A stretch of 64,000 nucleotides of DNA from Gordonibacter sp. 28C (GTDB taxonomy: Bacteria; Actinomycetota; Coriobacteriia; Coriobacteriales; Eggerthellaceae): positions 1 to 64,000 of the forward strand of contig NZ_PPTR01000001.1 in NCBI RefSeq assembly GCF_003339845.1, read 5' to 3'. The notes under the pieces are model-generated. The model saw only the letters and a program-made list of their open reading frames with translations. It did no database searches and had not been told where the DNA came from. A program made the translations under genes and the position numbers. Position 1 is the stretch's first letter, and every line of letters starts with the position of its first letter. Positions 1 to 64,000 of this stretch are shown here, one piece after another.

Positions 1-79
1 CGTATATGTGGCAACCTGGGAAGAATTGCCGGTTGTATGGACGCGACCATTATCAGCCCAAAGATCCACGGTCAAATGA

Positions 80-128
80 GAAGACGATATGAAGTAGGGG
101 CTCACAATGTTCTACTCATATCGTCTTC
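80..128. other. Strong inverted repeat (hairpin) upstream of a small gene
   Basis: Two 13-base arms, GAAGACGATATGA at 80-92 and its exact complement at 116-128, continue inward as GTAG/CTAC with one bulged base and leave a loop of about 14 bases. It lies 50 bases before the likely start of the gene at 178. It has no T-run, so it is not a typical terminator. It could be an operator, an RNA structure or an element end. Confidence 0.55.
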
Positions 129-177
129 CAAGGGGCTTGCCGTTTCCTCAGTGGAGGCACCGAGCGAAAGGAAGCCC

Positions 178-387
178 ATGGACGGCATCCCGCAAACCAC
201 TCTACCCGAAGAGATCGCGGCTGCAATCGTGCAATCGTCGGAGAAGCTGGAAGGCGCCGCCTCCATCCTCGCCATGCTCGAGGACAAGGCCGGGAACCGG
301 CGGATAACCGCATCCGAGCTCTCCGCCGTCCGCTGCATCGTTGAGAAGTGCGCTGCCGATCTGGACGGGGCATGGGAAAGGGCCTAA
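178..387 (+). CDS. Small hypothetical protein (69 aa)
   Basis: I do not recognise this protein. An in-frame start at 37 would read through the hairpin at 80-128. The ATG at 178 has AGGA six bases upstream and gives a compact acidic, probably helical protein (MDGIPQTTLPEE start), so I prefer it. The stop overlaps by four bases the stop of the convergent ATPase gene at 384. There is no signal peptide, membrane segment or cysteine cluster beyond two isolated cysteines. Codon use is GC-rich, unlike the AT-richer ATPase that follows. Existence as a gene is likely but unproven. Confidence 0.45.
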   Translation: MDGIPQTTLPEEIAAAIVQSSEKLEGAASILAMLEDKAGNRRITASELSAVRCIVEKCAADLDGAWERA

Positions 388-2990
388 TTCCCCCGGCGTT
401 TATTGATAGACTTCATCCATCGCCTCAATGCGTCGATATCGCTTATGAGATCCTCAACCGTCGGGCACCGCACTGGTGCGGCCATCGGGTCATCATGTGC
501 ATCAATCACGGTTGAGCACTTACTCATATTCTGATCGACAACAGCAATATCATTGGCGTCGATATCGCTAATCTTCTTAAGCAGCTGCGTATGAACCGGA
601 GGGCTCATTCTTTCTATTACGCCAGCGAGGAGTACTTCCTCAACAGCGCGCTCCCAAGCCGACCTCAGCCTGCCGTAGCATGTATGGATCTCGCGGTCCA
701 GGACAGAATCGTCTTCGAAATCGCCGCTTTTTTGTTTAGCCTTCAGCGCATCGGCTTCTTCTTGCAGAATTATTACTCTCTGCTTCGTTCTGCATGCTCC
801 CCAGTCTAAACCGTCGACGATAACCCCCGATGCGTTTCCTTTCCTGCGCACCGTCCGGTACTCTATTCCAGCTTCTCTTTGTTCTGCATGAATAGTGAGA
901 TAGCTGCAAAACCTAGGGTCATGGGTAAAGACAACCACGGGCCTTTTACGGGCCTCATCAACAATTCGACAAGCGACCGATTCCCTCCATTTGTGGTCAA
1001 GGGAAGTTACAGGATCATCTAAAACGATAGTCGATTGGCTAGGCATCACGTCGACTTGAGCGAAAAACCCCGCAAGCGCAATGATCTTTCTCTCACCCTC
1101 GCTCAGCACCTTTGCAGCCTTCAGGTTATCAATCGCACCTACAAGTGCAATTTCTTGGATTTCCCGTCCGGCTTTCGTTTTCGCGCCAAATGACACCGGT
1201 TGGCCTTCTGCGTTCAACTCGGTGAGCTCTTGAGTGAAACTCGCCTGCATTCTGCCGACTACTTCTGACCGAGATATTTCGGATACAAAAGCAGTAATTG
1301 ACCGCGTTGTGCAGTCCTTCCTAACTCGTTCGAGTCCGTTTTTAGTATATCGATTCGTTACATCCGCCAGAAGTTGCTGCCTATTCTGCATGGCCCACCT
1401 TCTGGACTGAAGGGAACGATATTCCGCCTGCATTCTCGCCAAAGAATCGGGCTTCAGATGCTCCTTAAGGGAGGACATTTTTCTGCTGAGACCGTCCATA
1501 GCCCTTCGAACAGATTTCCCGATACCTTTCGTGGACTCAAGAAGCTCCGCCAAGGTCTCGCTGCCAGGAAACGCCTCGATTGAGTTGAGCTTGTCGATCA
1601 ATCTGTCCATAGCGTCTCTGGCCTCGCCGCTTTCGATTATTGCGATGCCAGCTTTCTCGTCGATCACATTCCTGGCGGCGTTGAGAAATGCCCGTTCCAA
1701 AGAAGTCAACGCTGCCGCTTTATTCTGGTAAACAGTCTCTGCGGCACTTGTGACGTATTTTTCAAAGCTCGTTAGCCGGTGTCCCGCTTCTTGCGACAAA
1801 GGCTGCTGACACAGTGGGCATATCGCCCCTTCTCCCACAAAAGGAAACGCCTCGGTCGAATATGCATGATCATTCGAGTAAGTTCTCGCCGACTCCCACA
1901 AGGCTCTCCAATCATCGCCGCCCACATCCTTTAGTTCCGAAGAGTCGGACAATAACTTGCGTGCAGCATTAACGGCAATCCAAGCCCGATCTCTTTCTTG
2001 AACGGCTGTCGCATACTCTTGTTGAAATTTCGCTTCGCAGTGTCTATAGAGCGCCGCAAGCTGTTCACGTAAATTCGAAAGCTGATCAAATCTTCTTTGC
2101 AATATCGGCAACTCCACATTTGGATCAGCCTTAATGAGCTCCGGGAGCAATTCCAATCGCTCGATTTCTGGCTCCGAAAGCTCAATCTTTTCAAAAACGC
2201 GAAGAGCGGCTTCGGGATCGCTGCTTGCCAGCAGTGAGGCAACAGACGGGTCTGTTTTGGCAAAATCAGGAAGCAGGGATGCCGTTATCAGGGTTGGGAG
2301 GTTGTCCGCATACCTTTTCAGGGTATCTGACACTATTGATACAAGCTGCGATAAACGTTCGAACGCGCCAAGAATTGGAGGGGTGTAGAGTACTTCGTTC
2401 TGCCTTCCTTCAATTTCTAAGGCTGCGCATGCGGAGTCGAAAAACATCACTTCAGGAAAACTTGCACATTCAGTCTCCCCCGACGTCCATCGAAAAGCAA
2501 AAGAACCACCATCTACGATCGCTCTATAGATCGCTACTGGTTTTTCGCTGGGTGCGAAAACGTTCGAAAGGATGTCTTCGGCTCCAGCGCGAGACGTGCA
2601 TGCATTCCTGATGAGGCGGCAGAATCCAGACTTTCCCGAGCCATTCTCTCCGTAAACCACAGTCAGGCCGTCTGTTTCGAAAGTAAGCGTCGAGTTCTCT
2701 GTTAAAGCGTTGACCCCCTTTTCCGCTGTTATCGCAGTTAGTATCACTTCCCTTCCAGAAGTCCCCAAAAGGGCAAGGTCCTCTTCCTGAAACCCCTCCA
2801 ATTCGACGCCTCTTTGCGCGATATTGACGTTTACTCCTGCCTCGATGCATGCCTTGCCGGCAAGGGTATTTATTTCGGCTTCCGAGGCCAGACCCCTTAT
2901 CGATAGATGGAGCGCATGAGAGTACCATGGCGGTTGAGATCGAAGCCACTTTTTTATTTGTTTTCCAAGCTCATCTTCTCGATCCTGCAT
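384..2990 (-). CDS. RloC/PrrC-like AAA ATPase (AAA_13 type), putative defence protein
   Basis: This is an 868-aa SMC/Rad50-style ATPase. Visible motifs are Walker A GENGSGKS at residues 114-121, a zinc-hook-like CPLC at 391-394 inside a helical region, the ABC signature LSEGER at 629-634, Walker B TIVLDDP at 654-660 and the D-loop SLDH near 663. This layout matches the RloC/PrrC anticodon-nuclease group, which guards against phage by cutting tRNA. The C-terminal domain has an R-x3-E pair (RSAWE) and a later His (AHD) that could correspond to the PrrC nuclease triad; that match is inference. An AGAGGG ribosome site precedes the ATG. It is AT-richer than its neighbours, which suggests transfer. 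It probably shares a transcript with the gene at 3089-4591, across a tandem repeat. Confidence 0.75.
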   Translation of the reverse strand: MQDREDELGKQIKKWLRSQPPWYSHALHLSIRGLASEAEINTLAGKACIEAGVNVNIAQRGVELEGFQEEDLALLGTSGREVILTAITAEKGVNALTENSTLTFETDGLTVVYGENGSGKSGFCRLIRNACTSRAGAEDILSNVFAPSEKPVAIYRAIVDGGSFAFRWTSGETECASFPEVMFFDSACAALEIEGRQNEVLYTPPILGAFERLSQLVSIVSDTLKRYADNLPTLITASLLPDFAKTDPSVASLLASSDPEAALRVFEKIELSEPEIERLELLPELIKADPNVELPILQRRFDQLSNLREQLAALYRHCEAKFQQEYATAVQERDRAWIAVNAARKLLSDSSELKDVGGDDWRALWESARTYSNDHAYSTEAFPFVGEGAICPLCQQPLSQEAGHRLTSFEKYVTSAAETVYQNKAAALTSLERAFLNAARNVIDEKAGIAIIESGEARDAMDRLIDKLNSIEAFPGSETLAELLESTKGIGKSVRRAMDGLSRKMSSLKEHLKPDSLARMQAEYRSLQSRRWAMQNRQQLLADVTNRYTKNGLERVRKDCTTRSITAFVSEISRSEVVGRMQASFTQELTELNAEGQPVSFGAKTKAGREIQEIALVGAIDNLKAAKVLSEGERKIIALAGFFAQVDVMPSQSTIVLDDPVTSLDHKWRESVACRIVDEARKRPVVVFTHDPRFCSYLTIHAEQREAGIEYRTVRRKGNASGVIVDGLDWGACRTKQRVIILQEEADALKAKQKSGDFEDDSVLDREIHTCYGRLRSAWERAVEEVLLAGVIERMSPPVHTQLLKKISDIDANDIAVVDQNMSKCSTVIDAHDDPMAAPVRCPTVEDLISDIDALRRWMKSINKRRGN

Positions 2991-3023
2991 AAAGACCCTC
3001 TAATCAATGCAAGGGTTAAGAGC

Positions 3024-3098
3024 AGCTCTTAACTGCTCTTAACTGCTCTTAACTGCTCTTAACTGCTCTTAACTGCTCTTAACTGCTCTTAACTGCTC
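3024..3098. repeat. 10-bp tandem repeat array between two defence-like genes
   Basis: The unit AACTGCTCTT is repeated six times in full from 3031 to 3090, flanked by partial units from 3024 and to 3098. It covers the last codons and stop of the upstream minus-strand gene and ends about 34 bases before the start of the ATPase gene at 2990. Because 10 is not a multiple of 3, and because each unit brings TTAAG-type stops in shifted frames, copy-number change would not extend the upstream protein far. It would change the spacing to the downstream gene. Confidence 0.95.
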
Positions 3099-4591
3099 GA
3101 TGCCATTTCATAATACTGGGCGGGATCCGTCTTATTTCTCCCTCGCCAGACAAGAACGTTCTTATCTACCAGCCCTTTCAAGGTGCGAGTCGCGGTTAAT
3201 TTCGACACTCCGGCCTGAGTTGCCAAAAGGGCGGTTGTAACGCGCCCTTGCTCGGCAACCAAGCGCAAGGCGACTTTCTCGGTGTCGTTCATTTGGGAAT
3301 ACAGCTCAAGTGAAATAGCACGGCTTTTGCCTTGGGCCAAGAAGTCGCCGTTCACCTCGTCGGGAGCCGTTTCACCCGAAAGCGGCAGAAAGATAGTCGA
3401 GCGCTCGGGATTTATCTGCTCGCTGAGCACGGGGGTTCCGTATCCTGCCTCTGTCCAGTTCTTCACCATGTTAGGGATGCCGCTGCCGGCGCGCTCCCCG
3501 ACGTGCACGAGCGTGAACATCTTCATCATCGTCTCGTTACGCGGATCGGAGATGCCTCCTGCGTAGGCGTCCTCCACGCTCACGCGGAACCCTCCCGGGT
3601 TCGACAGCTTGAGCCCGTTTTCCTGCCAGAGCAAGACCACGCCGCGACGTTCGTTGTAGTCGGCGTTGGTGAGGCAGTTGGCTATAGCCTCCCTCAGTGC
3701 CTCGTGCGCAGAGGTCTCGTCAACACGAAGGCTGTTCTCGTCCAGTTTGAAGGGCACCTTCAGCGCTTGGCGCATCTTCTCGTACGCTCGTTGGTAGAAG
3801 CCGAAAACGTTGCCGGGCCACTCGTCAGTCTGAGAGGTGACGCGGTCCTGCCAGCGCGTTTCGGGGCTCGTCTCTTGGCGGTAGTCGAGGAAGTAGTGGG
3901 GGAATTCCCCCATGATGCGCCATTCCTCGCCGAACATGAGAAGACCTGCGCTCGTTGGATGCGCCTTGCCATCTTCGCCGATGCACGCGGCACCGATGCG
4001 ACATAGGAACTCCTCGTTGGGCAGATCCTTCCAAGCGCTACTCTGGTGGTATAGGTCGTATCTCCTGCGGTAGGAGTCCACGGTCTCCGTGCTCAGGTCG
4101 GTCACGGAGAGGCTTTCGTGCAGCCTCAGATCGGCTGATTCGTTCGAGGCGTCGCGGTACATCGCCTCTATTTCGCTCATCCCGCACGAATAGTCTCCCG
4201 TGTGATCGCGTCGGTAGGTTCCCCTCACTGGGTTGCCGCTGATATACACGGGCCTCTGCTGCCTCTTCGCCCTCGGAACTTCGATGACGAGCACGTCTTT
4301 GCCGTCGATACTCTCAATGCGGACGTCCTTGTCGGCAAGCACGCAAGGGCTCAGTTTGTCTGGGCTGTGCGCCGCGTTCCAGAAGTCATCGGCCATCCTG
4401 TGGGCATCTTTGAGGCCGACGACTTCGAGTGCCTTGTCCTTCCGCTCGGCCACGCCGAGCAGAATGATCCCGCCGTTCGTGTTGGCAAACGCGGAGACGC
4501 TCGCCCAGATGCTCCGGGGCAAGCCTCCCTGAGCCTCCTTCGCCTCCAGGCGGTTGCCCTCTTTGTAGCTATCGAGTTTGCTCAGATCCAC
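3089..4591 (-). CDS. AlbA_2/Schlafen-type ATP-binding protein with winged-helix end
   Basis: The N-terminal part (E-AKEAQGGLP...AFANTNGG-ILLGV) is the AlbA_2 or Schlafen DNA-binding fold. The middle has the HATPase_c_4 region with NCLTNADYNERRG and the G-box ERAGSGIPNM. The C-terminal about 70 residues form a winged helix (TTALLATQAGVSKLTATRTLKGLVDKN contains the recognition helix). The family is usually described as transcriptional regulators or helicase-like proteins found beside defence genes. The GTG at 4591 has AAAGGA five bases upstream and is preferred over upstream GTG and ATG codons at 4636 and 4618, which lack a good site. This gives 500 aa. Its last three codons (SSS) and stop fall in the tandem repeat, upstream of the RloC-like gene on the same strand. 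Confidence 0.8.
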   Translation of the reverse strand: MDLSKLDSYKEGNRLEAKEAQGGLPRSIWASVSAFANTNGGIILLGVAERKDKALEVVGLKDAHRMADDFWNAAHSPDKLSPCVLADKDVRIESIDGKDVLVIEVPRAKRQQRPVYISGNPVRGTYRRDHTGDYSCGMSEIEAMYRDASNESADLRLHESLSVTDLSTETVDSYRRRYDLYHQSSAWKDLPNEEFLCRIGAACIGEDGKAHPTSAGLLMFGEEWRIMGEFPHYFLDYRQETSPETRWQDRVTSQTDEWPGNVFGFYQRAYEKMRQALKVPFKLDENSLRVDETSAHEALREAIANCLTNADYNERRGVVLLWQENGLKLSNPGGFRVSVEDAYAGGISDPRNETMMKMFTLVHVGERAGSGIPNMVKNWTEAGYGTPVLSEQINPERSTIFLPLSGETAPDEVNGDFLAQGKSRAISLELYSQMNDTEKVALRLVAEQGRVTTALLATQAGVSKLTATRTLKGLVDKNVLVWRGRNKTDPAQYYEMASSS

Positions 4592-4738
4592 ATGCGTCCT
4601 TTCCCGCGTCTGTTTCATTCTACCAGCAACACGCACACCGTTTCAGCTTGCGGGCGCTTTCGCATCGCATCGACGCAGCGGGCGCGACCGATCCGTCGCT
4701 TCCTGCGACCTCCTCCGCGCGCCTCGCCCCGGCGGCCT

Positions 4739-4910
4739 TGGAACCCGCATGCTCGGCCGGGAACCGGGCACCGCGCAAGGGCCGCGAAAACTTTCCGGCA
4801 GGGCGGCGCGCCCGTCCAAGGCCTCCCGAAAACTCGAAGCCCTGGCGGGTTTCGCTTCCTCCCTTGCGCGGTGCCCGAACCCCGGTCGGAGCACGGGCCA
4901 CAAGGCCCGC
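4739..4910 (+). promoter_or_regulatory. Structured leader, copy A (before ParB-like gene)
   Basis: A 16-bp perfect stem (GGGCACCGCGCAAGGG at 4766-4781 with 4861-4876) is flanked outside by CCGGG/CCCGG across an AACC/GAAC internal loop. Inside it is GCGAAA/TTTCGC and a variable GC-rich apical region. Copies B (about 6886-7030) and C (7926-8100) share the architecture and the fixed bases CAAGGG, GCGAAAA, TTTCGC and CCCTTG, while other stem bases change with compensation. The element ends about 40 bases before an AGGAGGTCA ribosome site. I do not recognise the family. A cis-regulatory RNA or stable leader is inferred. Confidence 0.7.
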
Positions 4911-4950
4911 CCAGAAGGGGCGAGGCCGAACCGAACAGGAGGTCAAGAAA

Positions 4951-6264
4951 ATGGAAACGACCAAGATCCCGCTCAACCAGTGCATCGAGAGCAAGCTGCA
5001 GAACCGCACGAGCCTGGGCGACGTGTCGGGGCTGGCCCGCAGCATCGAAGTGAACGGCCAGATCACCCCGCTCATCGTGGTGGCCGACGGCGAGACCTAC
5101 CAGCTGGTCGCGGGGCACCGCCGAACCGCGGCCATGAAGAAGCTCGGACTCGAGGAGGCCGACGCCTACGTGATGGACGGCTGGGACGACGCGCGCATCG
5201 CGCGGGTGCTCAACGCCGAGAACAACCACCGCAAGGACCTCACCGAGGCCGAGCGCGGCCAGGGCATCCAGACGATGCTCTCGCTCGGAGTCCCGGTGGC
5301 CGACGCCGCCGTGAGCGCCGACGTGGACGAGGGCAAGGCCGAGGCGTACGTGCGCGGCTCCAAGCTGGTGCCGGTGGACGCCGTGAACCTGGATTTCGAC
5401 GCCGTGGCCCTCATCGGCGAGTACGACGACGTCCTCACCGAGGACGACGTGGTGAAGGTGTTCTCCAAGACGAATCCGTGGGATCGCTTGGAGGTCTGCC
5501 GCAAGGCGCGCGGCCGCGCGAACAAGGAGGCGCTCGCGGAGAAGCTCTCCACCGAGGGCATCAAGGTGGTGGAGCGCGCCGACGTCGAGGGCATGCACTG
5601 GTGCGACGGCGAGTGCGGCCACGACGGGATGGTCGCGGTGGTGAGCACGACCTACTACGGCGAGGCCAGCGCAAGCTACTACTGCGACGACGCGGAGCAC
5701 GTGCACGAGCCGAGCGCCGAGGAGGTCGCAGCCGAGGAGGCCTTCCAGAAGCGCACGGCGGCGTACGACGAGCTTCGGGAGCACGCCACGGGGTTCGCCA
5801 AGTCCATCTACCCGAAGTTCCCCGGCAAGGGCCATACGAAGCTGCGCCAGTGGGCGCACGAGGCCTTCGAGGCGCGCTACGGGTGCGAGGCCGACGACGC
5901 CTGGGCCGACGTGAAGGAGCCGCGGGGCAAGGCGCTCGACCAGTTCGTCCTGATGCGCACCGTTCCGGAATGCGTTCCCGAGCTTCCCTGGGGAGCGCTC
6001 AGGGACGGGTTCGAACCCTCCTACTACTCGCTCGACGATCTGCTCGGCTTCGTCTCCTTCGTGGACGACATCCTCGTACCCGCAGGCTACGAGCCCACGT
6101 CCGACGAGCTCGAGGTGATGGAGCACCTGCACGGCATGTTCTCCGACGAGGACGGCGAGGCGACGGGCGAAGCCTTCGAGCCTGCCGATGCCGAAGCCGA
6201 CGAGGGCGACGAGCCTCCCTTCGACGCCGACGAGATCGTCGCGCCCGCCGCGATGGCGGCCTGA
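4951..6264 (+). CDS. ParB/Srx-fold nuclease-like or partition-like protein
   Basis: The N-terminal about 150 residues have the ParB fold: a PLNQC strand, QITPLIVV at 38-45 and the signature GHRRTAAMKKLG from 55, then a helix-turn-helix-like stretch (ENNHRKDLTEAERGQGIQTML). The rest is acidic. It holds a possible metal site with CDGECGHDG, YYCDD and paired His residues, and an Asp/Glu-rich tail. The 437-aa length is longer than a chromosomal ParB, and no ParA is adjacent, so I see an accessory-element ParB-like protein rather than a segregation pair. The start is fixed by AGGAGGTCAAGAAAATG. It follows structured leader A and is followed by a hairpin and the DUF3846 gene. Confidence 0.8.
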   Translation: METTKIPLNQCIESKLQNRTSLGDVSGLARSIEVNGQITPLIVVADGETYQLVAGHRRTAAMKKLGLEEADAYVMDGWDDARIARVLNAENNHRKDLTEAERGQGIQTMLSLGVPVADAAVSADVDEGKAEAYVRGSKLVPVDAVNLDFDAVALIGEYDDVLTEDDVVKVFSKTNPWDRLEVCRKARGRANKEALAEKLSTEGIKVVERADVEGMHWCDGECGHDGMVAVVSTTYYGEASASYYCDDAEHVHEPSAEEVAAEEAFQKRTAAYDELREHATGFAKSIYPKFPGKGHTKLRQWAHEAFEARYGCEADDAWADVKEPRGKALDQFVLMRTVPECVPELPWGALRDGFEPSYYSLDDLLGFVSFVDDILVPAGYEPTSDELEVMEHLHGMFSDEDGEATGEAFEPADAEADEGDEPPFDADEIVAPAAMAA

Positions 6265-6280
6265 CCGCATATGCCGACAA

Positions 6281-6312
6281 GGCCGTCCGGCTCCATCCAG
6301 GGCCGGTCGGCC
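6281..6312. other. Intergenic hairpin between ParB-like and DUF3846 genes
   Basis: GGCCGTCCGGC pairs with GCCGGTCGGCC as two 5-bp blocks around a T.T mismatch, with a loop of about nine bases. No T-run follows, so it may slow transcription, stabilise a processed 3' end or be an incomplete terminator. It lacks the CAAGGG/GCGAAAA features of the leaders before neighbouring genes. Confidence 0.5.
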
Positions 6313-6338
6313 TCCTTCCCGCAGAAAGGACTCCTCCC

Positions 6339-6812
6339 ATGAAACCGACTTTGAACGTGATGATCGCGCCCGTGGGGCGCGCGCCCTACGACAAGACGCT
6401 CGCGGCAGACGAGCACGGCGGCTTCCTCCGCGCCCTGCAGTCTTGCGTCGGCGGCCACATCGAGCCTATGGATTACCTCTTCGACGACGCCCCGGCCGTC
6501 TACTGCAACGCGGAGGGAAAGATCGGATCCTCGCTCTTCGAGGCGAACCGGGCCGTCTACGCGACGAGGGAGATGGCCGAGGCCGGATACGCCAGCCCGA
6601 GCGACCCCGACCGCGCCGTCGTCGAAGGCGAGCTCTTCGACGTCGTGTTCGGCGACATGGTATGCGTCGGCTTCGATGCCGAGACGGGCGAGAGCCGCGA
6701 CGTGACGGAGGCGGAATGCGCGCGCGTCGTCGAACGCTTCGCGTCTCCCGATTCCATCGGGTCCGGCAGGCGCGAGGTTCTCCGCATCCTGCTCGGCGGC
6801 GAGAGCCGGTAG
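6339..6812 (+). CDS. DUF3846 domain-containing protein
   Basis: This 157-aa protein has the order of conserved blocks I associate with DUF3846: LRALQSCVGGHIEP (residues about 30-43), a central VYCNAEGKIG, a following N-R-A motif and a C-terminal VVFGDMVCVGFDAETGE. The family is common on plasmids, integrative elements and phages. Its function is unknown. The ATG at 6339 follows AGAAAGGACTCCTCCC, a modest ribosome site. It sits 75 bases after the ParB-like gene and before structured leader B, probably in the same transcription unit as the ParB-like gene. Confidence 0.75.
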   Translation: MKPTLNVMIAPVGRAPYDKTLAADEHGGFLRALQSCVGGHIEPMDYLFDDAPAVYCNAEGKIGSSLFEANRAVYATREMAEAGYASPSDPDRAVVEGELFDVVFGDMVCVGFDAETGESRDVTEAECARVVERFASPDSIGSGRREVLRILLGGESR

Positions 6813-6885
6813 AGTGCGAGACGGCATCCCGACCTCCCATACGCCCCCTCCGCGCCCGGCCTCCTTCTCCCGTGCACCGCCTTGG

Positions 6886-7030
6886 GAGCATGCTGCCCGA
6901 ACGGCTCCCCGAGGCGCAAGGGACGCGAAAAACCTTCCGCTGACAAACCAAGCTGGCGACCGAAAGCTCAGGCCTGCGGTTTTCGCTTGACCCCTTGCGC
7001 CCCGAAGCGCCGTCCGTGCGGACGCGCGAC
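6886..7030 (+). promoter_or_regulatory. Structured leader, copy B (before orphan 221-aa gene)
   Basis: GGCGCAAGGG at 6913-6922 pairs with 6992-7001. ACGGC at 6901-6905 pairs with GCCGT at 7009-7013. GCGAAAA from 6925 pairs with TTTTCGC at 6980-6986. Compared with copies A and C the sequence has diverged most, but the fixed CAAGGG/CCCTTG and GCGAAAA/TTTTCGC pairs and their order are kept, with the inner pair lengthened compensatorily. It is followed by the strong site AAGGAGGTCACC before the ATG at 7083. Confidence 0.62.
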
Positions 7031-7082
7031 CCAAGGAGGCGCCCCGGAAGAGGAGGGCGCCGCGACTCATAAGGAGGTCACC

Positions 7083-7748
7083 ATGGGAAACTGTGCCGTC
7101 ATCACCACGCGCGAGCGCGAGATCGGCGTCTACCTGCACTGGAACGGAGGATGCGACACCGTGGAGCCGCTGCTGAAGTACTGCGAGCTGCAAGGCTACC
7201 GCTCGCCGAGCTCCGACGGCTACGGCTGGGCGCGCATGTGCCAGGTGATGGGCAACTACTTCGGGGGATCGCTCTCGCTCGGCATCGGCGACTACACGAC
7301 CGACAAGCGCATGAACCCCGGCGACAACGGCATCTACGTCATCGAAGGCTGGAAGATCGTCGATCGCATCTATGCCTACGGCGATCCTTACGAGCAGCAA
7401 GTGTACGACTTCGATGACATGTTGCGCGAGTTCGACAACGCCATGCCCGAGCGTCTGCGGCTCGGCGAGTTCCTCGATTCGGTGGAGGTGCCGGCGGACG
7501 AGGTCCGGCTGGGCGACGAGGTGTGGCTTTTCGGAGTCGGCGGCACGTGGGAGGCCTATCCCGTCGTGGGGTTCGGCCAGCCCAAGACCAACCGCATAGC
7601 CGTGTGGATCGACGCGCCGGACGGCAGGCGCGAGGTCACCTACCCGGACAGGCCCTACGCCGCCAGGTACGACCACGACGGCGACTTCAGCTGGAACTCG
7701 AACAACTACGTGCACGGCGACACCGCGCGCATCAAGCCCCGCGTGTAG
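7083..7748 (+). CDS. Hypothetical protein of the accessory element (221 aa)
   Basis: I do not recognise a named domain. The protein is soluble, acidic and aromatic-rich, with no signal or membrane segment. The N-terminal half (VYLHWNGGCDTVEPLLKYCELQGYR and WARMCQVMGNYFGGSLSLG) looks like a small alpha/beta unit. The C-terminal third (LGDEVWLFGVGGTWEAYPVVGFG) looks like a beta-barrel or SH3-like unit. The start at 7083 is certain from AAGGAGGTCACCATG. Upstream is structured leader B and downstream a terminator-like hairpin at 7774. Its linkage to ParB-like, DUF3846 and YraN-like genes suggests a maintenance or anti-restriction role on the element, but nothing in the sequence proves it. Confidence 0.75.
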   Translation: MGNCAVITTREREIGVYLHWNGGCDTVEPLLKYCELQGYRSPSSDGYGWARMCQVMGNYFGGSLSLGIGDYTTDKRMNPGDNGIYVIEGWKIVDRIYAYGDPYEQQVYDFDDMLREFDNAMPERLRLGEFLDSVEVPADEVRLGDEVWLFGVGGTWEAYPVVGFGQPKTNRIAVWIDAPDGRREVTYPDRPYAARYDHDGDFSWNSNNYVHGDTARIKPRV

Positions 7749-7773
7749 GCGAGCGCCCCGCGCGATTCTCTAC

Positions 7774-7807
7774 AGCCCGTCAGCCCAAGCGGCTGGCGGG
7801 CTTCTCT
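7774..7807 (+). terminator. Rho-independent-like terminator after the 221-aa orphan
   Basis: AGCCCGTCAGCC and GGCTGGCGGGCT form a 12-base stem with one mismatch around CAAGC, followed by a T-rich tract (TTCTCTT). It lies 25 bases after the stop at 7748 and separates this gene from leader C. Confidence 0.65.
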
Positions 7808-7925
7808 TCGCTTCTCTTATCCGTCGGCGCCTGTGCCCCGGCCGCCGTATCGGATGCCGCCGCAATCGCCCCAGGACTTCCGCTCCCGCTTCCGACCTCC
7901 CGCGCATCGGCCCGCCCCTGCCGCC

Positions 7926-8100
7926 TCCGAACCCGCATACTCGCCGAGAACCGCGCACGGCCGCAAGGGCCGCGAAAACTTTCCAGGACGGTCCAAGAGG
8001 GCGCCTGGAAACTCGGGCCCTCCGGGTTTCGCTTTTCTCCCTTGCGGCCGTGCGCGAACCTCGGCGGCATCCGGGCCACGAGGCTAAGCCATCGGGGCAG
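7926..8100 (+). promoter_or_regulatory. Structured leader, copy C (before YraN-like gene)
   Basis: The outer helix is GCGCACGGCCGCAAGGG at 7953-7969 with 8039-8055, a perfect 17 bp. Outside it CGCCGAG/CTCGGCG (7942-7948 and 8060-8066) pairs across the same AACC/GAAC internal loop as copy A, and both differ from copy A by compensating changes. Inside are GCGAAA/TTTCGC and a further 8-bp stem, TTTCCAGG/CCTGGAAA. Left and right margins (GAACCCGCAT-CTCG and GGGCCAC-AGGC) are also shared with copy A. The element ends about 25 bases before CAGGAGGTCAACCATG. Confidence 0.7.
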
Positions 8101-8125
8101 GCCGACAACGATCAGGAGGTCAACC

Positions 8126-8518
8126 ATGAAAGAGCTGAAGACAAGGGCCGTGAAAGCCGCAAGCACGTATCTCGATCACCGGGGCTACACCGTGCTCGAG
8201 GTCGGTTGGAGAAGCGAGGCGGGGACGGCCGACGTCATCGCGGAGGACGGGGATGCGCTCGTCTTCGTGAAGGTGCGAGCTCGATCCGGCGCAGAGGCCG
8301 GGTTTCCCGCCGAACGACACAGTGCTTCCGAGCGCGCCGTGCGCGAGCGGGTTGTGATGACCTACCTCGCCCAGCACGATGCCGTCGACATCCCCATCCG
8401 CTTCGACGACGTGAGCCTCGTCGCCATCTCGCCCGACCGCGCGATGATCCGCCACCACATCAACTCCCTGTGCGCGGATATCGAGCTCCCCGAAGAAGCC
8501 CTCCCGGAGGTCGCCTAG
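8126..8518 (+). CDS. YraN-like (UPF0102) putative nuclease
   Basis: The 130-aa protein shows the YraN pattern: LDHRGYTVLEVGWRSEAG, then TADVIAEDGDALVFVKVRARS. This is the restriction-endonuclease-like core with Asp and E/K-type residues, except that the usual E-x-K reads VKVRARS here (K for E). A helical part and a C-terminal strand (VSLVAISPD) follow. YraN proteins are housekeeping Holliday-junction-resolvase relatives of uncertain role. A copy on an accessory element with its own structured leader is unusual. The substitution at the usual acidic position may mean it is not catalytic. The start follows AGGAGGTCAACC, and a strong terminator follows. Confidence 0.75.
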   Translation: MKELKTRAVKAASTYLDHRGYTVLEVGWRSEAGTADVIAEDGDALVFVKVRARSGAEAGFPAERHSASERAVRERVVMTYLAQHDAVDIPIRFDDVSLVAISPDRAMIRHHINSLCADIELPEEALPEVA

Positions 8519-8544
8519 ACCTCCTGGCCCCTCCGCGAGGGGCG

Positions 8545-8577
8545 AGCCCTCCGGCCTTTCGGCCGGAGGGCTTTTTG
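8545..8577 (+). terminator. Rho-independent terminator
   Basis: AGCCCTCCGGCC and GGCCGGAGGGCT form a perfect 12-bp stem around TTTC, followed by TTTTT. It closes the 4.9-8.5 kb unit just before the convergent AAA+ gene. Confidence 0.9.
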
Positions 8578-8600
8578 TATCGCGTGTTGAATGCAGGCAT

Positions 8601-9740
8601 TCAAGAAGAAGGGGCTTCGTCTCCCTGAATCATGGAAGCCGTTAGAAAACCGAAAATGGCACGCTCCATTTTTGTCTTCATCGTTCGAATATTATCGTAG
8701 CTTCCGGCATGATCAACAAACCAGCTTTCGATGTTTGAAGCTTTGACAGCAGCCTTGTCATCCGCATCGAGATAGCCGAGGATCTTTTCGTAATGACGCT
8801 TTACAAGAACGATCTTCTCGGTAGCCGAAAGATCCTCAAACTCGATACAGGCGCTAATGCGTGAAAACATTGCAGGTCCCAACGCGCTTTGAATTTCATC
8901 CGTCGAATGGAAGTTGGAGGTTAGGACGAATAGGGCATCCTGCATCTCGACGCGATAATAGGAATCAACAAAGACCCCTTCGTCGAATAACTCGTAGAAG
9001 GCGTTGTACAGCCCATGATTCACCTTGTCAAACTCGTCGAGCAGTACAACATTTGACTCGCGCCCCAGAAGGTCTCTCGCGAAGCTCCCTTTCGAATGCT
9101 CGGCTCCGAAGATATAGTCGTAGGCCTCGTTGTTCTGAAGCATGGAGAACTGCACCCGAGTCAACTTTCCGCCCAATGCTTCACTCACGCACTTTGCTGT
9201 CTCCGTTTTACCTACTCCCGATGGCCCATAAAAAAGCAGGACAATAGGCCTTTCGTCCCGCATAGAAGAAAGTTGGTAAAGGCTCGCCGCTATTTCTTGC
9301 TTGCTGGTCGCCTGACCCAAGACCGTCGAAGCCAAGTCCGAGTAGATCCTTTTTATCGAATTCTTTTCCACATGGGGATAGACCGTTCCCACGTATTCTA
9401 TTTCATCTGGAAAGGCGGCTATAAGCGAATGGAGCGACTGTTTGGGAGGGTTCTGGACGTAAAGCTTGTTAAACGTGCATCCTTGCGTTGCGATCGTGGC
9501 GAAATTGCTAATCACATGACTTACCACGGAGCCGAAGTCTGCGGCTCTGACTACAACACTGTCGAACTCGTCTTCAATATGCGGTTCGCCTCCGGCGTAT
9601 TCTTGCGTCGCTCGGATTTTTGCGTTGTAGAGAAGAATCAATTCGAGAAAGTCAACGGAATTGCAGGGGTCGTCGATCCTGTCCTTAAGGAATGCTTCGT
9701 AGTCCTTATCGGAGCCAGTGAAAACTATGATCTTAGGCAT
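8601..9740 (-). CDS. AAA+ ATPase (Clp-like AAA_2 core) of a two-gene system
   Basis: This 379-aa protein has an N-terminal domain of about 130 residues of unknown type (MPKIIVFTGSDKDYEAF start). A AAA+ module follows with Walker A GPSGVGKT at 172-179, Walker B VVLLDEFDK at 231-239, a sensor-1-like LTSN and an arginine-finger-like FSRIS. The core resembles Clp/HslU remodelling ATPases, but there is no Clp N-domain or second module. The ATG at 9740 overlaps the end of the upstream gene by eight bases, so the two are translationally coupled. Codon use is AT-richer than the flanks. I infer an ATP-driven effector of a defence or stress system; the target is unknown. Confidence 0.75.
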   Translation of the reverse strand: MPKIIVFTGSDKDYEAFLKDRIDDPCNSVDFLELILLYNAKIRATQEYAGGEPHIEDEFDSVVVRAADFGSVVSHVISNFATIATQGCTFNKLYVQNPPKQSLHSLIAAFPDEIEYVGTVYPHVEKNSIKRIYSDLASTVLGQATSKQEIAASLYQLSSMRDERPIVLLFYGPSGVGKTETAKCVSEALGGKLTRVQFSMLQNNEAYDYIFGAEHSKGSFARDLLGRESNVVLLDEFDKVNHGLYNAFYELFDEGVFVDSYYRVEMQDALFVLTSNFHSTDEIQSALGPAMFSRISACIEFEDLSATEKIVLVKRHYEKILGYLDADDKAAVKASNIESWFVDHAGSYDNIRTMKTKMERAIFGFLTASMIQGDEAPSS

Positions 9741-10593
9741 CGTGTCCAGCCACCCCCGCAAGGATCACATCGTACATCTCGTAAGGCGTTGTTCTTTCGT
9801 CGAGTTGCTCGGTTTTTTCAGAAGGCTTTCCTTTTGACAGGTTAATCGGATAGTCTGGATTTTTCTGGTTGCTCGAAGATGTGAATTTCAGCTCTTTCTC
9901 TATATCGAGCGAATCTATTGAAGACTTTCCGACCAATACCGCGTAGATAACGAGATCCATCTTTAGGAGATCCGGCAGCTTGTAGTTGTTCTTGAACGAG
10001 CTATGGTTGAATCGCAAGATAATAGGAGCCTCATCTTGTTTCTTGGCTAGAAACTCGTAATACCCTTTTGCCTTCCGTATGGCATCGTCGATTCTGTCGA
10101 GCGAGAGATTGAAATCACCAGCGGGAATACCCTTGCCGCTTCGGAGCATCGTAAGGTAGGGTGTTATCAGCATCATGCTCGACATCGCGTTGTCGATCGC
10201 GGACACTTCATAGCCTTCGAGCTTTTTGACCGCCCCTCTGCTCTTTTCGACGCAAGCAAGAAAATCAGTCAGTACGGTGTTTGTTATGATGTTTCGAGCA
10301 ACCTGGTTGGAGCTGAACGAGGAGGATAGGGACGCCTCTCCCTCAACCGACGCCCCGACGCCCATAAGCCCTTGTATGATCTTACCTAGTCCTACTTTCG
10401 CTTCGACCTGCATTCCGGCATTGCCGCTTGCGGTGTCTGTGTCGAAAAGCTCCAGCGTTCTTTCCAAGTTGCCGTCATGGGTCATTTGAATCAAATCCGT
10501 TGCGGATCCTTCATCGAAGTAGGCGATTTTACTCAGCTTCGCAGAATTCGGGTTTTGATCGTCCTGATCGCTTCGTATTTTCTTGCTGCTCAC
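9733..10593 (-). CDS. DUF6414-like protein, partner of the AAA+ ATPase
   Basis: The 286-aa protein opens with a disordered basic-acidic stretch, then IAYFDEGSATDLIQ, a pattern I associate with DUF6414. A glycine/serine-rich helical region (GVGASVEGEASLSSSFSSNQVARNIITNTVLTDF includes it) comes next, then an alpha/beta part. There is no transmembrane segment. It starts at a GTG preceded by AGAGGG and ends eight bases inside the AAA+ gene. The fixed order and overlap suggest that it is the sensor or substrate adaptor of the ATPase. Family assignment is from memory and moderate. AT-richer codons agree with horizontal acquisition. Confidence 0.65.
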   Translation of the reverse strand: MSSKKIRSDQDDQNPNSAKLSKIAYFDEGSATDLIQMTHDGNLERTLELFDTDTASGNAGMQVEAKVGLGKIIQGLMGVGASVEGEASLSSSFSSNQVARNIITNTVLTDFLACVEKSRGAVKKLEGYEVSAIDNAMSSMMLITPYLTMLRSGKGIPAGDFNLSLDRIDDAIRKAKGYYEFLAKKQDEAPIILRFNHSSFKNNYKLPDLLKMDLVIYAVLVGKSSIDSLDIEKELKFTSSSNQKNPDYPINLSKGKPSEKTEQLDERTTPYEMYDVILAGVAGHDA

Positions 10594-10621
10594 GATGCCC
10601 TCTTTTCTTGATTCTAAGCCA

Positions 10622-11371
10622 TTAAGATCGGACGTAAGAGGAGGCGATCAGTTCGGCCATGTCTTCTGCGGTTACGCGTAATCCTAAGTTCCTCATCATG
10701 TTGTCGTCCCAAGGACGCGCTTCGACGAAGCGGAGTACCTCGTCGACGATGCTTGAAGGCAGCTCGACTCGCGTGCCCGGCTCGAAGAGTGCGCAAAGGC
10801 GCAAAACATCTCGGCGATGCTTATTGATCTCGTCGCTGTGCACGCTCTTTCCCTCCGTCTTGTCCCTCGTGAGATTCGCCCATGCATGTATCTTGAAGAC
10901 GGGGAGATAGTGGAGCCCTAACACCGGGAGCCCGTCTATCTCCTCGATTCCCCGCTCAAGAAGCTCGTAGTACTCGTCGTCGAGGAGTATCGCCGAGAGG
11001 CTTCCCGCAGCGTCGATGGTTCGAAGCCTCCCCAGGTCGGCTTCTATTCCCTCCAGGTACTCCGGGCGCTTGCTCAGAAGCTCGATCTTGGGAGGAAAGT
11101 CCTCCATGTTGGGATTCTCGAAACGGTAGAGAACGTACTTGTCCGCCTTGCTTTTGTTGCGATAGTCGCCCTCTCGTACGAAGGAGACGAACCTTTTGTA
11201 GAATTCCTGGTCGAACGCTTCGGCCACGATGACCATGTCGATATCGTGGGTGGCGCGCTCGGGAGCGCCGTATTGAGCGAATACGAGGTTGCATGCCGTG
11301 CCGCCGATGACGACGTATCTCGACTGATAGTCCGCGAACCACTTCCTAAAGATGTCTAGTCCTCGTACCAT
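10622..11371 (-). CDS. AbiEii-like nucleotidyltransferase toxin
   Basis: The 249-aa protein has the nucleotidyltransferase fold: YVVIGGTACNLVFAQYG (residues 19-35) with the glycine motif, then the metal pair in THDIDMV (D43, D45), and a later helical region as in AbiEii/AbiGii toxins. Such proteins transfer nucleotides to tRNA or other targets and work with a winged-helix antitoxin (type IV toxin-antitoxin, phage abortive infection). The ATG at 11371 follows GGAGG at seven bases, and the gene overlaps the antitoxin by 16 bases. No substitution in the visible catalytic residues is apparent. Confidence 0.82.
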   Translation of the reverse strand: MVRGLDIFRKWFADYQSRYVVIGGTACNLVFAQYGAPERATHDIDMVIVAEAFDQEFYKRFVSFVREGDYRNKSKADKYVLYRFENPNMEDFPPKIELLSKRPEYLEGIEADLGRLRTIDAAGSLSAILLDDEYYELLERGIEEIDGLPVLGLHYLPVFKIHAWANLTRDKTEGKSVHSDEINKHRRDVLRLCALFEPGTRVELPSSIVDEVLRFVEARPWDDNMMRNLGLRVTAEDMAELIASSYVRS

Positions 11372-12315
11372 TCGCAATCCTCCAATGCTTTCCGAAGCGC
11401 CATCGAGATACGCTCGTCCTTTTCGCCTACGGTTGCAAGCATGGTGAAGGGATCCACCATGCCCGCCAAGGAGAACGGAAGGGGGTCGTAGCGCAGGACT
11501 TGGACGTCGATCTTTTCTTCGCCGTCATCCCCTGACTTGCCGAGGTCGCCTGCCGAAGCCGATCCTGCGGCGACGGTCCTCCGCTTCGGAGCCACGAGGT
11601 CGCTCCGCATGGCAAGGGCGGACAGCCCGCTGCTCGGACTCGCTGTAGTCAACGGGGAAGCGGACACAGTAAGGATTCTTTTGACGGGGTCTCCAAACAG
11701 CTCCCTGCCGCGACGGAAAAACTCTTTTTTGTCTGGCACGAAGTAGTACCGCTTCCGCCCCGTCCTACCGCCTGCCGTGTAATCGACAAGGCCCATGTCA
11801 GCCAGCGACGAGAGTGCTCGCGAGGCACCTGCGGCCGACATGCCGGTCGCCTCGCGAAGCCCCTCTTGGGTGAGTGGCTCACGGCCGTAAAGGCAGTAGA
11901 GGAACGCCTGCTGCTGCGAGGGGCTGAATCCTCGCGGGCGGAGGCTTTCGGAAGGAGGATTCGCTTGGAGCGCAATGGCGAGCTGAGGCAGATACAGGTC
12001 TCCCTCTCGGGTGATGAAGCCCTGGCGGCTCTTCATCAGATCCTTTCTTCGAGCGGGGGTCGCGCTGCGCAGGTAGGCGGCTACGGGTTCGCCGACGGCT
12101 TTGGCAAGGGCTTGCAGGCGCTTTTCCGCGCCGTCGGTATCGGCGACATCTTCGGCGACGATGATGTCTTGGCCGAGCACGCGCGCCTGGTACAAGTCGA
12201 AACTGGAGGCGAGGAAAGGACTGAGGGGGGCCACGCCGTCCAGCTCGCCAACGACCGCCGCGTCGTCGATGACTCGGTGCAGGATCCTCTCGATGGTCAA
12301 AGAGACGCTTTTCAT
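11356..12315 (-). CDS. AbiEi-like winged-helix antitoxin/autorepressor
   Basis: The central region (LTQEGLREATGMSAAGASRALSSL with a following wing GGRTGRKRYYF) is a winged helix. The C-terminal part is long and contains a Ser/Ala-rich linker and a conserved-looking alpha/beta tail ending in ALEDCEWYED. Type IV antitoxins repress their own operon and counter the nucleotidyltransferase. The ATG at 12315 is chosen because GGAGGA lies directly upstream. The 319-aa length is above the common 200-270 aa. It is immediately followed by, and overlaps, the toxin gene. The inverted repeat at 12330-12373 is its likely operator. Confidence 0.78.
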   Translation of the reverse strand: MKSVSLTIERILHRVIDDAAVVGELDGVAPLSPFLASSFDLYQARVLGQDIIVAEDVADTDGAEKRLQALAKAVGEPVAAYLRSATPARRKDLMKSRQGFITREGDLYLPQLAIALQANPPSESLRPRGFSPSQQQAFLYCLYGREPLTQEGLREATGMSAAGASRALSSLADMGLVDYTAGGRTGRKRYYFVPDKKEFFRRGRELFGDPVKRILTVSASPLTTASPSSGLSALAMRSDLVAPKRRTVAAGSASAGDLGKSGDDGEEKIDVQVLRYDPLPFSLAGMVDPFTMLATVGEKDERISMALRKALEDCEWYED

Positions 12316-12329
12316 GCTTCCTCCGATAT

Positions 12330-12373
12330 AATATTCCAATATCGCGTTTAATGTTCCATCAATATGGAATATT
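12330..12373. promoter_or_regulatory. Inverted-repeat operator of the AbiE-like operon
   Basis: AATATTCCAATAT at 12330-12342 is matched by ATATGGAATATT at 12362-12373 on the opposite strand with one base of slip. A third TTCCA half-site lies between them. The site is 15 bases upstream of the antitoxin start, as expected for autorepression by an AbiEi-type protein. Confidence 0.7.
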
Positions 12374-12394
12374 AGCTCAGTTAGTGAAATATTG

Positions 12395-12694
12395 AAAGGT
12401 GGTTCATCCCTTCAGTCCAAACTCCCAGACAAAGCCAAACAAAGCAAGAGGCCTGCTCTGTGCGCACAGCGCGCGAGCAGCTCTTGGATGCCGGCATTCC
12501 ACGTCGCGGAAGCCCACGACCCCGCGACATTAGTCGGGTGTCGCGGGGGTTCCGCGGGCGGCATCGCAGCCTAGCGCGAGGCGACGCCTCTGCGCTAGGC
12601 TTCATGCGGGGGATTCCCCGCGCCCCTGGCAAAGGGCGATACCCGGCTGCCCGCTTCCACGTCTTTCGGGCGGCCACGATGCAAAGGATGCCGA
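12395..12694. other. Hairpin-rich region, candidate origin of transfer
   Basis: No gene is apparent in these 300 bases. Two strong hairpins lie in tandem: CCCCGCGACA at 12520-12529 with its complement at 12539-12548, and GCCTAGCGC plus AGGC arms at 12569-12600. The position, directly upstream of the MobC-like and relaxase genes, fits an oriT, where a MobC protein opens the DNA for nicking. A nick site cannot be named from sequence alone. Confidence 0.45.
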
Positions 12695-13105
12695 ATGGAC
12701 AAGTACCCGCGCCGCATCTTCGTGCGGATGACAGACGACGGCCTCGCGCACGCCCGCACTGTCGCGGACTCCGCGAACCTTACCCTCTCGCAGCTCGTGC
12801 GCCTCCTTCTGGACGGCGCGGGCGCCGAGGGCGACATGCCGCCGGCCCTCGTCGTGGTGGACCGTGCGACCGCCGTCAAGATCTCCCGCGAGATGCGGCG
12901 GTGGGGGCACCACTACAACCAGGCCGTGCATGCCTTGAACGCCATCGCCTACTACCTGCGCTCAAACGACATGGACGCGCCCGACGTCCTTGAAGAGCTC
13001 GGACGGGCCTCGGCGAAGCTCGAGGCCATGCAGCCGGGCGTTGCGAAGCTAAGGGCCGAGGCGGAGAGGATCTCCGACCGCACGATAGCGCCGCTCGGCA
13101 GGTGA
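12695..13105 (+). CDS. MobC-like relaxosome accessory protein
   Basis: The 136-aa basic protein begins with a ribbon-helix-helix-like segment (PRRIFVRMTDDGLAHARTVADSANLTLSQLVR includes it). It continues with WGHHYNQAVHALNAIAYYLR, a pattern typical of MobC/MbeC plasmid mobilisation proteins, which bind oriT and help the relaxase melt it. A C-terminal coiled region follows. Start context is weak (GGATGCCGAATGG). The gene ends in a GTGA/ATGA-type overlap with the relaxase, showing a coupled operon. Confidence 0.8.
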   Translation: MDKYPRRIFVRMTDDGLAHARTVADSANLTLSQLVRLLLDGAGAEGDMPPALVVVDRATAVKISREMRRWGHHYNQAVHALNAIAYYLRSNDMDAPDVLEELGRASAKLEAMQPGVAKLRAEAERISDRTIAPLGR

Positions 13106-14373
13106 GCCGCATGCCGATGCTCAAGACCATATCGGGCCACACCTCAACGCGCGGGATATGCCGCTATCTCACCAAGAAGAACCGGGCCCTCGCGAGCGAC
13201 TACCTCAACATCGACAACCCCGATCTGGAGCACCCGGAATCGGCCTTCGACTGGGCGGCCGTCATGGACGGGACGCGCCACTCCTTCGGCAACGACGTTC
13301 CCTGGCGGGGACGGCGCGTGCGCACCTACAAGCACTACGTGGTGTCGCCCGACCCGAAGGACCGCATCGAGCTTCCCGCCCTGCGAGAGCTGGCCGTCGC
13401 GTGGGCGGCCGAGCACTTCGGCGACTTCGAGATGGCGATCGTCTACCACGACGACAACGAGCACGGCATACCTCACGCCCACTTGATCGTGAACAACACG
13501 AACTTGGAGACGGGCAGGCGCCTGCAGGACCCCGATCCGAAGGCACTCGCCGCCTCGCTTCAGAGGATGGCCGAAGAACGCGGGCTGAGCGCCCTCAAGT
13601 CCCCCGAGCCGAGCGGCGTGGCCGCCCGAGCTGAAAGGCGCAGCCCAAGGGCGCGGCCCTCCACCTATCGAAGCGAGTACGTGCGCCGCGCCGAGAAGGA
13701 GCTGCAGGATCGCGGCGAGTACTCGTGGACCGCCGACATCAGGGCGCGCGTGCGCATAGCCCGCTCGGTCTCTCGCAGCGAGCCCGAGTTCCGAAACCTG
13801 CTCGGCACCCTGGGCGTGACCGTATCGGACAACTCGCCCCGCACCCCGCGCCGCGACTGGATCTACGCGCTTGCCGACCACCCGACGTGGCGCGTGAGCG
13901 GCGAGCGGCTCGGGCTGTCGTACGGGCGCGAAAGGCTCGAGTCCCTGCTGCGTTCGGGCGGCATGGGAAGGATCCCCGAAGAGGGCGAGAGCGCGGTGGT
14001 CGACGTCGCGCGGAGGGCCGTCGAAGTCGGAAACCTCGAGGAGCTGAGCCTGCTTTCGAAGGCGGTCGCCCTCATCGAAACCGCGAGGGTGTCGAGCCTC
14101 GCCGACCTGGACGTCCTAGCCGCGCGCAATGCTTCTCTAGACGCACGGGACATCGCCGTGGTCGCCAGCTACGCCAGGGCGATGAAGATCCTTCCCGAGC
14201 AACGCCCCGCGCTGCAGCCCCGAAAGCCCGCAAGCGCGAGAAACGCCCACCGGGGCGGCGCTGCTTCCGAACGGGACTCAAGAGGAGCCATCGCAGACGA
14301 GCGAGCCACCCGAGGCGACGCGCCGCCTGCTTTCAACCGACAGCAGGACAGAAGGGAAGACAAGGGCAGATGA
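13102..14373 (+). CDS. Relaxase/mobilisation nuclease (MobA/VirD2 family)
   Basis: The 423-aa protein opens with LKTISGHTSTRGICRYLTKKNRALASDYLNI-type sequence, the relaxase family N-terminus. It carries the metal-binding three-His motif in HGIPHAHLIVNNT at about residues 123-135. The catalytic Tyr is probably among the N-terminal tyrosines (CRYL). After about residue 170 the sequence becomes basic and Arg-rich, with a disordered tail. It nicks oriT and pilots the strand in transfer. No coupling protein or type IV secretion gene is visible nearby, so the element appears mobilisable rather than self-transmissible within this window. A GTG at 13102 overlaps the MobC stop; an ATG at 13111 is the alternative. 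Confidence 0.85.
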   Translation: MSRMPMLKTISGHTSTRGICRYLTKKNRALASDYLNIDNPDLEHPESAFDWAAVMDGTRHSFGNDVPWRGRRVRTYKHYVVSPDPKDRIELPALRELAVAWAAEHFGDFEMAIVYHDDNEHGIPHAHLIVNNTNLETGRRLQDPDPKALAASLQRMAEERGLSALKSPEPSGVAARAERRSPRARPSTYRSEYVRRAEKELQDRGEYSWTADIRARVRIARSVSRSEPEFRNLLGTLGVTVSDNSPRTPRRDWIYALADHPTWRVSGERLGLSYGRERLESLLRSGGMGRIPEEGESAVVDVARRAVEVGNLEELSLLSKAVALIETARVSSLADLDVLAARNASLDARDIAVVASYARAMKILPEQRPALQPRKPASARNAHRGGAASERDSRGAIADERATRGDAPPAFNRQQDRREDKGR

Positions 14374-14879
14374 TAGTGAAGGCCTACTACGCCGGCGGGC
14401 GCATCGACGTGTTCGACACCGACCACATGGTCGACCGCCCGCCGCAACCCGGAAACCTCCTCACCAACTATACGCTCGAACTGGCCGACGTGAACGACGA
14501 AAGCCTGTGGCTGCGCTCCTACTACTACGAAGCCGTGCAGGCGTACAAAGACGAGCCAGGACCGAAGGGCCTCCCCGTCGCCCGCAGGCGCGACGGTTGG
14601 AGCTTCCTCGTCGCCGATGCCGAAGACATTCAGAAACTCAACCGCCTGACCGTGGACGGCGAGACCGTTCTCGTCAGAATCGCCGACGAACTGGTCGACG
14701 TCTCGGCCCTTTCGTGGGTTTACGACGTTGCGGAGGAGTACGTGCCGCAGGCCGTGATCGCGCATGGCTTCCTGATGCGAGCCTTTTACGGGAAGGACGG
14801 CGATCTAGCGGAGGCGGCATCGAACGCCGCCGGCTTCTCCGCCGCGCTTGCGCCCTTTCTTCAGAGCATGAACGCATGA
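14370..14879 (+). CDS. Hypothetical protein coupled to the relaxase
   Basis: I do not recognise this 169-aa protein. Its ATG overlaps the relaxase stop (ATGA), so it is translated with it. The sequence is soluble and acidic, with an N-terminal beta-rich half (YYAGGRIDVFDTDHMV, ELADVNDESLWLRSYYYEA) and a helical C-terminal half. No metal or nucleotide motif is visible. Its position suggests a role in transfer or in the relaxosome. The gene is followed by a convergent amidohydrolase gene after about 50 bases. Confidence 0.72.
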   Translation: MIVKAYYAGGRIDVFDTDHMVDRPPQPGNLLTNYTLELADVNDESLWLRSYYYEAVQAYKDEPGPKGLPVARRRDGWSFLVADAEDIQKLNRLTVDGETVLVRIADELVDVSALSWVYDVAEEYVPQAVIAHGFLMRAFYGKDGDLAEAASNAAGFSAALAPFLQSMNA

Positions 14880-14926
14880 TGCCGGATTAGAGAACTTCGC
14901 GGCGATACGGCTAAACGCCTGTCGCC

Positions 14927-15730
14927 TCACAGCCCCAAAAGGCGCGCGGTGTTGCCTCCGAGCGCGAGTGCCGTCACTTCCGGCGACGGGCTTGCGAACT
15001 CGACGAGCCTGCGTGACAGTTCGGGCTCCCCGAACGGGGCGTCCGAACTGAACAGGCATTGCTCGGGCACCTCGAACAGGGCGGTCTTCACCGAGAGCGG
15101 GGTGAACGCCGCGGAGAGGTCCACGTAGGCGTTCGGGTGCCGCTTGGCGAACGCCGTCACATCCATCCAGCTGTACCCGCCGCCGTGGCCGAAGATGACG
15201 GGCACCGAGGGGTAGCGCCGGCATAGGTCCATGAGCGCCGCGATGCCGTCGGGCGCGACGGGGTTGAACGTGTGCACCCAGAGGGGCAGGCCCGCGTGGT
15301 CCGAGGCGGCGCGGAACACCGGTTCCAGCTGCTCAACCTGCGCGGTCGACCCCGGCGTGAACTCGCCTATTCCCCTGAACGCGTTGCCCACCACCCGATC
15401 CTCCACCCACGCGGCCGTGTCGTCGTCGGAAAGTCCCAGCGGGACGGGGCCGAATCCTGCGAACCGGTCGGGTGCCGTCGCGACGGCCTGCTTCAGCTCC
15501 TCGATCGTCCCTTCCATCTGCGCTCTGCGCTGCTGCTCCGTGAAGGCACCGCCCAGCAGCCGGTAGAGGGCCTGCATTTCCCGGTCGATGTCGGCCAGCG
15601 CGGCGGATTTCGCCCGCTCGACGTGCGGGGTCGTGGCGAACAGGACCGCTTTTCCCACGCCGGCGCGGTCCATGCCCTCAAGCTGCATGCTCGTAGGGAG
15701 TATGACGTGTTGGTGGCTGTCGATGATCAT
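14927..15730 (-). CDS. Amidohydrolase-family metal-dependent hydrolase
   Basis: The 267-aa protein starts with MIIDSHQHV, the amidohydrolase_2 HxH metal motif. It has LPLWVHTFNP and VIFGHGGGYSW with further His ligands, and LFSSDAPFGE with the catalytic Asp. Members hydrolyse or decarboxylate small cyclic or carboxylated substrates; the substrate here is unknown. It is divergent from a MerR-type regulator, and a dyad between them at 15774-15793 suggests that the regulator controls it. An AAAGGATT site precedes the ATG. Confidence 0.82.
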   Translation of the reverse strand: MIIDSHQHVILPTSMQLEGMDRAGVGKAVLFATTPHVERAKSAALADIDREMQALYRLLGGAFTEQQRRAQMEGTIEELKQAVATAPDRFAGFGPVPLGLSDDDTAAWVEDRVVGNAFRGIGEFTPGSTAQVEQLEPVFRAASDHAGLPLWVHTFNPVAPDGIAALMDLCRRYPSVPVIFGHGGGYSWMDVTAFAKRHPNAYVDLSAAFTPLSVKTALFEVPEQCLFSSDAPFGEPELSRRLVEFASPSPEVTALALGGNTARLLGL

Positions 15731-15773
15731 CGGTTAATCCTTTCTCGCATAGCGTCTACCATGGCAGTATGAA

Positions 15774-15793
15774 CCTTGACGTCGGCGTCAAGG
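15774..15793. promoter_or_regulatory. MerR-type operator between amidohydrolase and regulator
   Basis: CCTTGACG and CGTCAAGG form a perfect 8-4-8 dyad around TCGG. It carries a TTGACG -35-like hexamer on each strand, as in MerR-regulated promoters where the protein binds between -35 and -10. The dyad sits 44 bases from the amidohydrolase start and 38 from the regulator start. Confidence 0.75.
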
Positions 15794-15830
15794 CAAGCGG
15801 AGAAATCAAGGAACGCGGCAGGGAGGGCTC

Positions 15831-16238
15831 ATGAACATCGGCGAGGCGGCGAAGGCTGCGGGGGTCACGCCGCGGGCCCTGCGCTACTACGAGAGCCGCG
15901 GGCTGCTTGCGCCGAAGCGAACCGAGGCGGGCTACCGCGTCTACGACGAGGAGGACCTTGCCCGCATCCGCCGCATCAGGCAGCTGCTCGCCGCCGGCCT
16001 TTCCACCGAGTCCATCTGCGGCATCGCCCCGTGCTTGAAAGACGGCATCGACGGCGCCGTCCCGCTGTGCCCGAAGGCGGTCGCGTCCCTGAAGCGCGAG
16101 CAGCGGCGCATCGCCGAGGCCGTCGACTCGCTGCAAGAGGCGTATACCGCCCTCGACGTCATTCTGGAAGCCACCGAGGCGGCGTGCGAAGATTCCGAGC
16201 CTCCGCACGCGCTCGTTCGGGCCCGCCCGGTCGTCTAG
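15831..16238 (+). CDS. MerR-family transcriptional regulator
   Basis: Residues 1-70 are a typical MerR winged helix (MNIGEAAKAAGVTPRALRYYESRGLL then YRVYDEEDLARIRRI). A dimerisation helix follows, containing two cysteines (APCLKDG, PLCPK), and a short tail with another Cys. The 135-aa length fits the SoxR/CueR-sized subgroup. The cysteines may bind metal or sense a thiol-reactive effector, but the spacing does not match a class I know with certainty. It is divergent from the amidohydrolase gene. Its stop overlaps by four bases the stop of the convergent histidine kinase gene. Confidence 0.85.
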   Translation: MNIGEAAKAAGVTPRALRYYESRGLLAPKRTEAGYRVYDEEDLARIRRIRQLLAAGLSTESICGIAPCLKDGIDGAVPLCPKAVASLKREQRRIAEAVDSLQEAYTALDVILEATEAACEDSEPPHALVRARPVV

Positions 16239-17443
16239 GCCGTCCAGGTTCCGAGATCTTGCCGCGCAAGCGGGATCGTCAGCTCGAACACGGCTCCGCC
16301 GCCGGGGTTGTCGAGGGCGCGCAGGGAGCCTCCGTGCGCTTCGGCTATCTCCCGCGCTATCGAGAGTCCCAGGCCGTGGTGGGCGCGCGATCCGCGCGAC
16401 GGATCCGCTCGGTAGAAGCGCTCGAATATGCGTTCCTTGAGCTCGTCAGGGACGCCCGCCCCCTCGTCGGAGACGGAGAACGCCGCCTGCCCGGGCCGGG
16501 CGATCAAGGAGAATCCGACGGGAGTCCCCTTCGGGGCGTGGTCAAGGGCGTTCTCGAGGACAGCCCGTAGCGCTTGGGCAACTTTTGCCGGGTCGGCGTC
16601 CACGACGATCTCCCGTTCTTCCTCGGGAAGGGAGGGCGTTACGGCCGTGCCCGCAGCGGCTGCCTTGCTCTCGATCTGCTCGAACGCGTCGACGAATATC
16701 GCCGCGGCATCGCAGCGCACGCGGTTCAGCGTCCAGCCCGCGGCGTCTCCGGCGGCGAGCGCGAGAAGGTCCTCCACGAGGTCTGCCGTGCGTCTACACT
16801 CCGCCATGCCCTCCCTTGCAAGCTCCGCCACGCGACCGGGGTTTGCGGGGGATGTGGAGATCGCTTCCAGGTCGAGCGTTATCACGGAGAGGGGCGATTT
16901 CAGCTCGTGCGATGCCGCCGCGATGAACTCCCGCTGACGGGCGAGCGCTTCGTCCACCGGGCCCGTCGCGCGGCGGACCAGCGGACCCCTCGTGGCGAAG
17001 GCGAATGCGGCGGCAACGGCGGCTGCGGCGGCGAAGAGCGCGGCGTCGCCTGCGGATACGGCCGCCGGCCGCCGGTAACTCACTTCGGCGGAGAGCGGCG
17101 TTCCGTCTGCCGAGGTTCCCTGGATGCCGACGACGACGTCCCAGGGCCTGCTTTCCCCCACGGAGACCAGCACCGTCCCGTCGCTTTTGACGATGCGGAC
17201 CGAGCACTCCGCCATCCCGTCGCCCTCCATGAGGGAGAGGACCGCGTCGGTGCCGCCGGAGGACATCTCGGTCAGCGCGAGCCGCGCGATGTTCGCGCAG
17301 GCCGCCTCGGCCTCGCCCAGGGCTCGCGCGTGCTGGATCACGAGAAACGAGCACGCCGTTATCAGGAACACGACCGCGCATGCGGCGAGGTAGAGCCGCC
17401 CGATGCGCCTCTCCAGATCCCGAACCGCGCCGCCCCTCGTCAC
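16235..17443 (-). CDS. Sensor histidine kinase
   Basis: The 402-aa protein has an N-terminal membrane segment (about 16-38), an extracytoplasmic sensor of about 90 residues and a second membrane segment (about 130-150). The HisKA box FIAAASHELKSPLSVITLDLE has His179. The ATPase region has an N-box NALDHA, the G1 box DEGAGVPDEL and the G2 box HHGLGLSIA. It phosphorylates the response regulator encoded just upstream, with a 4-base gene overlap. Context points to control of the neighbouring ABC exporter. The small sensor resembles envelope-stress or peptide-sensing kinases; the ligand is unknown. Confidence 0.88.
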   Translation of the reverse strand: MTRGGAVRDLERRIGRLYLAACAVVFLITACSFLVIQHARALGEAEAACANIARLALTEMSSGGTDAVLSLMEGDGMAECSVRIVKSDGTVLVSVGESRPWDVVVGIQGTSADGTPLSAEVSYRRPAAVSAGDAALFAAAAAVAAAFAFATRGPLVRRATGPVDEALARQREFIAAASHELKSPLSVITLDLEAISTSPANPGRVAELAREGMAECRRTADLVEDLLALAAGDAAGWTLNRVRCDAAAIFVDAFEQIESKAAAAGTAVTPSLPEEEREIVVDADPAKVAQALRAVLENALDHAPKGTPVGFSLIARPGQAAFSVSDEGAGVPDELKERIFERFYRADPSRGSRAHHGLGLSIAREIAEAHGGSLRALDNPGGGAVFELTIPLARQDLGTWTA

Positions 17444-18123
17444 GGCAGCTCCACGAGGCGGTATCCGAGTCCTCTGACCGATTCTAGGCCCACGGCGCTT
17501 TTGGCGGTCTTGAGTTTTCGCCGCAGGAAGTACGCGTAGTTGTCCACGTTCCCCGCCTCGACGGGCCGGTCGATGCCCCAGATCTTGGCAAGCAGCTTGT
17601 CGCGGGAGAGGGGGCTTCCTCCCGCAAGGATCAGCGCTTCCAGCATTGAGGACTCCCTGCCGCTCAGGTCGACCCTGCGCTTCCCGCCGACCGTGAGCAC
17701 TCTCGTCTCGGGGTCGAGAGAGATATCCCCGAACGAGATTTCCGCCGAAGCGATCTCGTGCGGCCTTCTCAACAGCGCTCGGGCGCGGGCGAGCAGCTCC
17801 TCGATGGCGAAGGGCTTCGACAGGTAGTCGTCCGCGCCCATGTTGAGCCCCTCGACCCGGTTCTCCACCGAGCCGAGGGCCGTGAGCACGATGACCGGGG
17901 TCTCAACGCCTTTTTCGCGCATGCCCCGCACGATGGTGAGGCCGTCCACGACGGGGAGCATGCGATCCACGACGGCGAGGTCGTACCCTTGTCCCACATC
18001 GAGGGCGAGCATCAGGCCCTCCTCGCCCGAAAGTGCTGCGTCGACGGTCCATCCGGCCGCCTCGAAGCCCTCTTTGACGAGCCTCGACACGCTTTCGTTG
18101 TCCTCTATGACCAATGCTTTCAT
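17440..18123 (-). CDS. OmpR/PhoB-type response regulator
   Basis: The receiver domain starts at MKALVIEDNE, has the phosphoacceptor Asp53 in VVDRMLP and the conserved Lys in YLSKPFAIEELLAR. The C-terminal winged helix includes VDLSGRESSMLEALI and ends with NYAYFLRRKL and VRGLGYRLV. The ATG at 18123 is chosen because it begins the receiver strand; upstream in-frame codons add a non-conserved extension. The 227-aa length is standard. It forms an operon with the kinase and is divergent from the lipoprotein-ABC exporter genes, its most likely targets. Confidence 0.88.
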   Translation of the reverse strand: MKALVIEDNESVSRLVKEGFEAAGWTVDAALSGEEGLMLALDVGQGYDLAVVDRMLPVVDGLTIVRGMREKGVETPVIVLTALGSVENRVEGLNMGADDYLSKPFAIEELLARARALLRRPHEIASAEISFGDISLDPETRVLTVGGKRRVDLSGRESSMLEALILAGGSPLSRDKLLAKIWGIDRPVEAGNVDNYAYFLRRKLKTAKSAVGLESVRGLGYRLVELP

Positions 18124-18288
18124 CGGCTCTCTTCCGCTATTGCCAGCTTCCATGTGCGTTGATACCACTGCTCGCATCGAAAAATCATCTAAACGCTCGG
18201 GGAAAATCCCGAACCGCTTTGATGACCGTTCGAGAACGCCCGGCATATTCTCGTGGTGCATACCCGAACCAAGGAAAGGATAGCAGAC

Positions 18289-18753
18289 ATGCTGATAAAG
18301 AAAACCATGTGGATGCGCCGCCTGACGGCCGCCGTCGCGGCGGCGGCTGTCGCGGCGGCCGTATTCTCGCTGGTCGGTTGCTCGACGCCGACGGGATCCG
18401 CTTCAGATGATATGGCCTCCCCCAACGACAAGGCGGCCCCCACGGACAAAAGCGGCCTTTCGGGAGCCGACTTGAACGGGCTCGTCGTCGATTTCGACGA
18501 AAGCGGCCTCACCCTGCGCCCTGACGAAGGCGACGACGAGACGGCAAAGATATCCTTGATAGAGACCGGCGCGGAGCAGCGGCTCGAATACGCCGACGGC
18601 TGCCAGTTCGTCATCGCGCACGGAAACGTTTCGACGGGCACGGTATCGGAAGAACCCGCGACCGCCGAGACCGTGAAGAAGGACGCTTCGGCGTACGTCT
18701 GGCTTGATGCGAGCGGGCTTGTCGAGAAGGTCGCCGTCTTCAGGACCGAGTAG
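18289..18753 (+). CDS. Putative lipoprotein at head of ABC exporter operon
   Basis: The 154-aa protein has a basic start, a hydrophobic core and the lipobox LVGCSTP, so it should be a membrane-anchored lipoprotein after cleavage before Cys. The mature part begins with a flexible Ser/Asp-rich linker. A small beta domain with the repeating pattern GLVVDFDESGLTL and ASAYVWLDASGLVEKV follows. It is nine bases upstream of the first permease gene, so it is probably a partner of the exporter. AAGGAAAGGA precedes the ATG. I do not recognise the domain. Confidence 0.8.
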   Translation: MLIKKTMWMRRLTAAVAAAAVAAAVFSLVGCSTPTGSASDDMASPNDKAAPTDKSGLSGADLNGLVVDFDESGLTLRPDEGDDETAKISLIETGAEQRLEYADGCQFVIAHGNVSTGTVSEEPATAETVKKDASAYVWLDASGLVEKVAVFRTE

Positions 18754-18761
18754 GTGGCGGC

Positions 18762-19964
18762 ATGGGCGCATTTAAGAGGGCGATCCGCTACCTGACGCGC
18801 AATCCGGGCAAGACGGCCCTGCTCGTCGCGGTGGTGTTCGCGACGAGCCTCACGGTCATGGCTTCGGCGGGGATCATCGAGGGGGCAAGCGAGCTTTCCG
18901 ACAAGATAAAAGAGGGCTCGAGGCCGAGCGTCGCGGTTTATCGGGAAGATGACGAGAGCATCTCTGCCGCGACGGCCGGGGATCTTTCGGGCAGAGGCGA
19001 CGTCGCCGCAGTAAACAGGATGGGGCAGGTGGACGCGCTCCCGGTGGGCTTCAACGCCATCGAGGCGGCAGTGCCCGATCCCGGATGGGACGACGCCGTC
19101 CGGGTCCATGCGTTCGATGACCTGTCGCAGGGAAGCCCCTTCGAAGACCAGCTCCTCCGCCTTGCGGAAGGAAGGCTCGTCGAGCCGGGGGACGAGGGCG
19201 CCGTCCTCCTCCACTCCGATCTCGCCGAGGTGAACGGGTTGCATGTGGGCGACACGGTGCGCTTCCGATCCGCAACGGGCGAGGAGACGGAGGCGAAGGT
19301 GGTCGGGCTTTTCGCTGCCGCCGGCGGAAGCGAGGGCGATCAGGGGCTGTCCACCGCCAGGACGCAATCCTTCAATCAGGTCTACGCCGACTGCGAGACC
19401 GCAGTCGCCCTGGGGATGGCGGGCTTCGGCGAGGTGAGGGTTTCGCCTGTTGATCCCGACGGCGCGGCCAAGCTCGCGGACGCCGTCGACGCCGACCTTG
19501 GCGCGGGCTACCTGACGGAGGTCCTCTCGTCCGCCTACGACAAGGTCGCGCCTGCGCTCAACTCGACCGTCTCCTCGGCGTCGGCCGTGCTCGCCCTGAC
19601 CGCCGCAGTTGCGATAGCCGCCGTGTCGTCCATCCTCGCGCTTTGGGGAAAGGGCAGGGTTCACGAGCGGGCGGTGCTCCTGTCGCTCGGTGCGAGCCGG
19701 GCGAAGGTGTTCGCCCAAGCGGGTTTCGAGTCGCTCTTCGTCGCCGCCCTCGCCGTCGCCGCGTCGTCGGCCGTCGCGGCGACGATCCTGCCGCCTTTGC
19801 TCTCGTCGGCGCTTCCCCAGCAGGCGTCCCAGTCGGGCGTTCCCGCAGTCGCGATAGCCGCTGCGGCCTGCGCCGCCGTCCTCGTGCCGATCGCCGCGTC
19901 GGTCGCGGTTGCGGCCGCGACGACCGCCCGCAACCCCGTCGAGCTCTTCTCGGAAAGGAGCTGA
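18762..19964 (+). CDS. MacB/FtsX-type ABC transporter permease
   Basis: The 400-aa protein has one membrane helix near residues 19-40 (TALLVAVVFATSLTVMASAG). A large extracytoplasmic domain of the MacB_PCD type follows, then three C-terminal helices (about 270-300, 320-345, 365-390) with the FtsX-like WGKGRVHERAVLLSLGASRAKVF loop. This topology is that of mechanotransmission exporters that act on periplasmic or envelope substrates rather than cytosolic ones. It is paired with a second permease and an ATPase downstream, and with a lipoprotein upstream. Confidence 0.85.
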   Translation: MGAFKRAIRYLTRNPGKTALLVAVVFATSLTVMASAGIIEGASELSDKIKEGSRPSVAVYREDDESISAATAGDLSGRGDVAAVNRMGQVDALPVGFNAIEAAVPDPGWDDAVRVHAFDDLSQGSPFEDQLLRLAEGRLVEPGDEGAVLLHSDLAEVNGLHVGDTVRFRSATGEETEAKVVGLFAAAGGSEGDQGLSTARTQSFNQVYADCETAVALGMAGFGEVRVSPVDPDGAAKLADAVDADLGAGYLTEVLSSAYDKVAPALNSTVSSASAVLALTAAVAIAAVSSILALWGKGRVHERAVLLSLGASRAKVFAQAGFESLFVAALAVAASSAVAATILPPLLSSALPQQASQSGVPAVAIAAAACAAVLVPIAASVAVAAATTARNPVELFSERS

Positions 19965-19968
19965 TCAT

Positions 19969-21396
19969 ATGGAGAACAGAGGCAAGCCGCTCGGAGCGTC
20001 GTCGAGGGCGCTCCGCTCGGCAGCGCGGCATCCCGCAAGGAGCGTCCTGCTCGCCGGCATCGTCGCGCTGTCCGCGTGCCTGCTCGTCTCATCCCTCTCG
20101 ACGCTCACTGCGAGCGTCGAGACGCAGGTCGAGGGAGCCGGAGCCGCTTCCGGGAACTATCGCCTTGAGTTCGACGTCGGCAATTTGAGGAAGCGCCTCA
20201 ACGAACTGCCGCCGGAATTCAACTACATCGACGAGAACGGAAACTACTCTACGAAGATTCCCGACAACGCCTTCCAAAGCGTGCTCATGGGCGACGTGGA
20301 GAAGCTCTCCGAGACGGAAGGCGTGACGAGGTGGAACGTCGTGGCGGTTCCCGTCCCCGCCCTTCTCCCCGATATGGCGCGCATCGAGGATCCCAAACGC
20401 GACCAAACGCGCGACTTCGGCGGTGTGAACATCGTCGGGGTGAGAGACCAAAGCCAGGAACAAAACGTCGTGTCCGGGAACATCGAGCTCGTAGACGGTG
20501 CCTGGGTGGGGCCCGACGATACGGGGTCGGTCGCGATTTCCGAGGAACTCGCCGAGCTCAACGGCCTTTCCGTCGGAGACGAGATGGAGTTCGTCGATGC
20601 CAAGGATCCCGAAAGCCATGCGCCCACCGCCGCACGCGTATGCGGCATCTTTCGCATAGTCCACGACATACCGAGCACCATGACGGGCGACACGTACCGC
20701 TCCGAGAACACGGTGTTCTCCGACCTGGCATTCTCGCAGGAGGTGGCGGGCTGTCCCGACGATCCGACCTATTCGTACGCAACGTTCGAGGTCGACGATC
20801 CTGCGCACTACGAGGCGATCGGCGAGCGGCTCAAGTCTGCCGATATCGATTGGGGCCGGTACCAGCTCGTGGACGACTCGGGAGCCACCGCGCGCATGTC
20901 CGGCAACTTCAACGGGCTGGAGCGGACGACGTGGGTGTTTATGGCCTCCGTCGCCGGGTGCAGCATCGTGCTCGTGGCGCTGTCGATGGCCTTCTGGGCG
21001 AAGACGCGCAGAAGGGAGGCGGGGATCCTCCTCTCCCTGGGCAACGCTCGCAGGGCGGTGGTCGGCCAAGTCGTCGAGGAGGCCGTCACCCTCGCGCTCG
21101 CAGGCTGCATCGCGGGGTGTGCTCTTGCCTGGCCGGTATCGGGAATTGTCGCCGGGACCATCGTCGAAAAGCAGGTGCAGCAGGAGGCCGAGTCCGCCCG
21201 GGCAGAGGCCGATCGGGTTGCAGGCGGCGGCGAGGCCGCCGAGAAAAACGTCGTCGGGGCGTCCGCCTCGCCCGACCCCTTGCAGGCTTGCGCGGTGTCG
21301 GCGGCGTGCATCGCGGTGGTGGCCGCGTCGTCTGCGGCCGCCGTGGCCCCTGCCGTCGCGCGCGGGCCGAGAAGAGCGCTCGAGAAATCCGAATGA
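19969..21396 (+). CDS. MacB/FtsX-type ABC transporter permease, second subunit
   Basis: The ATG at 19969 follows AAAGGAGCTGATC and is the first good start after the previous permease, giving 475 aa. The topology is the same as in the first permease: a membrane helix at about 24-46, a long external domain, then three helices after residue about 315 (WVFMASVAGCSIVLVALSMAFW begins the first). A conserved FtsX loop KTRRREAGILLSLGNARRAVV follows. Between the last two helices is an unusual charged stretch rich in Gln, Glu and Ala. The pair most likely forms a heterodimeric exporter core for antimicrobial or envelope-stress resistance. Confidence 0.85.
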   Translation: MENRGKPLGASSRALRSAARHPARSVLLAGIVALSACLLVSSLSTLTASVETQVEGAGAASGNYRLEFDVGNLRKRLNELPPEFNYIDENGNYSTKIPDNAFQSVLMGDVEKLSETEGVTRWNVVAVPVPALLPDMARIEDPKRDQTRDFGGVNIVGVRDQSQEQNVVSGNIELVDGAWVGPDDTGSVAISEELAELNGLSVGDEMEFVDAKDPESHAPTAARVCGIFRIVHDIPSTMTGDTYRSENTVFSDLAFSQEVAGCPDDPTYSYATFEVDDPAHYEAIGERLKSADIDWGRYQLVDDSGATARMSGNFNGLERTTWVFMASVAGCSIVLVALSMAFWAKTRRREAGILLSLGNARRAVVGQVVEEAVTLALAGCIAGCALAWPVSGIVAGTIVEKQVQQEAESARAEADRVAGGGEAAEKNVVGASASPDPLQACAVSAACIAVVAASSAAAVAPAVARGPRRALEKSE

Positions 21397-21402
21397 GGAG
21401 GC

Positions 21403-22122
<720 letters not shown>

Positions 22123-22183
22123 CGTGCCGCGTAGGGATGATCCGCTCGCAAGAGCTTGAAGCGCCTTCGGAGGTGTCGGCAGC

Positions 22184-22438
22184 ATGGGCAGCGAAGTTCG
22201 CGTACCCACTTTGGTGGAGGAAGCCCGTCAAGAGCGCGGTATCAGCGTGGCCGAGCTCGCTCGACGTATCGGAACCGACCGCAAGCGCCTGTGGTATGTG
22301 CTCCACGGGCAGAGGGAGATGAGGGTCGACGAGTTCCTGATGCTGTGCGTCGCCCTCGGAATCGATCCGCGCAGCTTCATCACGAGAGGCATGGTCGAAT
22401 TCGTTTCGGAGGCTTCGAAGCGGAAGAGAAGAGAGTAG
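22184..22438 (+). CDS. XRE-family helix-turn-helix protein
   Basis: The 84-aa protein is nearly all one Cro/C1-type domain ([37 protein letters not shown] includes helices 1-3), with a basic C-terminal tail. GGAGGTG is about eight bases upstream of the ATG. It is 60 bases after the ABC ATPase gene and may be cotranscribed, or may be an independent element regulator. A terminator overlaps its stop. Confidence 0.82.
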
Positions 22439-22462
22439 CGCCCCTGCGTTTGCGGGGGCGCT
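22437..22462. terminator. Hairpin terminator overlapping the XRE stop
   Basis: AGCGCCCCTGCG and CGGGGGCGCT form a stem around TTTG. It starts inside the stop codon at 22436-22438. It stands between the plus-strand XRE gene and the minus-strand micropeptide, so it could serve both directions, though T-runs are poor. Confidence 0.6.
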
Positions 22463-22496
22463 GTCGGCTTAAAGCAGCTATCGTCGGCGTGCTGGG

Positions 22497-22601
22497 TCAC
22501 TCGCAGGCACGCTCGGCCTCGGCACCTACTCTGATGCAGGCGTAGCCCGTGAGCGCGGCGGCTCCCATGACGAAGCCTACGAGGTACGCGGCGAGGCCCA
22601 T
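22497..22601 (-). CDS. 34-aa DUF3789-like membrane micropeptide
   Basis: The peptide has one membrane helix (YLVGFVMGAAALTGYACI) followed by a short hydrophilic tail with VGAEAE. This fits the small DUF3789 proteins found in Gram-positive conjugative elements. A strong AAGGAGGTG site lies about six bases upstream of the ATG at 22601, the best evidence that it is translated. It starts one base after the stop of the VaFE surface-protein gene on the same strand, so the two are likely coupled. Function is unknown. Confidence 0.65.
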   Translation of the reverse strand: MGLAAYLVGFVMGAAALTGYACIRVGAEAERACE

Positions 22602-22602
22602 G

Positions 22603-24003
22603 CTATTCACCTCCTTCCTGATCCGCGGCCTTCTCGGCACTCTCGTCGTGCTTCCTGCGGCAGCCGAGCGCCGCAATGGCGACAATGCAGGCCGTCGCCC
22701 CCGCGGCGCATGCGAACGGGATCAAGGGAGCGGTGTCACCTGTCTGGGGAAGCCCGGAATTCGGCTCTCCCCTGGAGGGAGGGGCGCCGGCGGGCGGCTC
22801 CACGAGCTCGACGCTCTGCCCGGCGTCGTCGATGTCGGCATGGGCCGCGACCTCCGCGCCGTCCAGGGACAGGCTCTCGAAGGCGACCGCCGTATGCCCC
22901 GCAAGCGCGCTGCCGTCGAAGCTGAACGTCACCTCGACCGAGCCGTTCGGCTCCTCGGGGACGAACGCCACGACGGAGGCGAGAGGCAGGCCGTCCTTCT
23001 CAACGGGCTTCGCGGCTTGCTTGTCGATGAGGGTTCCCGTGAGCACGTACTCCTTTCCGGGAACGAGGTTCTCGTAGCGAACCTCGTCTACGATAGTCAC
23101 TTCCTCGTCGGCAACCGCTTCGTGGTCGCCGTCGTCGGCGTCGGTGGCGGTGGTGCCGATCTCAGGTGCGGGCTCGCCCAAATGCACCGTCTGGCCCGCG
23201 TCGGCGATGTCGGCGTGCTCGCACACCTTCTCGCCCGCGCGGTACAGCGCCTCGAACGCCACGACGTCGTGGCCGCGCAGGGCGCTTCCGTCGAACTCGA
23301 AGGTCACCGTCTCGCACCCGGACGGCGCAAGCGGTGCGAACCGGACCTCGCCTTCTACGGTCTTCCCGCCCGAAAGGACGGGCTCGCCCGTCTCGGCGTC
23401 CATCAGGATGCCCTCGATGCGGTAGGGCTCTCCGGGCACGAGGCCGCTGTAGAACACCTGGTCCTCGATGCGAACGGTCGAATCGGCCGAGGCCTCGTGG
23501 TCGCCGTCGGCGGCGTCGGTGGCCACGGTGCTGATCTCGGGCTTGTCCGCAACCGCCACCGTCTGCCCCTCGTCGTAAATGTCGGCGTGCGCGGCGATCT
23601 CGCGGTCCTCGTGCTCCAGGCTCTCGAACGCCACGAGGTCCCGGCCCGCCAGCGTCGACGCGTCGAAGGCGAACTCCACCGCTACCGTGCCAAAAGGCGC
23701 GAAGGGGGCGAACCGCTTCTCGGCCGTCACGCCGGCCCCGTCGATTTCGGCGGGCTTGCCGGTGGCCTTGTCCATGAGGGTTCCCCGCACCGTGTAGGTC
23801 TTACCGGGAACGAGAGTGGCGTAAGACACCTCGTCTACGACCACGTTGCCGGCTTCGGGTGCCAGCACGTGGTCCCCGTCGGCCTTGTCGGTGCTTTCGG
23901 TGGCCACCTTCGGCTCCGGCTGGTCGTCCACCGTTCCGAGGTCGATGTCGAGCGAGGTCTGCGTGGTGTCGCGGCTCACGTTAGACGTGTCCGGCCAGAG
24001 CAC
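22603..24003 (-). CDS. VaFE-repeat LPxTG surface protein, probably 5'-truncated
   Basis: Three repeats of the VaFE type are visible (VDEVSYATLVPGKTY, EDQVFYSGLVPGEPY, VDEVRYENLVPGKEY), each ending in a GQTV or GQSV strand. These domains form isopeptide-stabilised stalks. The C-terminus has LPQTGD, a membrane helix and a basic tail for sortase anchoring. The N-terminus is wrong for such a protein: there is no signal peptide, the only start is GTG at 24003, and coding-like sequence (TEASDGIRGQQGY before VLWPDTSNV) continues in frame to a stop at 24067. I read this as the 3' part of a larger adhesin after deletion, likely a pseudogene. Confidence 0.7.
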   Translation of the reverse strand: MLWPDTSNVSRDTTQTSLDIDLGTVDDQPEPKVATESTDKADGDHVLAPEAGNVVVDEVSYATLVPGKTYTVRGTLMDKATGKPAEIDGAGVTAEKRFAPFAPFGTVAVEFAFDASTLAGRDLVAFESLEHEDREIAAHADIYDEGQTVAVADKPEISTVATDAADGDHEASADSTVRIEDQVFYSGLVPGEPYRIEGILMDAETGEPVLSGGKTVEGEVRFAPLAPSGCETVTFEFDGSALRGHDVVAFEALYRAGEKVCEHADIADAGQTVHLGEPAPEIGTTATDADDGDHEAVADEEVTIVDEVRYENLVPGKEYVLTGTLIDKQAAKPVEKDGLPLASVVAFVPEEPNGSVEVTFSFDGSALAGHTAVAFESLSLDGAEVAAHADIDDAGQSVELVEPPAGAPPSRGEPNSGLPQTGDTAPLIPFACAAGATACIVAIAALGCRRKHDESAEKAADQEGGE

Positions 24004-24028
24004 GTAACCTTGCTGGCCGCGAATGCCG

Positions 24029-24280
24029 TCACTTGCCTCCGTGTAGCTGCATGGCCAATACGGCTTTCACTCCTACCAAGGTGCAGGCGGCCACGGCCAC
24101 GGTGCCCGCCGCTGCCGCGCCGACGAGTTTTGCCACGGGTGCGAACGCCATGCTCGATCCCTCTGTCGTGCCCGCCGTCTTTTTCGGCGAAGGTGCGGAT
24201 TCCTCTCTGTTGATCAAACTGTCTATTCCGCGCCCCAGGGAGCCCGCGCTTGCATTGCTGTTGTCTTCGTATGGCATCAT
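24029..24280 (-). CDS. Small single-pass membrane protein (83 aa)
   Basis: The protein has a polar N-terminal half (MMPYEDNSNASAGSLGRG start) and one C-terminal membrane helix (LVGAAAAGTVAVAACTLVGVKAV). Its ATG overlaps the TGA of the DUF4405 gene (ATGA), and AAGGAGAAAGGAT is a good ribosome site. The last 13 codons overlap, in another frame, the coding-like extension of the VaFE protein, which suggests a rearranged junction. It probably belongs to the conjugative or surface module rather than to the flavodoxin island. Function is unknown. Confidence 0.6.
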   Translation of the reverse strand: MMPYEDNSNASAGSLGRGIDSLINREESAPSPKKTAGTTEGSSMAFAPVAKLVGAAAAGTVAVAACTLVGVKAVLAMQLHGGK

Positions 24281-25191
24281 AGATCCTTTCTCCTTGGTTG
24301 CTGTTCTTTCGAATAGGACCTCTCCGGTTTGCCTGCGTTTGCTCTCGTACTGGGAGCGTATGGGTTTTTTGGGCGCCGGGTTGGAAAGCCGCCTCGCTTG
24401 CATTCACCAGAAACATGCTTTTCGTCGTCTTCGCAGTTGGATTGCGTGTGTTTCCGGGCGATTGTGCGCAACAGCGTCGCGGCTCCGTGCGCAAGCGCTG
24501 CCAACAGGAACCCCGTCGAAGCGTATCGTGCGGCTGTCAAGAGGGGCGGTACCGTAGGGTCAACGAATACGAATTGGCTCCGCATCAGCAGGTACGTTGC
24601 CAGATCGAGCTGAACGAACGACCATGCTCCGGCACAGGCGACGACGACAGCGGCTGCCCGCACAATCCACGTTATTGCGCCGCTGCGCCGTCTAAACGCG
24701 AGGGAGGCGCCAGAGAAGTGCAACCCTGCATGAACCGATGCCAAGGCGAACGCCCAGTACGAGCCCGCCATGTGCACGATACGCGCCCACCATGCGCCGT
24801 CGAAAGCAGGAAGCCAGCCCAGTGCGTATTTCGAAAGCACCAGGCACGAGGCGGCCTGCCCGATCATGCAGAGCGCGAGGCACAGGTTCACGATTGTCGT
24901 CAGCATGCGCACGGCGTTGTAACGGCCCTTGAAAAGGTGCGCCCACCAACGCCGGTTCAGCGCCTGATGGACGACGAACAGTGCAAAGGCCGCCATTCCA
25001 AGCCATTCGTGGGCGAATTCCTCCACAGTTGCCGTGGCCATGAGCGCCACGAACACGCCCGCCAGTCCAAGATCGACCGCGACTTTCAGCACCCGACGAG
25101 CCTCGCTGCGTCCGCACCTGCGTTTGTCGGGCATGGAAAAGCGCTTCGGGGCGGTTCGGATGGCCGCCTGAGGTTTTCTGGAGCCCGTCAT
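24277..25191 (-). CDS. DUF4405 six-helix membrane protein (probable b-haem)
   Basis: Six membrane helices can be seen. His residues lie in pairs about 14 apart within helices 2 and 4 (HEWLGMAAFALFVVH and HMAGSYWAFALASVH), the usual haem-b arrangement of this cytochrome-like family. The ATG overlaps the stop of the FGE/flavodoxin gene (ATGA), so the two are made together; a related DUF4405 domain is fused to a flavodoxin at 31529-33010. The C-terminal about 60 residues are basic and unlike the rest, and run into the ribosome site of the next gene. They may be readthrough across an element junction. Confidence 0.78.
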   Translation of the reverse strand: MTGSRKPQAAIRTAPKRFSMPDKRRCGRSEARRVLKVAVDLGLAGVFVALMATATVEEFAHEWLGMAAFALFVVHQALNRRWWAHLFKGRYNAVRMLTTIVNLCLALCMIGQAASCLVLSKYALGWLPAFDGAWWARIVHMAGSYWAFALASVHAGLHFSGASLAFRRRSGAITWIVRAAAVVVACAGAWSFVQLDLATYLLMRSQFVFVDPTVPPLLTAARYASTGFLLAALAHGAATLLRTIARKHTQSNCEDDEKHVSGECKRGGFPTRRPKNPYAPSTRANAGKPERSYSKEQQPRRKDL

Positions 25192-26684
25192 GCAAGCCCG
25201 TTTCGTTCGAGCCAGGCGGAAACGTCGGACGCCAAGCTCGAGCCGCCCGAATAGTGCACCGACAAGCCTTCGCCGAGCGAGGCGCGCTGGGCCAGCTTGG
25301 AGATCGCCGATACGCTTTGACCGAACCGACCGCCGCCATGGCTGCAAAACGGCACGATGGCTTTTCCCGAAAAGTCGTAGCTTTCCAAAAAGGATGCGAT
25401 GGGCATGGGAATAGATGCCCACCAGTTGGGATATCCAAGAAGGACGGCGCTGTAGCGGCCCATATCGTCGATGCGCGAAGCCAGCGCGGGGCGTGCCTGG
25501 GAATTTTGGTCGCGCTGCGCCTCTTCGAGAACCGTGTTGTAGTCCGACGAGTACGGATGCTCGCATTCCAGCTCCACGGCGTCGAAGCCCGTCTGACGTA
25601 CGATCTCCTGCGCGATACCGCGCGTGTTGCCGCCCCAAGAGAAGAAGACAACCAGCGCTTCGCCGCCGAACGTTTGCGCAGTCGTTTCCGCTGATCCTAT
25701 CGCACCCGCCCGCGCCCGCGCGCTGCGGGCAACGCGGAAGCCGACGCTAGGGCTTGCGCCGTCGGCGGGCAGGGCGGCTCGATAGGCGCTGCGCAGGCTC
25801 TTGGCGAAATCGTTCCACCCGCCTCCGCGGTTCACGCGCAAAGCGCCCGACGGGGCACCCGTGGGGTCGATCTGCGGTTCTGCGTCATAGGAGCCGTATC
25901 GGTCCCATACCCATTCGGCCACGTTGCCGTGCATGTCGTAGAGCCCCCAGGCGTTCGGAGCAAAGCTCCCCGGCTCGATAGGCGTCTGGCGATACACGCC
26001 CGGGTGCGTATCCAGGTTTCCTTGCGAAAAGTAATTCTCCTCGATACCGTAGGGATAGGTGCCGTAGTAGTTCGCTTCGCTGTCGGCGCTGATAGACGTT
26101 TGCGTGTTGAAGGGGGTGGCCGTGCCGGCGCGGCAGGCGTACTCCCATTCGGCCTCCGTAGGCAGGCGGTAGCCGTCGGCCGACAGGTCCCATGTCACGG
26201 ACGCCCCGTCGATGACGTATGCGGGGGAGAGGTTCGCTTCTTCAGAAAGCGCGTTGCAATACGAAACCGCATCATGCCAAGTCACGTTTTCAACGGGCAG
26301 GTTCGACCCGACGAAGGCGCTCGGATTCGATCCCATGAGTCTTTCGTAGTCCGATTGCGTTGTCTCGTAGGGAGCCATGAAGAAATCCGATATCGTCGCT
26401 TCGTGGACGGTCTCGTCCTCGCCGCGCCAATTCTCGCTTTCCGGACTGCCCATAGCGAACGTTCCTCCAGGGATGGAGACGAACCCGTCTTGCACATCGA
26501 ATGCCGCTGTGTCGTTCATCGCACCGCCTTCATCTTCCAGGGCTTCGTCGCGGTTTTCCGTCGTCGCTGACCGCGGAATCCACGGAGAGCAGCCTATAAG
26601 ACCGAATCCGCCCGCAATTGCCGCACTGCCGAGGATGGCTCCCGCCTTCAAGAAAGCTCTTCTGGGGATGGCCGTCTCGCTCAC
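25188..26684 (-). CDS. Tat-exported FGE-fold/flavodoxin fusion lipoprotein
   Basis: A GTG at 26684 overlapping the upstream stop (GTGA) gives 498 aa. It begins with a Tat signal (RRAFLKAG) and a lipobox (LIGC). The next 260 residues are a formylglycine-generating-enzyme/SUMF fold: FVSIPGGTFAMGSP, LPTEAEWEYACRAG, NAWGLYDMHGNVAEWVWD, and GFRVAR at its end. The paired catalytic cysteines of true FGE are absent (RGGGWNDFAKSLRSAYR), so sulfatase activation is unlikely. A C-terminal flavodoxin follows (VVFFSWGGNTRGIA, LLGYPNWWASIP). An outside-facing flavoprotein is inferred. An upstream ATG at 26708 is possible. Confidence 0.82.
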   Translation of the reverse strand: MSETAIPRRAFLKAGAILGSAAIAGGFGLIGCSPWIPRSATTENRDEALEDEGGAMNDTAAFDVQDGFVSIPGGTFAMGSPESENWRGEDETVHEATISDFFMAPYETTQSDYERLMGSNPSAFVGSNLPVENVTWHDAVSYCNALSEEANLSPAYVIDGASVTWDLSADGYRLPTEAEWEYACRAGTATPFNTQTSISADSEANYYGTYPYGIEENYFSQGNLDTHPGVYRQTPIEPGSFAPNAWGLYDMHGNVAEWVWDRYGSYDAEPQIDPTGAPSGALRVNRGGGWNDFAKSLRSAYRAALPADGASPSVGFRVARSARARAGAIGSAETTAQTFGGEALVVFFSWGGNTRGIAQEIVRQTGFDAVELECEHPYSSDYNTVLEEAQRDQNSQARPALASRIDDMGRYSAVLLGYPNWWASIPMPIASFLESYDFSGKAIVPFCSHGGGRFGQSVSAISKLAQRASLGEGLSVHYSGGSSLASDVSAWLERNGLA

Positions 26685-27364
26685 CGCAGCCCCAAATCGC
26701 CGAGCCATGCGTCTACGCGATCGAGCTGGGAGGAAACGGTGTCGCCGTCGAGCGTGATGTTTCCGGAGATCGTCACGTTCGGGCACAGCGCCTCGATGTC
26801 GGGAACCGTGCCGGCTATGCTGCTTCCGCCGCTCGTGCCGAACACCACCACGTTCTTGCCCGCGAGATCGTGCTCAGTTACGAACGTCTTGATGATCTGG
26901 GGCACGTGGTACCACCACACGGGAAATCCCAGGTAGACGGTGCCGTAATCGTCCCAGTTCTCAACCGATGCCGCCAACGCAGGGCGATAGTCGTCGTCCT
27001 GCTCCCGCTGGGCGACGTCGAGCACCGCGTTGTAATCGCTCGTGTAAGGTTCTGCGGGCTCGATTCGGAAAAGATCGCTTTCCACCAGTTCGTGGATGCG
27101 CTCGGCGACCTGCAGCGTGTGCCCCGACCACGAGAAGACGGCGACAAGCGTTTTGGGGGAGGCGGGGGCATTTGCTTCGGGGGATGTCGCTGCAGTCGAA
27201 TCTCCCGATTGATCGGATGCGGCGTTCGGGGTGCCGCCGCGCGGTTCTGTGCTTTCGGCCGAGCAGCCGGCAATCGCCCCGCCTGCGAGCAGCGTCGCTC
27301 CTGCCGTTGCGGCGAGCCTGAGGAAGCGGCGGCGGTCGAGGCTCGTGACTGTTTGTTCTTGCAT
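26681..27364 (-). CDS. Tat-exported flavodoxin lipoprotein
   Basis: The 227-aa protein has a twin-arginine motif (DRRRFLRLA), a hydrophobic region and the lipobox IAGC. A linker rich in Ser, Ala and Pro and then a flavodoxin domain follow: FMN phosphate loop VFSWSGHTLQVAE, YLGFPVWWYHVP, and VVVFGTSGGSSIAG. Export by Tat is consistent with folding around FMN in the cytosol. TAGGAG precedes the ATG at 27364. It is coupled by a 4-base overlap to the FGE/flavodoxin gene. Classical flavodoxins are cytosolic, so an anchored external one is notable. Confidence 0.85.
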   Translation of the reverse strand: MQEQTVTSLDRRRFLRLAATAGATLLAGGAIAGCSAESTEPRGGTPNAASDQSGDSTAATSPEANAPASPKTLVAVFSWSGHTLQVAERIHELVESDLFRIEPAEPYTSDYNAVLDVAQREQDDDYRPALAASVENWDDYGTVYLGFPVWWYHVPQIIKTFVTEHDLAGKNVVVFGTSGGSSIAGTVPDIEALCPNVTISGNITLDGDTVSSQLDRVDAWLGDLGLR

Positions 27365-27425
27365 GGTGTGTCTCCTATTCATGTGTCCTTCGTTTCGGTG
27401 CCTCCGGGTGGGCGGGCGCCTGCTC

Positions 27426-27911
27426 CTACAGGCCGAGCCCGTCCGCCCACGAGCGCAGCGCCTTGTCCGACTGGCGTCCGTTGAGCATTTTGCCCGGACG
27501 CCAGTCGGTCTGCGCCGAGCAGCGCTTTTTCAGGATCGCTTCGGTGCCGCCCATGTCGCTGCCGCCCGATGTGGCGAAGGGCACGACGGTCTTGCCGGAG
27601 AAGTCATAGCTTTCCAAGAACGTTTCGATGATGCGCGGGGCAACGTACCACCAGATGGGAAAGCCCACGAAGACAACCTCGTAGTCGTCCATTCCGGCCA
27701 CCTTGCTTTTGATTTCAGGGCGGGCCGCCGCGTCGTTCATCTCCATCGAGCTGCGGCTTGAGCGATCGTTCCAGTTCAGATCGGCCGTCGAGTAGAGCCG
27801 TTCGGGCACGATCTCGTGCAGATCGGCGCCGACGGCTTCGGCAAGCGCCTTGGCCGCCCGCGCCGTCGTTCCGCTTGCCGAAAAGTATGCCACCAGTGTC
27901 TTCTTTCGCAT
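27426..27911 (-). CDS. Flavodoxin (cytosolic)
   Basis: The 161-aa protein has no signal. It shows the phosphate loop VAYFSASGTTARAAKALAE, the FMN-side motif VFVGFPIWWYVAPR and VVPFATSGGSDMGG, and ends QSDKALRSWADGLGL. This is the flavodoxin_4 subgroup, which often reduces quinones or small acceptors with a bound FMN. AAAGGA precedes the ATG at 27911. It is the only cytosolic member of the island. A decayed copy of its 3' end lies at 34649-34696. Confidence 0.88.
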   Translation of the reverse strand: MRKKTLVAYFSASGTTARAAKALAEAVGADLHEIVPERLYSTADLNWNDRSSRSSMEMNDAAARPEIKSKVAGMDDYEVVFVGFPIWWYVAPRIIETFLESYDFSGKTVVPFATSGGSDMGGTEAILKKRCSAQTDWRPGKMLNGRQSDKALRSWADGLGL

Positions 27912-28083
27912 GATGTTCCTTTCTTTGTTCGGTTGGCGTATCTTTCTATCCATCGGCTATGTGCTCGCCGTGGGCAGCGCCAGCAGGGGATGGCCGTCAA
28001 TGCCCTCGTCGTACCCAACGCCGTGCCGTCGTGCCTACCGCCATGGCGAATATGCCGATGAACGCTCCGAGCGTGGGTGCCTG

Positions 28084-29241
28084 CTAGCCTCGGTTCCGCA
28101 CGAGCCGCGAGCGGACGACGAGGCTTGCCGCGGACAGCACGACGAACGCGACGGAGGCGCCGACGGTGGCCTGCGGGCCGAAGGCCGCGAGGGCCGCGCC
28201 GCCCACCGCGGTTCCCAGGGTGATGCCGATGTTGCCGAACGAGATGAACAGCCCGTTGGCGAAGTCGGGCGCGTCGGGCATGGACGTGGAGGTCGCGAAC
28301 TGCTGGACGTTGTTGCCGAAGCCGTACGCCAGCCCCCACACGACGACGGCGGCGACGGCGAGCGGGAAGACATCGGCTCCGAAGTACAGAAGCAGGTAGA
28401 CGGCCAGCACGGCGACGGGGAAGGCGAGCAGCGTCGCCCGCGCCGCCTTCGAGAGCAGCCGCCCGGCCAGGTAGTTGCCCAGCAGGCTCGCCACGCCGAA
28501 TCCCAGCAGGAGGGCCGACTGCGCGTTCCCCTCTATGCCCATCACGTCGCCCAGGTACTCGGCGACGTAGGCGTACGTCGCGAAGATGGCCGCCTGGATG
28601 AAGGCGGTCGCGGCAAGCGACGCCACCGCGAGGGGGCTCTTGACCGACGACACCTGCTGCGCGTAGCTCATCTTCTGGGCGACGGGCATGGAGGGGACGA
28701 GCAGAAGCGTGCCGATGAACGTGACGACGTTGATGAGCGCGAACGCGATCATGACCGCTTGCACGGAGAGCGCGTTGGCCAGAAGGCTCGACAACGGCAC
28801 GCCCACCACCATTCCCAGCGACACGCCCATCATCACCTTCGAAGTGGCCTTGGGCGCCTCGCTTTCCGACACCGACGCCGCGGCCAGCGCGAACGCGGCG
28901 GAGCAGTACACCGGGTGGAGGAAGGCCGGCAGAACGCGGGCAGCGAGCGCCACCTCGAAGGTGGGAGCGAACGCGAACACGACGTTGCCGAGGGCGAACG
29001 CGCCCAGCACGACGAGCATCATCGTCTTACGGTTCACGCGCGAGAGCGCCGCGGGCAGCGTGGCTCCCGAGACGGCGACCGCGAGCGCGAACAGGCTCAC
29101 GAGCAGGCCGGCCTGCGCGAGGTCGATGCCGAACCGGGCGGCGATCTGGGGCAGGATGCCGATGATTCCCGTCTCGGTGCAGAGGATGCCGAACGTTCCT
29201 AAGAATAGAATGGGAACCAGGTAGTTCTTGTTGGATTTCAT
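28084..29241 (-). CDS. MFS transporter (AraJ/YdhP-like drug or sugar efflux)
   Basis: The 385-aa protein has twelve predicted helices. The first loop signature is GTFGILCTETGIIGILPQIAARFGID, and the loop 2-3 basic motif SRVNRKTMM matches the DHA1 arabinose/drug efflux subgroup. It lies on the same strand as the flavodoxin genes, between the cytosolic flavodoxin and the DUF362 lipoprotein, and is probably controlled with them. Its substrate may be the compound that the MerR regulator senses, but this is inference. 170 bases without a recognisable gene separate it from the flavodoxin. Confidence 0.85.
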   Translation of the reverse strand: MKSNKNYLVPILFLGTFGILCTETGIIGILPQIAARFGIDLAQAGLLVSLFALAVAVSGATLPAALSRVNRKTMMLVVLGAFALGNVVFAFAPTFEVALAARVLPAFLHPVYCSAAFALAAASVSESEAPKATSKVMMGVSLGMVVGVPLSSLLANALSVQAVMIAFALINVVTFIGTLLLVPSMPVAQKMSYAQQVSSVKSPLAVASLAATAFIQAAIFATYAYVAEYLGDVMGIEGNAQSALLLGFGVASLLGNYLAGRLLSKAARATLLAFPVAVLAVYLLLYFGADVFPLAVAAVVVWGLAYGFGNNVQQFATSTSMPDAPDFANGLFISFGNIGITLGTAVGGAALAAFGPQATVGASVAFVVLSAASLVVRSRLVRNRG

Positions 29242-29273
29242 GTTGCTGCTTTCCTTTGCCGTGTTCTTTTCAG

Positions 29274-30320
29274 CTAGTCTATGTCGATGAGGGTGTACGC
29301 TTGCGATCCAACGCCTATCGCTTCGGCATGGTCGAGCGCGTATGAGGCATGGCGCGATTCCATGCGCTCGACAAGCGCCTGGCCGTCTTCGGCCGCGTAC
29401 ACGAGATCGGTGCAGGCCCGGTCGAGGGCCACAGGATCGAGGGAAGCGAGGATGCCCACATCGGCCATGGCCGGTTCGGGAGGATACGACTGGCAGTCGC
29501 ATCCGACCGAGAGCCGGTTCATGACGTTGACGTAGACGATGCGCCCCTCGAAGTAGTCGGCGACGGACAATGCCGATTCCGCCAGCGCCTCGAGAAAGCT
29601 GTCCTGCGGCGTTTCGTCGAGCAGCCGGTCGCTGTCGCTGACCCCGGCGCTGTGGATGAGGCACTTGCCGGCTGCCGACGCGATCCCCACCGACATGTTC
29701 TTGAGCGCCCCTCCGAAGCCGTCCATGTGATGTCCCTTGAAATGCGACAAGACCATCATCGAGCGGTAGTTCGCCAAGTTCGCGCCCACCAGGTTCTCTT
29801 GGAGGCGCACGCCGTTGCGGACGGGCAGGCTCAAAGAGCCGTTTGCGTCCATGATGTCGACGTCGGCGAACGAGGTGAACCCGTGGTCGGCCGCAAGCTG
29901 AAGGTGGCTTTCCGTATCGCCGCGCGGCCCGGCGTAGGCGGTGTTGCATTCGGTGATGACGCCGTCGAGGGACTGCACGAAGCTTCCGATAAGCTCGGCG
30001 CGCAGGTAGTTGCTGCCCGCCTCGCCGGTGGACACCTTGACGGCCACGGGGCCCTCCAAGCTCGTTTCCAGCGCGCCGAAGGCTCGCGACAGCCCGTCGG
30101 GATCGATGCTCCGAGTCAGATAGACCCTGGGCGGCTCTTGTGCGGCTTGCTCGTCCAGAACCGCTTCGTCCTGCTCCGCAGCGTCGGGCGGATTCGGTTC
30201 GGAAGGCGCGTCTTCCGAACCATCGAGCTCGTCATCCGTCGTCGAGCAGCCAGCGAGGGTCGCAATGCCCGCTGCAGCCGCCCCCAGGATAAACGTTCGG
30301 CGATCGATGAGATTGTCCAT
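29274..30320 (-). CDS. DUF362 domain Tat lipoprotein
   Basis: The 348-aa protein has a Tat motif (DRRTFILGAAA) and a lipobox LAGC. An acidic linker (Glu/Asp/Pro-rich) and a DUF362 domain follow: VAVKVSTGEAGSNYLRAELIGSFVQ, SHFKGHHMDGFGGALKNMSVGIASAAGK and CDCQSYPPEP near the end. DUF362 proteins are often iron-sulfur associated and bacterial members accompany redox enzymes; the reaction is unknown. GAGGTT precedes the ATG. Its place among exported flavodoxins suggests a partner in the same extracytoplasmic electron path. Confidence 0.82.
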   Translation of the reverse strand: MDNLIDRRTFILGAAAAGIATLAGCSTTDDELDGSEDAPSEPNPPDAAEQDEAVLDEQAAQEPPRVYLTRSIDPDGLSRAFGALETSLEGPVAVKVSTGEAGSNYLRAELIGSFVQSLDGVITECNTAYAGPRGDTESHLQLAADHGFTSFADVDIMDANGSLSLPVRNGVRLQENLVGANLANYRSMMVLSHFKGHHMDGFGGALKNMSVGIASAAGKCLIHSAGVSDSDRLLDETPQDSFLEALAESALSVADYFEGRIVYVNVMNRLSVGCDCQSYPPEPAMADVGILASLDPVALDRACTDLVYAAEDGQALVERMESRHASYALDHAEAIGVGSQAYTLIDID

Positions 30321-30354
30321 GGTGAACCTCGTTTCTTCGCGGTCGGTCGTCGTT

Positions 30355-31473
30355 TTAGTTTTGGAAGCTTGCTTCAACGCGGCTGCCCATCGCATCGAAC
30401 GCCGCGAGGTCGGAGGTGACGCGTCCGATGGGGATCACTCCCATGGTGAGGTCGGGGTTGCTCGACTGCGAGAAGAAGAAGGCGACCGTGTTGTTCGTGG
30501 GACAGTAGGTGATCGCCCCGTCCTCGAACGAGAGGTCCCCCGTCTCGTCAGTTTCTATCGAGCCCTCGATGCTCCCGTAGTACTCGCGGTCGCCGTAGCG
30601 GACCATCGAGATCGTGCAGGGCATCATGGCTTGGAACGCGCGGGCCTCGGGAGTGTCGAACAGCACGCCCTCGATCGCCGTGCCGCCGATGTCGATGGAG
30701 ACCGGTGTTTCCCCGGCTTGCTGCGAGGGGCTCTCTTCCACGTGCGGTGCGCCGATGCTTTCGAGCCAGGCTACCACGTCGGTCTGCGAGCTTTGCACTT
30801 CCGCAGCGGGCACGGCCAGCCCTTCGAGTACCGTCGAAGCGGGGCACAACTCTCCGACGCGTGCAAAGCTCGATCCTTGGCCGTAGCCGTCGTGCGTGCA
30901 GAAGGGCACCACGGTCTTGCCCGACAGATCGTTCTCTGCCAGGAACGAGGCAGCGGCGTTGGGCGCGGTGGAGCTCCAGATGGGGAAGCCCAGGAACACC
31001 ACGTCGTACTGGTCCAGGTTGTCCACCGTATTCTGCAGAGGGGGCAGGTAGGGCGCATCGCGCTCCTCGTGCGCCGCGTCCACCGTTTCGTCGAAGTCCT
31101 CGGGATAGAGCTCGGACGTGCGCATCTGGAACAGGTCGCCCCCGGTGTAGGCGGCTACCTGGTCAGCGACGTACTCGGTGGTGCCGGTGATCTCGTCGCC
31201 CTGCACCACGACGCTCGCCGATGTCATGGTGTCCACGTCGCCGGTTTGCACGCTGTTCTCCCACCTGCTGAAGTAGGCGACCAGCACTTTGCTGTCCGAT
31301 GGTAGCTCGTCGGCTTTCCCGACCTGCTCGGCTTGCTCGGGTTCGGGAGCCTGCGTCGTCGGCTCGACAGCCGGGGCTCCGGTCTCCTCGCTTGCGCAGC
31401 CGGCAAGGGGCAGCGCGAGGCTGGCGGCGACGAGCAGGGGGAAGGGCTTGAAAGCGGTTGTCTTGCAGTTCAT
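30355..31473 (-). CDS. Lipoprotein with flavodoxin and cyclophilin-like domains
   Basis: The 372-aa protein has a Sec-type signal with lipobox LAGC and a Glu/Pro/Thr-rich linker. A flavodoxin of the long-loop kind follows (VAYFSRWENS, then an insert before GTTEYVADQVAA, then VVFLGFPIWSSTAP and VVPFCTHDGYG). The last about 110 residues (SIDIGGTAIEGVLFDTPEARAF, YYGSIEG, NTVAFFFSQ) are a cyclophilin-like domain, a small barrel often joined to such flavodoxins. The WW of related proteins is WS here. No Tat motif is clear, so the apo-form may be exported and loaded outside, or export is by another route. Confidence 0.82.
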   Translation of the reverse strand: MNCKTTAFKPFPLLVAASLALPLAGCASEETGAPAVEPTTQAPEPEQAEQVGKADELPSDSKVLVAYFSRWENSVQTGDVDTMTSASVVVQGDEITGTTEYVADQVAAYTGGDLFQMRTSELYPEDFDETVDAAHEERDAPYLPPLQNTVDNLDQYDVVFLGFPIWSSTAPNAAASFLAENDLSGKTVVPFCTHDGYGQGSSFARVGELCPASTVLEGLAVPAAEVQSSQTDVVAWLESIGAPHVEESPSQQAGETPVSIDIGGTAIEGVLFDTPEARAFQAMMPCTISMVRYGDREYYGSIEGSIETDETGDLSFEDGAITYCPTNNTVAFFFSQSSNPDLTMGVIPIGRVTSDLAAFDAMGSRVEASFQN

Positions 31474-31528
31474 GTTTCTCCTCGTTTCGTTCGTAGGTGG
31501 TCGGTTGTCGGCGTTTCTTACGCCCTGT

Positions 31529-33010
31529 TCAGGAAATATCCAAGCTGGCGATCCAGCTGTCGACGGCTTCCTCGGACGACGACGCGGTCTCGCGGCTTAT
31601 GCCCAAAGGGTCGAGCACTTGGGCGCCGGGCGCGGCTTCCCGAATCGCCTGCACGCTTCTTGCCAAGCCGCCCGTGCCGTGGACGCAGAAGGGGATCACG
31701 CTCTTGCCCGAGAAGTCGTGCTGCTCGAGAAACGAGAGCACGGCCATGGGGCAGGAGTACCACCAGTTGGGAAAGCCCAGGAAAACGACGTCGTATTCTT
31801 CCACGTCGATGTCGGTCCCCGTCAGTTCAGGCCGTGTTCCGGCATCGCTTTCCCGGATGGCGCGCTCCAGGCAGGCGTCGTAGTCGCTGGGGTAAGGCTC
31901 CTTTGCGACGATGGCGTAGAGGTCGCCGTTGGTCTCGTCCTGAACCTGCCGGGCGACGAGGCCGACGTTTCCGGGCGGCAACACGCTCGCTGTGGTCACG
32001 GCGTCGACGTCGAGAGCGCTTGGATCCTCGATGACGGCGTTGTCTGCCCAGGTGAAGTAAGCGACGAGGATGCGCGGCGCTTCGACGGCGACGGTTTGGG
32101 GGTCGGGTTGCGTCGTGTCCGAGCCAACGGGAGCGGAAGCGCTCGTCCATGTCGAGCTTTCCGACGACCACGTCGCCTGGCCCTCGCGCGCCGTCGCCAG
32201 TCTGCCTCCGACGATGAAGGCCGCAGAGAGGGCGATGAGCGCACCGGCGGCGGCAAGACGCGCTCCTGCGCCGAAGCGGCTCCGCTTGACGGCGATCCGC
32301 CGATCCGCTGCGGGCTGTTGCGATGGATCGGCGGCCGAGGGTCGAGGCGAGGCGAGCGCGCCCAGCGTGCATCCGAGGGCTGCGAAGAGCACCATCATCG
32401 AGGCGTAATCGAAGGCGAACAACGCAATCGGCGCATTGTAGTCCCAGAACGCGAACTGGCTGCGCAACGTCAGGTAGTCGACGATTCCGTGCTTTCCGAA
32501 CGCGAAAGCGCCGTAAGCGGCGTCGATCGCGACCAGCGCGCATGCGGCGATGCGAACTGCCGGGCGGGTCTTACCCGATGCCGACGGCTTCCGGAGTCGC
32601 GCGATGTTCAGGCCGAGATGCAGCGAGAACAGCACGAACGCCGCATAGGTTCCCGCCAAGTGGATAAGCCGGATGGTCGACATGCCCGCGATCTCGGGCA
32701 GGGCGGCAAGCCCTATCGGCGACATGAGGATTCCGCTTGCCGGCACCGCGACCAGCGCGGCCAGCCCGAGGAAGACCGCCGCCGCCCGCACGATGCGCAG
32801 GACGAACCAGCGCCCCCGCGCAAGCTGCGCGAACCAAGACCGGTTGAGGACGATGTGGGCGATCGCAAGCGCCGCGAAGGCGATGCCGATCCAGAGATGC
32901 AGCGTGTCGCCCGTGAAGGGGTAGCACATTTGCGCCATAAGGGCGCTGGTCATAAGGACGTCGAGCGCGAAGCGCAGGCGACGGAGAGGGGCTGGGCGTG
33001 GCTTCGTCAT
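31529..33010 (-). CDS. DUF4405 membrane cytochrome fused to flavodoxin
   Basis: The 493-aa protein begins with six membrane helices of the DUF4405 type. Paired His residues lie 14 apart (HLWIGIAFAALAIAH and HLAGTYAAFVLFSLH). A basic cytosolic loop, a seventh helix (AAAGALIALSAAFIVGG) and a Ser/Thr-rich linker come next. A flavodoxin domain follows (VAYFTWADNA with a long loop, VVFLGFPNWWYSCP, VIPFCVHGTGG). With the N-terminus inside, seven helices put the flavodoxin outside. The separately encoded pair at 24277-26684 is the split version, which supports direct contact between the cytochrome and the flavodoxins. Confidence 0.85.
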   Translation of the reverse strand: MTKPRPAPLRRLRFALDVLMTSALMAQMCYPFTGDTLHLWIGIAFAALAIAHIVLNRSWFAQLARGRWFVLRIVRAAAVFLGLAALVAVPASGILMSPIGLAALPEIAGMSTIRLIHLAGTYAAFVLFSLHLGLNIARLRKPSASGKTRPAVRIAACALVAIDAAYGAFAFGKHGIVDYLTLRSQFAFWDYNAPIALFAFDYASMMVLFAALGCTLGALASPRPSAADPSQQPAADRRIAVKRSRFGAGARLAAAGALIALSAAFIVGGRLATAREGQATWSSESSTWTSASAPVGSDTTQPDPQTVAVEAPRILVAYFTWADNAVIEDPSALDVDAVTTASVLPPGNVGLVARQVQDETNGDLYAIVAKEPYPSDYDACLERAIRESDAGTRPELTGTDIDVEEYDVVFLGFPNWWYSCPMAVLSFLEQHDFSGKSVIPFCVHGTGGLARSVQAIREAAPGAQVLDPLGISRETASSSEEAVDSWIASLDIS

Positions 33011-33015
33011 CGCTT

Positions 33016-33978
33016 TTACCGGTAGTCGAAGCCGATGATGTCTTCGTCGGTGCGGTTGCCGTGGATCTCGATGCGGGAGAGTTCACCTTCGATGCGCGCG
33101 ATGTCGTCGGAGGACAGCTTGACGTCGCAGGCGCCGAAGTTCTCGTCGAAGCGCGCGATGCTTCTCATGCCCGGGATGGGCACGATGAAGCCTTCCTTGC
33201 ATAGCATCCAGGCCAGCGCGATCTGCGCGGGCGTCGCCTCGTGCTCGCCGGCGATGCGGTGGAGCAGGTCGAGCAGCGGCTGGTTGGCGCGGATGTTCTC
33301 CTTCTTGTAGCGCGTGATGGCCCGTCGCACGTCGTCCCCCACGAACACGTCGCGCTCGGTGTACTTGCCGCTCAGGAATCCTTCGCCGAGCGGCGAGAAC
33401 GGCACGAAACCGATGCCCAGCTCCTTGCAGGCGGGGATGACGTCGCGCTCGAACATGCGCTCCATCATCGAGTACTCGCTCTGCACGGCGGTCAGCGGCG
33501 TGACGGCGTGCGCGCGACGCACTTCGTCCTCGCTGGATTGGGACTGCCCCCACCCCCGGATCTTTCCTTCGGCGATGAGCTCGCCCATGACCACGGCCAC
33601 GTCTTCAGCTGGGACGGTCTTATTCATGCGGTGCTGGTAGTACACGTCGACGTAGTCGGTTTGCAGACGCTTGAGGGATGCGTCGAGGTGTTGGCGCACG
33701 GCCTTGCCCAGGTCGTCGGGGTTTTCTGGGATGTGCAGCTTCGTGGCCAGCACGATGTCGCCGCGGAAGGGCTTCACGGCTTCACCCACCAGCTCCTCGT
33801 TCGCTCCCTTCGCGTAGCCCTCGGCCGTATCGAAGAAGGTGCATCCCTTGTCGTGAGCCGCCCTGATCAGCTTGATCGCTTCGTCGTGCTCCGGCGCGGG
33901 GCCGTGGCCGTGGCTGAACCCCATGCATCCCAGCCCCATGGCCGATACTTCCAGCGTTCCGATCTTTCTTTTCTCCAT
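33016..33978 (-). CDS. Aldo/keto reductase
   Basis: The 320-aa protein is a full-length AKR. Visible features are GLGCMGFSHGHG near the start, TFFDTAEGYAKGANEELVGEA with the catalytic Asp and Tyr, TKLH with Lys, YVDVYYQHRMNK with His and the C-terminal NADPH-binding IPGMRSIARFDENFGA. It resembles the YghZ/AKR13-like group that reduces aldehydes and small carbonyls. The ATG at 33978 follows GGGAGTG and is preferred over 33990. It is first in the minus-strand run of genes and divergent from MerR, so it probably carries the regulated promoter. Confidence 0.88.
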   Translation of the reverse strand: MEKRKIGTLEVSAMGLGCMGFSHGHGPAPEHDEAIKLIRAAHDKGCTFFDTAEGYAKGANEELVGEAVKPFRGDIVLATKLHIPENPDDLGKAVRQHLDASLKRLQTDYVDVYYQHRMNKTVPAEDVAVVMGELIAEGKIRGWGQSQSSEDEVRRAHAVTPLTAVQSEYSMMERMFERDVIPACKELGIGFVPFSPLGEGFLSGKYTERDVFVGDDVRRAITRYKKENIRANQPLLDLLHRIAGEHEATPAQIALAWMLCKEGFIVPIPGMRSIARFDENFGACDVKLSSDDIARIEGELSRIEIHGNRTDEDIIGFDYR

Positions 33979-34111
33979 GATCACTCCCATCCGTTGGCGT
34001 TGCCCAGGGTGCCCTTCGAAGGTTGCCTCCGTCGTGCCTCGCTGCTGCGGACTTTACGAATCCGATGCGACGCGGTACGATACGTCCGTAAGCTTATAGT
34101 TGGATGCTAAA

Positions 34112-34131
34112 ACTTAAAGTTAACTTTAAGT
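34112..34131. promoter_or_regulatory. MerR operator, perfect 20-bp palindrome
   Basis: ACTTAAAGTTAACTTTAAGT is its own reverse complement and has the CTTAAAG/CTTTAAG form typical of MerR-family operators. It lies 37 bases before the MerR start and about 133 before the aldo/keto reductase start, so the same protein may control both directions. Confidence 0.85.
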
Positions 34132-34168
34132 CAAGGGGTGTTTTCAAAAAACCGCGAAAGGACTCGCC

Positions 34169-34621
34169 ATGCTCTACACCATCGGGGATGCTGCGAAAAA
34201 GATGGGGCTCTCCGCATCGACGCTGCGTTACTACGATAAAGAAGGGCTGTTGCCCCATATGAACCGCAGCGGCAGCGGCATGCGCATGTTCGGGGAGGAC
34301 GATCTCGAATGGATTCAATTCATCGAGCGCTTGAAGAAATCGGGGCTCACCATCAAGGAAATCAAGCAGTTCGTCGATTGGTACCTCGAAGGGGACGGCA
34401 CCATCGAGCAGCGTCGGAGCATGTTCCACGCGCGCAAGCAGGCGCTTGAGGAGGAGATGGCGAAGTTGCAGCACACGCTCGACTTCATCACTTACAAGTG
34501 TTGGTTCTACGACAAGGCGCTCGAAGCGGGATCCACCGAGGTTCCCCATTCGATGGATCCCGCGGACATGCCACCCGATATCCGCGAAATTAAGGAGCGC
34601 TGCGGGGTCAACCGCTATTGA
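34169..34621 (+). CDS. MerR-family regulator of the redox island
   Basis: Residues 1-70 are the MerR winged helix (MLYTIGDAAKKMGLSASTLRYYDKEGLLPH start, MRMFGEDDLEWIQFI). The dimer helix and a C-terminal region follow, ending in GSTEVPHSM...EIKERCGVNRY. Cys residues are few (TYKCWFYDK and a C-terminal Cys), and the 150-aa length fits the NmlR/AdhR-type subgroup, which senses electrophiles or aldehydes and often controls alcohol or aldehyde reductases. Divergence from the aldo/keto reductase agrees with this; the inducer is inferred, not shown. Confidence 0.87.
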   Translation: MLYTIGDAAKKMGLSASTLRYYDKEGLLPHMNRSGSGMRMFGEDDLEWIQFIERLKKSGLTIKEIKQFVDWYLEGDGTIEQRRSMFHARKQALEEEMAKLQHTLDFITYKCWFYDKALEAGSTEVPHSMDPADMPPDIREIKERCGVNRY

Positions 34622-34648
34622 TGGCACCGCTTGGTCGGGCTTCTGCTC

Positions 34649-34696
34649 TTACAGGCCGAACCGTCCACCCACGAGCGCAATGTTTTGTCCGACTGC
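34649..34696 (-). pseudogene. Decayed 3' end of a flavodoxin gene
   Basis: On the minus strand this stretch reads QSDKTLRSWVDG and matches the last codons of the cytosolic flavodoxin at 27426 (QSDKALRSWADG). One base is deleted two codons before the end, which destroys the last codons and stop. DNA identity is high over the 48 bases. Upstream of it the match ends abruptly. It is a remnant of a deleted paralogue that once lay on this side of the MerR gene. Confidence 0.75.
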
Positions 34697-35167
34697 AAAG
34701 AGCACGTACCATTGTTTTCGCTGTAAAACCCCTGCGCTCACGTTAGATACATTCCTTACTGCTTATTCGGCAGTTAGGTACGGCTTTGTTTGTTGGCAAA
34801 AATCAACCTGCGCTTACTCTGAGTGATTGCAGCAAGATCGATGTGGCCGCCTTGGCCATTTTGAGAATCTTTCTTCCTCTTTTGACACCATTTCAGCCAT
34901 CTTCCGCGCAAAGGCTCTAGCGTTGCCTCTGCGGCGTCGTCCATGCTCTCGCGCTACAGGCGAAACATGCGTGTATGGCTCTGCAGCACTTTGACAACCG
35001 CATCGAGCGTATCGTCGTTCCATCAATCCCATATTCAGCTCGGTATGCCGTAGCGGCATCTTGGCGGCTTCGCGAACATGCGAGACGCTCTGTCGCATCA
35101 TAGCGATCATCCCGGGCGAGGACCATCATTAGCGGCGCAAGCCGCCTTTTGAAGAAAGGGGGCAGCT
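34697..35167. other. Intergenic region, no gene recognised; hairpin at 35132-35150
   Basis: I see no convincing gene in these 470 bases. Short open frames have no ribosome site or protein pattern. Near the right end GCGGC-GCAA-GCCGC with following CTTTT forms a short GNRA-loop hairpin 20 bases before the excisionase start, either a terminator or a leader. The stretch probably contains the element's recombination or regulatory sites, or decayed DNA between the redox island and the integrase module. Confidence 0.45.
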
Positions 35168-35473
35168 ATGGAAAACGAATCTGGCGACATCGGAATCGAC
35201 GAGGCCAGGCTTCTGGCGGCGGATCCCGACGGGCTCTACCTGTTTATGTTGGAGGACTACCCCTACATGATGACGCCCGACCAGGTGGCGGCGTTCACCG
35301 GCGCGACGGGGCAGGAGATCCGCAAGCTGCTTGGTCGCGGGGAGCTGCAGGGGTGCCGGATCGGGGTGCGCTGGCTGGTGCCGAAGCTGGGCCTCCTCAA
35401 CTACCTCTACCGAGGTCGCCCAAGCGAGGAAGGCTCCAGCCATGAAGAAGCTCAGATGCGACAAGCCCTATGA
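35168..35473 (+). CDS. Excisionase-like HTH protein
   Basis: The 101-aa protein is acidic at the start. The middle carries a helix-turn-helix of the MerR/excisionase kind (MTPDQVAAFTGATGQEIRKLLGRGELQGCRIGVRWLVPK includes the turn and wing). It overlaps the integrase start by 32 bases in another frame, as usual for xis-int pairs. GGGGGCAGCT precedes the ATG. It likely sets the direction of recombination. Confidence 0.75.
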   Translation: MENESGDIGIDEARLLAADPDGLYLFMLEDYPYMMTPDQVAAFTGATGQEIRKLLGRGELQGCRIGVRWLVPKLGLLNYLYRGRPSEEGSSHEEAQMRQAL

Positions 35474-36821
35474 CGTAGACGAGGCGCGCAAGAAGAAAGG
35501 GCTGCCGAGGCGGAGGCGCAAGGATTCCCGCGCGACGCAGTACGAGCTCACCATCCGCATCCCCGAGGAGTACCGCGCCTACTTCGACGGCAAGAGGAAG
35601 CTGGTCCGGAACGTCTTCGCCCTCAACAAGAGGGACGACCTGAAAACCCAGACGGAGGCGTTCGAAGACGAGAAGAACGCCGAGCTGGAGCGCAAGCTGG
35701 AAGAGCGCGGCTGGGTGAAGCAGGAGGAAAGCGGGCGAGAACCCGGCCTATGCACGACGCCTTTGGGCGACTACATCGAGCGCTACATCGCCATCCGCAG
35801 CAACGGCTCCGTCTCCGCCGGAACCATCAGGAACGAAACATCCCACGCGAAATACGTGAGCGCCACCATCGGGAGCATCCCCATAAGCGAGGTGACTTCC
35901 GAGGACATCGAGGAATGCCTCCTCAAGGTGCCCGAGCTGTCCGAGAAGTGGGCGCTCGAACGGCAGCGCGCGTGGGAGGAGAACCGCAAGACCGCTGAGT
36001 GGGCGAAGAAGCACGGCACCCTCGCCAAACCCTACAAACCCATCAAGGTGGCGGGGCCGGACAAGCAGGCGAAGATACTGAAGTTCCTGCGCGAGGTGAT
36101 GAACTACGCCCTCGAAAAGGACGACATCGCGAAGAACGTCGCGAAGGCGAAGTTCCTCACCCGCGTGTTCAAGAAGAGCAGGCCGCTCATCGACCCCCTC
36201 ATGGCGGACGAGGCGGCGCGGTTCCTGCACGAGACTGAGGCGCTTTCTCTCGGCTTCATGAAGCTCAGCCTGCTGCTGCTGCTCCTCAACACGGGGATGC
36301 GGCCGGAGGAGATGCTCGCGGTGCGCGCTGGCAACATCATCTTCGGGGAGAACGAGACGCTCATCAAGATCACGAGCGTGGTCAGCCGCGACGGGAAGAA
36401 GATCGTCGACTACCCCAAGTCCGACGCCTCCAGGCGCTCGATCCCCGTCGACGAGTACACGGCGCAGATCGCGAAGCTCTGGATCGAGCTGAAGTCGCAG
36501 GAGATGCGCGAGCTCGGATTCAAGCCCACCATGAGCATGCCGCTCTGCAGCCCGGGGATGAAAGCTTGGTCCTACCAGAACTGGCTGAGAAACTGGCAGC
36601 GGTTCGTAGCCAAGGCCGGGTTCGAGGGCATGAGGCCCTACGCCCTGCGCCACACCTTCGCCACCTTGAACCTCGCCAACGGCGAGAACATCAAGACGGT
36701 TTCGGTGCTGATGGGCCATGCGAGCTCCGCCTACACCCTGGACCTCTACGCCGGCTACGTGCCCAACACGGGGCTCGGCATCGGAACCAGGTACATGAAC
36801 TTCCTGAGGCGGACTGCCTGA
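35442..36821 (+). CDS. Tyrosine-recombinase integrase
   Basis: The 459-aa protein has a basic N-terminal arm, a SAM-like core-binding domain (PLGDYIERYIAIR...) and the catalytic domain: GMRPEEML with the first Arg, the HxxR block as LRHTFATLN, GHAS and the nucleophile Tyr in DLYAGY. It is complete and probably active. The ATG at 35442 begins the basic arm (MKKLRCDKPYDVDEARKKKG). It ends 70 bases before tRNA-Gly, a typical integration target, though its place on the 5' side of the tRNA is not the usual layout for a 3'-end inserter. Confidence 0.88.
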   Translation: MKKLRCDKPYDVDEARKKKGLPRRRRKDSRATQYELTIRIPEEYRAYFDGKRKLVRNVFALNKRDDLKTQTEAFEDEKNAELERKLEERGWVKQEESGREPGLCTTPLGDYIERYIAIRSNGSVSAGTIRNETSHAKYVSATIGSIPISEVTSEDIEECLLKVPELSEKWALERQRAWEENRKTAEWAKKHGTLAKPYKPIKVAGPDKQAKILKFLREVMNYALEKDDIAKNVAKAKFLTRVFKKSRPLIDPLMADEAARFLHETEALSLGFMKLSLLLLLLNTGMRPEEMLAVRAGNIIFGENETLIKITSVVSRDGKKIVDYPKSDASRRSIPVDEYTAQIAKLWIELKSQEMRELGFKPTMSMPLCSPGMKAWSYQNWLRNWQRFVAKAGFEGMRPYALRHTFATLNLANGENIKTVSVLMGHASSAYTLDLYAGYVPNTGLGIGTRYMNFLRRTA

Positions 36822-36890
36822 TCCTTTCGATGGATTATTCGATAATTATCTTCAAAGAGAGGGGGATGTAAGGTTATAATCCGTTAGCAT

Positions 36891-36965
36891 GCGGGTGTGG
36901 CCAAGTGGTAAGGCAAGAGCTTCCCAAGCTCTCATTCGCGGGTTCGAGTCCCGTCACCCGCTCCA
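36891..36965 (+). tRNA. tRNA-Gly (anticodon CCC)
   Basis: GCGGGTG pairs with CACCCGC in the acceptor stem, followed by T and an encoded CCA. The anticodon arm is AGAGC-TTCCCAA-GCTCT, so the anticodon is CCC. The T arm is GCGGGTTCGAGTCCCGT. An A+T-rich stretch with GGTTATAAT just upstream gives a likely -10. Confidence 0.93.
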
Positions 36966-37149
36966 TAGATTTCAGTCGAAGGTCGCCGGTTTTGGCGGCC
37001 TTCGCTCTTACCGACCCCAAAACGGGAACATTTGAGAATCGCACGAGTTTTCCAGTACTTTGTCCAGTACTTTTGGTAGAATCGAATTCGGTAATAAAAG
37101 GATGCGAGGTCAGACAGGGAATTTGGGCAGAAGCGAACCAAGAAGGATA

Positions 37150-37202
37150 GAGGCTTCCCAAGCTTGTATTCGCGGGTTCGAGTCCCGTCACCCGCTCCAT
37201 AG
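37150..37202 (+). repeat. Duplicated 3' half of tRNA-Gly (attachment-site scar)
   Basis: Bases 37168-37202 repeat exactly bases 36934-36968 (35 bases, T arm to CCATAG). The anticodon region just before (GGCTTCCCAAGCTT) is also recognisable but imperfect. No 5' half is present, so it cannot be a tRNA. This is the pattern left by a tRNA-targeting element. The 234-bp unit between the copies contains no gene, so the element is a relic or has been deleted. Confidence 0.8.
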
Positions 37203-37259
37203 CAACCCACGATCCAAGCTTCGGCTTGGATTTTTCGTATCATGAGCCGAGGTAACGCC

Positions 37260-37955
37260 ATGGAAACCGCAATCGCATCCTCAACGCACGCCGGGGCCGG
37301 TGCGCCGCCGCGCGTCGACACGTTCGTGTTCGATCTCGACGGCACGCTGCTGAACACGCTGCCCGACTTGGTGGCTCTCACGAACGCCGTGCTGCGCGAG
37401 TGCGGGTTTCCCGAGCGGACTACCGACGAGATACTCGGTTTCGTGGGCAACGGCGTGAAGGCGCTCATGTACCAAGCCGTTCCCGCAGATGCGGACGAGG
37501 CCGCCGTCGAGGCCGCCATGGGCCGCTGGAAGGAACTCTATCCTCAGTACGGGCACAAGCTGACGAAAGCCTACGCCGGCATTCCCGAGACCGTGGCCGA
37601 GCTCAAGCGCCGCGGCGCGAGGCTCGGCGTGCTTTCGAACAAGTTCGATGCAGGTGTGCAGGACGTCATCGGCACGTACCTGCCCGGGCTGTTCGCCGTC
37701 GCGCACGGGGAAAGCGCCGACATCCCGCGCAAACCCGACCCCGCCGGACTGCTGCGAACGATCGCCGAGTTGGAATCCGTGCCCGAGCGCACCGCCTATG
37801 TGGGCGACTCGACGGGCGACGTCGCCGTGGCCCGCAACGCCGGCACTTTGGCCGTGGCCGTGTCTTGGGGCTACCATGCCGCCGAGCGTTTGCGCGAGGC
37901 CTCGGCCGATCTCGTCATCGACGACCCTCGCATGCTCGTCGACTTGATGGGGTAG
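37260..37955 (+). CDS. HAD hydrolase, phosphoglycolate phosphatase-like
   Basis: The 231-aa protein has the HAD nucleophile motif FDLDGTLLNT, a helical cap, motif II LSNK, and motif III/IV KPDPAGLLRTI followed by YVGDSTGDVAVARNAG. This is the Gph/PGP group that hydrolyses phosphoglycolate or pyrophosphate-type substrates. GAGGT six bases before the ATG at 37260 makes that the likely start rather than 37242. It lies immediately outside the attachment scar and is followed by a ParB-like pseudogene. Confidence 0.87.
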   Translation: METAIASSTHAGAGAPPRVDTFVFDLDGTLLNTLPDLVALTNAVLRECGFPERTTDEILGFVGNGVKALMYQAVPADADEAAVEAAMGRWKELYPQYGHKLTKAYAGIPETVAELKRRGARLGVLSNKFDAGVQDVIGTYLPGLFAVAHGESADIPRKPDPAGLLRTIAELESVPERTAYVGDSTGDVAVARNAGTLAVAVSWGYHAAERLREASADLVIDDPRMLVDLMG

Positions 37956-37961
37956 GCGGCC

Positions 37962-38254
37962 ATGAGCCGAAGCGCCGCCCGGTCGTCGTACAGGACGCTG
38001 TCCCTGCCCCTCGATGCGATCGAGCCGCACCCCGACAACGACTACTCCATGGAAGAAGACGAGCTCGAAGAGCTCGTCGCATCCATAGCGAGCGACGGCT
38101 TGGCCAGCTTCGTCCCAAGACGCAGGACGGCGCCAGTCGCGCTTTGCACGCAGCCATCAAATGCGTCGAAGATGTACATGCCATGAACTGCGAAAACGTG
38201 CCGATACCCCAGGGCCTTGTGCACAAGCTGCGCAGCCTCGTCGACCAGTTGTAG
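37962..38254 (+). pseudogene. ParB-like domain pseudogene
   Basis: The first frame encodes LPLDAIEPHPDNDYSMEEDELEELVASIASDGL, the start of a ParB/Srx domain, then loses sense at about 38100. A second frame then reads ASRALHAAIKCVEDVHAMNCENVPIPQGLVHKLRSLVDQL up to a stop at 38254, a plausible ParB-protein C-terminal end. The central domain with the GERR-like motif is missing. I infer an internal deletion plus frameshift of a former ParB-like gene. Confidence 0.6.
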
Positions 38255-38280
38255 AGAACCGCCGAGAAGGGATTGCCACC

Positions 38281-38745
38281 ATGCCAAGGAAATCGACGGC
38301 CTTCGTCGTTGCGAGCTGGGCGCTCGTCGTGCTATGGGCCTGCTTCATATTCTTCATGTCGTCGAACACCGACACCGGCCTCGATCGCGACCTGGGTCCG
38401 CTTTCGTATCTGTTCCAAGAGCTGAAGGCCGTGCAAGCCCAATTGCTCGGGCCGGATGCGGACGCGGTGTCTTCCATCGCCCATTTTTGCGAGTATACGC
38501 TGTTCGGGGCTTTGCTGGCGAACGCGCTGCGGTGCCATATGCCGCTGCGGCGCGCCTGCCTCGTGGGCGTCGCATGCGCCAGCTTGTACGGCGCTACCGA
38601 CGAGTTCCACCAGCTGTTCGTGCCGGGGCGCATGTGCGATCCCGTGGATTGGATCGTCGACACTGCAGGCGGGGGACTTGGCGCCGGATTGGCCTACCTG
38701 CTGTTCAAGCGCCGAGGTCGGGCCGTTCAGCAAGAGAGGGCGTGA
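38281..38745 (+). CDS. VanZ-family membrane protein
   Basis: The 154-aa protein has four predicted helices and the VanZ hallmarks: an N-terminal WACFIFFMSS, HFCEYTLFGALLANAL in the middle and DEFHQLFVPGRMCDPVDWIVDTAGG near the end. VanZ-like proteins are associated with teicoplanin tolerance and envelope functions, but most members are of unknown role. The stop directly abuts the convergent XRE gene's stop at 38746. Confidence 0.87.
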   Translation: MPRKSTAFVVASWALVVLWACFIFFMSSNTDTGLDRDLGPLSYLFQELKAVQAQLLGPDADAVSSIAHFCEYTLFGALLANALRCHMPLRRACLVGVACASLYGATDEFHQLFVPGRMCDPVDWIVDTAGGGLGAGLAYLLFKRRGRAVQQERA

Positions 38746-39063
38746 TCAGCCCAAGCGCGCATGGCGCGTCGAGGCATCGCTTTTCGTGGGGGCTTCGCTT
38801 TGGTCGGTCAGCAATTCCTGCGGCGTGGTGTCCAACGCGGCGGCAAGGCGGAGAATGACGGAAAGCCGCGGATCGGCGGTCCCGTTTTCGATGCGATTGA
38901 GAAAGGGCCGCCCCACGTTCACCATGAGGGCGAACTTCTGCTTGGTGATCTTGGCCTGCTTGCGCAAGCGCGTGACGTTGCGGCCCAGCACGATGGAATC
39001 CTCGTTTCCATAGTCTGGAGCCGCATGCGAAGCGCCTGTCGTCTGTCCGACTTTGTTCACCAT
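38746..39063 (-). CDS. XRE-family transcriptional regulator
   Basis: The 105-aa protein has an HTH_3 domain (LGRNVTRLRKQAKITKQKFALMVNVGRPFLNRIENG, then the fourth helix LSVILRLAAALDTTPQELL). An Asp/Ser-rich N-terminal stretch and a short basic tail flank it. The likely start is the ATG at 39063; an in-frame ATG at 39069 is also possible. It is convergent with vanZ. Its targets cannot be told from the sequence. Confidence 0.83.
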   Translation of the reverse strand: MVNKVGQTTGASHAAPDYGNEDSIVLGRNVTRLRKQAKITKQKFALMVNVGRPFLNRIENGTADPRLSVILRLAAALDTTPQELLTDQSEAPTKSDASTRHARLG

Positions 39064-39415
39064 GAACAAAAGCCTATCCGCTCTTGCGGCGAACGATGTA
39101 ACCGCAAGAATACGTTTTGGCGAATTGCCGAGAAATGCTTGGCTGTGAATGGTTTGTCCCTATGCCATGCCATTTTTATGGCGGATTGACCATCGGTGAT
39201 AGAATATACGGGTATGTTGTGCGGTTTGCGCATACCACCTCGGACGATGAAGCGAACGTCGCCCGGGTGGAATCGCGGCGGCGCGGATCGGCGCTCGTTT
39301 TTGACGCGAGCTTCGCCTGCGCGGCCGACGCCATCGGAATAATCGGCGGCGGCGCGCCCGCCGGCCCTGCGTTGCGCCTGCGCGCTGCAAGGCCGAGGCT
39401 GTTGAGGAGAAGTAC
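39064..39415. other. Intergenic region before the LCP gene
   Basis: No gene is recognised in these 350 bases, which separate the minus-strand XRE gene from the plus-strand LCP gene. The left part is AT-richer and should hold the XRE promoter. Around 39199 a TGATAGAAT looks like a -10 for the LCP direction, but no clear -35 is correctly spaced. A GAGGAGAA ribosome site lies directly before the LCP ATG. Confidence 0.4.
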
Positions 39416-40948
39416 ATGGCGTCACGAAACTCTCGCACCAACCGACCGGTTGCGCGCTCGTCGCGCGCACCCCAGTCTGCGCGTGCCGTGCGCTCGGCGA
39501 AAGCCGCCCAATCGGGACGCATTGCCTCGAGGGGCGCCGCAGAGCAATTCTCCCGGGGAGGCCAGCAAGCCAGTCCTTCGGCGTACCGATCGGCATATAC
39601 CCCCGGCAGCCAGGGGCGCAGCGCCAACACCGCCTACTCGCGGCAGTCGGCGGCAAGCCAGTATTCCCGCAACAATCCCCAGTATTCCCGCAACGCGGGC
39701 AAGCGCATGGGTCGCGGCAAGAAAATCGCCATCGGCGTGCTCGCCGCCGTTCTCGTGGCCGTCGTGGGCTGCGGCACGGCGTTCGCCCTGTACGTCAATT
39801 CCATCAACAGCGAGCTTTCCGGCAACAAAACGTCGGAGGAGATGCAGGCCATCCAAGACGTTCTCGCTCCGAAGAAGAGCTTCGACGAGCCGTTTTACAT
39901 GCTGCTCGTGGGTTCCGACGCCCGTGCGGGCAGCGACGAAGACGGCGCCCGTTCCGACACGAACATCGTCGTGTACGTGGATCCCACGAAGAACCTGGCC
40001 GAACTCGTGTCCATCCCGCGCGATACCATGATCGAGATAGACGGTGTCGGCCGTGCGAAATTCAATGCGGCGTACAACTACGGCGGCGTTTCTTCCACTA
40101 TCAGGGAAGCCAGCCAGCTTCTCGGTGTGGATATCTCGCATTACGCTGAAGTCAACTTCGAAAGCCTGATTCAGCTCGTTGACGTGGTTGGCGGCGTGGA
40201 CGTGGAGGTCGACGAGCGCATCGACGACACGGACGCCGACAACACTACGGACAACCCATATGGCGAGCGCATCATCATCGAGGAAGGGCCGCAGCATTTA
40301 AATGGGGACCAGGCCCTCGTGTTCGCACGCAGCCGCGCTTACGCCGACGGCGACTTCACCCGCACGGCCAACCAGCGCAAGCTCATCATGGCCTTGGTCA
40401 ACAAGGTTCTCGAAATGCCCGTCACCGAGCTTCCCGGCATTGTCCAGAGCGCGGCGAAGTGCGTGACGACGGATCTGTCGGTCACCGACATCGTCGCTTT
40501 GGCGGAGCAGTTCAAGGGCAAGGGCGATTTGACGGTGTACTCCGCCATGGCGCCCACCGTGTTCATGAACGAGCTGGTAGACGGCCAGTCTTACGTGCTG
40601 AACGATCCTACGGCCACGAAGCAGATGATGAAAGTGGTCGAAGAAGGCGGCGATCCCAGCAGCATCGTGGGCGTCACGGGGTCCGGTCCGGGTTATTCGT
40701 CCGGGTCGAGCACGTCGAGCTCGTACTCGTCGGGCTCCGGAGGCTCGGGGGGTTACGGATACAGCGCCGATTCGTACGGCAGCGGTTCCGGCTACGATTC
40801 GGGCTACGACCCCAACTACGACCCCAATTACGGATACAGCAGCGACTACCTCGATGACGGTGCCGGTTACGACAATGGAGGCGAAGACTACTCCGGCGGT
40901 GATTATTCCGGTTACCCGGATGCGCCTGCCGGCGGATACGCCGCCTAG
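39416..40948 (+). CDS. LCP-family wall polymer transferase (LytR-CpsA-Psr)
   Basis: The 510-aa protein has a long cytosolic Ser/Arg/Gln-rich N-terminal region of about 100 residues and one membrane helix (IAIGVLAAVLVAVVGCGTAFALY). The LCP domain follows: FYMLLVGSDARAGSDEDGARSDTNIV, SIPRDTMIEID and HLNGDQALVFARSRAYADGDFTRTANQR carry the conserved Arg/Asp residues for the pyrophosphate lipid substrate. The last about 80 residues are a Gly/Ser/Tyr/Asp-rich low-complexity tail. LCP enzymes attach teichoic acids or glycans to peptidoglycan. The tail is unusual and probably lies outside the membrane. Confidence 0.9.
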   Translation: MASRNSRTNRPVARSSRAPQSARAVRSAKAAQSGRIASRGAAEQFSRGGQQASPSAYRSAYTPGSQGRSANTAYSRQSAASQYSRNNPQYSRNAGKRMGRGKKIAIGVLAAVLVAVVGCGTAFALYVNSINSELSGNKTSEEMQAIQDVLAPKKSFDEPFYMLLVGSDARAGSDEDGARSDTNIVVYVDPTKNLAELVSIPRDTMIEIDGVGRAKFNAAYNYGGVSSTIREASQLLGVDISHYAEVNFESLIQLVDVVGGVDVEVDERIDDTDADNTTDNPYGERIIIEEGPQHLNGDQALVFARSRAYADGDFTRTANQRKLIMALVNKVLEMPVTELPGIVQSAAKCVTTDLSVTDIVALAEQFKGKGDLTVYSAMAPTVFMNELVDGQSYVLNDPTATKQMMKVVEEGGDPSSIVGVTGSGPGYSSGSSTSSSYSSGSGGSGGYGYSADSYGSGSGYDSGYDPNYDPNYGYSSDYLDDGAGYDNGGEDYSGGDYSGYPDAPAGGYAA

Positions 40949-40969
40949 CCTTCAACCCGAAACGCGAAC

Positions 40970-41008
40970 CGCCGCCCGTCCCGCCGGCACGGCAGGGGCG
41001 GGCGGCGC
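40970..41008 (+). terminator. GC-rich hairpin after the LCP gene
   Basis: GCCGCCCGTCCC and GGGGCGGGCGGC form a strong stem with one mismatch and a loop of about 12 bases. It lies about 20 bases after the stop at 40948, with no T-run, so termination may be Rho-assisted. Confidence 0.55.
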
Positions 41009-41151
41009 CGCGTAACGAAACGAGACCGCTTTTTCGGCGACCTTGTTTTTTCAATCCGCCCGAGGCATACTGACGATTCCGTGATGCAGCCGACGGCTGA
41101 AAAACCTTGCGTTTTCGGTCGGCTGTTCGATAGCGAGGAAGAATCCACCGG

Positions 41152-42993
41152 ATGGGAGAACGCGACAACACGTTGGGCGGGCGGCGCGCTCGTCGGCGCT
41201 TGTTCGATTCTCCTCGCACCATCGCTGTTTTCGGCGCATCGATCCTTGTCGCGGGCCTCGTCGTGTACGGGGTGTTCGCTGCTTACTCGTTGTCGCTCAG
41301 CAACGAGTTCTACAAGATGTCGAGCGAAGGGATGAACGATTTCACCACGGCGCAGAAAGTCGAAGTGGAATCGTCCATGAGCGAGATCCGCAATACGATA
41401 TCGACTATAAGAACGTTGGCGGAATCGTCGGACATCGACCCTGAAGGAGCGGTGTTCACGGAGTTTTTGGAATCGTGGAACGAGCGTGGATCGTACCGGG
41501 TGACGTATTCCTCTATCGCGTCGCTCGAAGCAGGGATCGACGCCTCCTCGGAGCAGGACCTTGAAACGCTGGACAAGATCGAGGCCGGCGACGACGTGGC
41601 GTCGGACGTGCGCAAATCAAACCGATTGGGCGGGTATTTCTACAGCATCGCCGAACCGGTGAAGAAGAACGGCGAGGTCGTGGGCGTGCTGCGCAGCGTG
41701 GTGAATGCGCACAGCCTCATCGAAACCAAGCAGATCAAGTCCCAGGTCGCGCTTCTGGGGTCCGTGCTCATGAAGGGCAACGGGACTATCATCACCGATT
41801 CGGACGAATCGGAGTTGTACGACGGCCTCAACTTGTACGATGTGCTGCGCGATAACGGATTTTCGGATTCTGTCGTGCAGGAGATGCGTGCGAACGTCGA
41901 GAACGACAACGACGTCGCCACGGTGCCCATCGGGCAGCGCGACGGCAAGATGCTGTTCTTCACCTCCGTGAGACTCAGCGTGAACGATTGGACCATCGTC
42001 AACATCACCCAAGAGAACACGATCGCCGAATACTCCCAGGTTATTCTGCGCGACACCGTGATCGCCGGAGCGGCGCTCGTCGCCGTCAGCGCCGTTGCGT
42101 GCATCGCGGTCGCTCTCGTCATAAGCCGCTTCCGCCGACGCGCGTTACGGGAGGCCGAGCGCTACGCCGTGCTTGCGGAGTTTTCCGACACGGTGCTGTT
42201 CGAATACTCCTACGTCGACGATGTTTTGGAGCTTACCCCCAACGCCCGCAACGTGTTCTCGCTCGACGGTCTGCGGCGGGAGCGCTACTTGGAGCGGAAC
42301 CTGACGCTCGTCGACTTCCACGAAGACGATCTTGCCGAGATCGATGAGGTGCTGAAGAATCCGTCGCCGCCGGGAGAGACGCGCGAGGCCACCGTTCGCG
42401 TGCGCGTGCTCTCCGGCGAGTACCGTTGGTTCTCCATCACTTTCCGGTACCTGTACGAAGGGCCCGAGCCGTACGCCGTCGTCGGGAAGATGGTCGACGT
42501 CACCCAGCAGCACGACCTGGAGGAGCAGCTTACCTTGCGTTCTCAGGTGGACGGCCTGACAAAGGCTTTGAACAAGGTCACCGCCGAGGAGAAGATCGCC
42601 GAGGCGCTCGCCCGGTGCGACCGCGGGCTGTTGTTCGTGATCGACGTGGACCGCTTCAAGCAGATCAACGACCGGTGCGGCCACAGCATGGGAGACAGGA
42701 TGCTCGTCGCCATTGCGCGGGCGCTGTTCGACGTGTTTCGGTGCGACGACCCCGTCGGGCGCGTGGGCGGCGACGAGTTCGTCGCGTTCGTTCCGGGTAT
42801 CGACGACGAGGACGTCGTGTCGGCGAAGCGGGAGGCCCTTCGCGAGCGTGTCGCGGCCGTATCGCGCGACTTGGGCGTGCCGGTGACTCTGAGCGTCGGC
42901 GCGGCGCGCCACCCCTCCGAGGGGTCGACGTACCAGGAGCTGTTCGATGTTGCCGACCGCGCCATGTACCAGGACAAACGGAAACGCCGATAG
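41152..42993 (+). CDS. Membrane diguanylate cyclase (dCACHE-PAS-GGDEF)
   Basis: The 613-aa protein has a membrane helix at about 23-45, a large double-CACHE-like external sensor to about residue 295, and a second helix near 300-325 (VIAGAALVAVSAVACIAVALVI). A PAS-like domain (FEYSYVDDVLELTPNARNVF) and a GGDEF domain at the C-terminus follow. The active site is GGDEF intact, and an RxxD I-site (RCDD) lies five residues before it, so product inhibition is likely. It makes c-di-GMP from GTP in response to an external small ligand, which is unknown. Confidence 0.9.
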   Translation: MGERDNTLGGRRARRRLFDSPRTIAVFGASILVAGLVVYGVFAAYSLSLSNEFYKMSSEGMNDFTTAQKVEVESSMSEIRNTISTIRTLAESSDIDPEGAVFTEFLESWNERGSYRVTYSSIASLEAGIDASSEQDLETLDKIEAGDDVASDVRKSNRLGGYFYSIAEPVKKNGEVVGVLRSVVNAHSLIETKQIKSQVALLGSVLMKGNGTIITDSDESELYDGLNLYDVLRDNGFSDSVVQEMRANVENDNDVATVPIGQRDGKMLFFTSVRLSVNDWTIVNITQENTIAEYSQVILRDTVIAGAALVAVSAVACIAVALVISRFRRRALREAERYAVLAEFSDTVLFEYSYVDDVLELTPNARNVFSLDGLRRERYLERNLTLVDFHEDDLAEIDEVLKNPSPPGETREATVRVRVLSGEYRWFSITFRYLYEGPEPYAVVGKMVDVTQQHDLEEQLTLRSQVDGLTKALNKVTAEEKIAEALARCDRGLLFVIDVDRFKQINDRCGHSMGDRMLVAIARALFDVFRCDDPVGRVGGDEFVAFVPGIDDEDVVSAKREALRERVAAVSRDLGVPVTLSVGAARHPSEGSTYQELFDVADRAMYQDKRKRR

Positions 42994-43078
42994 GCGGAGT
43001 TCCTGCGAAAAAGAAAGTCCCGGTCGATTTGGCGGACCGGAGCTTTCCTCGGGGCGGCGCGCGGCGCGCGTTCGGACG

Positions 43079-44209
43079 CTAGGCCGTTGCGTAGCCGTCC
43101 GGATTCTGCGACTGCCAGCGCCAGCCGTCGGCGCACATGCGCTCAAGGTCGTATTGGGCCGTCCAGCCAAGCTCCTCGCGCGCTTTGTCGCAGGCGGCGT
43201 AGTTCACCGCGACGTCGCCTGCGCGGCGCGGCTTCACTTCGTAGGGAAGCGTTTTGCCGCACGCGCGCTCGAAGGCGTGGATGACGTCGAGCACGCTCGA
43301 GCCCGTGCCCGTGCCCAGGTTGAAGATGCCCACGCCGCGCCGCGTGCCGTCCGCCGCCGGTTCGCCGGCGAGGGTGCCGAGCGTGTCGGCTTTGCCAGTT
43401 CCCACTTTGCCGCCCATCCAGTCGAGCGCCGCCACGTGCCCGCGCGCCAAGTCGACCACGTGGATGTAGTCGCGCACGCCCGTGCCGTCATGCGTGGGGT
43501 AGTCGTCTCCGAACACGCCCACGCGCTCCAGCTTGCCCACGGCCACCTGCGCCACGTAGGGCAGCAGGTTGTTCGGGATGCCCTTCGGATCCTCGCCGAT
43601 CAGGCCGCTCTCATGCGCGCCGATGGGGTTGAAGTAGCGCAGCAGCACGACGTTCCACTCGCCGTCACCCACGTACAGGTCGGTGAGCACCTGCTCCAGC
43701 ATGCTCTTCGTCTGGCCGTAGGGGTTGGTGGCCTCGTGCTTCGGGCAGTCCTCGGTGATGGGGATGAACTCGGGTTCGCCGTACACGGTGGCGCTCGAGG
43801 AGAACACGATGTTCTTCACGCCGTGGTCGCGCGCCACGTCGCACAGCACGAGCGTGCCGGCGAAGTTGTTCCAGTAGTACTCGAGCGGTTTCTGCACGCT
43901 CTCGCCCACGGCTTTGAAACCCGCGAAGTGGATGATGGCGTCGATGTCGTGCTCTTCGAAAACCTGCGCGAGCGCTTCGCGGTCGAGCACGTTCGCCTCG
44001 TAGAAGGCGAGCCGATCATCGTCCACGCCGGTGATGCGCCGCACGCGGTCGAGCGCGACTTCGCTTGAGTTGCTCAGGTCGTCTACCACGACAACGCGGT
44101 ATCCCTGGTTCAGCAGCTCGACGCACGTGTGGCTGCCGATGAAGCCCGCCCCTCCGGTGACGAGCACGCAGGTGTCGGCATGGTCCTTCGCAAGGCTCTT
44201 GTTCGCCAT
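43079..44209 (-). CDS. galE: UDP-glucose 4-epimerase
   Basis: The 376-aa protein is a SDR epimerase: VLVTGGAGFIGSHTCVELL binds NAD near the start, with VVVDDLSNSSEV. The catalytic YxxxK is in NPYGQTKSMLEQVL after a conserved SSSATVYGEPE. RYFNPIGAHESGLIGEDP and TGVRDYIHVVDLA are characteristic GalE blocks. It interconverts UDP-glucose and UDP-galactose. Start 44209 is chosen as the last ATG before the NAD strand; the N-terminal extension of about 12 residues is longer than usual. An inserted loop after DWMGGK makes it longer than the usual 330-340 aa. Confidence 0.93.
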   Translation of the reverse strand: MANKSLAKDHADTCVLVTGGAGFIGSHTCVELLNQGYRVVVVDDLSNSSEVALDRVRRITGVDDDRLAFYEANVLDREALAQVFEEHDIDAIIHFAGFKAVGESVQKPLEYYWNNFAGTLVLCDVARDHGVKNIVFSSSATVYGEPEFIPITEDCPKHEATNPYGQTKSMLEQVLTDLYVGDGEWNVVLLRYFNPIGAHESGLIGEDPKGIPNNLLPYVAQVAVGKLERVGVFGDDYPTHDGTGVRDYIHVVDLARGHVAALDWMGGKVGTGKADTLGTLAGEPAADGTRRGVGIFNLGTGTGSSVLDVIHAFERACGKTLPYEVKPRRAGDVAVNYAACDKAREELGWTAQYDLERMCADGWRWQSQNPDGYATA

Positions 44210-44358
44210 GGCTTTCTCGCTTTCGTTTCCGGCGCCGGCCGCCGCCGCGCCTGAGCTTTTCCGTCGCAGCAATTGTAACGACAACAAGGCGGGGGAGGAA
44301 CGCTCTCGCCGAAAGCAACATAGTAGTTTACATGGGACGACGCTTGTGCAACACGTGT

Positions 44359-44420
44359 CAAGAATATCTTTATCCGAATATAAAGATATTCTTGACAAAG
44401 TATAATTCATCAGATAAGAT
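44359..44420 (+). promoter_or_regulatory. Long palindromic operator overlapping a consensus promoter
   Basis: CAAGAATATCTTTAT at 44359-44373 is the exact complement of 44380-44394, with a six-base centre. The right arm runs into TTGACA at 44392-44397, which is followed after 17 bases by TAAGAT at 44415-44420. The site is thus a sigma-70-type promoter on the plus strand with an operator over its -35. No gene starts within 500 bases downstream. Confidence 0.75.
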
Positions 44421-44470
44421 ATGCGTCGAGCAAGAGAAAAACTCCTCCCTCTTTCTCTCTTCACTCGTCC

Positions 44471-44506
44471 AGATCGAGGCCGCGCTCCCCCCTGCGGCCT
44501 CGATCT
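44471..44506. other. 13-bp perfect hairpin downstream of the promoter
   Basis: AGATCGAGGCCGC at 44471-44483 pairs perfectly with 44494-44506 around a 10-base C-rich loop. It lies about 45 bases after the expected transcription start of the promoter at 44392 and 12 bases before a parS site. There is no T-run. It may end a short RNA or shape a leader. Confidence 0.6.
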
Positions 44507-44517
44507 GCGTCCAGCCT

Positions 44518-44533
44518 CGTTTCACGTGAAACA
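44518..44533. promoter_or_regulatory. parS-like chromosome partition site 1
   Basis: GTTTCACGTGAAAC is the symmetric core of the ParB-binding parS site (consensus TGTTTCACGTGAAACA). The 16-mer here has one mismatch at its first base. Together with the second site at 49891 it suggests the origin-proximal part of the chromosome. Confidence 0.8.
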
Positions 44534-44585
44534 TTCCAGCAGCGCGTCAGGCGCTCTGAACCTTTTCGGCCCCGCTCTCGTGGCT

Positions 44586-44790
44586 CTTCGATTTTTCGGG
44601 TGCAGATACCCTGATGGCAATTTTCGATTTTCAATTTCCGGGTACCGGTTTTTCGAAGCGCGGTTTTGGTACCGTAAGAACAACGGCAGATTTTCGAGTG
44701 CGCGCTCGAAAAGTGCGCGCTCGAAAAAAGACGGTGAAATCAACAGTCGAAAAACGACGATATTTTTTTGATTGCGGAAAGCGGTTTGAA
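44586..44790. repeat. Cluster of TTTTCGA/TCGAAAA motifs in an intergenic region
   Basis: About eight copies of TTTTCGA-like or TCGAAAA-like heptamers occur on both strands within 200 bases. They include a hairpin TTTTCGAG-TGCGCG-CTCGAAAA and its direct-repeat continuation near 44692-44728. No gene is recognisable here, and base composition differs from the GC-rich genes on both sides. The rest of the 44534-44982 gap shows only a TATAAT near 44911 before the mutase. Confidence 0.6.
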
Positions 44791-44982
44791 AAATCGAGTT
44801 GTCCCGTTTAGATTCGCTTCGCTTCAGAATAACTCAACCTCTTTTGATAATGCTCGATGATGATCCTGCATCGACTTGGCAAGATTCGGCCGCGTGGCGA
44901 AGCCTTTGACTATAATACGAGAGCATGACGGGCGCGCATCATCCGCCCGCCTTCGAAGTTTCCCGTGCGGAAAGGACAACCT

Positions 44983-46395
44983 GTGGCAGACATACACTTC
45001 GGCACCGACGGATGGCGCGCCATCATCGGCGAAGACTTCACGGACGACAACCTGGTGCGCGTCGTCGACGCGGCGGCCCGCATTTTCAAAGAGGATGCGG
45101 TCTCGGCCGGGCGCCCGGCCGATGCTCCCGGCACCATCATAGTAGGGCACGACTGTCGTCGGGACGCGCACGCCTACGCGCGGTTGGCGGCCGAAGTCGC
45201 GGCGGCCCACGGTTTCAACGTGCGGCTCACGCAGGACTACTGTCCCACGCCCACGCTGTGCTGGTCGGTGGCGCAGGACGCCGACGCGGTGGGCGGCATC
45301 ATGCTCACGAGCAGCCACAACCCGGCCGAGTACCTGGGTGTGAAGCTGCGCATGGCCGACGGCGGGGCCGCTGGTAAGGACTTCACCGACCGCGTGGAGG
45401 CCGTGCTGCCCGAAACCGCCACCGACGCGCGCGGGGCTTGCGAGGAAGTCGACCTCATGACCTCCTACCTCGACACCCTCAAGCAGGGCGTCGACGCGGA
45501 CGCCATCCGCAAGGCGGGGCTGCGCGTGGTTGTAGACCCGCTGTACGGCGCGGGCCGCAAGCACCTCGCCGGGCTGCTGCGCGATCTGGGCGTGGAGGTG
45601 TGCGAGATCAACAACGCCGAGGATCCCACGTTCGACGGCCTGCACCCCGAGCCCATTCCGCCCTGGGTCGACCGCTGCATCGCCAAGGTGCCCGAGCTGG
45701 GCTTCGACGCCGGCTTCATCAACGACGGCGACGCCGACCGCATCGGCGCGGTTGACGAGCACGGCAACTTCGTGAACCCGCACCGCATCATCACGCTGCT
45801 CGTCTCCCATCTGGCCGAGGACAAGGGCCAGCACGGCCGCGTGGTGTCCACCATCACGGCGTCGGCCATGCTCGCGCGCCAGTGCAAGCGCCTGGGGCTG
45901 GAGCTCACCAGCACGCCGGTGGGCTTCAAGTGGATCTACGCCGAGATGGAGAAGGGCGACGTCATGCTGGGCGGCGAGGAGTCCGGCGGCATCGGCATCC
46001 CCAGCCACGTCATGGAGCGCGACGGCCTGCTCATGGCGCTGCTTCTGGCCGAGACCATGGCGCAGCGCGGCATGAGCCTGGGCCAGCTGGTGGACGACAT
46101 GTTCCAGAAGGTGGGCAAGCTGGAGTTCGAGCGCCGCGGCCTCAAGATCACCGAGGAGCAGATGGCGAACTTCCGCGCCAGCGTCGTGCCCGGCTACGCG
46201 CCCGACGAGGTGTGCGGCAAGAAGGTCGTGGACGTCGACCGCCGCGACGGCGTGAAGTTCTACCTGGAAGGCGACGCATGGGTGATGATGCGCCCCTCCG
46301 GCACCGAGCCGCTCGTGCGCGTGTACGCCGAGGCTGAGACGGTGGACGAAGTGCACGACTTACTGGACGCCGCCGAAAAAGTGGTGACCGCGTAA
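44983..46395 (+). CDS. Phosphohexomutase (phosphoglucomutase/phosphomannomutase family)
   Basis: The 470-aa protein starts HFGTDGWRAIIGEDFTDDN. It has the catalytic phosphoserine loop in MLTSSHNPAEYLG, the metal loop INDGDADRIGAVDE, the sugar loop GGEESGGIG and the phosphate-binding RPSGTEPLVRVY. All four active-site loops are intact. It interconverts hexose 1- and 6-phosphates for sugar nucleotides, a sensible neighbour of galE. A GTG start at 44983 follows AAAGGA; the GTG at 44965 is a poorer choice. Confidence 0.92.
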   Translation: MADIHFGTDGWRAIIGEDFTDDNLVRVVDAAARIFKEDAVSAGRPADAPGTIIVGHDCRRDAHAYARLAAEVAAAHGFNVRLTQDYCPTPTLCWSVAQDADAVGGIMLTSSHNPAEYLGVKLRMADGGAAGKDFTDRVEAVLPETATDARGACEEVDLMTSYLDTLKQGVDADAIRKAGLRVVVDPLYGAGRKHLAGLLRDLGVEVCEINNAEDPTFDGLHPEPIPPWVDRCIAKVPELGFDAGFINDGDADRIGAVDEHGNFVNPHRIITLLVSHLAEDKGQHGRVVSTITASAMLARQCKRLGLELTSTPVGFKWIYAEMEKGDVMLGGEESGGIGIPSHVMERDGLLMALLLAETMAQRGMSLGQLVDDMFQKVGKLEFERRGLKITEEQMANFRASVVPGYAPDEVCGKKVVDVDRRDGVKFYLEGDAWVMMRPSGTEPLVRVYAEAETVDEVHDLLDAAEKVVTA

Positions 46396-46519
46396 ACGAG
46401 CGTATCGGGAAGGCACCGGCGGCGGGGCGGTCCCGCGCCCTCGAAGTGCAGTGGGCGCGAGGTTTTTGCGTAGGGACGGACTTCTGCCCGCCCGGCGCCT
46501 GAACGCTTGAAGAAGACTG

Positions 46520-46562
46520 AACGATGCGGCGAGCGCGCGGTGCGCTCGCCGCATCGTTTTCA
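46520..46562 (+). terminator. Rho-independent terminator
   Basis: AACGATGCGGCGAGCGC forms a perfect 17-bp stem with 46542-46558 around GCGGT, ending in TTTT. It is 125 bases after the mutase stop. The remaining sequence between 46396 and 46634 shows no gene. Confidence 0.85.
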
Positions 46563-46634
46563 AGGGGTCTGCGCCGGTGCCGCGCCGGGCGGGCAACGGC
46601 CTGTCCCTACGGTCAACCTGCCGCGGGCCCTAAG

Positions 46635-47093
46635 CTAGCGCTCGCCGAACCTCGGCAGCTTCTTCAGCAGAGCCCATGCGGCCTGTTTGCTTTGCGCGTC
46701 GCCCAACATGCTCTCGAACGACGCGAACGCCACGGCGTCGCGGCCGAACAGGCGGCAGGGCGCGTCGACGGGGACGTCTTGCCGGTACGCTCCGCCGAGC
46801 GCCCGAGACGCCACGGCGTCCGCAGCGATAACGACCAGCGGGTCCAGTCCTTCCACCAACAGGAACAGCGCCTGGCCGTCGAGCGCCGCATCTCCATCGG
46901 CGCCTTCCGGGTGCAAGATGGCGTACGTGCAGCATGCGTGGCCGTATCCCAACGCCGACGCCGAGCTCTCAAGGGCCCTTCGCGCCTCGTCGCCAAGCGC
47001 CCGCATCGCCACGATGCACACCGTGCCGGAGCGTGCGCCCTCGAGGTAGGGCGCGAACAGCTCCCGCGTCTCTTCGAGCGTCGCCTCGTACAT
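46635..47093 (-). CDS. Hypothetical protein (152 aa)
   Basis: I do not recognise a family. The ATG at 47093 has AAAGGT directly upstream; in-frame sequence before it does not look conserved. The protein is soluble and alpha/beta in look, with a central YGHACCTYAILHP and LFLLVEGLDPLVVIAADAVASRALGGAYR. This is reminiscent of uracil-DNA-glycosylase or deoxyribose-like nucleotide folds, without a diagnostic motif. It is divergent from the 84-aa/nikR pair. Confidence 0.65.
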   Translation of the reverse strand: MYEATLEETRELFAPYLEGARSGTVCIVAMRALGDEARRALESSASALGYGHACCTYAILHPEGADGDAALDGQALFLLVEGLDPLVVIAADAVASRALGGAYRQDVPVDAPCRLFGRDAVAFASFESMLGDAQSKQAAWALLKKLPRFGER

Positions 47094-47231
47094 GTTACCT
47101 TTTGCGGAAATTTTCACACTGTGCCTTGCAGTCGCCGGACTTTCCACGTATAACGATCATGATAACAAGAACGAACGGAAACGGCGATGCGCGCCTCGGC
47201 GCCCGCCGTAAAACGATACAGGAGGCAGCTT

Positions 47232-47486
47232 ATGTGCACCAACGGAGTGAACACCGGGCAGTTCGAGCAGATGATCGAACAGATCGACGACCATGTGAAG
47301 CTGGAGCGCCGCTGGGCGCACACGCTAGGGCACATGGCGGGCGACGCCGGCTTCGCCACCGTGTCCGAGAAGATGCATGCCGCCCAAGCGATGCTCGACG
47401 ACGTGCGCGCCCTGCTCGACGAGGCGAAAGACGCGCTGGAAGACGATGCCGACGCCGCCAGCAACGTTACCGTCAACCTGGTCTAG
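47232..47486 (+). CDS. Small helical protein upstream of nikR (84 aa)
   Basis: The ATG at 47232 has CAGGAGG seven bases upstream. The protein starts MCTNGVNTGQFEQMIEQIDDHVKLE and is predicted to form two or three helices with His and one Cys (HVKLERRWAHTLGHMAGDAGF), then an acidic tail. No named family is recognised. It lies nine bases before nikR in the same operon and two genes from hypE, so a role in nickel handling is possible but unproven; the clustered His and N-terminal Cys would suit metal contact. Confidence 0.72.
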   Translation: MCTNGVNTGQFEQMIEQIDDHVKLERRWAHTLGHMAGDAGFATVSEKMHAAQAMLDDVRALLDEAKDALEDDADAASNVTVNLV

Positions 47487-47495
47487 GCAGCGTTC

Positions 47496-47918
47496 ATGAG
47501 CAACGACCTCATGCGATTTTCGGTGGCGATGCCCGAGGATCTGCTCGTGCGATTCGATCGGCTCGTCGCGCGTCGCGGCTTGGCGAAGAATCGCAGCGAA
47601 GTGGTGCGCGACCTCGTGCGCGACGCGCTCGTGGAGGAAGAGTGCGCGACGCCGGGCACGGAGGTCATGGGCACGCTCACCATCGTGTTCAGCCACCACG
47701 CCAGCGACCTGCAGGAAAAGCTGCACGCCATCCAGCACGAATACCTCGACTCCATCGTGTCTTCCATGCACGTGCACCTCGACCAGCACAACTGCCTCGA
47801 AGTCATCGTGCTCCGCGGCGAGACGGGCCTCGTGCAGGACATAGCGAACCTCATCCTTGGCACGAAGGGCGTGAAGAACGGCCGTCTGGTGGTCACCACC
47901 ACCGGACAACATATATAG
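47496..47918 (+). CDS. nikR: Nickel-responsive regulator NikR
   Basis: The 140-aa protein has an N-terminal ribbon-helix-helix (MRFSVAMPEDLLVRFDRLVARRG) and a C-terminal ACT-like domain. The high-affinity nickel ligands are all present at the right spacing: His81, His92, His94 and Cys100 match E. coli His76, His87, His89 and Cys95. It represses nickel uptake genes when nickel is plentiful; the targets are not in this window. The proximity to hypE, a [NiFe]-hydrogenase maturation gene, fits. Confidence 0.92.
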   Translation: MSNDLMRFSVAMPEDLLVRFDRLVARRGLAKNRSEVVRDLVRDALVEEECATPGTEVMGTLTIVFSHHASDLQEKLHAIQHEYLDSIVSSMHVHLDQHNCLEVIVLRGETGLVQDIANLILGTKGVKNGRLVVTTTGQHI

Positions 47919-47949
47919 ATGTGGAATCGTCCTGAGCGAACGTCCTAGG

Positions 47950-48142
47950 TTGTCATCCTGAGCGGAGGCGCGAAGCGCCGGAGTCGAAAGGATCCCGTGC
48001 GGCGACAGCAGTAGAGCTTCCCGCTGTCGCCGCACGGGATCCTTCGTCCCCGCTTCGCGGGGCCTCCCTGCGCTCGCTTCGCGTGCTCGGGAGTTCGACA
48101 GTCCACCGGACTGTCGAATGCTTCGCTCGCTCAGGATGACAA
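47950..48142. repeat. Palindromic intergenic repeat element (REP/MITE-like)
   Basis: TTGTCATCCTGAGCG at 47950 is inverted at 48128-48142. Inside, GGATCCCGTGCGGCGACAGC is inverted around a short loop, and a GTCCACCGGAC hairpin lies near the right end. Degenerate outer copies of the ends (GTCCTGAGCG, CGCTCAGGAC) flank it on both sides, so the element seems to be nested. Such TCATCCTGAGCG palindromes are common dispersed repeats in bacterial genomes. Confidence 0.85.
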
Positions 48143-48207
48143 CATGGCGGCTTCGCTCGCTCAGGACGACAACTTGGCGCTAACGTACGTTAAAAGATTG
48201 GAGCAAT

Positions 48208-49230
48208 ATGGACACCACGGTCATGCTCGGCCACGGCAGCGGCGGTACGATGATGAAGCGCATCATCGACGACGTGTTCTTCGCCGCCTATGCGGGCGAC
48301 GAGCTTCTGCGCGGCGACGACGCCGCGGTGCTGCCGACGCCCGCCCCGGGCGAGCGGTTGGCGTTTTCCACCGACAGCTTCGTGGTGACGCCCCATTTCT
48401 TCCCGGGAGGCGACATCGGCCGCTTGGCCGTGTGCGGCACGGTGAACGACGTGGCCACGAGCGGCGCCACTCCGCGCTACCTCAGCTGCGGCTTCATCCT
48501 GGAAGAGGGCTTTCCCATCGACGACCTCAAGCGCATCTGCGCTTCCATGGCCGAATGCGCGCGCGAGGCGGGCGTCGCGCTCGTCACGGGCGACACGAAG
48601 GTGGTGAACCGCGGCCACGGCGACGGCGTGTTCGTCAACACGAGCGGAGTGGGCACGCTCGCCCCGGGTGTGGAGTTGGGCGGTGCCCAGTGCCGCCCCG
48701 GCGACAAGGTGCTCGTCACCGGCACGTTGGGCGACCACGGCATCACCATCATGAGCTGCCGCGAGTCGCTGTCGTTCTCGTCCGACTTGGAAAGCGACGC
48801 CGCCCCGCTCAACCACCTTATCGCCGACGTGCTGGCGGCCGCGCCGCATACGCGCTGCTTCCGCGATCCCACGCGCGGCGGTCTGGCCTCCACGTTGAAC
48901 GAGCTGGCCGCGCAGTCGGGTACCGACATCACCGTCGACGAGGACGCCGTGCCGGTGAAGCCGGCCGTGCTGGGGGCCTGCGAGATGTTGGGCTACGACC
49001 CGCTGCAGGTGGCGAACGAGGGCAAGATGGTGTGCGTGGTTGCCGCCGAAGAGGCCGACGCCGCGCTGGCCGCCATGCGCGCCAATCGTTACGGCGCCGA
49101 CGCCGCCGTCATCGGCGAGGTGGCCGCCTCGCAGCCCGAGCGCGGTTCGAAGGTGTTCCTGCGCACGGCGTTCGGCGGCACGCGCATTTTGGACATGCTC
49201 GTGGGCGAGCAGCTGCCGAGGATTTGCTAG
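48208..49230 (+). CDS. hypE: Hydrogenase maturation protein HypE
   Basis: The 340-aa protein begins with LGHGSGGTMM and contains the PurM-type ATP sites DDAAVLP, FSTDSFVVTPHFFPGGDIGRLAVCGTVND and RDPTRGGLASTLNE. The C-terminal PRIC carries the essential Cys that is carbamoylated and dehydrated to thiocyanate for the nickel-iron cyanide ligand. It works with HypF, which is not in the window. It is the last gene of a group with nikR, separated by the palindromic repeat. Confidence 0.93.
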   Translation: MDTTVMLGHGSGGTMMKRIIDDVFFAAYAGDELLRGDDAAVLPTPAPGERLAFSTDSFVVTPHFFPGGDIGRLAVCGTVNDVATSGATPRYLSCGFILEEGFPIDDLKRICASMAECAREAGVALVTGDTKVVNRGHGDGVFVNTSGVGTLAPGVELGGAQCRPGDKVLVTGTLGDHGITIMSCRESLSFSSDLESDAAPLNHLIADVLAAAPHTRCFRDPTRGGLASTLNELAAQSGTDITVDEDAVPVKPAVLGACEMLGYDPLQVANEGKMVCVVAAEEADAALAAMRANRYGADAAVIGEVAASQPERGSKVFLRTAFGGTRILDMLVGEQLPRIC

Positions 49231-49420
49231 CTCGTTTCAAAGGCTCTCAGCCCGCTCTTGCAGGTGGCCCGCGACTAGCTGGTGAACATTTTTATACCGC
49301 ACCCTGAAAAATCGTCGTTTTTTCTTGCATTTGCAGGGAACCATGGTATCTTGCGGGCAGTAAGTTTTTGGGGAAGTTACCCGTGTTTCCGCGGGTTTTT
49401 CGGACGAGAAGGAGAATGAC

Positions 49421-49609
49421 ATGTCTCACCCGGTTATCGATGCCGATGAGTGCATTGGCTGCGGTATTTGCGTTGACGCCTGCCCGCAGGAAGTGCTCGA
49501 AGTGGTTGCCGGCACGGCCGACGTCGTGAACGAGGACGCTTGCATCGCATGCGGCGACTGCGTCGAGGAGTGCCCCATGGGCGCCATCCCGGAGGTCGTC
49601 GAAGACTAA
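49421..49609 (+). CDS. 2[4Fe-4S] ferredoxin
   Basis: The 62-aa protein has two CxxCxxCxxxCP clusters (CIGCGICVDACPQ and CIACGDCVEECPM), the classic clostridial-type arrangement, with acidic residues around. GAAGGAGAATGAC precedes the ATG. It carries low-potential electrons, for example to hydrogenase or pyruvate oxidoreductase. It is monocistronic, with a terminator directly after. Confidence 0.92.
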   Translation: MSHPVIDADECIGCGICVDACPQEVLEVVAGTADVVNEDACIACGDCVEECPMGAIPEVVED

Positions 49610-49650
49610 CGCGCCTTGCAGGACATCCTGCGAAACCGAAACGGCCGAAG

Positions 49651-49684
49651 AGCCCCCGCTCCCAAAAAGAGCGGGGGCTCTTCG
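49651..49684 (+). terminator. Rho-independent terminator after ferredoxin
   Basis: AGCCCCCGCTC and GAGCGGGGGCT form a perfect 11-bp stem around CCAAAAA, with a short T-containing tail. It is 42 bases after the stop at 49609. Confidence 0.8.
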
Positions 49685-50116
49685 CGTTTTCGACGGCACC
49701 TGCGATGTGCGGACGATCGTGATTTTGCAACCGTCGCCGAAACAGAAGCTAGCTTTTTCATTATCCAAAAGTCGAAATTCAAAAAATGGTATGCGAAGTC
49801 CTTCAGGACGTCTAAAGACGAAGGTCGAGGTGCGATAGACGAAGCTCGGCACGAAGCACAGGAACTGCGCCCGCTCGAATGGCGTACGCATGTTTCACGT
49901 GAAACGCACGGCTCCTTTTCATCAAAGTTCTATTCACCCCCACGTGATCCGATGGCTCGTTTCTTCATCCGTCGCACACATAGAAACCGTTCGGGAGTCG
50001 TGCGGTAAACGAACGCATGCAGAAGGCGTAACGCTCGCCATCGTGCCGCCCACGCCCCTTCTGCATGAGTATAGTTTTGATTGTTACAAAACATCTACAT
50101 GGATATGTGAAATAAC
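49685..50116. other. Gene-poor region between ferredoxin and dnaK promoter
   Basis: I find no gene in these 430 bases. They contain the parS-like site at 49891-49906, AT-rich stretches near 49740-49800 and 50060-50115, and no ORF with a ribosome site. The low GC content is consistent with a regulatory or segregation-related spacer. Confidence 0.45.
49891..49906. promoter_or_regulatory. parS-like chromosome partition site 2
   Basis: TGTTTCACGTGAAACG differs from the 16-base parS consensus only at its last base, and its core GTTTCACGTGAAAC is identical to site 1, 5.4 kb away. Confidence 0.85.
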
Positions 50117-50145
50117 TTGACAACGAGAGACTTAGATTATATAGT
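50117..50145 (+). promoter_or_regulatory. dnaK operon promoter
   Basis: TTGACA at 50117-50122 and TATAGT at 50140-50145 are separated by 17 bases. The start lies about 155 bases before dnaK, leaving a long leader with a small hairpin-forming GC segment. A full HAIR operator (CTTGAGT-N7-ACTCAAG) is not seen; only CTTGA overlapping the -35 resembles a half-site. Confidence 0.75.
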
Positions 50146-50304
50146 GCAAAACGTCGAAAGAAGATTGAGCGGCAAAGAGGTCAACGCCGTCGCCCGATGT
50201 TCGGACGGCGAAAGGTGCGCCCCGGCGCGCCTCTTTGCATAGAAAACGAACCTCAGAGCACGACAAAAAACTAGGTAACAACTCCAACAGAGAGGAACAG
50301 GATA

Positions 50305-52215
<1,911 letters not shown>

Positions 52216-52219
52216 CGCC

Positions 52220-52993
52220 ATGGCCAAGCCGAGCACACCCTCGCCGGGGCGCTCGCCGCGCGGCGAAGGCAAGAACATCCCTATCGAAGACACGCGCGGA
52301 GGGGCCGAGGAGCCTCGGCCTTCCGCGAACCCCGCAGACACGGGCGCCGGCTCCTCTTCCCCCTCCTCTGAGCCCGGCGCCACCGCCCAGGCGGCCGACC
52401 CGAACGGGCCGGCCGCGGGCAGCGACGCCGAGCGCATCGTAGCCGAGGCGGAAGCCGCTCTCGAAGGCGAGCCGATGGATGCCCAGCCGACCGACAGCGA
52501 GCAGGTGGCTGCCGCGAAGGCCGAGGCCGCGGAGTGGCAGGACAAGTTCCTTCGGCTGCATGCCGAGTGGGACACGTACCGCCGCCGAACCACGGAGCAG
52601 CGCGAGATGGAGAAAGCCCGCGCCGCCGAGAAGCTGGTGTCGAGCCTGCTTCCCGTGCTGGACGACTTCGAGCGAACCATCGACTACGCGACGAAGAACG
52701 GCGAGCAGGGCCTGCTGGACGGCGTGAGCGCCGTGCATACGAAGATGGTCGACGTGCTTAAGAAGGACGGCGTGGAGATCATCGACCCGCAGGGCGAGGC
52801 GTTCGACGCGCTCGAGGCGCAAGCCGTTGCGACGGTCGACGACGCCGGCGTTCCCGACGAGACGGTGGCCGAGGTTTACCAGAAAGGTTACAAGATGGGA
52901 TCGAAGGTCTTGCGACCAGCCATGGTGACCGTGACCAGCGGAGGTCCGAAACGCGAAAAGACGCCTGACGAGGGCGGAAACGATAAGAAATAG
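52220..52993 (+). CDS. grpE: Nucleotide exchange factor GrpE
   Basis: The 257-aa protein has a long, acidic, probably disordered N-terminal region of about 95 residues. A coiled-coil (WQDKFLRLHAEWDTYRRRTTEQREMEK includes its centre) and the beta domain with VLPVLDDFER-like and GVEIIDPQGEAFDALEAQA motifs follow. It releases ADP from DnaK. It is four bases after dnaK. The N-terminal extension is longer than in most species. Confidence 0.93.
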   Translation: MAKPSTPSPGRSPRGEGKNIPIEDTRGGAEEPRPSANPADTGAGSSSPSSEPGATAQAADPNGPAAGSDAERIVAEAEAALEGEPMDAQPTDSEQVAAAKAEAAEWQDKFLRLHAEWDTYRRRTTEQREMEKARAAEKLVSSLLPVLDDFERTIDYATKNGEQGLLDGVSAVHTKMVDVLKKDGVEIIDPQGEAFDALEAQAVATVDDAGVPDETVAEVYQKGYKMGSKVLRPAMVTVTSGGPKREKTPDEGGNDKK

Positions 52994-53059
52994 AGGCAGG
53001 CGGAAGCGGGCGGATATAAGGCCCGCTTCTGCTTCATGAGAGTAAAGGAGGTGGAGCGC

Positions 53060-54016
53060 ATGGCGGCGACTCCCGACTATTACAAGACGCTGGGCGTTCC
53101 ACGCACGGCCACGGCCGACGAGATAAAGAAGGCGTTCCGCAAGCTCGCCCGCACGCACCATCCCGACACCGGCGGCGACGAGGCGAAGTTCAAGGAGCTC
53201 AACGAAGCCTACGAGGTTCTGTCCGACGAAAAGAAGCGCAAGCTGTACGACCAGTACGGAACCGCGAACGAGAACCAGATCCCGCACGGATGGGGCGGTG
53301 GCGGCAACGTGAACGTCGAGGACATCTTCGGCGGCGGAGGCGGCGGGTTCGGCAGTTGGGCCGACATCCTGGAGAGCATCCGCCACGGCGACGGCGCCTT
53401 CGGCAGCGATTGGGACTTCGGAGACATGTCGGGCTTCGGGGGCGGCGCACGTCAGCCGCGCCCGCGCAAGGGCCAGGACATGAACGTGACGCTGAACGTA
53501 TCGTTCGACGAAGCTTATCAGGGTGCCGAGAAGCTGGTGACCGTGCGCGTTCCCGGCAGAGCCGACAAGGAAACGCTCACCGTTAAGATCCCGGCCGGCG
53601 CCGTGGACGGCGGCCGGCTGCGCTTCAAGGGCAAGGGCGGCCCCGGCGAGAACGGCGGCGCGGCGGGCGACCTGCTTATCACGACGAAGATCGAAGAGCA
53701 TCCCTATTACGCCCGCAAGGGCGCCGACGTGGAGGTGAACGTCCCCGTGACCGTTGCCGAGGCGGCCTTGGGCGCCAGCATCGTGGTGCCCGCGCCCGAC
53801 GGCACGAAGGTGCGCGTGAAGGTGCCCGCCGGCACGCAGGACGAGACCGTGCTCAACATCAAGGGCAAGGGCGCCCCGCGCGTGAAGGGCGAGGGCTCGG
53901 GCGACTTGAAGGTGAAGATAGACGTGCAGGTGCCGAAGAGCATGAACGACGGCCAGAAGAAGGCCATGGAGGACTTCCTGGCGGCCACGACGGACGACGT
54001 GAGGAGCTGGCAATGA
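53060..54016 (+). CDS. DnaJ C-terminal-type co-chaperone (CbpA-like)
   Basis: The 318-aa protein has a J domain ([34 protein letters not shown] with HPD), a Gly/Phe-rich linker and two C-terminal beta-sandwich domains. The zinc-binding CxxCxGxG repeats of type I DnaJ are absent, so it is a type II/CbpA-like J protein that activates DnaK ATP hydrolysis. AAAGGAGGTGGAGCGC fixes the ATG at 53060. The stop overlaps the hspR start (ATGA). Confidence 0.92.
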
Positions 54017-54405
54017 ACGATCGGAACGACCGCAACCGGCCGCTCTACATGATAAGCGTGGCGGCCCAGCTCGCCGGCGTGCATCCGCAGACGCTGCGCA
54101 CCTACGAGCAAAAGGGCCTCGTCACGCCGCAGCGCACGAGCGGCAACACGCGCATGTACTCGCAGGCCGACATCGAGCGGCTCGAGCTTATCAACGAGCT
54201 CACCGGCGAGGGCATCAACCTGGCCGGCGTCATCCGCATCCTCGACCTTCAGGGTCGCCTGGACGAGCGCGACACCGAGTTGGACGACCTGCACAAACGC
54301 GTGCGCCGCTTGGCCGACCGCGTGCACGAGCTGGAAACGCGCGAAAGCGTGAACTCCCTCGTGCGCGCGTCCGACATAACCACGGCCCTGCGGCGCTTAC
54401 CGTAA
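54013..54405 (+). CDS. hspR: Heat-shock repressor HspR (MerR-like)
   Basis: The 130-aa protein has a MerR winged helix with [38 protein letters not shown] and a coiled helix after it ([30 protein letters not shown]), as in actinobacterial HspR. It normally binds HAIR sites and uses DnaK as co-repressor, so the operon is feedback-controlled. The gene overlaps dnaJ by four bases. Confidence 0.93.
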
Positions 54406-54457
54406 CCACTGCATTCTCGGCTTTTGCCATTGGACGAAAGCGAAGGAGGAACGTTAT

Positions 54458-57118
<2,661 letters not shown>

Positions 57119-57132
57119 CATCCGATTCGACC

Positions 57133-57166
57133 AAACGGCCCGCAATTCTTGCGGGCCGTTTTTCTT
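57133..57166 (+). terminator. Rho-independent terminator after clpB
   Basis: AACGGCCCGCAA and TTGCGGGCCGTT form a perfect 12-bp stem around TTC, followed by TTTTTCTT. It closes the chaperone unit 15 bases after the clpB stop. Confidence 0.92.
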
Positions 57167-57297
57167 CTCGTCACCTCCGTTTAGGAACGTGAGGAGAGCC
57201 CCGATCGCCCGTAGCTGCGTCCTCGCACCATCAAACGTTTCGCGCTGTTGCCGTGCCGGGCGTATCGCGCGCGGGTCTTTTGTACTAGAATACCGGC

Positions 57298-57435
57298 ATG
57301 CGCACTTCGAAGCAGAGCATACGGCAACGTCTCGCAACCCCGCTGATCGGGTATGGCATCGTGCTGCTGTTTCTCGTGTGCTTCCTGCTGCTGCTGTGGA
57401 CGCTCATCATCTTGGTGCGGGTCGTGGCGGGATGA
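57298..57435 (+). CDS. Small membrane peptide before trkH (45 aa)
   Basis: The peptide has a basic start (MRTSKQSIRQRLATPL), then one strongly hydrophobic helix (GIVLLFLVCFLLLLWTLIIL) and a short tail. It ends 50 bases before trkH on the same strand. No ribosome site is seen, but TAGAAT lies about six bases upstream of the ATG, which would place the transcript start near the initiation codon (leaderless mRNA). It might assist TrkH as KdpF assists the Kdp pump. I see no family match. Confidence 0.5.
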   Translation: MRTSKQSIRQRLATPLIGYGIVLLFLVCFLLLLWTLIILVRVVAG

Positions 57436-57485
57436 ATACGGACTGCCGGGTTGCGCTGCGCGGCGACCTTCGACGGAGATAGGTC

Positions 57486-59024
57486 ATGTGGCAGCGATTC
57501 TCCCTCTATGACATACGCGTCATCGGGCACTATCTGGGCGTGCTCGTGCTGTTCTCCACCGTCGCGCTGCTCGTGCCGCTGGTCACGGCCATCGCGTGCG
57601 GCGAGTGGGTTCCCGCCACGCATTACCTGCTCACCATCGGTATTTCGCTCATTTTAGGATCGGGGCTGCGCTTCCTGCGCATCGAACCGGGTCGGCTCGG
57701 CCGCCAGCAGGCGTTGGCCGTCACGGGCTTCGCGTGGATCGTCCTCGCGTTCGTGGCCAGCATCCCGCTGTTCATGTCGGGCCACTACGCCAGCTACCTC
57801 GACGCGCTGTTCGACGGCGTGTCCGGCATAACGACCACCGGCGCGAGCGTCATCATCGACCTCGACCACCTGTCGTACGCCGACAATATGTGGCGCTTCA
57901 TGATGCATCTGCTGGGCGGCTTTGGCCTTATCGTGGTGGCGCTGTCGTTCGGACTGTTCGGCAAGCGCTCCGGCGCGAGCCTGTACTCGTCGGAGGGACG
58001 AAGCGAGCACGTCGTGCCCAACGTCGTGCAAACCACGCAGTTCATCGCGAAGATCGGCATGGGCTTCATCATCGCGGCCACGGCCGTTCTCTCCGTCATG
58101 TGCTTGACCATCGGCATGGAACCGCTGCGTGCGGTGCTTCAATCGTTTTGGCTGTCCGTCTCAGGGTTCATGACGGGCGGTTTCGCTCCCATGAGCCAAA
58201 GCATCATGTACTACCACTCGTTTCCTATCGAGGTGGTGCTTATGCTTCTCATGCTGCTGGGCTCCATCAACTTCGTGCTGCATTCCGAACTGTGGAAGGG
58301 CCACGTCGCCGTGTTCTTCCGCGACCTGGAAATACGCACCATGGTGCTGTGGTTGTCCGTGATGACGTGCGTGTTCGCGGCTTCGTTGTCCGCAAGCTTG
58401 AACTTCTCGGACCTGCCGGCCATGCTCAGGCGCGGCGCGTTCATGATCGTCTCGGCATTCTCCACCACCGGCTTCCAGAACATCACCACGAACCAGCTCA
58501 CCGGCGCCTTGTCGTCGGGCGCGTTTCTGGTGGTGGCCATCCTCATGGCCGTAGGCGGCAGCGGCGGGTCCACGTCGGGCGGCGTGAAGTTCAGCCGCAT
58601 GGGCATTATCGCGAAATCCATCGTGGCCACCATCAAGGAAGCGCTTGCGCCCGACTCGGCGCGCGTGGTGGTGGCGTACAACCACGTCGGCCGCCGTATG
58701 ATCACCCCCGAGGTGGTGAAGGAGGCCATGACGGTGTTCACGCTGTACGCGCTCACCTACGTCGTCGGAGCGCTCGTGGGCATCGCGCATGGCTACGATG
58801 CCACGCAGGCCGTCTTCGAATCGATTTCCATGGCGTCGAACGGCGGCGTGTCCTCGGCTTTGGCCTCGCCCGGCATGCCGGCCACCTTGGAAGTGTTCTA
58901 CATCATGCAGATGTGGGCCGGCCGTTTGGAGTTCGTGACGCTGCTGGCGCTCATCGTGGAGATATTCGTGTCGTTCAAGCCGCGCCGCCGTGCGCCTCAC
59001 GAGCGGGAGAGGGCAGCGCGGTGA
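57486..59024 (+). CDS. TrkH-family potassium uptake channel subunit
   Basis: The 512-aa protein has about ten membrane helices and four selectivity-filter loops: SGITTTGASV, SGFMTGGFAPMS, ISTTGF-like SAFSTTGFQNIT and SMASNGGVSSA. The second conserved glycine is present in each, matching the Trk/Ktr/HKT superfamily. It imports potassium, usually with a TrkA/KtrA gating ring, which is not encoded here. GGAGATAGGTC precedes the ATG. The gene overlaps the next by a GTGA. Confidence 0.92.
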   Translation: MWQRFSLYDIRVIGHYLGVLVLFSTVALLVPLVTAIACGEWVPATHYLLTIGISLILGSGLRFLRIEPGRLGRQQALAVTGFAWIVLAFVASIPLFMSGHYASYLDALFDGVSGITTTGASVIIDLDHLSYADNMWRFMMHLLGGFGLIVVALSFGLFGKRSGASLYSSEGRSEHVVPNVVQTTQFIAKIGMGFIIAATAVLSVMCLTIGMEPLRAVLQSFWLSVSGFMTGGFAPMSQSIMYYHSFPIEVVLMLLMLLGSINFVLHSELWKGHVAVFFRDLEIRTMVLWLSVMTCVFAASLSASLNFSDLPAMLRRGAFMIVSAFSTTGFQNITTNQLTGALSSGAFLVVAILMAVGGSGGSTSGGVKFSRMGIIAKSIVATIKEALAPDSARVVVAYNHVGRRMITPEVVKEAMTVFTLYALTYVVGALVGIAHGYDATQAVFESISMASNGGVSSALASPGMPATLEVFYIMQMWAGRLEFVTLLALIVEIFVSFKPRRRAPHERERAAR

Positions 59025-59662
59025 GAGCGACGCTCGACAGAATGACGAAAGCCCACGGCGACCCTCGCGTCGTCTTCCGCCTGCACCGTGCGGGCTGGAT
59101 GTTGGCCGCGTTCGTGGTGGCCGCGTTCGTGGTGGTTGCGCTTTCTCCCCCTGCGGCGTTTGCGGACGATGACGAGAACCTGGTAAACCCCCAGCAGCGG
59201 CCCGACAGCTCGTTCATTTACGACACGTCCATCGCAGCCCTGGGCGAAGCCGACGCGTACTACGACAATCAAACCGTGCAGGTGGTGGGCGAAGTTGTCG
59301 GCGATAGCATCCGTGAAGGCATGGACGGCCGGCATCGGTGGATCACGCTCATGGCCATCGAAAAAGACTCTGACGCCACGGTGTCCGTGTACATGACCGC
59401 TGAACAGGCCGCGAAGATCGACACCTACGGAAAGTACGGCACCACGGGCACGAGGCTTCAGGTGCGCGGTACGTTTCATCTGGTGTGCGCGGAGCACGAG
59501 GGGCTCACGGACCTGCATGCCGACATCGTGACGGTGGTGGAGAAAGGCAAACTCCATGAGGACGCGTTCGACGTGAACGCGTTCATCCCGGGTGCCGTTG
59601 CCGCAGCGCTTGGTTTGGTGCTTTTGGGCGTGTTCTACTATTTGAGGGAACGGCAGCGCTGA
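59021..59662 (+). CDS. Membrane-anchored OB-fold-like protein
   Basis: The 213-aa protein has a signal or membrane helix (AGWMLAAFVVAAFVVVALSPPAAFADD). The external domain contains YYDNQTVQVVGEVVGDSI and VYMTAEQAAKIDTYGKYGTTGTRLQVRGTF, typical of small OB-fold nucleic-acid or cation-binding barrels. A C-terminal membrane helix (VAAALGLVLLGVFYYL) follows. It may modulate TrkH or sense the envelope. The GTG at 59021 overlaps the trkH stop; an ATG at 59042 is possible. Its stop overlaps the rsgA start (TGATG). Confidence 0.72.
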   Translation: MRATLDRMTKAHGDPRVVFRLHRAGWMLAAFVVAAFVVVALSPPAAFADDDENLVNPQQRPDSSFIYDTSIAALGEADAYYDNQTVQVVGEVVGDSIREGMDGRHRWITLMAIEKDSDATVSVYMTAEQAAKIDTYGKYGTTGTRLQVRGTFHLVCAEHEGLTDLHADIVTVVEKGKLHEDAFDVNAFIPGAVAAALGLVLLGVFYYLRERQR

Positions 59663-60660
59663 TGCAGGGACAGGTTGTCAAGTTGGACCGGGGGTATCCG
59701 CTCGTGCGGACGGACGAGGGGCGGCTGGTGCGCTGCGAACACGCTACGGCACTGGTGAAGGGCGAGCGGATGCGCGCCGTCATCGGCGATTTCGTGGAGG
59801 TGGACGCTCCCGAAGGCCACGACAAGGGTATCATCGAGCGCATCTGCCCGCGCTCGCGGGAGTTCGTTCGCAAGGACCCTACGGAACGGGCGCTTCCCCA
59901 GGTGCTGGCCGCCAACTTCGACCGCGTGCTCGTGGCCCAGCCGCTTTCCGACATGAACTTCAAGCGCCTCGAGCGCGAGCTCGTGCTGGCTTACGAGACG
60001 GGCGCCGACGTGTCGGTGGTGCTGACGAAGGCCGATCTCGCCGAGAGCGACGAGGCCGTGCGGTCCGTGCGGGACCGCGTGCACGACTTGGCCGGCCCTA
60101 CTGCGGAAACCGTCGTCGTGTCGGCCGAGGACCCTGCCAGCGTGGAGGCCGTGCGCGCTCTCGTGCCGCCGGGCACCACGGCGGTGTTCATCGGGAAGAG
60201 CGGCGTGGGAAAGTCGAGCCTGGTGAACCTGCTGGTGGGCGACGAGGTGCAGGAGACGGCCGAGGTGCGCGAAGGCGACGGCAAGGGCCGCCACACCACG
60301 GTGAGCCGCGAGATGATCGGCGTTCCGGGAGGCGGCTACGTGGTCGACATGCCCGGCGTGCGCGGGCTGGGCTTGTGGGACGCCGACGCGGGCATCGAGG
60401 CCGCGTTCTCCGACGTGGAGGGAATAGCCGAGAACTGCCGCTTCCGCGATTGCCGCCATGTGGACGAACCCGGCTGCGCCGTGCGCGCCGCCGTGGAGTC
60501 CGGCGAGCTAAGCAAGGCGCGCTTCGCTTCTTACCAAGCGTTGCGACAGGAGACCGTGCAGGTGAAGGAGCGTCGCGAGGAGGCTCGCCGCATGCGCGGC
60601 GAAAAGGCGTCCAACAGCGGCAAACCGCGCGGAGGCAACGCACGGAGGAAGAGGCGCTAA
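59662..60660 (+). CDS. rsgA: Ribosome small-subunit GTPase RsgA
   Basis: The 332-aa protein has an N-terminal OB-fold and a circularly permuted GTPase: TKADL (G4) precedes GKSGVGKSSLVNLL (G1) and DMPGVRGLGLW (G3). The C-terminal zinc finger is CRFRDCRHVDEPGCAV. It helps 30S assembly and dissociates RbfA. Translational coupling with the trkH operon is unusual, and the basic C-terminal tail is typical. Confidence 0.93.
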   Translation: MQGQVVKLDRGYPLVRTDEGRLVRCEHATALVKGERMRAVIGDFVEVDAPEGHDKGIIERICPRSREFVRKDPTERALPQVLAANFDRVLVAQPLSDMNFKRLERELVLAYETGADVSVVLTKADLAESDEAVRSVRDRVHDLAGPTAETVVVSAEDPASVEAVRALVPPGTTAVFIGKSGVGKSSLVNLLVGDEVQETAEVREGDGKGRHTTVSREMIGVPGGGYVVDMPGVRGLGLWDADAGIEAAFSDVEGIAENCRFRDCRHVDEPGCAVRAAVESGELSKARFASYQALRQETVQVKERREEARRMRGEKASNSGKPRGGNARRKRR

Positions 60661-60765
60661 GCGTCGATTCGAATCACTGACCTTTTTGCGTATCCCTCTC
60701 TTTCGTGATAAAGTCTGCGCGAGCGGGGAGGGGCGGCTGCTTGGCCGCGGTCCGCTGGGGGAGAT

Positions 60766-62421
60766 ATGAAAAAAGTCAGCTTGAAGACCATCTACCTGGT
60801 CGCGCTTTCAGCGGTGTTCGCCGTGTCGTTCCTCATGTTCGTGCTGTTCGACCTGCACTCGCAGCAACGGCAGACCGAAGCGGCCATGTTGGAGGAGGCC
60901 CGCACGTTCGCACGTGAGATGGACGCCGTTTGGCAGTTCATGGACAACTCGCAGCCGGTTATCAACACAGCGGAGGACGGGACGTACGAGTTCAAGGGCT
61001 TGCACTGCTCGAAGGTGGGCAAGAGCGTGGGCGCGCTGTTCTCGAAGGGCAGCGACTACACCATACGCTACACCAACTTCGATCCGCGCAACATCCAAGA
61101 CGAGCCCGACGAGTTCGAGGCGAAGGCGCTCGAGAAGTTCAACGCCGACGCCGCGGTCACGGAGCACTACGGGGTGACCGACTTCCAAGGGGTCGAGCGG
61201 TTCCGCTACGCGCAGGCGCTCGAGGTGGACAAGAGCTGCTTGGAATGCCATGGAGAGCCGGCGGGCGAGATCGACATCACCGGCAAGGCGAAGGAAGGCT
61301 GGACGCTCGATTCCGTGGGCGGTGCCATCAGCATCGTCATCCCGCTTGACCAACAACAGCAGGCCATGCGCGACAACGTGGTGCGCGACGTGGCGTACTT
61401 CCTGTTCATCACGCTGCTCATCGGCGCCGTGGTGTACGCGGTGACCACGTTCTTCGTGTTCCGCCCGCTCGACCGCATGAAGCTCGCTTTCGCCGACATG
61501 GGCGAAGGCAGGTTGGCCGTGTCGTTGGACGATGCGCAGGCCGCTCGGGAGATCAGCCGGCTCATCGAGCGATTCAACAGCACGGCGGCGGAGCTCCATA
61601 CGATTTACGACCACTTGGAAGAGCAGGTGGCGAACCGCACGGACGAACTGCGAAAGGCGAACGCCGCGCTCGAGCGGCAGCGCGACATCTTGGAGCGCCT
61701 CAACGGCGATCTTGCGAAGGAGACGCAGTTCAAGTCCGACCTGCTGTCCATGGTGAACCACGAGTTGCGCACGCCGCTCACGTCCATCATCACGTTCGCG
61801 CAGATATCCCGCGAAGCGTGCCCGCCCGAGCGCGAGAGCGAGCGCCACTCATGGGAGGAGATCGAGAAGAACAGCCAGATCCTGCTGGCCATGATCAACG
61901 ACATGCTCGATATCGCCCGCTCCGACGCGGGCAGCATCCGCACGGCGTGCGAGCCTATGGATTTGGGCGACATCGTGTCCTCGGTGAGAGGAACCATGAC
62001 GCCGCTCGCCCAGAAGTACGAGGTGGCGTTCCGCACGCGCGTGGCGTCCGACGTGCCGCTGGTGAACGGCGATTTCGAGAAGACGCAGCGCATGCTGGAG
62101 AACCTTGCCAGCAACGCCATCAAGTTCACGCCCGACGGCGGCACCGTGGAGCTGCGCGTGGACGTGGGAGGGGACGGCGACGTTCGCTTGCGTATGATCG
62201 ACAACGGCATCGGCATCGCGCCCGAGGACCACGAGCGCATATTCGAACGGTTCTTCCAGGTGGACAGCACGTCCACGCGCAAGTACAACGGCAGCGGCCT
62301 GGGACTGGCGCTCGTGCGCGAGTACGCGGTCGTGCAGGGTTTCTCGGTGTCGGTGGAAAGCGAGCTGGGACAGGGAAGCACGTTCACGATCATCATACCG
62401 TCCGACGCGATAGTCGGCTAA
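60766..62421 (+). CDS. Haem-c-binding sensor histidine kinase (DUF3365/Tll0287-like)
   Basis: The 551-aa protein has a membrane helix at 9-29. An external Tll0287-like sensor with the haem-attachment motif CLECH at residues 158-162 follows. A second helix near 208-231, HAMP, coiled coil, and the HisKA box MVNHELRTPLTSI with His332 come next. The HATPase domain ends the protein, with NLASNAIKF, DNGIGIAPED and GSGLGLALV. It senses redox state or an electron acceptor outside and signals to the response regulator 49 bases downstream. A redox-enzyme gene follows at 63547, a likely target. Confidence 0.9.
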   Translation: MKKVSLKTIYLVALSAVFAVSFLMFVLFDLHSQQRQTEAAMLEEARTFAREMDAVWQFMDNSQPVINTAEDGTYEFKGLHCSKVGKSVGALFSKGSDYTIRYTNFDPRNIQDEPDEFEAKALEKFNADAAVTEHYGVTDFQGVERFRYAQALEVDKSCLECHGEPAGEIDITGKAKEGWTLDSVGGAISIVIPLDQQQQAMRDNVVRDVAYFLFITLLIGAVVYAVTTFFVFRPLDRMKLAFADMGEGRLAVSLDDAQAAREISRLIERFNSTAAELHTIYDHLEEQVANRTDELRKANAALERQRDILERLNGDLAKETQFKSDLLSMVNHELRTPLTSIITFAQISREACPPERESERHSWEEIEKNSQILLAMINDMLDIARSDAGSIRTACEPMDLGDIVSSVRGTMTPLAQKYEVAFRTRVASDVPLVNGDFEKTQRMLENLASNAIKFTPDGGTVELRVDVGGDGDVRLRMIDNGIGIAPEDHERIFERFFQVDSTSTRKYNGSGLGLALVREYAVVQGFSVSVESELGQGSTFTIIIPSDAIVG

Positions 62422-62469
62422 AGGGAGGAGCGCACGCGGCGGCGCATGCGCCCGAAGGGGGAATGCGAC

Positions 62470-63177
62470 ATGTACAAGGTCATGCTCATAGACGACGAGG
62501 ACAATCTGCACGAGGCCATCGAAAAGCTGCTCGTGCAGAACGGCTACGAATTCTGCGGTGCGAAGGACGGGGAGAGCGGTTTGGCGATTCTGGCCGACGA
62601 GAAGCCCGACCTGCTGCTGCTCGACGTCATGCTGCCCGGCATCAACGGGTTCGACCTGTGCCACCGTATTCGCGAGGAAGGACGGCGCATTCCCATCATC
62701 TTCCTTTCGGCGAAATGCGACATCGTGGACAAGAGCATCGGCTTCAAGGCGGGCGGCGACGACTACGTCACCAAGCCCTTCAACGCCACCGAGCTGTTGC
62801 TTCGCATCGAGGCGAACATCCGCCGGCATAAGGACACCATCGAGTTCGCGCGCTGCTGCAACCGCGAGGGCGTGGCGCGCATCGGCGAATTGGAAGTGCA
62901 TTTCGACGAGTATCAAGTGCTGGTGGGCGGCGAACCCGTGACGCTCACCACGAAGGAGTTCGAGATCGTGGCGTTTCTGGCGTCGAACCCCGGCAAGGTG
63001 TTCACGCGCAACCAGATTCAGGAGTACATCTGGGGCAAGGGCGAGGCGGACGTGAAGACGAACAGCATCACCGTGTTCGTGCGCAAGATCCGCGAGAAGA
63101 TAGAGGAGAACCCCTCCGAGCCGAAATACCTGCTTACCGTGCAGCGGGTTGGTTACAAGATGACCGATGCTCTGTGA
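62470..63177 (+). CDS. OmpR/PhoB-type response regulator
   Basis: The 235-aa protein has a receiver (MYKVMLIDDED start, phosphoacceptor Asp52 in LLDVMLPG, Lys in YVTKPFNATELLLR) and a winged helix with TLTTKEFEIVAFLASNPGKVFTRNQIQEYIWG and VRKIREKIE. GAAGGGGGAATGCGAC precedes the ATG at 62470. It is the partner of the CxxCH sensor kinase and probably regulates the molybdopterin enzyme gene after it. Confidence 0.92.
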   Translation: MYKVMLIDDEDNLHEAIEKLLVQNGYEFCGAKDGESGLAILADEKPDLLLLDVMLPGINGFDLCHRIREEGRRIPIIFLSAKCDIVDKSIGFKAGGDDYVTKPFNATELLLRIEANIRRHKDTIEFARCCNREGVARIGELEVHFDEYQVLVGGEPVTLTTKEFEIVAFLASNPGKVFTRNQIQEYIWGKGEADVKTNSITVFVRKIREKIEENPSEPKYLLTVQRVGYKMTDAL

Positions 63178-63546
63178 GGCTTTCCATGTGGGTGGATGCC
63201 TTTAGTTGCACGGGTGCCGACCTCTCGCGGCGACTACCTTTCGGAAAAGCGCATAAACGCCCTCGCATCGGTGCGCAAAATGCTGTGCTAACCGATCATT
63301 AATATTGGGTTAACAACTACTTAATCCAAATCTTATTGCCGGTTTATCGTAATTAGCCCTAAAGCTTTATAGAGTGAGATGCAACGAAAAGCTGGGGGAA
63401 CGAATGGCTTTTCGAACCTTGCCGTGCGGGGGCGGTACACCTTCCCTCCCCGCTCCTCCGCAGGCAAGGCCATTCGAGCTGTCGGACGGGGCGCGCAGCA
63501 GGCAACTCGTCCGGCAACATCGGCAAAAGGGAGAGAGGAGCATCGC
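63178..63546 (+). promoter_or_regulatory. Intergenic regulatory region before the molybdopterin enzyme gene
   Basis: These 370 bases contain no gene. They contain an AT-rich part (63290-63370) with TTAATATTGGGTTAAC and CTTAATCC, and a TTTATAG -10-like hexamer near 63367. A GC-rich stretch with a GAGAGAGGAG ribosome site follows, before the ATG. The AT-rich block is the natural place for the response-regulator site; no exact repeat pair stands out. Confidence 0.5.
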
Positions 63547-64000
63547 ATGACCGAGACAGCAACATCGCGCGGGTTCTCACGCAGAAGCTTTATCAAGGGG
63601 GCCGCGGCCTTGACCGCCGCCGGCGCACTGGTGGGTTGCAGTCCAAAAACGGATGACAAGGACAAAGCGGATCCGGCAGCCGTTGAATCGTCTGATCAAA
63701 TTTTCTCCGGAACGTGCCGCGGCAACTGCGGCGGGGGATGCTTCCTAAACGTGCATGTGCGCGACGGGCAAGTGGTGCGCACGTCGGCGCGCGATATGCC
63801 CGATCCTCAATACAACCGTATTTGCACGAAGGGGCTCACCCATGTCGGGCGCATGTACGGCGCCAACCGCGTTATGTACCCCATGAAACGCGTAGGCGAG
63901 CGCGGGTCCGGTGACTTCGAGCGCATCAGCTGGGACGAAGCCCTCGACACCATTGCCGAAAAATGGAAGGGATACACCGAGCAATACGGACCCACCTCCA
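63547..64000 (+). CDS. Tat-exported molybdopterin oxidoreductase, partial
   Basis: The first 151 codons are in the window. They show a Tat signal (SRRSFIKGAAALTAAGALVGC), a linker, and the [4Fe-4S] binding region TCRGNCGGGCFLNVHVRDGQVVRTSARD with ICTKG closing the cluster. The family start of the MoCo domain RISWDEALDTIAEKW follows. This is a DMSO-reductase-superfamily catalytic subunit (anaerobic reductase) that works outside the membrane. The signal also contains a possible lipobox (LVGCSP), unusual for such large enzymes. Substrate cannot be told. The gene runs off the end. Confidence 0.88.
   Translation, partial: MTETATSRGFSRRSFIKGAAALTAAGALVGCSPKTDDKDKADPAAVESSDQIFSGTCRGNCGGGCFLNVHVRDGQVVRTSARDMPDPQYNRICTKGLTHVGRMYGANRVMYPMKRVGERGSGDFERISWDEALDTIAEKWKGYTEQYGPTS

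Follow-up and report, generated by a model that had tools for sequence, protein, structure and literature searches.

Three long hairpins, each placed directly before a gene, lie close together in the genome of Gordonibacter sp. 28C, and they raise the question of which nucleic acid folds in this way and to what effect. Our analysis suggests that each copy, as part of a conjugative or mobilisable element, is probably a single-stranded DNA (ssDNA) promoter, and that the copies form a new family devoted to establishment genes. This reading draws on sequence comparison and predicted folds.

Three hairpins and the genes behind them

The window, by which we mean the whole stretch of 64,000 nucleotides that was analysed, contains the following features around the hairpins. 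The short motifs are read directly from the sequence.

4707..4713, + strand: GACCTCC of A, complement of the ribosome site
4734..4908, − strand (presumed transferred strand; fold predicted): element A hairpin; covariance model 133.5 bits; dG with DNA parameters −71.4 for 4726-4925
4937..4945, + strand: ribosome site of A, AGGAGGTCA
4951..6264, + strand: gene after A, ParB_N domain protein of 437 aa (PF02195, 5.8e-8)
6339..6812, + strand: second gene after A, DUF3846 protein (4e-15)
6831..6837, + strand: GACCTCC of B, complement of the ribosome site
6875..7041, − strand (predicted): element B hairpin; covariance model 95.5 bits; dG DNA −55.1
7072..7080, + strand: ribosome site of B, AGGAGGTCA
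7083..7748, + strand: gene after B, MGNRAVITT family protein of 221 aa (without a match to a family in Pfam, PHROGs or PADLOC)
7894..7900, + strand: GACCTCC of C, complement of the ribosome site
7922..8086, − strand (predicted): element C hairpin; covariance model 157.2 bits; dG DNA −70.7
8114..8122, + strand: ribosome site of C, AGGAGGTCA
8126..8518, + strand: gene after C, UPF0102 (YraN-like) protein (2.3e-12)

The hairpins lie essentially where a preliminary description of this DNA had put them, and the parts that it had listed were all found: a CAAGGG/CCCTTG helix, a GCGAAAA/TTTCGC segment and a variable apex common to A, B and C, an AACC/GAAC internal loop common to A and C, and the same ribosome site after all three copies (from 4937, 7072 and 8114). 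To these can be added an outer helix, GCCTTG/CAAGGC, which is present in all three copies, in C as a variant. Folding is better than that of dinucleotide shuffles in A, B and C (z −5.75, −2.48 and −5.12, respectively). The structure had been called unrecognised, and indeed an Rfam search with the elements matched no curated RNA family.

The genes downstream of the copies are unrelated and include ParB_N, UPF0102, MGNRAVITT, amidoligase-like, SSB and DUF3846 genes, while the ribosome site is nearly constant across copies. In one element six genes, among them SSB and UPF0102, are each preceded by a copy. The earlier view of a covarying, multi-copy regulatory structure before accessory genes is supported, and the structure is conserved. 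MGNRAVITT, named from its start, is a conserved family of about 220 aa, and the predicted fold of this protein (mean pLDDT 81) gave no clear match when compared with the PDB.

A hairpin family of the Coriobacteriia

Of 138 Eggerthellaceae genomes, 44 contain BLAST homologues of the elements. A covariance-model search of the Coriobacteriia, a step that the preliminary description had proposed, matched 88 of the 398 genomes sampled, three other families included, with more than 100 copies. In a sample covering the whole phylum there were matches in 10 of 396 genomes, all inside the same order. Among named genomes the core pattern is present in Adlercreutzia, Enterorhabdus, Parvibacter, Hugonella, Olsenella and Atopobium; a single match in Aliiroseovarius is at the level expected by chance. 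None of the viral contigs searched matched the core pattern, and a plasmid collection yielded one partial match only. In the genomes sampled the hairpin family is confined to Coriobacteriia.

From the BLAST-positive genomes 57 copies were gathered, of which 53 were aligned, and a further 53 more distant copies, mostly from other genera and families, made up a held-out set. An RNAalifold consensus on the MAFFT alignment was dropped because the arms slip, leaving 15 pairs only; for the pairing test the arms were anchored instead. Own partners in the helix beside GCAAGG are 58% Watson-Crick, whereas exchanging partners from copy to copy gives 38% (44% at most) and a shift to wrong registers gives 29-34%. 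A position of this helix can show as many as four pair types. The pairing of the arms is real and covarying, as had been claimed from the three copies of the window, and it now extends across homologues beyond them.

A sigma-70 signature on one arm

One arm of the hairpin, and only one, carries a sigma-70 signature with a fixed spacing. When the 3' arm of the − strand is read from the apex, TTGC (the complement of GCAA) is found in nearly all copies, and xAxxxT lies at exactly 17 or 18 nt from it in 51/53 copies, other spacings being found in 0-4 copies. Arms shuffled with their composition preserved gave a mean of 2.1 and a maximum of 8, and at the equivalent place on the opposite arm the signature is present in 0/53. 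It is kept in 20/20 lineages of <70% identity. Among the held-out copies 39/53 have the pattern at 16-19 nt, 17 being the commonest spacing; the other 14 of these distant copies are without the spacing, some of them through mis-anchoring. In sigma-70 promoters sigma is strictest in its recognition of A-11 and T-7, and in our alignment these two positions of the −10 are the only columns of that arm, apart from the core, that do not vary. Beyond these key bases the −35 and −10 match TTGACA and TATAAT poorly. In the two copies without T-7 (L014 and L040), the region that follows lacks the usual intact gene. The preliminary description had overlooked the signature on this arm, and the element is not tied to RNA. 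The corresponding sites in the window are as follows.

4749..4754, − strand: −10 of A, GAGCAT, spacer 18
4773..4778, − strand: −35 of A, TTGCGC, in the 3' arm of the − strand hairpin
4898..4905, + strand: predicted start-site block of A, CCACAAGG, conserved in the 3' arm; putative +1 at about the A at 4900, the position coming from hairpin geometry
6890..6895, − strand: −10 of B, CAGCAT, spacer 18
6914..6919, − strand: −35 of B, TTGCGC
7029..7036, + strand: block of B equivalent to the start-site block, ACCCAAGG
7937..7942, − strand: −10 of C, GAGTAT, spacer 18
7961..7966, − strand: −35 of C, TTGCGG
8076..8083, + strand: predicted start-site block of C, CCACGAGG, conserved in the 3' arm; putative +1 at about the A at 8078

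With DNA parameters the pairing probability is 0.93 at the −35 and 0.59 at the −10, which is the lowest part. Upstream of the −35, where an UP element would be located, there is an A/T stretch, AAAAGTTTT, and the expected transcription start falls at the block CCACAAGG, which is conserved in the arm on the template side.

Transfer, proposed expression on entry and known systems

The hairpin-gene block is followed in the window, on the same strand, by a small gene and a relaxase gene.

12444..12488, no strand assigned: candidate oriT (GCAAGAGG, an inverted repeat, CTCTTGG); relatives have it conserved ahead of their relaxase
12695..13105, + strand: small gene directly before the relaxase, in the position of a MobC-like accessory gene (weak RelB-type match, below the cut-off)
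13102..14373, + strand: MobA/VirD2-type relaxase (PF03432, 1.8e-12)

Among copies with a relaxase within 30 kb, 67/72 are oriented towards the relaxase and 65/72 share its strand; five face away from the nearest relaxase, and in seven the relaxase is on the other strand. The binomial p for strand sharing is about 7e-13, with relatedness ignored. The copies were tallied in more than one round, and one copy is counted twice in the second. By the usual rule the relaxase gene enters last, and the leading strand runs leftward from the oriT before the relaxase (PMC11541004). Following this rule, we infer that the − strand is the transferred strand and also the template of the genes. The inverted repeat before the relaxase was considered as a guide to nic, and it is conserved but symmetric, so it gives neither nic nor strand. 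The − strand has the better folding energy in 52/53 copies, but shuffled controls yield 11.9 of the 15.0 kcal/mol, so that this gain is mostly base composition and is not proof of strand. In a quasi-independence table A.C (71 vs 57 expected) and G.T (28 vs 16 expected) are both in excess, which leaves the strand ambiguous.

In the reading that we favour, the − strand would enter the recipient as ssDNA during conjugation, and each copy on it would fold back into a hairpin of about 170 nt whose stem recreates a double-stranded promoter. This promoter would consist of a paired −35 TTGC, 17-18 nt and a poorly paired −10 xAxxxT, with the 3' arm as the non-template and the 5' arm as the template. 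Host RNA polymerase would start near CCACAAGG and read into the downstream gene ahead of second-strand synthesis, so that ParB-like, UPF0102, MGNRAVITT, SSB and similar establishment genes would be switched on at entry. Once the DNA is double-stranded the same −35/−10 would face away from the gene, and expression would be transient. The leader, about 50 nt from the hairpin start, would keep the ribosome site and be without GACCTCC. An mRNA reading through from upstream would carry GACCUCC, which could pair with the AGGAGGUC ribosome site, and to judge from this complementarity the motif may silence such mRNA. It is conceivable, if short of probable, that these are independently evolved ssDNA promoters of Actinomycetota with a two-step lock, in which a promoter active only on ssDNA is combined with GACCUCC masking of the ribosome site.

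The main rival places the element in mRNA, as a leader read from the + strand, and we consider it unlikely. Under this explanation, which is that of the preliminary description (riboswitch, protein-binding leader or stabiliser) or would resemble EGeRS1, the hairpin stops transcription, or GACCUCC masks the ribosome site, until a factor relieves the block. The near constancy of the ribosome site is consistent with such a leader. So is the GACCTCC motif itself, which is found 25-35 nt before the hairpin with at least seven matching bases in 50% of copies, compared with 6% in shuffles; pairing of the motif to a copy's own ribosome site or to those of others makes no difference, since the site is constant. 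EGeRS1 also blocks read-through from upstream (PMC8708921). Other observations speak against the proposed RNA role. G.U is not enriched, at 5.0% in the pairing register compared with 5-9% in wrong registers, which is mildly against a + strand RNA. A leader leaves unexplained why A-11 and T-7 stand 17-18 nt from TTGC on one arm, on the opposite strand. A search of the window for the upstream promoter that it calls for gave no consensus promoter, with no rightward sigma-70 site in dsDNA before the three genes; that Rfam holds no such family counts against it too.

Two other explanations accept the promoter and give it another purpose. The elements could be single-strand origins, on which RNA polymerase makes a primer for second-strand synthesis on the folded transferred strand, gene expression being secondary. 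The hairpin-promoter anatomy would be the same, Frpo is presented in the title of its paper as serving primer synthesis as well as transcription (Masai and Arai 1997, as cited in PMC11541004), and ICEBs1 is reported to have a functional sso (PMC4595007). We nevertheless find this quite improbable, given that an element carries many copies and that each is directly followed by a gene whose ribosome site is strong. Very improbable, in our judgement, is an ordinary dsDNA promoter on the − strand giving antisense RNA or leftward transcripts. The same −35/−10 would indeed read leftward, but leftward of B and C there is only the antisense of the preceding gene, the elements keep their place with respect to the rightward gene, and this explanation gives no reason for the arms to pair.

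If the ssDNA promoter reading is true, the protective genes of an incoming element would be switched on at once, while it is still a single strand, and with the two-step lock their products would be made only in the first minutes in the new cell. Much is still to be learned about how establishment genes are expressed when a Gram-positive element enters a cell, and the fixed promoter geometry, seen in more than 100 copies, makes the matter testable in gut Coriobacteriia. The hairpin can also serve as a marker for picking out, in these bacteria, genes for establishment and possibly anti-defence whose function is unknown, such as MGNRAVITT, UPF0102 and DUF3846.

In the literature on Eggerthella and Coriobacteriia we found no mention of ssDNA promoters or of this motif. 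ssDNA promoters have been characterised in enterobacterial plasmids, and elsewhere only candidates are mentioned (PMC11541004). Among Gram-positive elements a parallel in arrangement is EGeRS1 of the pLS20 family, a repeated structured sequence directly before the ribosome sites of several establishment operons. Its authors found no promoter in the fold and hold that the transferred strand cannot be the template. As pLS20 shows, a structured repeat in front of establishment genes does not have to be an ssDNA promoter (PMC8708921). EGeRS1 differs, however, in being several hundred nt long and in having the non-template as the transferred strand, whereas the Coriobacteriia elements have a promoter signature. 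The single-strand origin of ICEBs1 is likewise a sequence thought to act on the transferred ssDNA of an integrative conjugative element (PMC4595007), but it serves replication, whereas the elements described here occur in many copies, each before a gene.

The likeness to Frpo/ssi of F and ColIb-P9 goes further. There too a long hairpin forms on the template strand, with a −35/−10 rebuilt in the stem and A/T-rich sequence near the apex (Masai and Arai 1997; PMC9849209; PMC11541004), and several copies precede establishment genes (SSB, ParB-like) that face oriT. Frpo1/2 drive expression on entry in vivo (PMC9849209), and SSB is a classical Frpo-controlled gene (PMC11541004). In the F plasmid we find ssb, ParB-like and antirestriction genes facing oriT, and upstream of ssb the − strand has a hairpin with an A/T-rich apex and predicted promoter-like sites in the 3' arm and not in the mirror arm. 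In their predicted fold the Coriobacteriia elements are likewise stable hairpins with a −35/−10 in the stem that would read the downstream gene, and the genes downstream, SSB, ParB_N and others, are of the establishment or anti-defence kind. They differ from Frpo/ssi in being about 170 nt long, GC-rich and branched at the apex, in lying beside MobA/VirD2-type relaxases, in occurring only in Coriobacteriia and in the added GACCTCC motif facing the ribosome site. The best sequence match in the F plasmid scored 8.3 bits (E 1.1). Because there is no sequence relation, the Coriobacteriia elements would be a separate family that works like Frpo, rather than members of Frpo.

Hairpin variants and a six-copy candidate island

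Two copies of the hairpin, the proposed single-stranded DNA promoter, lack T-7 of the -10 (L014 and L040). In both, AGGAGGTC is missing too and no intact gene follows, a pattern that would fit joint decay of promoter and gene. A longer hairpin variant of about 212 nt was found at four loci in other genomes (L106, L107, L108 and L141). Its xAxxxT spacing is 20-21 nt, and stem bulges may keep the helical distance. Six copies lie within 8 kb at L132 (G133:C17:20500-29000), where the genes that follow them encode SSB, UPF0102 and several other proteins with no Pfam family assigned; this locus is a candidate establishment island.

Defence cargo and candidate oriT

In the window, the hairpin block is flanked by defence cargo on the minus strand, and an inverted repeat precedes the relaxase gene.

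384-2990, minus strand: AAA_13 protein, PADLOC PDC-S06 match (1.9e-168)
3089-4636, minus strand: Schlafen AlbA_2 protein, defence cargo
8601-10593, minus strand: gene pair with DolB/DolA matches (3.8e-121, 6.7e-74)
12444-12488, upstream of the relaxase: conserved inverted repeat flanked by GCAAGAG/CTCTTG

The repeat is also conserved in L052-L056 and L060. For this family of elements it is a candidate oriT.

A neighbouring gene pair

Two neighbouring genes occupy 10622-12339 on the minus strand. A Pfam search with the first gave no match; judged by eye, the pair resembles a nucleotidyltransferase-type toxin-antitoxin system.

Follow-up and report, generated by a model that had tools for sequence, protein, structure and literature searches.

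DUF4405 cytochromes that feed extracytosolic Flavodoxin_4 proteins encoded by separate genes have already been described by Huang, Meheust, Barquera and Light (2024; PMC11334425). That paper reports haem B binding by one purified DUF4405 protein, from Oscillospiraceae, and states a likeness of DUF4405 to MsrQ and PepSY proteins. It also describes the clustering of DUF4405 genes with Flavodoxin_4 proteins that carry an ApbE motif and, for two proteins in which this motif lies in an insertion between the first strand and the first helix, covalent attachment of FMN upon co-expression with ApbE. Searches of the open-access literature listed no published fusion of DUF4405 to a flavodoxin.

Here we examine a 64,000-nucleotide stretch of DNA from Gordonibacter sp. 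28C, a member of the Eggerthellaceae (contig NZ_PPTR01000001.1, positions 1 to 64,000; hereafter the window), in which the two domains are encoded by a single gene (31529-33010, minus strand). Its product shares both domains, the four histidines, the six-helix core, the position of the motif loop and the predicted extracytosolic placement with the DUF4405/Flavodoxin_4 system of PMC11334425, but it is one chain with a seventh helix where that system has two genes, and its gene cluster lacks apbE. What is new is this one-chain form, together with an FGE-containing counterpart in Clostridia and the mixture, near the same cytochromes, of flavodoxins with the ApbE motif and flavodoxins exported by Tat.

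A cytochrome and a flavodoxin in one chain

The preliminary description had read 31529-33010 as a DUF4405 cytochrome and a flavodoxin in one chain, and the fusion is confirmed: translation gives a single frame of 493 residues with no internal stop, and both Pfam domains score over their cut-offs when the protein is searched singly. Flavodoxin_4 reaches 92.4 bits against a cut-off of 24 (residues 349-487) and DUF4405 28.0 bits against 26.7, best at residues 81-135; in the genome-wide search the latter scored 22.2 bits, below the cut-off. The chain, on the minus strand throughout, comprises the DUF4405 part (residues 1-220, 32351-33010), with six membrane helices predicted from an AlphaFold2 model and conservation in 28 aligned rows, then a linker with a seventh membrane helix, TM7 (32141-32350; about residues 252-269 by hydropathy and flanking charge), and finally the Flavodoxin_4 domain (residues 306-493, 31532-32095). 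A frameshift artefact was considered and rejected on the evidence of this one genome of its species, since the junction holds no remnant start or stop: residues 226-262 contain no in-frame start codon, neither protein continues there in the other two frames, and third-position G+C is coding-like throughout (0.84 in the cytochrome, 0.76 in the linker and TM7, 0.83 in the flavodoxin). The gene therefore does not look like a recent artefact of this kind. The opposite strand also carries a long open frame, as is frequent at 63% G+C.

AlphaFold2 places helices at residues 7-28, 30-55, 70-96, 110-139, 150-173, 195-220 and 234-288 of a model covering residues 1-290 and built on 28 aligned rows (mean pLDDT 82.8, falling to 63-73 in blocks around the seventh helix). 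The six-helix feature of DUF4405 cytochromes is thus present, with one helix added, and the count of seven agrees with the earlier prediction. Lysine and arginine are distributed unevenly across the model, with 18 over the four segments assigned inside (5, 3, 4 and 6) and 3 over the three outside loops (0, 1 and 2). This charge distribution, together with the seven helices, puts the flavodoxin outside the cell in the predicted topology, as the preliminary description had proposed. The same asymmetry marks the helix that precedes the outside domains in all five fused chains found in this work: 6-9 K/R lie in the 30 residues leading into it and 0-2 after it.

Could TM7 be exported by the Tat route? 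Some membrane proteins, among them the actinobacterial Rieske protein, are targeted by both Sec and Tat, and the stretch DRRIAVK prompted us to consider an internal Tat signal before TM7. A twin-arginine motif at this place is not conserved across the five fused chains: RR precedes TM7 in two of them (G000, DRRIAVK; G030, TRRAACA), neither fitting the usual consensus, and in none of the three that contain an FGE domain. We rejected dual targeting because the motif is not conserved and because the ApbE motif offers a simpler account.

The four conserved DUF4405 histidines are all present in the fused protein, and none of them varies across 20 family rows or across the A3 alignment of 28 rows. 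His38 (32897-32899) and His117 (32660-32662) lie near the outer face of the membrane, His52 (32855-32857) and His131 (32618-32620) near the inner face; by analogy with the DUF4405 proteins of PMC11334425, we infer that each pair would ligate a haem. At least 90% of A3 rows have a fifth histidine where the fused protein has N135, a replacement that may matter little. MsrQ, PepSY-like and cytochrome b561-type two-haem cytochromes likewise carry two histidine pairs on the helices of a helical bundle, yet no solved structure is significantly similar in sequence to the cytochrome half: the A3 profile matched no solved chain at E up to 1. The structural matches are weak as well. Foldseek returned nothing at E < 0.001, and VIA-align mixed haem A synthase, hydrogenase cytochrome b, formate dehydrogenase gamma subunit and cytochrome b561 with ion channels at equal Z.

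The flavodoxin half is modelled with a pLDDT of 92.6, and its best Foldseek matches are 4ici, 4j8p and 3klb; the FMN-bound 3klb and 3edo are among the best, and azoreductases and quinone reductases of flavodoxin-like fold also appear. With 3klb, 4j8p and 4ici, non-covalent Flavodoxin_4 proteins from Bacteroides, it has in common the fold and the surroundings of the FMN site. Those proteins represent a short-loop form, whereas the fused flavodoxin has about 25 extra residues in the motif loop and a membrane tether. In an alignment of the cluster's flavodoxins, these residues, inserted between the first strand and the first helix, occur in the fused protein (DAVTTAS) and in the product of 30355-31473 (DTMTSAS), and the other three flavodoxins are without them. 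If DAVTTAS (residues 336-342, 31985-32005) is read by the usual form of the ApbE motif, Ser342 is the predicted attachment residue. Because the loop carries this motif, the FMN is probably covalent. The loop's position also corresponds to that given in PMC11334425. The nearest NCBIfam model for both the fused and the cyclophilin-linked flavodoxin is PRK06934, at a score below its cut-off. A search of the organism's own genome found two ApbE genes, neither of which lies in this cluster or elsewhere on the same contig. One of the two has a lipoprotein-type signal by eye and follows a set of Rnf genes (L171:1-5468).

The gene cluster, the split pair and their relatives

The fused gene stands second in a minus-strand run whose members were assigned by Pfam and inspection of signals and motifs. 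The run begins with an aldo/keto reductase (33016-33990), which ends 5 bases short of the start of the fused gene, and continues past the fusion with the second ApbE-motif flavodoxin, which is joined to a Cyclophil_like2 domain and has a non-Tat lipoprotein signal (30355-31473), a DUF362 protein with a Tat-like lipoprotein signal by eye (29274-30395), an MFS transporter (28084-29241), a flavodoxin without a signal, taken as cytosolic (27426-27953), a flavodoxin that is a Tat lipoprotein and lacks the motif loop (26681-27382), an FGE-Flavodoxin_4 Tat lipoprotein that lacks it too (25188-26684), and a second DUF4405 gene (24277-25191). A MerR-type regulator diverges from the run on the plus strand (34169-34621).

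The last two genes form a split pair, and the four-base overlap reported for them earlier is there: the start of 24277-25191 sits within the stop of 25188-26684 (GCATGACGG). Measured against the 26.7-bit cut-off, this DUF4405 falls short as a single protein (23.2 bits) and passes in the genome search (27.5 bits). The coupling extends over three genes (24277-27382), two Tat flavodoxin lipoproteins and the DUF4405 protein, through four-base overlaps of GTGA (26681-26684) and ATGA (25188-25191). Most DUF4405 genes are not paired with a flavodoxin. In the organism's own genome two of the five are flavodoxin partners; the others (L001, L002, L003) have no Flavodoxin_4 match nearby, and two of them lie in short frames (151 and 161 residues). 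Several exported flavodoxins with differing fused domains are also encoded in this genome. DUF362 genes occur near DUF4405-flavodoxin genes in seven of the 24 contig loci listed (L185, L191, L201, L204, L206, L212, L219) and in the family loci L079, L100 and L139.

How widespread is the one-chain form? Some match to the fused protein was found in 93 of 138 genomes of the family and, among the matches listed, a near-full-length one in two: the organism's own and G030, a second DUF4405-flavodoxin fusion from another genus with 34% identity. Across the phylum, 28 of 396 genomes had a match, full-length only in the organism's own. A pattern scan of GTDB contigs gave at least 586 stretches, of which the best 80 were kept as loci. 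No plain DUF4405-flavodoxin fusion was found among these 80, and three of them (L189, L203, L217), all from Clostridia, hold DUF4405, FGE and Flavodoxin_4 in one frame. These three chains have the same layout as the fused protein, with six helices, TM7 and outside domains ending in Flavodoxin_4, but they include an FGE domain and have no ApbE motif; they correspond to the window's split pair joined into one chain and are not orthologues of the fused gene. The preliminary description had argued from one fusion and one coupled pair that these domains touch and exchange electrons, and with G030 and the three FGE-containing chains this gene-fusion logic becomes stronger than was claimed.

Among the matches listed, the fused flavodoxin has its closest relatives in lipoproteins from Clostridia and Brachyspira that are encoded as proteins of their own, several of them beside DUF4405 genes. 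Trees place it in a clade of 16 rows (support 0.995 and 100) whose other members come from Firmicutes and Brachyspira. All 16 have motif-like sequences, a label for which the motif pattern was extended to admit proline, because four of the rows read DAVTSPS and similar. In the contig set (best 80 of at least 586 loci), 8 of 37 motif flavodoxins adjoin a DUF4405 gene, and at L182, L184 and L195 a DUF4405 gene is followed by a motif-lipoprotein gene with an ATGA or GTGA overlap. Such a coupled pair may have become one gene, the lipoprotein signal turning into the seventh helix. We propose this step with reserve, because in the tree the DUF4405 half of the fused gene falls apart from the DUF4405s encoded next to the closest relatives of its flavodoxin. 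An independent origin of the two family fusions was also considered; trees that hold the two together are not rejected for the cytochrome (p-AU 0.24) or the flavodoxin (p-AU 0.43). Two further arrangements came to light in these loci. An apbE-like gene lies directly 3' of a motif flavodoxin at L185:6651 and L189:8166, and L121:2688-4652 (minus strand) joins an N-terminal hydrophobic signal, Big_2, Flavodoxin_4 and an aldo/keto reductase in one frame, apparently an exported flavodoxin-aldo/keto reductase chain.

Tat and motif flavodoxins

The earlier interpretation was right in outline, and it overlooked that the two flavodoxins concerned differ in sort, one having the motif loop and the other being a Tat protein without it. 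It also missed that the pairing had been in print since 2024 for separate genes. PMC11334425 describes extracytosolic members as flavinylated; the window's Tat lipoproteins, one of which lies beside the second DUF4405 gene, are without the motif. Does one feature exclude the other? The regions fetched from the family hold 147 flavodoxins, and the motif is present in none of the 72 Tat proteins, one of the five separate proteins exported otherwise, both of the fused proteins and none of the 68 without a signal. Non-Tat exported proteins thus carry it in 3 of 7 cases vs 0 of 72 for Tat (Fisher p 0.0004, kinship ignored). In this family set, L159 and L084 2918-3622 were reassigned by hand to Tat and L077 to no signal; L005 and L007 (truncated copies of genes in the window), two partial family-set matches and five rows of the other set were dropped before counting.

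The mostly Firmicutes contig set of 156, drawn from the best 80 of at least 586 loci, gives another picture. Of its 88 non-Tat exported flavodoxins, 34 have the motif and 54 do not, and it is absent from all three FGE fusions, so a flavodoxin can lack the motif without being exported by Tat. That Tat replaces ApbE was accordingly rejected as a general law, and the exclusion is at most a feature of the Eggerthellaceae. Three Tat calls in this set are not trusted: that of L183, with the motif, because it depends on an unlikely alternative start at KR, and those of L184 5233-6459 and L219 271-2436, without it. For the family, we put forward only tentatively, and with some doubt, that extracellular flavodoxins are supplied by DUF4405 cytochromes along two mutually exclusive routes, one in which Tat would export a folded, FMN-loaded flavodoxin that needs no covalent bond and one in which unfolded export, as a lipoprotein or in a fusion, would go with the ApbE motif and the attachment of FMN outside. 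A flavodoxin joined to a membrane protein of several helices would be barred from the Tat route and would then call for ApbE.

In the family regions, 16 of 77 exported separate flavodoxins stand beside a DUF4405 gene vs 2 of 68 signal-less ones (p 0.0009), a count that covers only DUF4405 genes within these regions, since they were fetched for holding a flavodoxin. Genome-wide, 120 of the 138 family genomes have a DUF4405 match and 96 an ApbE match. In five genomes (G072, G090, G118, G119 and G121, the last 71% complete) a DUF4405 gene neighbours a flavodoxin that is exported or putative, and none of the five belongs to the 96; in G072 and G090 the partners of DUF4405 are Tat flavodoxins, which fits the two-route reading. 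Three Tat flavodoxins (L091:9292-10170, L123:9386-10198, L127:8444-9340) have a motif-type insert with EEENSAV at the position of the ApbE motif, and these may have lost the attachment residue or never had it.

A probable outward electron relay and its alternatives

What might the fused protein do? We consider it probable that it is a one-chain transmembrane electron relay that leads outward, from haems to an ApbE-attached FMN outside the cell. The six helices would hold two b haems, the inner bound by His52 and His131 and the outer by His38 and His117. The seventh helix, probably once the export signal of a separate flavodoxin lipoprotein, would bring the C-terminal flavodoxin outside, where ApbE would attach FMN to Ser342. 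Supplied by a cytosolic donor or the quinol pool, electrons would then pass to the inner haem, the outer haem and the tethered FMN, which would hand them on to the cluster's other extracellular flavodoxins or directly to a small acceptor. For this protein we infer the haem, the covalent FMN, the contact of the domains and the electron transfer, as well as its outward direction, donor and acceptor. The reading draws support from the Pfam domains, the four invariant histidines, the topology, the flavodoxin fold, the motif clade and the two ApbE genes, and from the coupled DUF4405/motif-lipoprotein genes of L182, L184 and L195 together with the haem B and covalent FMN reported in PMC11334425. Counted against it are the lack of an ApbE gene in the cluster and on the contig, the grouping of the DUF4405 half, the weak structural matches of the cytochrome, the low pLDDT at TM7, and N135.

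A different end point is conceivable, in which the fused flavodoxin is itself a terminal reductase for small extracellular acceptors, such as quinones, azo or nitro compounds and flavins, and its neighbours are paralogues that act on other substrates instead of downstream partners. A self-contained fusion could do without a soluble partner, the genome has several exported flavodoxins with different fused domains, and azoreductases and quinone reductases are among the Foldseek matches, but the closest matches are small Flavodoxin_4 proteins rather than these enzymes, and clusters in the family usually hold several flavodoxins together, so we regard this as unlikely. Sequence cannot give direction, and electrons could in principle flow inward, from an extracellular donor through the flavodoxin and the cytochrome to the quinone pool; Eggerthellaceae are known for quinol-linked extracellular reductases, which counts against such a flow and leaves it improbable. 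PMC11334425 and PMC8238504 also read systems of this type as outward. We give still less credence to a flavodoxin that stays inside, with only six helices crossing and electrons delivered to a cytosolic domain: confidence in the model is lowest at the seventh helix, which is moderately hydrophobic, but the charge pattern contradicts this arrangement, and the ApbE motif and the lipoprotein relatives make sense only outside.

Should the fused protein be the outward relay we propose, haems and FMN would lie in a single chain, and transfer from a DUF4405 cytochrome to an extracellular flavodoxin would become measurable on one purified protein, beyond what can be concluded from gene neighbourhoods. 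The Tat flavodoxins without the motif qualify the statement of PMC11334425 that extracytosolic Flavodoxin_4 proteins are flavinylated. With motif and Tat flavodoxins side by side in one cluster, this locus provides a natural comparison of two ways of keeping flavin outside the cell.
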